In this document: positions 1-11,414 of the stretch, piece after piece
How the letters are laid out: each line of letters opens with the position of its first letter
How positions within the stretch are numbered: the first letter of the stretch is position 1
Assembly: GCF_000750005.1 (NCBI RefSeq)
Contig: NZ_JPYA01000120.1
Span: forward strand, 1-11,414
DNA from: Geobacillus icigianus
GTDB taxonomy: Bacteria; Bacillota; Bacilli; Bacillales; Anoxybacillaceae
Length of the DNA: 11,414 nucleotides
Direction of reading: 5' to 3'
The notes under the pieces: model-generated
The model's input: the letters and a program-made list of their open reading frames with translations, nothing else
Told to the model about the DNA's origin: nothing
Databases searched by the model: none
Translations under genes and position numbers: made by a program

Positions 1-36
1 TTCAACTGTAAATACAGCTTGTTGTACCGTCAACAT
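1..36 (-). CDS. Start of a small ORF downstream of comQ (partial; possible ComX-type pheromone precursor)
   Basis: Only the first 12 codons are inside the window (MLTVQQAVFTVE), read leftward from ATG at 34-36 and leaving the window still open. A very strong ribosome binding site, AAGGAGGTGAA on the minus strand (about 41-51), lies about 7 bases before the ATG, so I regard the start as real. It lies 87 bases downstream of comQ on the same strand. In ComQXPA loci that position belongs to comX, whose product is prenylated by ComQ on a tryptophan near its C-terminus. The diagnostic C-terminal part is outside the window and the N-terminus carries no family signature, so the identity is inferred from position only. 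Confidence 0.5.
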   Translation of the reverse strand, partial: MLTVQQAVFTVE

Positions 37-85
37 GCGATTCACCTCCTTGTCTATCAATATTCACATCATGGACAGGAAAAGC

Positions 86-122
86 AAAAAATATTCAGCT
101 CACTTTATGATGTGGCTGAATA
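86..122 (-). terminator. Intrinsic terminator between comQ and the edge ORF
   Basis: On the minus strand TATTCAGC-CAC (110-122) pairs with GTG-A-GCTGAATA (92-103), with one bulged base and an eight-base loop. Six Ts (86-91) follow at once. This is a classic Rho-independent terminator for comQ transcripts. It lies before the edge ORF, so that ORF needs read-through or a promoter of its own. I see no convincing promoter in the remaining 50 bases. Confidence 0.75.
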
Positions 123-123
123 G

Positions 124-1002
124 TTACACATCCAGTTTCTCGATTTCTTGCAAAGCCTTTTCCTTGTAAATCTGGCTCATCACTTTAGCATAATAAAACG
201 CTCCTTCCTGTTCCATTTGCTGAATCACTTTTTCTTTTTGGGCATAAAGCTCATTGTAATCAATATGATTGCTAAAATACTGTTTCAATAAGTTATCCCG
301 TTTACTTGCCAGCATGTACAATACCGGAAGCGACTTCTTCTTTGCTTTGATGTCGTTCTTCTCATCCCAACGATACAACGCATCGATATCATTGTCGATT
401 TGCGCAGCGATTCCTATATCATTGGCATACTTTTCAATGATGACAGTGTTTTTTTCAGCGCCTGCCAATGCAGTTCCGACGAAACACGCCATGGCTACTA
501 GAGAACCTGATTTTTTCTTCAGCATCTGTAAATAATCCGTTTCCGTCTGTATGTCATTTGTGACATCCATATGCTGCCCATTTAAACTTTGAAGCAATCG
601 AGATAAAATATATGACTGTGCCCTTACTTTTTTATAATCATCGATAGGCAAATCCGCAATTGCTTTTTGTCCTGCTAACAATAATCCAATGGCCATATGA
701 ATATGAAGTGAAGTGACAAACATCGCATCGGTCCATAGAATTTTCAAGCCATCCTGGTCAACGAAATCATCGAGCAGATCTCCAGCTAACATGATCAATT
801 CTACAGCTGCCGCGACTCGTTCGATTTCTATGATGCTTTTAGAAAACATCTGATAATGCAAACCAGCTAAACGGCCAAACAAACAATCACTTCGCTTGGT
901 ATATTCATCTACCAATGTCAATACAGCCTCTTTGAAAGAAGGCATAAAAGAAGATGATTCGAGAATTTCTTTCATTTTTCTCTTTACGGTTTCTTTTTCC
1001 AT
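124..1002 (-). CDS. comQ: ComQ-like isoprenyl transferase (polyprenyl synthetase fold)
   Basis: The 292-residue protein is close to the usual ComQ length of about 300. It has the trans-isoprenyl diphosphate synthase layout: a first aspartate-rich motif DDFVD at residues 78-82, GQHMD at 142-146, a K-rich KKKSGSL segment at 162-168, and a second aspartate motif DNDID at 203-207. In this superfamily the aspartates bind magnesium and the allylic diphosphate. ComQ uses such a site to put a farnesyl or geranyl group on the tryptophan of the ComX quorum-sensing peptide. The start is supported by GGGGTG five bases before ATG. A housekeeping prenyl-diphosphate synthase is less likely, because the gene is followed by a small ORF with a strong ribosome binding site. 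A TATAAA at 1067-1072 (minus strand) directly abuts the insertion sequence, and no suitable -35 is seen in the IS end. The native promoter may therefore have been displaced. Confidence 0.75.
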   Translation of the reverse strand: MEKETVKRKMKEILESSSFMPSFKEAVLTLVDEYTKRSDCLFGRLAGLHYQMFSKSIIEIERVAAAVELIMLAGDLLDDFVDQDGLKILWTDAMFVTSLHIHMAIGLLLAGQKAIADLPIDDYKKVRAQSYILSRLLQSLNGQHMDVTNDIQTETDYLQMLKKKSGSLVAMACFVGTALAGAEKNTVIIEKYANDIGIAAQIDNDIDALYRWDEKNDIKAKKKSLPVLYMLASKRDNLLKQYFSNHIDYNELYAQKEKVIQQMEQEGAFYYAKVMSQIYKEKALQEIEKLDV

Positions 1003-1065
1003 CCTTTCACCCCAATAGAGGAATTACAACAAAATTCGCGGAGTTCCTTCTTCAAACGAATTGAA

Positions 1066-1072
1066 ATTTATA
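1066..1072. repeat. Left target-site duplication of the IS982-family element
   Basis: ATTTATA immediately precedes the left inverted repeat and is repeated exactly at 2078-2084, directly after the right inverted repeat. Seven bases is within the 3-9 bp range known for IS982-family insertions. Confidence 0.85.
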
Positions 1073-1086
1073 ACCCGTGGTGCTAG
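1073..1086 (+). repeat. Left terminal inverted repeat of the IS982-family element
   Basis: ACCCGTGGTGCTAG is the exact reverse complement of 2064-2077. Beyond 14 bases the two ends diverge. Confidence 0.9.
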
Positions 1087-1124
1087 ATAAAACTCAGACA
1101 AGCATAAAAATAGCCCTTGCTGGC

Positions 1125-1174
1125 GGATCTCCAGTAGAATGAAAGTGTCACCCAACATTCGAAAGGAGAGATCC
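1125..1174 (+). promoter_or_regulatory. Possible ribosome-site-masking stem ahead of the transposase
   Basis: GGATCTC at 1125-1131 is complementary to GAGATCC at 1168-1174, which overlaps the end of the transposase ribosome binding site AAGGAG (1163-1168) and lies four bases before the ATG. In a transcript entering from outside the IS the two could pair and lower translation, a control known for IS10 and IS50. A seven-base stem over a long loop is modest support. Confidence 0.3.
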
Positions 1175-1177
1175 CCC

Positions 1178-2056
1178 ATGCAAGAGCACTTTCATTTTAC
1201 TACAGATCCAGCCAAACTTCAAAAACAATATGCCGCTATTTTCTGTTTTGTTTCTGCCCAACTGTCGTTGATTCAAATGTATCTTCATCGCCGCAACCGT
1301 CACTTGGTCAAGCAAGAAGACGAAGTGGTCATGGCGGTTCACCTTTTGGGGAAGCTGCTGGGCTTTTCTTCCGAACGAGCCTGGCATCGTTTTGTCACGG
1401 GAAATTTGTTCACAAACGGCTCGTTTCTTGAACGCTCCCGATACAACCGCCGCTGCCGAGCGCTTGGTTTCGCCATCAAATGGATCCGTCATGAGCTGGC
1501 GAAACGTGGCCAACACCATGCTTATGCGGTCGTCGACAGCTTGCCTCTTCCGTTGTGCCATCCCGTGAGAATGCAGCGCGTCAAGCGATTTCGAGGGATC
1601 GCGGATATGGGGTATTGTGCTTCCAAAAAGCAATGGTACTACGGTTTCAAGCTGCATCTTCAAGTGACCAATCAAGGGCTGGCCATGGGCTATGTCGTGA
1701 CGGAAGCGTCCTGCCACGACGTCAAAGCCGCTGAAACGGTGATGACTCAAATCCCTCATCCCTACAACTTTGGGGACAAAGGGTACATCAGCCACGCTCT
1801 TCGAGAAAAGCTGTACGAAGAACACCAAGCCGCGTTCTGGACACCGTCTCGACACAATCAAAAGCACGGCCCATCCAAGGCATGGGAAGAATGGATCAGG
1901 AAAAAACGCAAAGTCATCGAGACGGTGTTTTCGATTCTCGTAGACCAATACCGGATCACCGACATTCGAGCGAATTCCATTGCCGGGTTTGAAGTGGCAC
2001 TCGATGGCATCTTGTTGGCTTATTCCTTGGTCACACTAGGGCTGGTTGAGCGCTGA
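1178..2056 (+). CDS. IS982-family transposase
   Basis: This 292-residue DDE transposase cuts and rejoins the ends of its element. I chose the ATG at 1178 because GAAAGGAG lies about 10 bases before it. An upstream in-frame ATG at 1139 has no such site and would add 13 residues. Likely catalytic residues are D120 (in VVDSLPLPLCH), D200 (in FGDKGY) and E248 (in KVIETVFS). The block GYCASKKQWYYGFKLHL (145-161) is characteristic of IS982 transposases. Length is normal for the family (about 270-310), with no frameshift, so the enzyme looks functional. A long open frame on the opposite strand is a coding shadow. Confidence 0.92.
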   Translation: MQEHFHFTTDPAKLQKQYAAIFCFVSAQLSLIQMYLHRRNRHLVKQEDEVVMAVHLLGKLLGFSSERAWHRFVTGNLFTNGSFLERSRYNRRCRALGFAIKWIRHELAKRGQHHAYAVVDSLPLPLCHPVRMQRVKRFRGIADMGYCASKKQWYYGFKLHLQVTNQGLAMGYVVTEASCHDVKAAETVMTQIPHPYNFGDKGYISHALREKLYEEHQAAFWTPSRHNQKHGPSKAWEEWIRKKRKVIETVFSILVDQYRITDIRANSIAGFEVALDGILLAYSLVTLGLVER

Positions 2057-2064
2057 CGCTCAAC
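2045..2064. repeat. Hairpin over the transposase stop codon
   Basis: GTTGAGCG (2045-2052) and CGCTCAAC (2057-2064) form a perfect 8-bp stem around the loop CTGA, whose TGA is the transposase stop codon. The stem ends on the first base of the right inverted repeat. No T-run follows on the plus strand, so a transcription terminator is doubtful. It may limit translation or transcription running in or out of the IS end. Confidence 0.5.
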
Positions 2065-2077
2065 TAGCACCACGGGT
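2064..2077 (-). repeat. Right terminal inverted repeat of the IS982-family element
   Basis: CTAGCACCACGGGT is the exact reverse complement of the left end at 1073-1086. It is followed by the target duplication ATTTATA (2078-2084). Confidence 0.9.
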
Positions 2078-2078
2078 A

Positions 2079-2086
2079 TTTATAAT
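2079..2086. repeat. Left 8-bp target duplication of the MITE-like element
   Basis: TTTATAAT directly abuts the left MITE repeat and recurs exactly at 2232-2239 next to the right repeat. It overlaps the IS982 target duplication (2078-2084), so the IS landed in this AT-rich duplication after the MITE was already present. Confidence 0.75.
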
Positions 2087-2231
2087 CTGTAGATGAGTAT
2101 TTTTCATTACAGTAATTTCCATACCCTAAGAGACAAACAGGGCACCCCTTAGGCGACATGGAGCTGTTTTTTGTCATGTCTCCTTTTTTGTTTAGTTGTC
2201 AATTTGTGTTAGCGAATTTGCTCATCTACAG
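2087..2231. mobile_element. MITE-like non-autonomous element, 145 bp
   Basis: Perfect 11-bp inverted repeats CTGTAGATGAG (2087-2097) and CTCATCTACAG (2221-2231) are flanked by an 8-bp direct repeat TTTATAAT. There is no transposase. Inside are two further small inverted repeats, CCTAAG/CTTAGG (about 2124-2152) and GACATG/CATGTC (2155-2180), so the transcript could fold strongly. The size, ends and duplication fit a miniature element moved in trans by a full-length IS. I cannot name the parent. A CTG terminus with an 8-bp duplication would suit some IS4-family groups, but that is a guess. Confidence 0.7.
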
Positions 2232-2239
2232 TTTATAAT
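2232..2239. repeat. Right 8-bp target duplication of the MITE-like element
   Basis: TTTATAAT, identical to 2079-2086, lies directly after the right inverted repeat of the MITE-like element. Confidence 0.75.
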
Positions 2240-2314
2240 GATCCCTTGTTCTTTCATCGCCCACTGATGTCGATGCTACTTTTGGGGGAATCTTCCCGCG
2301 AAACGGTTGGACTC

Positions 2315-2345
2315 AAAAAAACGGGACGCTCACAAGTGAACGTCC
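2315..2345 (-). terminator. Intrinsic terminator, minus strand
   Basis: On the minus strand GGACGTTCAC pairs with GTGAGCGTCC (2324-2345, one mismatch, very tight loop), followed by CG and seven Ts (2315-2321). On the plus strand the T-run is interrupted, so it points leftward. It lies about 14 bases downstream of the stop of the broken ORF at 2359-2625, as would be expected if that ORF is the 3' end of a decayed gene. Confidence 0.65.
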
Positions 2346-2358
2346 TTTCCGTCGATTT

Positions 2359-2625
2359 TTAGGTTGAGTGAAGCCATTTCAATACCAGCAGCTGTTTTTG
2401 GATTACTTTTTTAGCCCTTCCGCTTTTACCATTTTATCGCTTTGTTAAATTCACGTTCATTATGCCAAATTGAGAACGATAAAACCTGCTTTTGCTTCGT
2501 CGATCTCTCCCATATCCTCGTTTTTCCTCATAGAGCCAATCCGAAAAAAAAACATCAGCCATGCGCCCTTTTCTTATAAAAACATTAGATGAAGTGATTA
2601 ATATGGAAACCGTACGGGAACCGTC
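2359..2625 (-). pseudogene. Possible 3' remnant of a decayed gene (function unknown)
   Basis: On the minus strand one reading frame is open for 63 codons (2625-2437), is broken by a single TAA at 2434-2436, and continues in the same frame for 24 codons to a TAA at 2359-2361. A terminator lies just beyond. The end reads KVIQKQLLVLKWLHST, which has the look of a transposase C-terminus, but I cannot assign a family. No good start or ribosome binding site is seen, so this would be a truncated fragment. The chance that it is random open sequence is considerable. Confidence 0.3.
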
Positions 2626-2690
2626 TTATCGTTGCGCTGATATCAGCCTAAAACCGTCTAGCGTGTCCCGATGATGAAAGGAGAATGAAC

Positions 2691-3383
2691 ATGGAAAAGT
2701 ATATGTTAGAAACCCATCATGTAAGCAAAATGTTCGGAAAACAACTCGCTGTCGATGATGTGTCCATGAAAGTTCAAAAACATACTGTGTATGGTTTGCT
2801 CGGACCAAACGGAGCCGGAAAGTCCACGCTTTTAAAGATATTGACGGGGCTTTTGCGTCCTACGAAAGGGGAAATCGTGATCAACGGCCATCCTTGGAGC
2901 CGGAAAGACTTAAAACATATCGGTGCGTTGATCGAATCTCCTGCTCTTTACGGTAATTTAACCGCTCATGAAAACTTGCTTGTTCACGCCAAATTACTCG
3001 GGCTGCCGGAGTCGCGCATCCGGGAAGTTTTGCATCTTGTCGGTTTAGAAAACACTGGGAAAAAGAAAGCCGCGCAATTTTCTCTTGGGATGAAGCAAAG
3101 GTTGGGAATCGCCAAAGCTCTTTTGCATCATCCCCAACTGCTCATCCTTGACGAACCAACCAATGGATTGGATCCGTTAGGCATACAAGACTTGCGAAAG
3201 CTGATTCGATCCTTTACACAAAACGGAATCACTGTCATTTTATCGAGTCATATTTTGTCCGAAGTGAAACAATTAGCGGATTATATTGGCATTATCCAAA
3301 ACGGGAAACTCATGTATGAAGGGAAAATCGACGAGAGCCAAGATCTCGAAAAACTGTTTATTGATGTAGTGAGCAAACAGTGA
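2691..3383 (+). CDS. lanF: Lantibiotic immunity ABC transporter, ATP-binding subunit (LanF/NisF/SpaF type)
   Basis: This 230-residue ATPase powers a pump that moves lantibiotic molecules from the membrane back to the outside. Visible motifs: Walker A GPNGAGKS (38-45), signature SLGMKQ (131-136), Walker B LLILDEP (150-156) and the switch histidine in SSHILSE (H187). The Q-loop position carries glutamate in LIESPALYG (E82), the 'E-loop' reported as a hallmark of LanF proteins. I chose ATG 2691 because AAAGGAG sits seven bases before it; the in-frame ATG at 2685 is only two bases from that site. The two permease genes follow at 15 and then 1 bases, so it is the first gene of an operon. Other ABC-2 exporter ATPases look similar, but the E-loop and the lipoprotein gene downstream favour lantibiotic immunity. 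Confidence 0.85.
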   Translation: MEKYMLETHHVSKMFGKQLAVDDVSMKVQKHTVYGLLGPNGAGKSTLLKILTGLLRPTKGEIVINGHPWSRKDLKHIGALIESPALYGNLTAHENLLVHAKLLGLPESRIREVLHLVGLENTGKKKAAQFSLGMKQRLGIAKALLHHPQLLILDEPTNGLDPLGIQDLRKLIRSFTQNGITVILSSHILSEVKQLADYIGIIQNGKLMYEGKIDESQDLEKLFIDVVSKQ

Positions 3384-3398
3384 GGGAGGATGGAGACG

Positions 3399-4145
3399 AT
3401 GCTCAATATGTTCGAATCAGAACGTTTAAAGTATCAACGAACATTTGCGAAGAAACTGGTGTTTATTGCCCCGCTTTTCTTTATCCTGTACGCCGTCATT
3501 ACCATGCCGGCCATGAATTCGGCACACAACTATTTTGAATACACGGTGTTCAATTGGTGGCCATTGATTTTCGTTCCGATTGGCACCGCGTTGATCGCTT
3601 CCTTGTCAATCATGAGAGAGAAAAAGTCGGGAAACGATAGAGCGTTACGTTGTCTCGATATTAGCATAACAGGTTTATGGTGGAGCAAAATCGCCGTCGT
3701 CGCCTATTATCTGTTGCTTTCTACCGTGGAACTGATCATCTTGCTTGTTTTATTGAAATGGTTGGTGCCTAGCAGCCTTTCATCCGCTGTGGTCGCTGGA
3801 TGCGCCGGCTTGGTCATTTGGTTGACCTCTTTATCGTATATCCCGATCGGATTGTTTGTAGCCGAACGGTTTGGGATCGTCGTTTCGATCATTGTCAGCG
3901 TCATTGGCCTCGCTGTGGGAGTGATCGCAGCAACAACGCCTTATTGGCTGTTCATTCCATGGAGTTGGGGCATGAGGTTGATGTGTCCGATCGTCGGGGT
4001 TCATCCTAACGGGGTTCCTTTGAAAACAGGGGATCCGCTCTCGGATCCTTCGGTCATTCCCATCGGCTTAGCGATGGCTCTTGCCATGTTTCTGCTCTTA
4101 TCTTTTCTAACCGCCGTTTGGTTTGCGCGAAAGGAAGTGTATTGA
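3399..4145 (+). CDS. lanE: Lantibiotic immunity ABC transporter permease (LanE; MutE/EpiE type)
   Basis: This 248-residue integral membrane protein has six likely membrane segments, roughly at residues 20-40, 54-73, 97-122, 130-148, 155-180 and 222-243. The N-terminus FESERLKYQRTFAKKL is typical of the LanE/LanG group, where a charged cytoplasmic start precedes the first helix. GGGAGG lies before two in-frame ATGs. The ATG at 3390 touches it, while the one at 3399 is nine bases away, so I use 3399. It should pair with LanG and the LanF ATPase to expel lantibiotic from the membrane. The gene sits directly between lanF and lanG. Confidence 0.82.
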   Translation: MLNMFESERLKYQRTFAKKLVFIAPLFFILYAVITMPAMNSAHNYFEYTVFNWWPLIFVPIGTALIASLSIMREKKSGNDRALRCLDISITGLWWSKIAVVAYYLLLSTVELIILLVLLKWLVPSSLSSAVVAGCAGLVIWLTSLSYIPIGLFVAERFGIVVSIIVSVIGLAVGVIAATTPYWLFIPWSWGMRLMCPIVGVHPNGVPLKTGDPLSDPSVIPIGLAMALAMFLLLSFLTAVWFARKEVY

Positions 4146-4146
4146 C

Positions 4147-4935
4147 ATGTCGTTTCTACGCCTTCTGTCCTCCGAATGGCTCAAAACGAAACGCACCGCG
4201 ATTCGGCTGATGATGATCATCACGCCAATCAGTTATTCGCTTTTGATGGTGTGGTATTTTTCACACTATCACACCATCATGTTCCTAGAAACGAAAATAT
4301 ACGAAGCATTTTTTGAAGTGATGACCGTTTCCTTGCCGATCATCATCTCCCTGCTGACCGGGCTGATGGCCTATCAAGAAGAAAAAGCAGGAAGTTTCAT
4401 GAACATCTTGACCGGCCCTGTATCCAAAATGAAATCATATATTGGCAAGCTCACGCTGCTGATCTTTCTGGCAGGCGCGGACATCTTGCTCGCGACGCTG
4501 CTCATGCTCTTGGGCATGAAATACGTGCTCAAAGTGGCGCCCATTCATGAACACGTCTTTTTGCAAGGAGCGGCGCTCTCCATCGTGGGCTCCCTTTTTC
4601 TTTTTTCCTTGCATCTGTTCATCAGCTTTGCCTTTGGAATGGGAGCCTCGATCGCCGTAGGAAGCGGTGGATTTCTCATTGCTGCTCTGCTCGGGGCAAC
4701 ATCGTTAGGCGACCACATTTGGATGTATGTCCCTTGGACATGGGCTGTGCGTCTTTCCCAACTCCCCCTTCTGTCAATGCCCGAAATCAAGCAAGCCTTA
4801 GGGGAGCTGTTGTTGCATTCGTATTCCCTATCATTGCGGGAGGGAACGGCCTATGCTCTTCTAAGCTTTCTCATCGCAACCGTCATCGGTTCCATCTGGT
4901 TTCAGCGTTGGGAAGGAAACAAACCGCACGAATGA
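4147..4935 (+). CDS. lanG: Lantibiotic immunity ABC transporter permease (LanG; MutG type)
   Basis: The 262-residue membrane protein starts MSFLRLLSSEWLKTKRTAIR, the SEWLKTKR type of opening common in LanE/LanG permeases. It has about six membrane segments: near residues 22-42, 58-76, 96-120, 132-160, 165-185 and 232-252. AAAGGAAG inside the end of lanE precedes the ATG at 4147, one base after the lanE stop, so the two genes are translationally coupled. A longer in-frame start at 4123 lies inside lanE and lacks a better site. It is the second half of the permease pair for the LanF ATPase. Confidence 0.82.
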   Translation: MSFLRLLSSEWLKTKRTAIRLMMIITPISYSLLMVWYFSHYHTIMFLETKIYEAFFEVMTVSLPIIISLLTGLMAYQEEKAGSFMNILTGPVSKMKSYIGKLTLLIFLAGADILLATLLMLLGMKYVLKVAPIHEHVFLQGAALSIVGSLFLFSLHLFISFAFGMGASIAVGSGGFLIAALLGATSLGDHIWMYVPWTWAVRLSQLPLLSMPEIKQALGELLLHSYSLSLREGTAYALLSFLIATVIGSIWFQRWEGNKPHE

Positions 4936-4974
4936 CATTTCTCCCTCGTCAGGGAAATGTAAGGAGGGCAAACG

Positions 4975-5409
4975 ATGAAACATTCCATTTTGCTCGTCGT
5001 ATGGATCGGTATTTTCTTTATCGGAGGCTGTTCCGTGATCAGCGACTTAAAAAAGACCGCCACACAAAATATGGAGATCGACCGACAATTGCCAAAATAC
5101 GAGCTGAACAAGGACAATTTGCAAGAAATTCGCTACCAAGGCCGAATCTACGTGATTCAAGCTGCCAAAGTCGATCGACAGCACTTGAACAAACCGATCG
5201 GAAAAGTAGCGGAGACGATTACAATCAATGAACATCACCGCATTTTGAGCAAAAAGGAGCTGCGAAAAATCGAACTCATTCCCGACCAAAAAGATGAAAA
5301 ACGAACTCATTTGAACTTTGGCTGGGTATACAGCATCAAAGGCGTAAACCCGGAGGAAGAAGTGGCGGTTACAGTGAACCATCAATTTCTCATCGCTAAA
5401 AGGAAATAA
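4975..5409 (+). CDS. lanI: Lantibiotic immunity lipoprotein, SpaI/NisI type
   Basis: This 144-residue protein has a lipoprotein signal: a hydrophobic stretch at residues 4-17 and the lipobox IGGC with C19 as the lipidated cysteine. The mature part is about 126 residues and would be anchored on the outer face of the membrane. SpaI and NisI are immunity lipoproteins that bind or sequester their lantibiotic. The segments EIRYQGRIYVIQ and NKPIGKVAETITI resemble the repeat unit of that family. At this size it matches a single domain (SpaI-like) and not the two-domain NisI. GGAGG stands seven bases before ATG. The gene lies 39 bases after lanG on the same strand, which supports a joint immunity role. 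The likely target is a nisin/subtilin/geobacillin-type lantibiotic, not encoded here. Confidence 0.72.
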   Translation: MKHSILLVVWIGIFFIGGCSVISDLKKTATQNMEIDRQLPKYELNKDNLQEIRYQGRIYVIQAAKVDRQHLNKPIGKVAETITINEHHRILSKKELRKIELIPDQKDEKRTHLNFGWVYSIKGVNPEEEVAVTVNHQFLIAKRK

Positions 5410-5422
5410 CCGCCAAACGATC

Positions 5423-5447
5423 GCAGCTAGGGAGGCCCCCTAGCTGC
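5423..5447. terminator. Hairpin between the convergent operons (bidirectional terminator candidate)
   Basis: GCAGCTAGGG and CCCTAGCTGC form a perfect 10-bp GC-rich stem with a five-base loop. It is placed between the lanI stop (5409) and the sensor-kinase stop (5459), which face each other. There is no clear T-run on either side, so it may be an imperfect terminator or a 3'-end stabilising structure serving both transcripts. Confidence 0.55.
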
Positions 5448-5458
5448 ATCCTCCACTT

Positions 5459-6904
5459 CTACAACGGCGGGAAGGTCCTAGAATGATCAAGAGACAGCTC
5501 CTTAATATAAAATTCAACCGTTGCGCCGCCTTTGTCATTGTTGTACGCCCAAATGTCCCCACCATGATGATTGACGATTTGTTTCGCAATATACAGCCCC
5601 AATCCGACATGATGTTTATACTGCTTATCTTGATAAAAAGGCTGGAACAACAAAGACGTATCGTTTTCTTTAAACCCTGTTCCTGTGTCTGAACAGCGAA
5701 AATAAATTTTGCACGCATTCCCCTCTTCTTCATCATGCACTTCCAACGTAATTTCTCCGCTTTTTGTAAACCTCAAACTGTTGTATAAAATATTGTCCAA
5801 CACTCTCATGACCATTGCTTCATCAAGCACATAAGACGATCGTTGCAAATTCACATCAAAGCAAATCGCTAGCGATGGTTGACGAGAAACCATGGTTGAG
5901 AGCTCTCGTTTCTTCTCATCAAGCATTTGCTTTACATCCACTTCTTTTGCGTTCAATAAGAAGTGGCTCTTCTCCACTTTATAGAGCAGCGACAAATTAT
6001 CAGTCAACATGGTCATCTTTCCACAGTTTTTGCGAATGATCTCTAAGTGGGGCGTGACATCAAAGCGGTCCGACTTTCTCAAATCTTGAATCAAATCAAT
6101 TTGTCCTTGGATGACCGTTAACGGGGTTCTGATATCATGCGCGATCGATGACACCATCATTTTTCGTTCGTCATCGGTCTTTGCTAAACGTTCCACCATT
6201 TCTTTCAACGCACTGATCATGGCATTAAAGGAATTCTGGATTTTCATAAACTCTTTTCTTTTCAACCCCGAGACGTGAAAATCAAAATTCCCGCTGGCAA
6301 TGTGATCAGACGCCTCGAGCAACAATTTGATATTGTGAAACAATGATTGGTACAGCCTAGATGTAAAGAAAATCAAATAGACAATAAAAAAGAGCAATGG
6401 AGAAATCAGCAACGCAGCATAAATGAGCACAGGTTCCAAGCGCTTTTGATTGTTAATGATAAACCCAAAAGGCGCTTTCAACACATATACCGCCTGAATG
6501 GCGTTATCATGCTTCAAGGGAATGAACCGATACACATAGCTTCCTTTTACAATCTCACGGTTGATCGATTGACTAATATCCACTTGATCGTCTATAATTT
6601 CTCGATCACCATACAGATGCTTACCGCTGATGTCTACAACTTCTCCCTGTATCTTTTCACTGTAACGATGGATGGGAATGAATCTCCCCTTGAAAATCGC
6701 CTCTTCGTTTTCTTTTATCTTTTTTTCCATCAAATCCAAATCTTTGACGAAATAATTGGTCGGTTTCACCACATCGTTCGTGGCTAATGTAATAATCAAG
6801 TAGATTAAGCATAAATAAGTAACGACCGAAGAGATTGCCGTTGCCAACACGACTTTCACAACTAACAAATAAAAATCTCGTTTAATCGTTTTATCCTTTT
6901 TCAT
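5459..6904 (-). CDS. Sensor histidine kinase with extracellular domain and HAMP
   Basis: The 481-residue membrane kinase has one transmembrane helix near residues 12-41, an extracytoplasmic sensing domain at about 42-155, a second helix at about 157-181 and a HAMP linker at about 181-235. The dimerisation/phosphorylation helix follows with SSIAHDIRTPLT (likely phospho-histidine H256). The ATP-binding domain shows an N-box (DNILYNS, N371 and N375), a G1 box DTGTG (406-410) and a G2 box GLGL (434-437). Its start overlaps the end of the response-regulator gene by 14 bases, so the two form a pair. The start has only a weak ribosome site and probably relies on coupling. As the last gene of the secreted-protein/ABC operon, it most likely senses that protein, its target or envelope stress. 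Architecture and size are also like lantibiotic sensors such as NisK and SpaK. Confidence 0.88.
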   Translation of the reverse strand: MKKDKTIKRDFYLLVVKVVLATAISSVVTYLCLIYLIITLATNDVVKPTNYFVKDLDLMEKKIKENEEAIFKGRFIPIHRYSEKIQGEVVDISGKHLYGDREIIDDQVDISQSINREIVKGSYVYRFIPLKHDNAIQAVYVLKAPFGFIINNQKRLEPVLIYAALLISPLLFFIVYLIFFTSRLYQSLFHNIKLLLEASDHIASGNFDFHVSGLKRKEFMKIQNSFNAMISALKEMVERLAKTDDERKMMVSSIAHDIRTPLTVIQGQIDLIQDLRKSDRFDVTPHLEIIRKNCGKMTMLTDNLSLLYKVEKSHFLLNAKEVDVKQMLDEKKRELSTMVSRQPSLAICFDVNLQRSSYVLDEAMVMRVLDNILYNSLRFTKSGEITLEVHDEEEGNACKIYFRCSDTGTGFKENDTSLLFQPFYQDKQYKHHVGLGLYIAKQIVNHHGGDIWAYNNDKGGATVEFYIKELSLDHSRTFPPL

Positions 6905-7589
6905 CGGTCACATCCCATTTATAACCGAGCCCATATAATGTTTGAATATAAGACGTGTCCGGGTCGACCGCCTTGATTTTCTTACGAATATTTTTAATGC
7001 TTTCTGTAACAGTGTCTAACTGGCTGTCGGAGTCAATCCCCCATACTCGTTCAAAGATTCTTTCTTTGGAGAAAACGACCTTTTTATTGAGCATTAACAG
7101 CTTCACAATCTCATATTCTTTTTTTGTTAACGGTAATTTCTTTCCTTTACAAAAGACTTCGTTAGCCAAAAGATCAATCGTAATATGTTTCGAACTCAAA
7201 AGATATCTCTCGTTTGAACGAATCCGTTCTTCCCTTCGTAGATGGGAATCAATTCGCGCCTTCAATTCCTTTAAGCTGAACGGTTTGGTGATGTAATCAT
7301 CCCCACCGATCGCCAGCGCTTGAACCTTATCTTCCTCCATCGCTTTGGCGCTGACAAATAAAATGGGACAATCCACCCGATCGCGAATGATGGTGCACAG
7401 TTCCATCCCATCAATGCCTTCCATCATGATATCGAGCAAAATTAAATCAACATGTTCGTTCATTGCTTTCAACGCTTCCATCCCGCTGTGGGCCGTTTCT
7501 ACCTGATAATGATGAAGCTCCAAATATTGTTTGATTGTACAGCAAATGTCTTCCTCGTCGTCGATAACTAAAATTTTCTTTTTGTTCAT
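6891..7589 (-). CDS. OmpR/PhoB-family response regulator
   Basis: The 232-residue DNA-binding regulator has an N-terminal receiver with acidic residues D10 and D11, phospho-acceptor D53 (LLDIMM), S80 and K102 (TKPF). A winged-helix domain spans about 127-228 and ends in the typical TLYGLGYKW. I chose ATG 7589 over an in-frame ATG at 7640 because GGGGGAG lies six bases before it and the family consensus begins at MNKKKILVIDDEE. This leaves 47 bases after the ATPase gene, including the palindrome ATTCGCGAAT (7605-7614). It should be phosphorylated by the kinase it overlaps. Likely targets are the promoters before the secreted-protein gene and possibly the facing immunity operon; neither is proven. 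Confidence 0.9.
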   Translation of the reverse strand: MNKKKILVIDDEEDICCTIKQYLELHHYQVETAHSGMEALKAMNEHVDLILLDIMMEGIDGMELCTIIRDRVDCPILFVSAKAMEEDKVQALAIGGDDYITKPFSLKELKARIDSHLRREERIRSNERYLLSSKHITIDLLANEVFCKGKKLPLTKKEYEIVKLLMLNKKVVFSKERIFERVWGIDSDSQLDTVTESIKNIRKKIKAVDPDTSYIQTLYGLGYKWDVTDEKG

Positions 7590-7636
7590 CTTTTGCTCCC
7601 CCATATTCGCGAATTTCGACATGACACCCATGACGG

Positions 7637-8290
7637 TCATTCTGACGCAATATGGGTCATCCCGGTAATCATCCCTTCATTCATTGCATACACTTCGTGG
7701 CATAATGACTGGATGTCCACCTTGTTGTGAGACGTCAACAAAATGGTGCAGCCTCTTTTGTTTTCTTCCCGAATCATTTGGTATACTTGATCCACTGATT
7801 TTTCATCCAACGCATTCATCGGTTCGTCGAGCAGCATCAACTGCGGCTTCTCCATGATGCACTGTGCGATACCCAGTCTTTGTCTCATTCCAAGAGAGTA
7901 GGCTTTCACCGGCCTTTTATCATGCGGATCCAACCCTACCCGCTCCATTGCCTCTTTTACCTCGCGCTCGCCGATTTTGTTTTGAATCATGGCTAAAAAA
8001 TGCAAATTATCGAATCCTGAGTATTGTTCAAGGAAACCTGGTTTTTCCAATAAAACAGAAATATCGCTCGGAAAGGATACATCTTGGTGCAACGTCTGGC
8101 CAAATACCGCCACCGTGCCGGTGGACGGCTTCACCAATCCACTGATGACTCGGAATAACATCGTTTTCCCTGATCCGTTCGGCCCGACGAATCCATAAAT
8201 CTTTCCTTTTTCCAATTCCAAGTTGATATGGCGCAACACTTCTCTTCCTTTTATCGTTTTGGAAACATTGGACAAGACGATCGCCTTCAT
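7637..8290 (-). CDS. ABC transporter ATP-binding protein of the peptide/transporter operon
   Basis: This 217-residue ATPase has Walker A GPNGSGKT (36-43), signature SLGMRQ (132-137), Walker B LMLLDEP (151-157) and switch histidine H188 in LTSH. As in LanF, the Q-loop position holds glutamate: VLLEKPGF (E82). AGGAGGGG lies about eight bases before the ATG and overlaps the end of the preceding permease gene; the gap is 12 bases. It most likely drives the pump formed by the three membrane proteins encoded just upstream. Related ATPases serve in bacteriocin export or self-immunity. The substrate is presumably the secreted protein at 10729-11118 or a related peptide, by context only. Confidence 0.85.
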   Translation of the reverse strand: MKAIVLSNVSKTIKGREVLRHINLELEKGKIYGFVGPNGSGKTMLFRVISGLVKPSTGTVAVFGQTLHQDVSFPSDISVLLEKPGFLEQYSGFDNLHFLAMIQNKIGEREVKEAMERVGLDPHDKRPVKAYSLGMRQRLGIAQCIMEKPQLMLLDEPMNALDEKSVDQVYQMIREENKRGCTILLTSHNKVDIQSLCHEVYAMNEGMITGMTHIASE

Positions 8291-8302
8291 ATCGAACCCC
8301 TC

Positions 8303-9004
8303 CTAGATATAATCCGCGTTCTTCACTCTTTTGACCGTCCAATACCCGAACAGACCAATCAACAAGAGCTCCACAAACAGAGCCAACCACACGATAAGAC
8401 CGCCCCGCAAATGATCGACCATGCTGTAGTACAACGGAACGAAAGCCATCGGCTGCTTCACACCTATAAAAAACAAAGCGAGAATGACGGCATTAGCCAA
8501 ATGATTCGTCGCGTGTACCTTCAAACACATCCACACGCTGGCATGCCAATACAAATTCACAGCAATGCAAATGAACATGACCACTAACGAACGGTCAAAC
8601 GAAACCGCCATATGCGACACAAAGAGACCGAAAACGCTAGCGATCAAAAACGCCGCCAATACATACACCAATGTAAACGGAACAGCTACCAGCAGCCTAG
8701 CTATCGTGTACGACGTCGTATCCCTTAACAAAATGAACAGTGTATGTTCAAAATATTGATCACGTTTTTTCCAAACGATTTGGAGCAACACCACATAACC
8801 GAAACAAAACATCAGCCAATACATCCAATTTGAGATCGTCACCGCTCCGAATAAGCGGGCGAATAACTCCGGTAGGTGTTGGGAAGAAAACGCCTCTGAC
8901 CTGATGGACATCATAGTGCCCAACAGCGGGAATAAAAGGCAGGTCATCATCATTTTTTTGAACTCCATTTTGATGAGAGTAAACTCCAAATCCATTCGTT
9001 TCAT
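8303..9004 (-). CDS. ABC-2-like membrane protein, third of three in the operon
   Basis: The 233-residue hydrophobic protein has about six membrane segments, near residues 17-35, 60-78, 104-128, 138-157, 166-186 and 200-222. After helix 2 it has a charged cytoplasmic stretch (KKRDQYFEHTLFILLRDTTSYTIARLL) of the kind seen in ABC-2 permeases. Its ATG overlaps the TGA of the preceding gene (ATGA, 9001-9004), so translation is coupled; AGGA lies nine bases before. I recognise no named family beyond ABC-2-type permeases. With the other two it probably forms the channel for the ATPase at 7637-8290. Confidence 0.72.
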   Translation of the reverse strand: MKRMDLEFTLIKMEFKKMMMTCLLFPLLGTMMSIRSEAFSSQHLPELFARLFGAVTISNWMYWLMFCFGYVVLLQIVWKKRDQYFEHTLFILLRDTTSYTIARLLVAVPFTLVYVLAAFLIASVFGLFVSHMAVSFDRSLVVMFICIAVNLYWHASVWMCLKVHATNHLANAVILALFFIGVKQPMAFVPLYYSMVDHLRGGLIVWLALFVELLLIGLFGYWTVKRVKNADYI

Positions 9005-9741
9005 AAAAGATCATCCTGAACATAGTAGTTTTTGTTGTTTGACGAAAACCGAATCATATGGATCAACAGCAACATCATCAAAACGAAAACTAGGATTGTC
9101 CAAACGGGAGACACTCTCTCACTGATGTAAAATACGTACGGTATCATCTTGAAGGTGAACATATCCAATATGGCCAGCGTGATAACCGTTACGACGCTGA
9201 AAAAACGGTTCGCCCAAAAATCGGTTAGCCACACAAACATCAACCCGAATATCGCTGTGAGCAAAAAATACGTAATAAGAAAATAAAGGAACGAGCTTTT
9301 GTCCCCACGATGTGGCACGTATAAAAAAGCCGCATGGACGTTCTTTATGTTGGGATATATAATATATTTCACCAACGTTGTACATAATCCGCCTACTGCG
9401 ACAACCCAAAGAGACATACAGACAGCTAAGGCGAGGACGAGCAGCGCTTTATGCATCCCAATCTGTCCCCGGGTGCGGTATCTTCTTAGGATCATCCACG
9501 TATTGGTTCGCAACATTGAACCTAAAAGAAATAAAAACGCAGGCAGATGGAAAAATTCATACCGATAGAGCAAGATAAACTCTTTTAGACTATGCCATTT
9601 GCCAATCGTGATTGATCCCCATGGCAGGACGGCTGCAAACATCAACAAGGCAATGACGCCTAGAACGGTCTTGATGACGGTTCGATGCAACGTTACATCT
9701 TGCCAAATGAAAAAAACACTCTGTTTACAGAACATCTTCAC
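9001..9741 (-). CDS. ABC-2-like membrane protein, second of three in the operon
   Basis: The 246-residue protein has about six membrane segments, near residues 23-43, 62-80, 97-122, 150-173, 178-200 and 211-233. A strongly basic loop (MILRRYRTRGQIGMHK) follows the second segment, like the cytoplasmic loop of ABC-2 permeases. The start is probably GTG at 9741, with GGAG nine bases before; an ATG two codons later is possible. It overlaps the end of the preceding permease gene by 17 bases and the next gene by 4. Very dense packing implies all three membrane proteins are made together. No specific family is recognised. Confidence 0.7.
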   Translation of the reverse strand: MKMFCKQSVFFIWQDVTLHRTVIKTVLGVIALLMFAAVLPWGSITIGKWHSLKEFILLYRYEFFHLPAFLFLLGSMLRTNTWMILRRYRTRGQIGMHKALLVLALAVCMSLWVVAVGGLCTTLVKYIIYPNIKNVHAAFLYVPHRGDKSSFLYFLITYFLLTAIFGLMFVWLTDFWANRFFSVVTVITLAILDMFTFKMIPYVFYISERVSPVWTILVFVLMMLLLIHMIRFSSNNKNYYVQDDLL

Positions 9742-10606
9742 TTTTCTTCACTCCATACGAAAATACCCCTACCGCGATCAACAATTGGAGGACAAACACG
9801 ATGGCCATTTTCCAGTAGGCCAATCCTTCTACTGGTTGTGAAGGAAGTAAGAAATTAAACGGATCCCAAGCAAGTTGGCCGATGATGGTCAGCACCGCCC
9901 AACAAAGCATATAAATGATTTGTGGCATCAACGTAATCAAATACCGATTTTTCAACAACAAGGAACATCCTAAACCAAGGCAGACGTAACCGCTGGCAAA
10001 TAACCCCCCGATTACATAATAAACGAGTGTATACCAATAAGGGGAGATCTCCAGCAAAGATGAAAAAAGCGTTTTCTTTTCTCCCGCAAATGAGTTGTCC
10101 GGCAGCGGCAGCGTCCCGGCGATCAATTGCCGATATGCTTGGGAATAGCTCGAATAATCCCAATGATTCGTCAACAGATTCACCAGCACAACTCCCAGCA
10201 CAAGAGGAAGGAGGAACAAGAAAAAAGCGCTGATATAGGTAAACATAAACTTCCTTCGGTAATAAGCTCCTCTTCCCATCCGTGTCAATTGATAATGAAC
10301 ATTTCCGCTCTTTCGTTCACGATCCATCGAATCCACCAATGGGATCGATAACAATAGCGGGAAAAGGAAGTAATATAGAGATGAGAGTACGTTAAAGTGG
10401 AAGCCTCCTAGGCCAACCCATTCAAGGTGAGGCGATGCCAAGGCGAAAACATTAGGATTGTCGTGGTAAATTCGTTCAAGCAACTGCACATTTTCACGAT
10501 AATCTTTCACTCCCAACACGACGGCGCCGATGACAAGCAGCAGCAGGCAGGCGGCGCTGATATAAAGGTTCTTATTTTTCAGAAGTTTAAGCAATTCCAT
10601 ATACAT
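9725..10606 (-). CDS. ABC-2-like membrane protein, first of three in the operon
   Basis: The 293-residue permease has about six membrane segments, near residues 15-35, 70-92, 118-145, 190-214, 222-243 and 263-283. The cytoplasmic block DSMDRERKSGNVHYQLTRMG after helix 2 is the conserved ABC-2 permease pattern (acidic and basic residues, then a TR turn before YYRRK). I chose ATG 10606, with GGGAG eight bases before it; extending to the in-frame TTG at 10621 would put the start ahead of that site. It is the first gene after the strong hairpin at 10635-10671 and is followed by two overlapping permease genes. Expected role: the membrane part of an exporter or self-protection pump. Confidence 0.78.
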   Translation of the reverse strand: MYMELLKLLKNKNLYISAACLLLLVIGAVVLGVKDYRENVQLLERIYHDNPNVFALASPHLEWVGLGGFHFNVLSSLYYFLFPLLLSIPLVDSMDRERKSGNVHYQLTRMGRGAYYRRKFMFTYISAFFLFLLPLVLGVVLVNLLTNHWDYSSYSQAYRQLIAGTLPLPDNSFAGEKKTLFSSLLEISPYWYTLVYYVIGGLFASGYVCLGLGCSLLLKNRYLITLMPQIIYMLCWAVLTIIGQLAWDPFNFLLPSQPVEGLAYWKMAIVFVLQLLIAVGVFSYGVKKSEDVL

Positions 10607-10634
10607 ACGATCATCTCCCAATTCTTCTGTTTAA

Positions 10635-10671
10635 GGTCGGTCTTCTTCAACAAAATTGAAGAAGACCGACC
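10635..10671 (-). terminator. Strong 16-bp hairpin between the secreted-protein gene and the transporter genes (attenuator/processing site)
   Basis: GGTCGGTCTTCTTCAA (10635-10650) and TTGAAGAAGACCGACC (10656-10671) form a perfect 16-bp stem with a five-base loop. No T-run follows on the minus strand (the next bases are TTAAAC), so full intrinsic termination is unlikely. Such a stem after a highly expressed secreted-peptide gene would stabilise the upstream mRNA and lower read-through into the pump and regulator genes. Confidence 0.75.
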
Positions 10672-10728
10672 CTGACGAAGAAAACCTCTCTCTTGTCCAA
10701 GTTGACTGAACATATCTATAAAAATCGA

Positions 10729-11118
10729 TCAATTGTCGGGATAAAATTTGCCTGCGATGTCAACTGTAACGTAAGTGAAGGATGCATTTTCCGCCATTAA
10801 TGAAACTTTTTTACCAACAGCGCTTTGATCGACAGTAAAATAACGCGTGTCATTATCGGTTACATTCAGCGCGGTTGGCGAAACTTTCGTGGAGCCTTGC
10901 TGAATCCACATATTCGCTTTATAATCGCTTCCAACAACCGAATTTTCCACTTTACTTTTACTGTTCGTCGCTTTATTGGCGCTCGCTAATTCCGTGTCAG
11001 CTCCAAAGCGCGGAAGAACTGTAGCATAGGTAACATAGGATGCTGCGCTAACTCCTCCTATCGCAATTAATGAGATAAAAGCAATCAAAGTAGTAACCAT
11101 TTTCATTTTTTCCTTCAT
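10729..11118 (-). CDS. Small secreted protein (bacteriocin-like; possibly DUF2712-related)
   Basis: The 129-residue protein starts with a basic N-terminus (MKEKMKM) and a hydrophobic core (about 8-22), and has a likely signal-peptidase site after VSA (A25). The mature product is about 104 residues. It has no cysteine, so it is neither a lantibiotic nor disulfide-bonded, and no double-glycine leader is present. The mature part has a hydrophilic section rich in Ser/Asn/Lys (44-60). Its C-terminal half, with KVSPTALNV, VGKKVSLMAEN and GKFYPDN, resembles secreted Bacillus proteins of the DUF2712 type; this is from memory and uncertain. A strong site (AAGGAGGAG) stands about nine bases before ATG. 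The gene heads an operon with three permeases, an ATPase, a response regulator and a kinase. A role as toxin, signal or pump substrate is inference. Confidence 0.82.
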   Translation of the reverse strand: MKEKMKMVTTLIAFISLIAIGGVSAASYVTYATVLPRFGADTELASANKATNSKSKVENSVVGSDYKANMWIQQGSTKVSPTALNVTDNDTRYFTVDQSAVGKKVSLMAENASFTYVTVDIAGKFYPDN

Positions 11119-11208
11119 GATTCAATCTCCTCCTTCTAAACATGTTGTCGCTTAACCTGCTTTTTTTCTTCAAAAGTCCTTTAAGATGACATGTTTCAAT
11201 AGCGGATG

Positions 11209-11237
11209 TTTATACGTTTTAAGTACAAGTGTCACAA
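11209..11237 (-). promoter_or_regulatory. Proximal sigma-A-type promoter (P2) of the secreted-protein operon
   Basis: On the minus strand TTGTGA (11232-11237) and TATAAA (11209-11214) are separated by exactly 17 bases. Transcription would start near 11202, giving a leader of about 85 bases. Between this promoter and P1 there is a near-direct repeat, GATATGAG / GATATTGAG (11255-11270), about 18 bases before the -35. That arrangement could suit an OmpR-family regulator, but the repeat is short. Confidence 0.6.
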
Positions 11238-11297
11238 AGAATGCATAGGAATTTCTCAATATCTCATATCATCCCCCTTTTAAATTTCAAAGTATAG

Positions 11298-11307
11298 GGA
11301 CCGGTCC
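11298..11307. promoter_or_regulatory. Palindrome at the predicted start site of P1
   Basis: GGACCGGTCC is a perfect 10-bp palindrome in an otherwise AT-rich region. It covers about the first ten transcribed bases from the distal promoter. It could be an operator for a dimeric repressor or a small 5' structure in the RNA. No regulator is assigned. Confidence 0.4.
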
Positions 11308-11314
11308 TGTGAAA

Positions 11315-11342
11315 ATTATAATCTTTTTAAAAAAAAATGCAA
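11315..11342 (-). promoter_or_regulatory. Distal sigma-A-type promoter (P1) of the secreted-protein operon
   Basis: On the minus strand TTGCAT (11337-11342) and a perfect TATAAT (11315-11320) are separated by 16 bases. The upstream sequence is very AT-rich, as in UP-element-assisted promoters. Transcription would start near 11308, leaving an untranslated leader of about 190 bases before the ATG at 11118. Confidence 0.65.
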
Positions 11343-11414
11343 TATTTTCGTTAAATTTATATAAAAACCTTTAAAGAAAAAATTTTGAATAACCTTGGTA
11401 CTATATACATGCTC

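Follow-up and report, generated by a model that had tools for sequence, protein, structure and literature searches.

The seven minus-strand genes at positions 5459-11118 of an 11,414-nucleotide stretch of Geobacillus icigianus DNA, here called the window, are parts of two separate gene sets and not one dedicated system. A sequence-only reading of the window had proposed a single operon in which a secreted protein, a triple-permease ABC pump and a two-component pair belong together. All seven open reading frames were confirmed on the minus strand, as were the overlaps of 17 bases between M1 and M2 (9725-9741), 4 bases between M2 and M3 (9001-9004) and 14 bases between regulator and kinase (6891-6904); the single dedicated operon was not borne out, alignments to relatives breaking near 7605/7607. 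The features are as follows.

10729..11118, minus strand: SP, secreted cysteine-free protein of 129 amino acids (open reading frame, hydropathy, structure model, homologues)
10631..10675, minus strand: hairpin between SP and M1, 20 pairs with one mismatch allowed (reached by 0 of 200 dinucleotide shuffles)
9725..10606 (listed reading frame to 10621), minus strand: M1, ABC-2-like membrane protein, first pump subunit (six hydropathy peaks)
9001..9741, minus strand: M2, second membrane protein (five hydropathy peaks; position conserved in relatives)
8303..9004, minus strand: M3, third membrane protein (five hydropathy peaks; position conserved in relatives)
7637..8290, minus strand: ABC ATPase of the pump (PF00005, 111.9 bits, over the Pfam cut-off)
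7605..7607, no strand: junction of the SP module and the lantibiotic regulatory-immunity segment (blastn alignment end points)
6891..7589 (listed reading frame to 7640), minus strand: response regulator, LanR of the lantibiotic locus (PF00072, PF00486)
5459..6904, minus strand: sensor kinase, LanK of the lantibiotic locus (PF00512, PF02518)
4975..5409, plus strand: LanI, SpaI/NisI-type immunity lipoprotein (PF18218 and NF033433 at 108 and 112 bits, each above its cut-off)
4147..4935, plus strand: LanG, lantibiotic immunity permease (TIGR03733, 277 bits, cut-off 117)
3390..4145, plus strand: LanE, lantibiotic immunity permease (position; order with LanF and LanG conserved in relatives)
2685..3383, plus strand: LanF, lantibiotic immunity ATPase (PF00005 match at 2754-3164; conserved order)

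The division follows from blastn end points against 15 relatives' loci, which split the window near 7605/7607: alignments on the lantibiotic side stop at 7593-7605, and those on the module side start at 7607, or at 7656 in two loci (L021 and L023), while one locus (L077) has a junction identical to the window's. Window 7607-11132 is a five-gene module encoding SP, which is of the Sec-type secreted kind and free of cysteine, three membrane proteins and an ATPase, and this module was found again in relatives without the kinase. Window 2547-7605 holds lanRK and lanI-G-E-F, which are the regulation and immunity genes of a lantibiotic cluster of the geobacillin type. The regulator likely starts at 7589, with ATGAACAAAAAG behind a GGGGGAG site that relatives conserve. 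The first in-frame ATG, at 7640, is then not the start, and the 4-base overlap between ATPase and regulator that it would give becomes an annotation artefact. The regulator directly adjoins the ATPase in the window, whereas a gap of about 0.5 kb separates them in L020, and the window's arrangement has the look of a deletion. No terminator-like site is listed on the genes' strand at 7500-7700, and since the genes are co-directional, read-through from ATPase into regulator is possible. A near-identity search among plasmids found no near-identical copy of the seven-gene stretch.

The ATPase, response regulator and kinase named by the earlier reading all score over their Pfam cut-offs, but its view of the two-component pair as dedicated to the SP module fails against relatives' loci, where the pair is the lanRK of a geobacillin-type lantibiotic locus. 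The regulator shares 81-91% identity with its counterparts next to kinase and lanI at ten loci of relatives, and in five relatives lanB-lanT-lanC precede the genes equivalent to the window's lanRK-lanIGEF. Window 2547-7605 is a class I lantibiotic locus by its LanI and LanG families and by the place of LanRK beside lanB-lanT-lanC in relatives. Across 41 family genomes, LanI occurs in 11, five of which carry a lanB of this type (at least 88%), and LanB and LanC of one pass Pfam. The kinase matches in 12 of the 41, including all 11 LanI genomes, although in one (G031) only residues 1-192 match, and in the twelfth, which has no LanI, the match is a 77-residue fragment. The window itself contains no lanB, lanT or lanC. 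Profile searches of its genome gave no match for LanC (the same profile matched one of 14 control genomes) or for LanB (a profile that also matched no control genome), and a LanB protein query found nothing there, against matches in six of the 41 genomes. No lantibiotic precursor gene was identified in the flanks of four relatives.

SP lacks cysteine and has a single hydrophobic N-terminal stretch (residues 7-25), as first described; its signal peptide spans roughly residues 1-26 and is Sec-type by inspection. The mature part is predicted to be all-beta, and the AlphaFold model is a confident beta-sandwich (pLDDT 83.7) that, among the 50 entries listed in a fold comparison, resembles carbohydrate-binding modules and spore-appendage proteins. 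Mature SP evolves under purifying selection (mean dN 0.040, dS 0.507). Pfam and NCBIfam scans placed SP over the cut-off of no family, and a homologue search returned relatives that include ones named from Actinomycetota. YxeA, part of one homologue's database name, was set aside, no YxeA family being listed for SP in the Pfam scan; a phage origin was likewise dropped, as the SP of L045 had no match in a phage collection. In the PDB, the SP profile matched immunoglobulin-like proteins of de novo design (E 5e-6); these matches span 26-29 residues and were read as strand-pattern similarity.

Among the pump genes, M1 probably starts at the ATG at 10606 and not at the TTG at 10621, judging by eye; its matches to PF12730 and DUF5453 in Pfam are both below cut-off. 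Neither M2 nor M3 reached a family in the Pfam and NCBIfam scans. The closest NCBIfam model to the ATPase is TIGR03740, of lantibiotic-protection ATPases (160 bits, under the 310-bit cut-off), which upholds the earlier hint of an immunity pump; a peptidase domain is not among its Pfam matches. The absence of a modification enzyme or protease from the SP-pump module was also confirmed. We considered whether M2 and M3 are halves of the approximately 506-amino-acid permease of distant modules; profile support is absent and this remains an idea, although such a split does occur in L046, where the halves match at 98.9% and 99.7% in a profile comparison. In a check for anti-phage defence, only the ATPase gave matches, and that role was rejected.

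The hairpin following SP has counterparts, built of other sequences, at the equivalent place in other modules: 18 of 22 SP-pump gaps tested hold a stem of at least 10 pairs, and 15 of the 22 beat 95% of shuffles. A hairpin between the secreted-protein and pump genes is usual across modules. Rfam gave no match at gathering scores.

Homologues of SP are often found with the pump and without the kinase, contrary to a dedicated system: 13 of the 41 family genomes carry SP, four of these 13 lack any match to the window's kinase, and an intact kinase lies directly downstream of the module in only two. SP and pump do behave as one unit, as had been proposed. Of 29 loci that could be scored, 21 have both intact, four keep the pump only, two SP only, and in two both are broken. 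(Of 31 loci run, L078, at a contig edge, and L104, with no module, were dropped; pump intactness in the distant loci L041, L046, L080 and L087 was judged from reading-frame lengths; L028 and L079, with an insertion between SP and M1, and L024, whose SP match begins at residue 10, were counted intact; and the rows are not independent, L016, L017 and L018 being near-identical.) One pump-only locus has a pump 95-100% identical to the window's and has lost SP, most of the regulator and the kinase. Over the 29 loci, loss is not of the one-sided kind expected of a toxin and its immunity, and the pattern does not discriminate. SP adjoins the pump even when it lies on the opposite strand (L045, L163, L164), and SP-pump modules sit on two plasmids under 10 kb, one of 9,971 bp (mobilizable) and one of 9,775 bp.

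We give about an even chance to the candidate function in which SP is an unmodified bacteriocin-like protein and M1-M2-M3-ATPase its immunity pump. SP would leave the cell by the general Sec pathway with removal of its signal peptide, fold outside as an unmodified, disulfide-free beta-sandwich, and attack the envelope of competing related cells, while the three membrane proteins and the ATPase would form an ABC-2-type pump that shields the producer by keeping SP, or the damage it does, off the membrane. An excess of SP message over pump message could result from the hairpin that follows the SP gene. The kinase and regulator would sense the lantibiotic and not SP, although in the G. icigianus strain transcription of the SP operon may now run on into them. 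As evidence for this reading we count the pump kept without intact SP in four of the 29 loci, the nearness of the ATPase to lantibiotic-protection ATPases, carriage on small plasmids, and the confident all-beta model together with purifying selection on mature SP. We also count a report on Bacillus subtilis that names the yybN operon, compared below, among Rok targets together with sboA-alb, sunA and sdp (PMC2978689). The 10-kb Priestia plasmid offers a compact natural test object for the module.

An unlikely alternative is that SP is the pump's outside partner, binding antimicrobials or shielding the surface, so that the module resists the antimicrobials of others by a logic like that of LanI with LanFEG. 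Lantibiotic genes or their remnants occur no more than about 20 kb from the module in seven of 14 genomes with SP or pump (G000, G013, G023, G026, G028, G029, G030; G018, where both are near contig ends, counts neither way), but no lantibiotic genes were seen in seven distant loci inspected by eye. The decay of SP and pump in both directions and the strong conservation of SP agree with such a device, beta-sandwich folds are often ligand binders, and a hairpin after the first gene suits binding-protein operons too. Against it, the four pump-only loci dispense with an intact SP, a protein without cysteine has no lipobox anchor, and SP may stand on the opposite strand, outside the pump operon.

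A role of SP in the cell surface or matrix, or as a signal, with the pump serving another envelope task, seems rather improbable: the likeness of the SP fold to carbohydrate-binding modules and spore-appendage proteins and the slow evolution of SP would fit, but the link to an immunity-like pump and the carriage on plasmids under 10 kb would go unexplained. Some bacteriocin operons pair the product gene with its own exporter. ABC export is presumed even for lactococcin 972 (PMC11161930), yet a pump exporting SP or another product, and giving no protection, is decidedly improbable here, given the Sec-type signal peptide, an ATPase with no peptidase domain listed, and the occurrence of SP and pump each alone in some loci. 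Least credible, and very improbable, is one signalling and immunity operon with SP as the kinase's signal and with SP and pump under the regulator's control, since co-directional genes, possible read-through and the equal gene order in L020 are outweighed by relatives' kinase and regulator adjoining lanI-G-E-F (after lanC in five), by kinases without window-type SP in three of 12 genomes and SP without kinase in four of 13, and by the deletion-like junction.

The bacteriocin and immunity-pump reading can be set beside operons of equal layout annotated DUF2712 - DUF2705 - WxPxxD - DUF2705 - ATPase. The suggestion of a DUF2712 link for SP holds as remote homology: SP is not listed for DUF2712 (PF10916, gathering score 22 bits) at E of 1 or below, but hhalign gives 96.7% probability at full length and 62.3% without signal peptides (controls: 7.6% reversed, at most 0.4% in five column shuffles), so by profile comparison SP is a remote relative, within the DUF2712 superfamily in a wide sense. 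M1 shares homology with the permease that comes first in DUF2712 modules (96.5% by hhalign), whereas M2 and M3 show no homology to those permeases detectable by hhalign. Like the window's module, DUF2712 operons run from a secreted protein through three membrane proteins to an ATPase (L115, L143, L144, L166), and three of these four (all but L115) have a hairpin behind the first gene; unlike them, the window's module has no sixth gene of about 200 amino acids, and neither DUF2705 nor WxPxxD matches M1-M3 in Pfam or NCBIfam. Profile searches of the window's genome found neither DUF2712 nor DUF2705 (PF10920). Alone among 14 control genomes, B. subtilis has both families. Its yybNMLKJ, in which we take yybN to be a DUF2712 protein, is probably one of these DUF2712/DUF2705 operons. 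"Undescribed" therefore stands only in part: same-layout operons are annotated, B. subtilis has both families, and no functional study of DUF2712/DUF2705-type operons turned up in the literature searched. In a 2024 review the B. subtilis yybN-type operon is still described as of unknown function (PMC11841835). Tentatively, and somewhat short of even confidence, the SP-pump modules, DUF2712 operons and yybN operon may belong to a single large class that has gone unrecognised: bacteriocins that are Sec-secreted, unmodified and folded as beta-sandwiches, each accompanied by a split ABC-2 pump for immunity and in many cases by a ratio-setting hairpin. The class would extend across Bacillota and move on small plasmids. 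If the module is a bacteriocin-immunity pair, proteins of DUF2712, DUF2705 and WxPxxD would gain a function, as would probably a B. subtilis operon.

Lactococcin 972 is described as a cysteine-free lipid II binder (PMC8538875), and its cluster as comprising a signal-peptide precursor, an immunity protein with seven spans and an ABC transporter presumed to be exporter and not part of immunity (PMC11161930). If our inference is right, the window's SP module would share with it an unmodified, cysteine-free secreted protein and membrane immunity, but the module has three membrane proteins instead of one. Pfam and NCBIfam list no lactococcin-972 protein or immunity family for SP or M1-M3, and the ATPase matches TIGR03608 at 112 bits (under the 255-bit cut-off). 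The 50 entries listed in the SP fold comparison do not include lactococcin 972, and carry no evidence against a family beyond them. On the other side of the junction, the window's regulator, kinase and lanI-G-E-F correspond to the R, K, I, G, E and F included in the reported geobacillin I/Z-geobacillin cluster (PMC6165006). Unlike that cluster, this part of the window is a lantibiotic locus that has kept sensing and immunity, lost its production genes and become fused to another operon.

The seven minus-strand genes at 5459-11342, which the sequence-only reading had taken as one dedicated operon and candidate undescribed system, are real gene by gene, and the overlaps it reported were reproduced in our listing of minus-strand open reading frames; as a set, however, they are almost certainly a mosaic of two gene sets, divided by a break in blastn alignments near 7605/7607. 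The stretch is contig C119 of a 3.46-Mb assembly in 206 contigs (genome G000), and its features are as follows.

124-1002: polyprenyl-synthase-like gene, 292 aa, close to the immunity genes (PF00348, 56 bits)
1139-2056: transposase-like open reading frame, 305 aa, named by eye, left of the lan genes
2685-5409, plus: LanF, LanE, LanG and LanI together, converging on the kinase gene; LanG passes TIGR03733 (277 bits, cut-off 117), LanI matches PF18218 and NF033433 above both curated cut-offs, and LanE and LanF are named from position and gene order
5459-6904, minus: sensor kinase (HK)
between HK and the ATPase, minus: response regulator (RR)
7637-8290, minus: ATPase
8303-9004, minus: membrane protein M3
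9001-9741, minus: membrane protein M2
between M2 and SP, minus: membrane protein M1
10631-10675: stem between SP and M1
10729-11118, minus: secreted Cys-free protein (SP)

The polyprenyl-synthase-like protein, which we take to be possibly ComQ-like, has a 60% relative in a Geobacillus zalihae locus (L020, 12533-13426), where it too lies on this side of LanF, and relatives of the transposase-like frame lie near the module in loci L019 and L022.

To map the junction, the window was compared by blastn with 15 loci from relatives. In eight loci carrying the SP module, the alignment ran from 7607 to 11132-11155, starting instead at 7656 in L021 and L023 and reaching 10933 in L026, whose SP is truncated; in eight loci carrying the lantibiotic genes, it ran from 2535-2676 to 7593-7605, in two pieces each in L142 and L019. 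Both groups include L020, which has the window's gene order with ~0.5 kb separating the ATPase and RR, and L019, in which the order differs. Locus L077 (genome G028) shares the window's junction, since its alignment is unbroken over 7504-10619 (97.7%); SP is missing on one side of this alignment and most of RR and HK on the other. Beyond the SP gene, a palindrome, GGACCGGTCC (11298-11307), adjoins a minus-strand TATAAT at 11315-11320, both found by eye, and 11298-11320 is a likely candidate for the SP promoter region; alignments of other loci stop near 11132-11155.

Rather than being dedicated to SP, as first read, the kinase and regulator are, judging from their co-occurrence with LanI and their position in lanB-lanT-lanC loci, the LanRK of a decayed lantibiotic locus. 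Of 41 family genomes, 12 gave a match to HK and 11 to LanI, the latter all being HK genomes; the twelfth HK is a 77-residue fragment (G026), and the match in G031 covers residues 1-192 only. That G031 homologue runs into a 1867-aa open frame (L145:8925-14528). A lanB of this type, with at least 88% identity, was present in five relatives (G013, G018, G023, G024, G030), with no match in 6 of the 11 LanI-bearing genomes. Loci L136, L137, L138 and L141 read lanB (cut off by the locus end in L136), lanT, lanC, RR, HK and then converging LanI-G-E-F, and G030 has the identical order spread over L019 and the preceding stretch. LanB (PF04738, 489 bits) and LanC (PF05147, 286 bits) of L138 both pass Pfam; those of the other four relatives were assigned from gene order, length or identity. 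Within G000, neither the LanC search (matched in 1 of 14 control genomes) nor the LanB profile (matched in no control genome) gave a match, nor did a LanB protein query that matched in 6 of 41 genomes. The lantibiotic segment looks like a sensing-and-immunity remnant, with geobacillin-type sensing and immunity genes retained at 2547-7605 without production genes. The LanRK assignment agrees with the genes A, B, C, T, K, R, I, G, E and F given for Z-geobacillin in the portion of the published account consulted (PMC6165006).

SP was found in 13 of 41 family genomes, a count that includes a fragment (G006), a partial copy (G021) and an interrupted one (G031). Its homologues do occur without the kinase, contrary to a single seven-gene system: four of the 13 lack any HK match (G006, G021, G027, G038), and 3 of 12 HK genomes lack a window-type SP (G004, G007, G024). 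Of the 12 other SP genomes, 11 (all except G006) have the pump, M1-M2-M3-ATPase, next to SP. Among 397 genomes from the same order, 58 matched a wider M1 profile. Module profiles run on 50 loci, some of which do not hold the full module, gave RR-like matches in 6 and HK-like matches in 4. Distant loci are laid out as SP, a ~265-aa permease, a ~506-aa permease (split in L046) and an ATPase. By hhalign, their SPs are homologous to the window type (92.1%) and their first permease to M1 (95.9%); homology of M2 and M3 to the 506-aa permease was not detectable. SP is divergent from the pump in L163 (P. aryabhattai) and faces it in L045. On contig C173 (L083), G000 itself holds a second, distant pump that consists of M1, a long permease and an ATPase and has no recognisable SP; the relatives L081 and L082 have SP at that place. 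In L092, L093, L094 and L097, a ~415-440-aa membrane-protein-like frame lies upstream of M1 in the usual SP place.

Module genes were also found on plasmids by tblastn. Mobilizable pHJT3_2 (Priestia aryabhattai, 9,971 bp) carries SP, M1, a long permease running past the record's end and the ATPase, adjoining a relaxase and small hypothetical genes. On pPS15-2 (Planococcus versutus, 9,775 bp), SP lies on one strand and the pump on the other; the latter comprises M1, the long permease and an ATPase, the last annotated as two overlapping pieces. The first two pump genes are also present on a conjugative plasmid of Parageobacillus toebii, with no recognisable SP within the stretch read.

Of the 22 gaps tested between the secreted-protein gene and M1, 18 contain a stem of at least 10 pairs, and 15 surpass at least 95% of dinucleotide-shuffled controls; these gaps include close relatives and some loci whose small secreted protein is not recognised as homologous to SP. 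From 28 gaps folded initially, eight were dropped (five near-duplicates, L028 and L079 with inserted DNA, and L107 with a 334-base gap), and L102 and L106 were added. Across lineages the stems share a position and differ in sequence. The stem suggests that more SP than pump would be made, as for a secreted product. Among seven clade sequences, of whose 21 pairs 19 to 21 were usable, pairwise dN/dS averaged 0.155 for SP, 0.115 for M1, 0.224 for M2, 0.215 for M3 and 0.074 for the ATPase; mature SP had mean dN 0.040 and dS 0.507. Among 29 scorable loci, SP and pump were both intact in 21, the pump only in 4, SP only in 2 and neither in 2. The pump-only loci, L077 in particular, suggest that a pump on its own has a use, and a strict reading as toxin and immunity is weakened by the SP-only loci. 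The most likely candidate role, at roughly even confidence, is that of a bacteriocin-like protein with its immunity pump.

In several pump loci a different small secreted protein occupies the SP position, and that of L115 is a DUF2712 protein (PF10916, 98.8 bits). Loci L143, L144 and L166 read DUF2712, three membrane proteins and ATPase, plus a further ~200-aa gene, and the membrane proteins of L143 and L166 match DUF2705 or WxPxxD. This sixth gene closes the DUF2712 modules (L143:11311-11916, L144:11222-11839, L115:2337-2924); its product has two repeats resembling GxYxVGxxIPxGxY and no Pfam family in two copies scanned. An unannotated DUF2712 relative is encoded at 1586711-1587124 of NZ_CP030101.1, which stands in the plasmid collection as a 2.9-Mb record under the name Listeria monocytogenes. 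Comparing profiles of 80 SPs and 65 DUF2712 proteins gave 96.7% probability, or 62.3% without signal peptides (controls: reversed 7.6%; five shuffled, at most 0.4%), and among ORFs of five plasmid loci the SP profile matched the L166 DUF2712 protein (E 4e-5). Of 14 control genomes, that of B. subtilis alone gave matches to DUF2712 and to DUF2705; the B. subtilis members are presumably the yybN-yybJ operon. In the portions of the reports consulted, Rok binds the yybN region, the operon's function is unknown, and YybJ, YybK and YybL are modelled as an ABC complex (PMC2978689, PMC11841835, PMC11466899). The literature searched contained no functional study of DUF2712, DUF2705, WxPxxD or yyb genes. 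The SP module is a divergent relative of these DUF2712 operons, which are annotated and, within the literature searched, unstudied.
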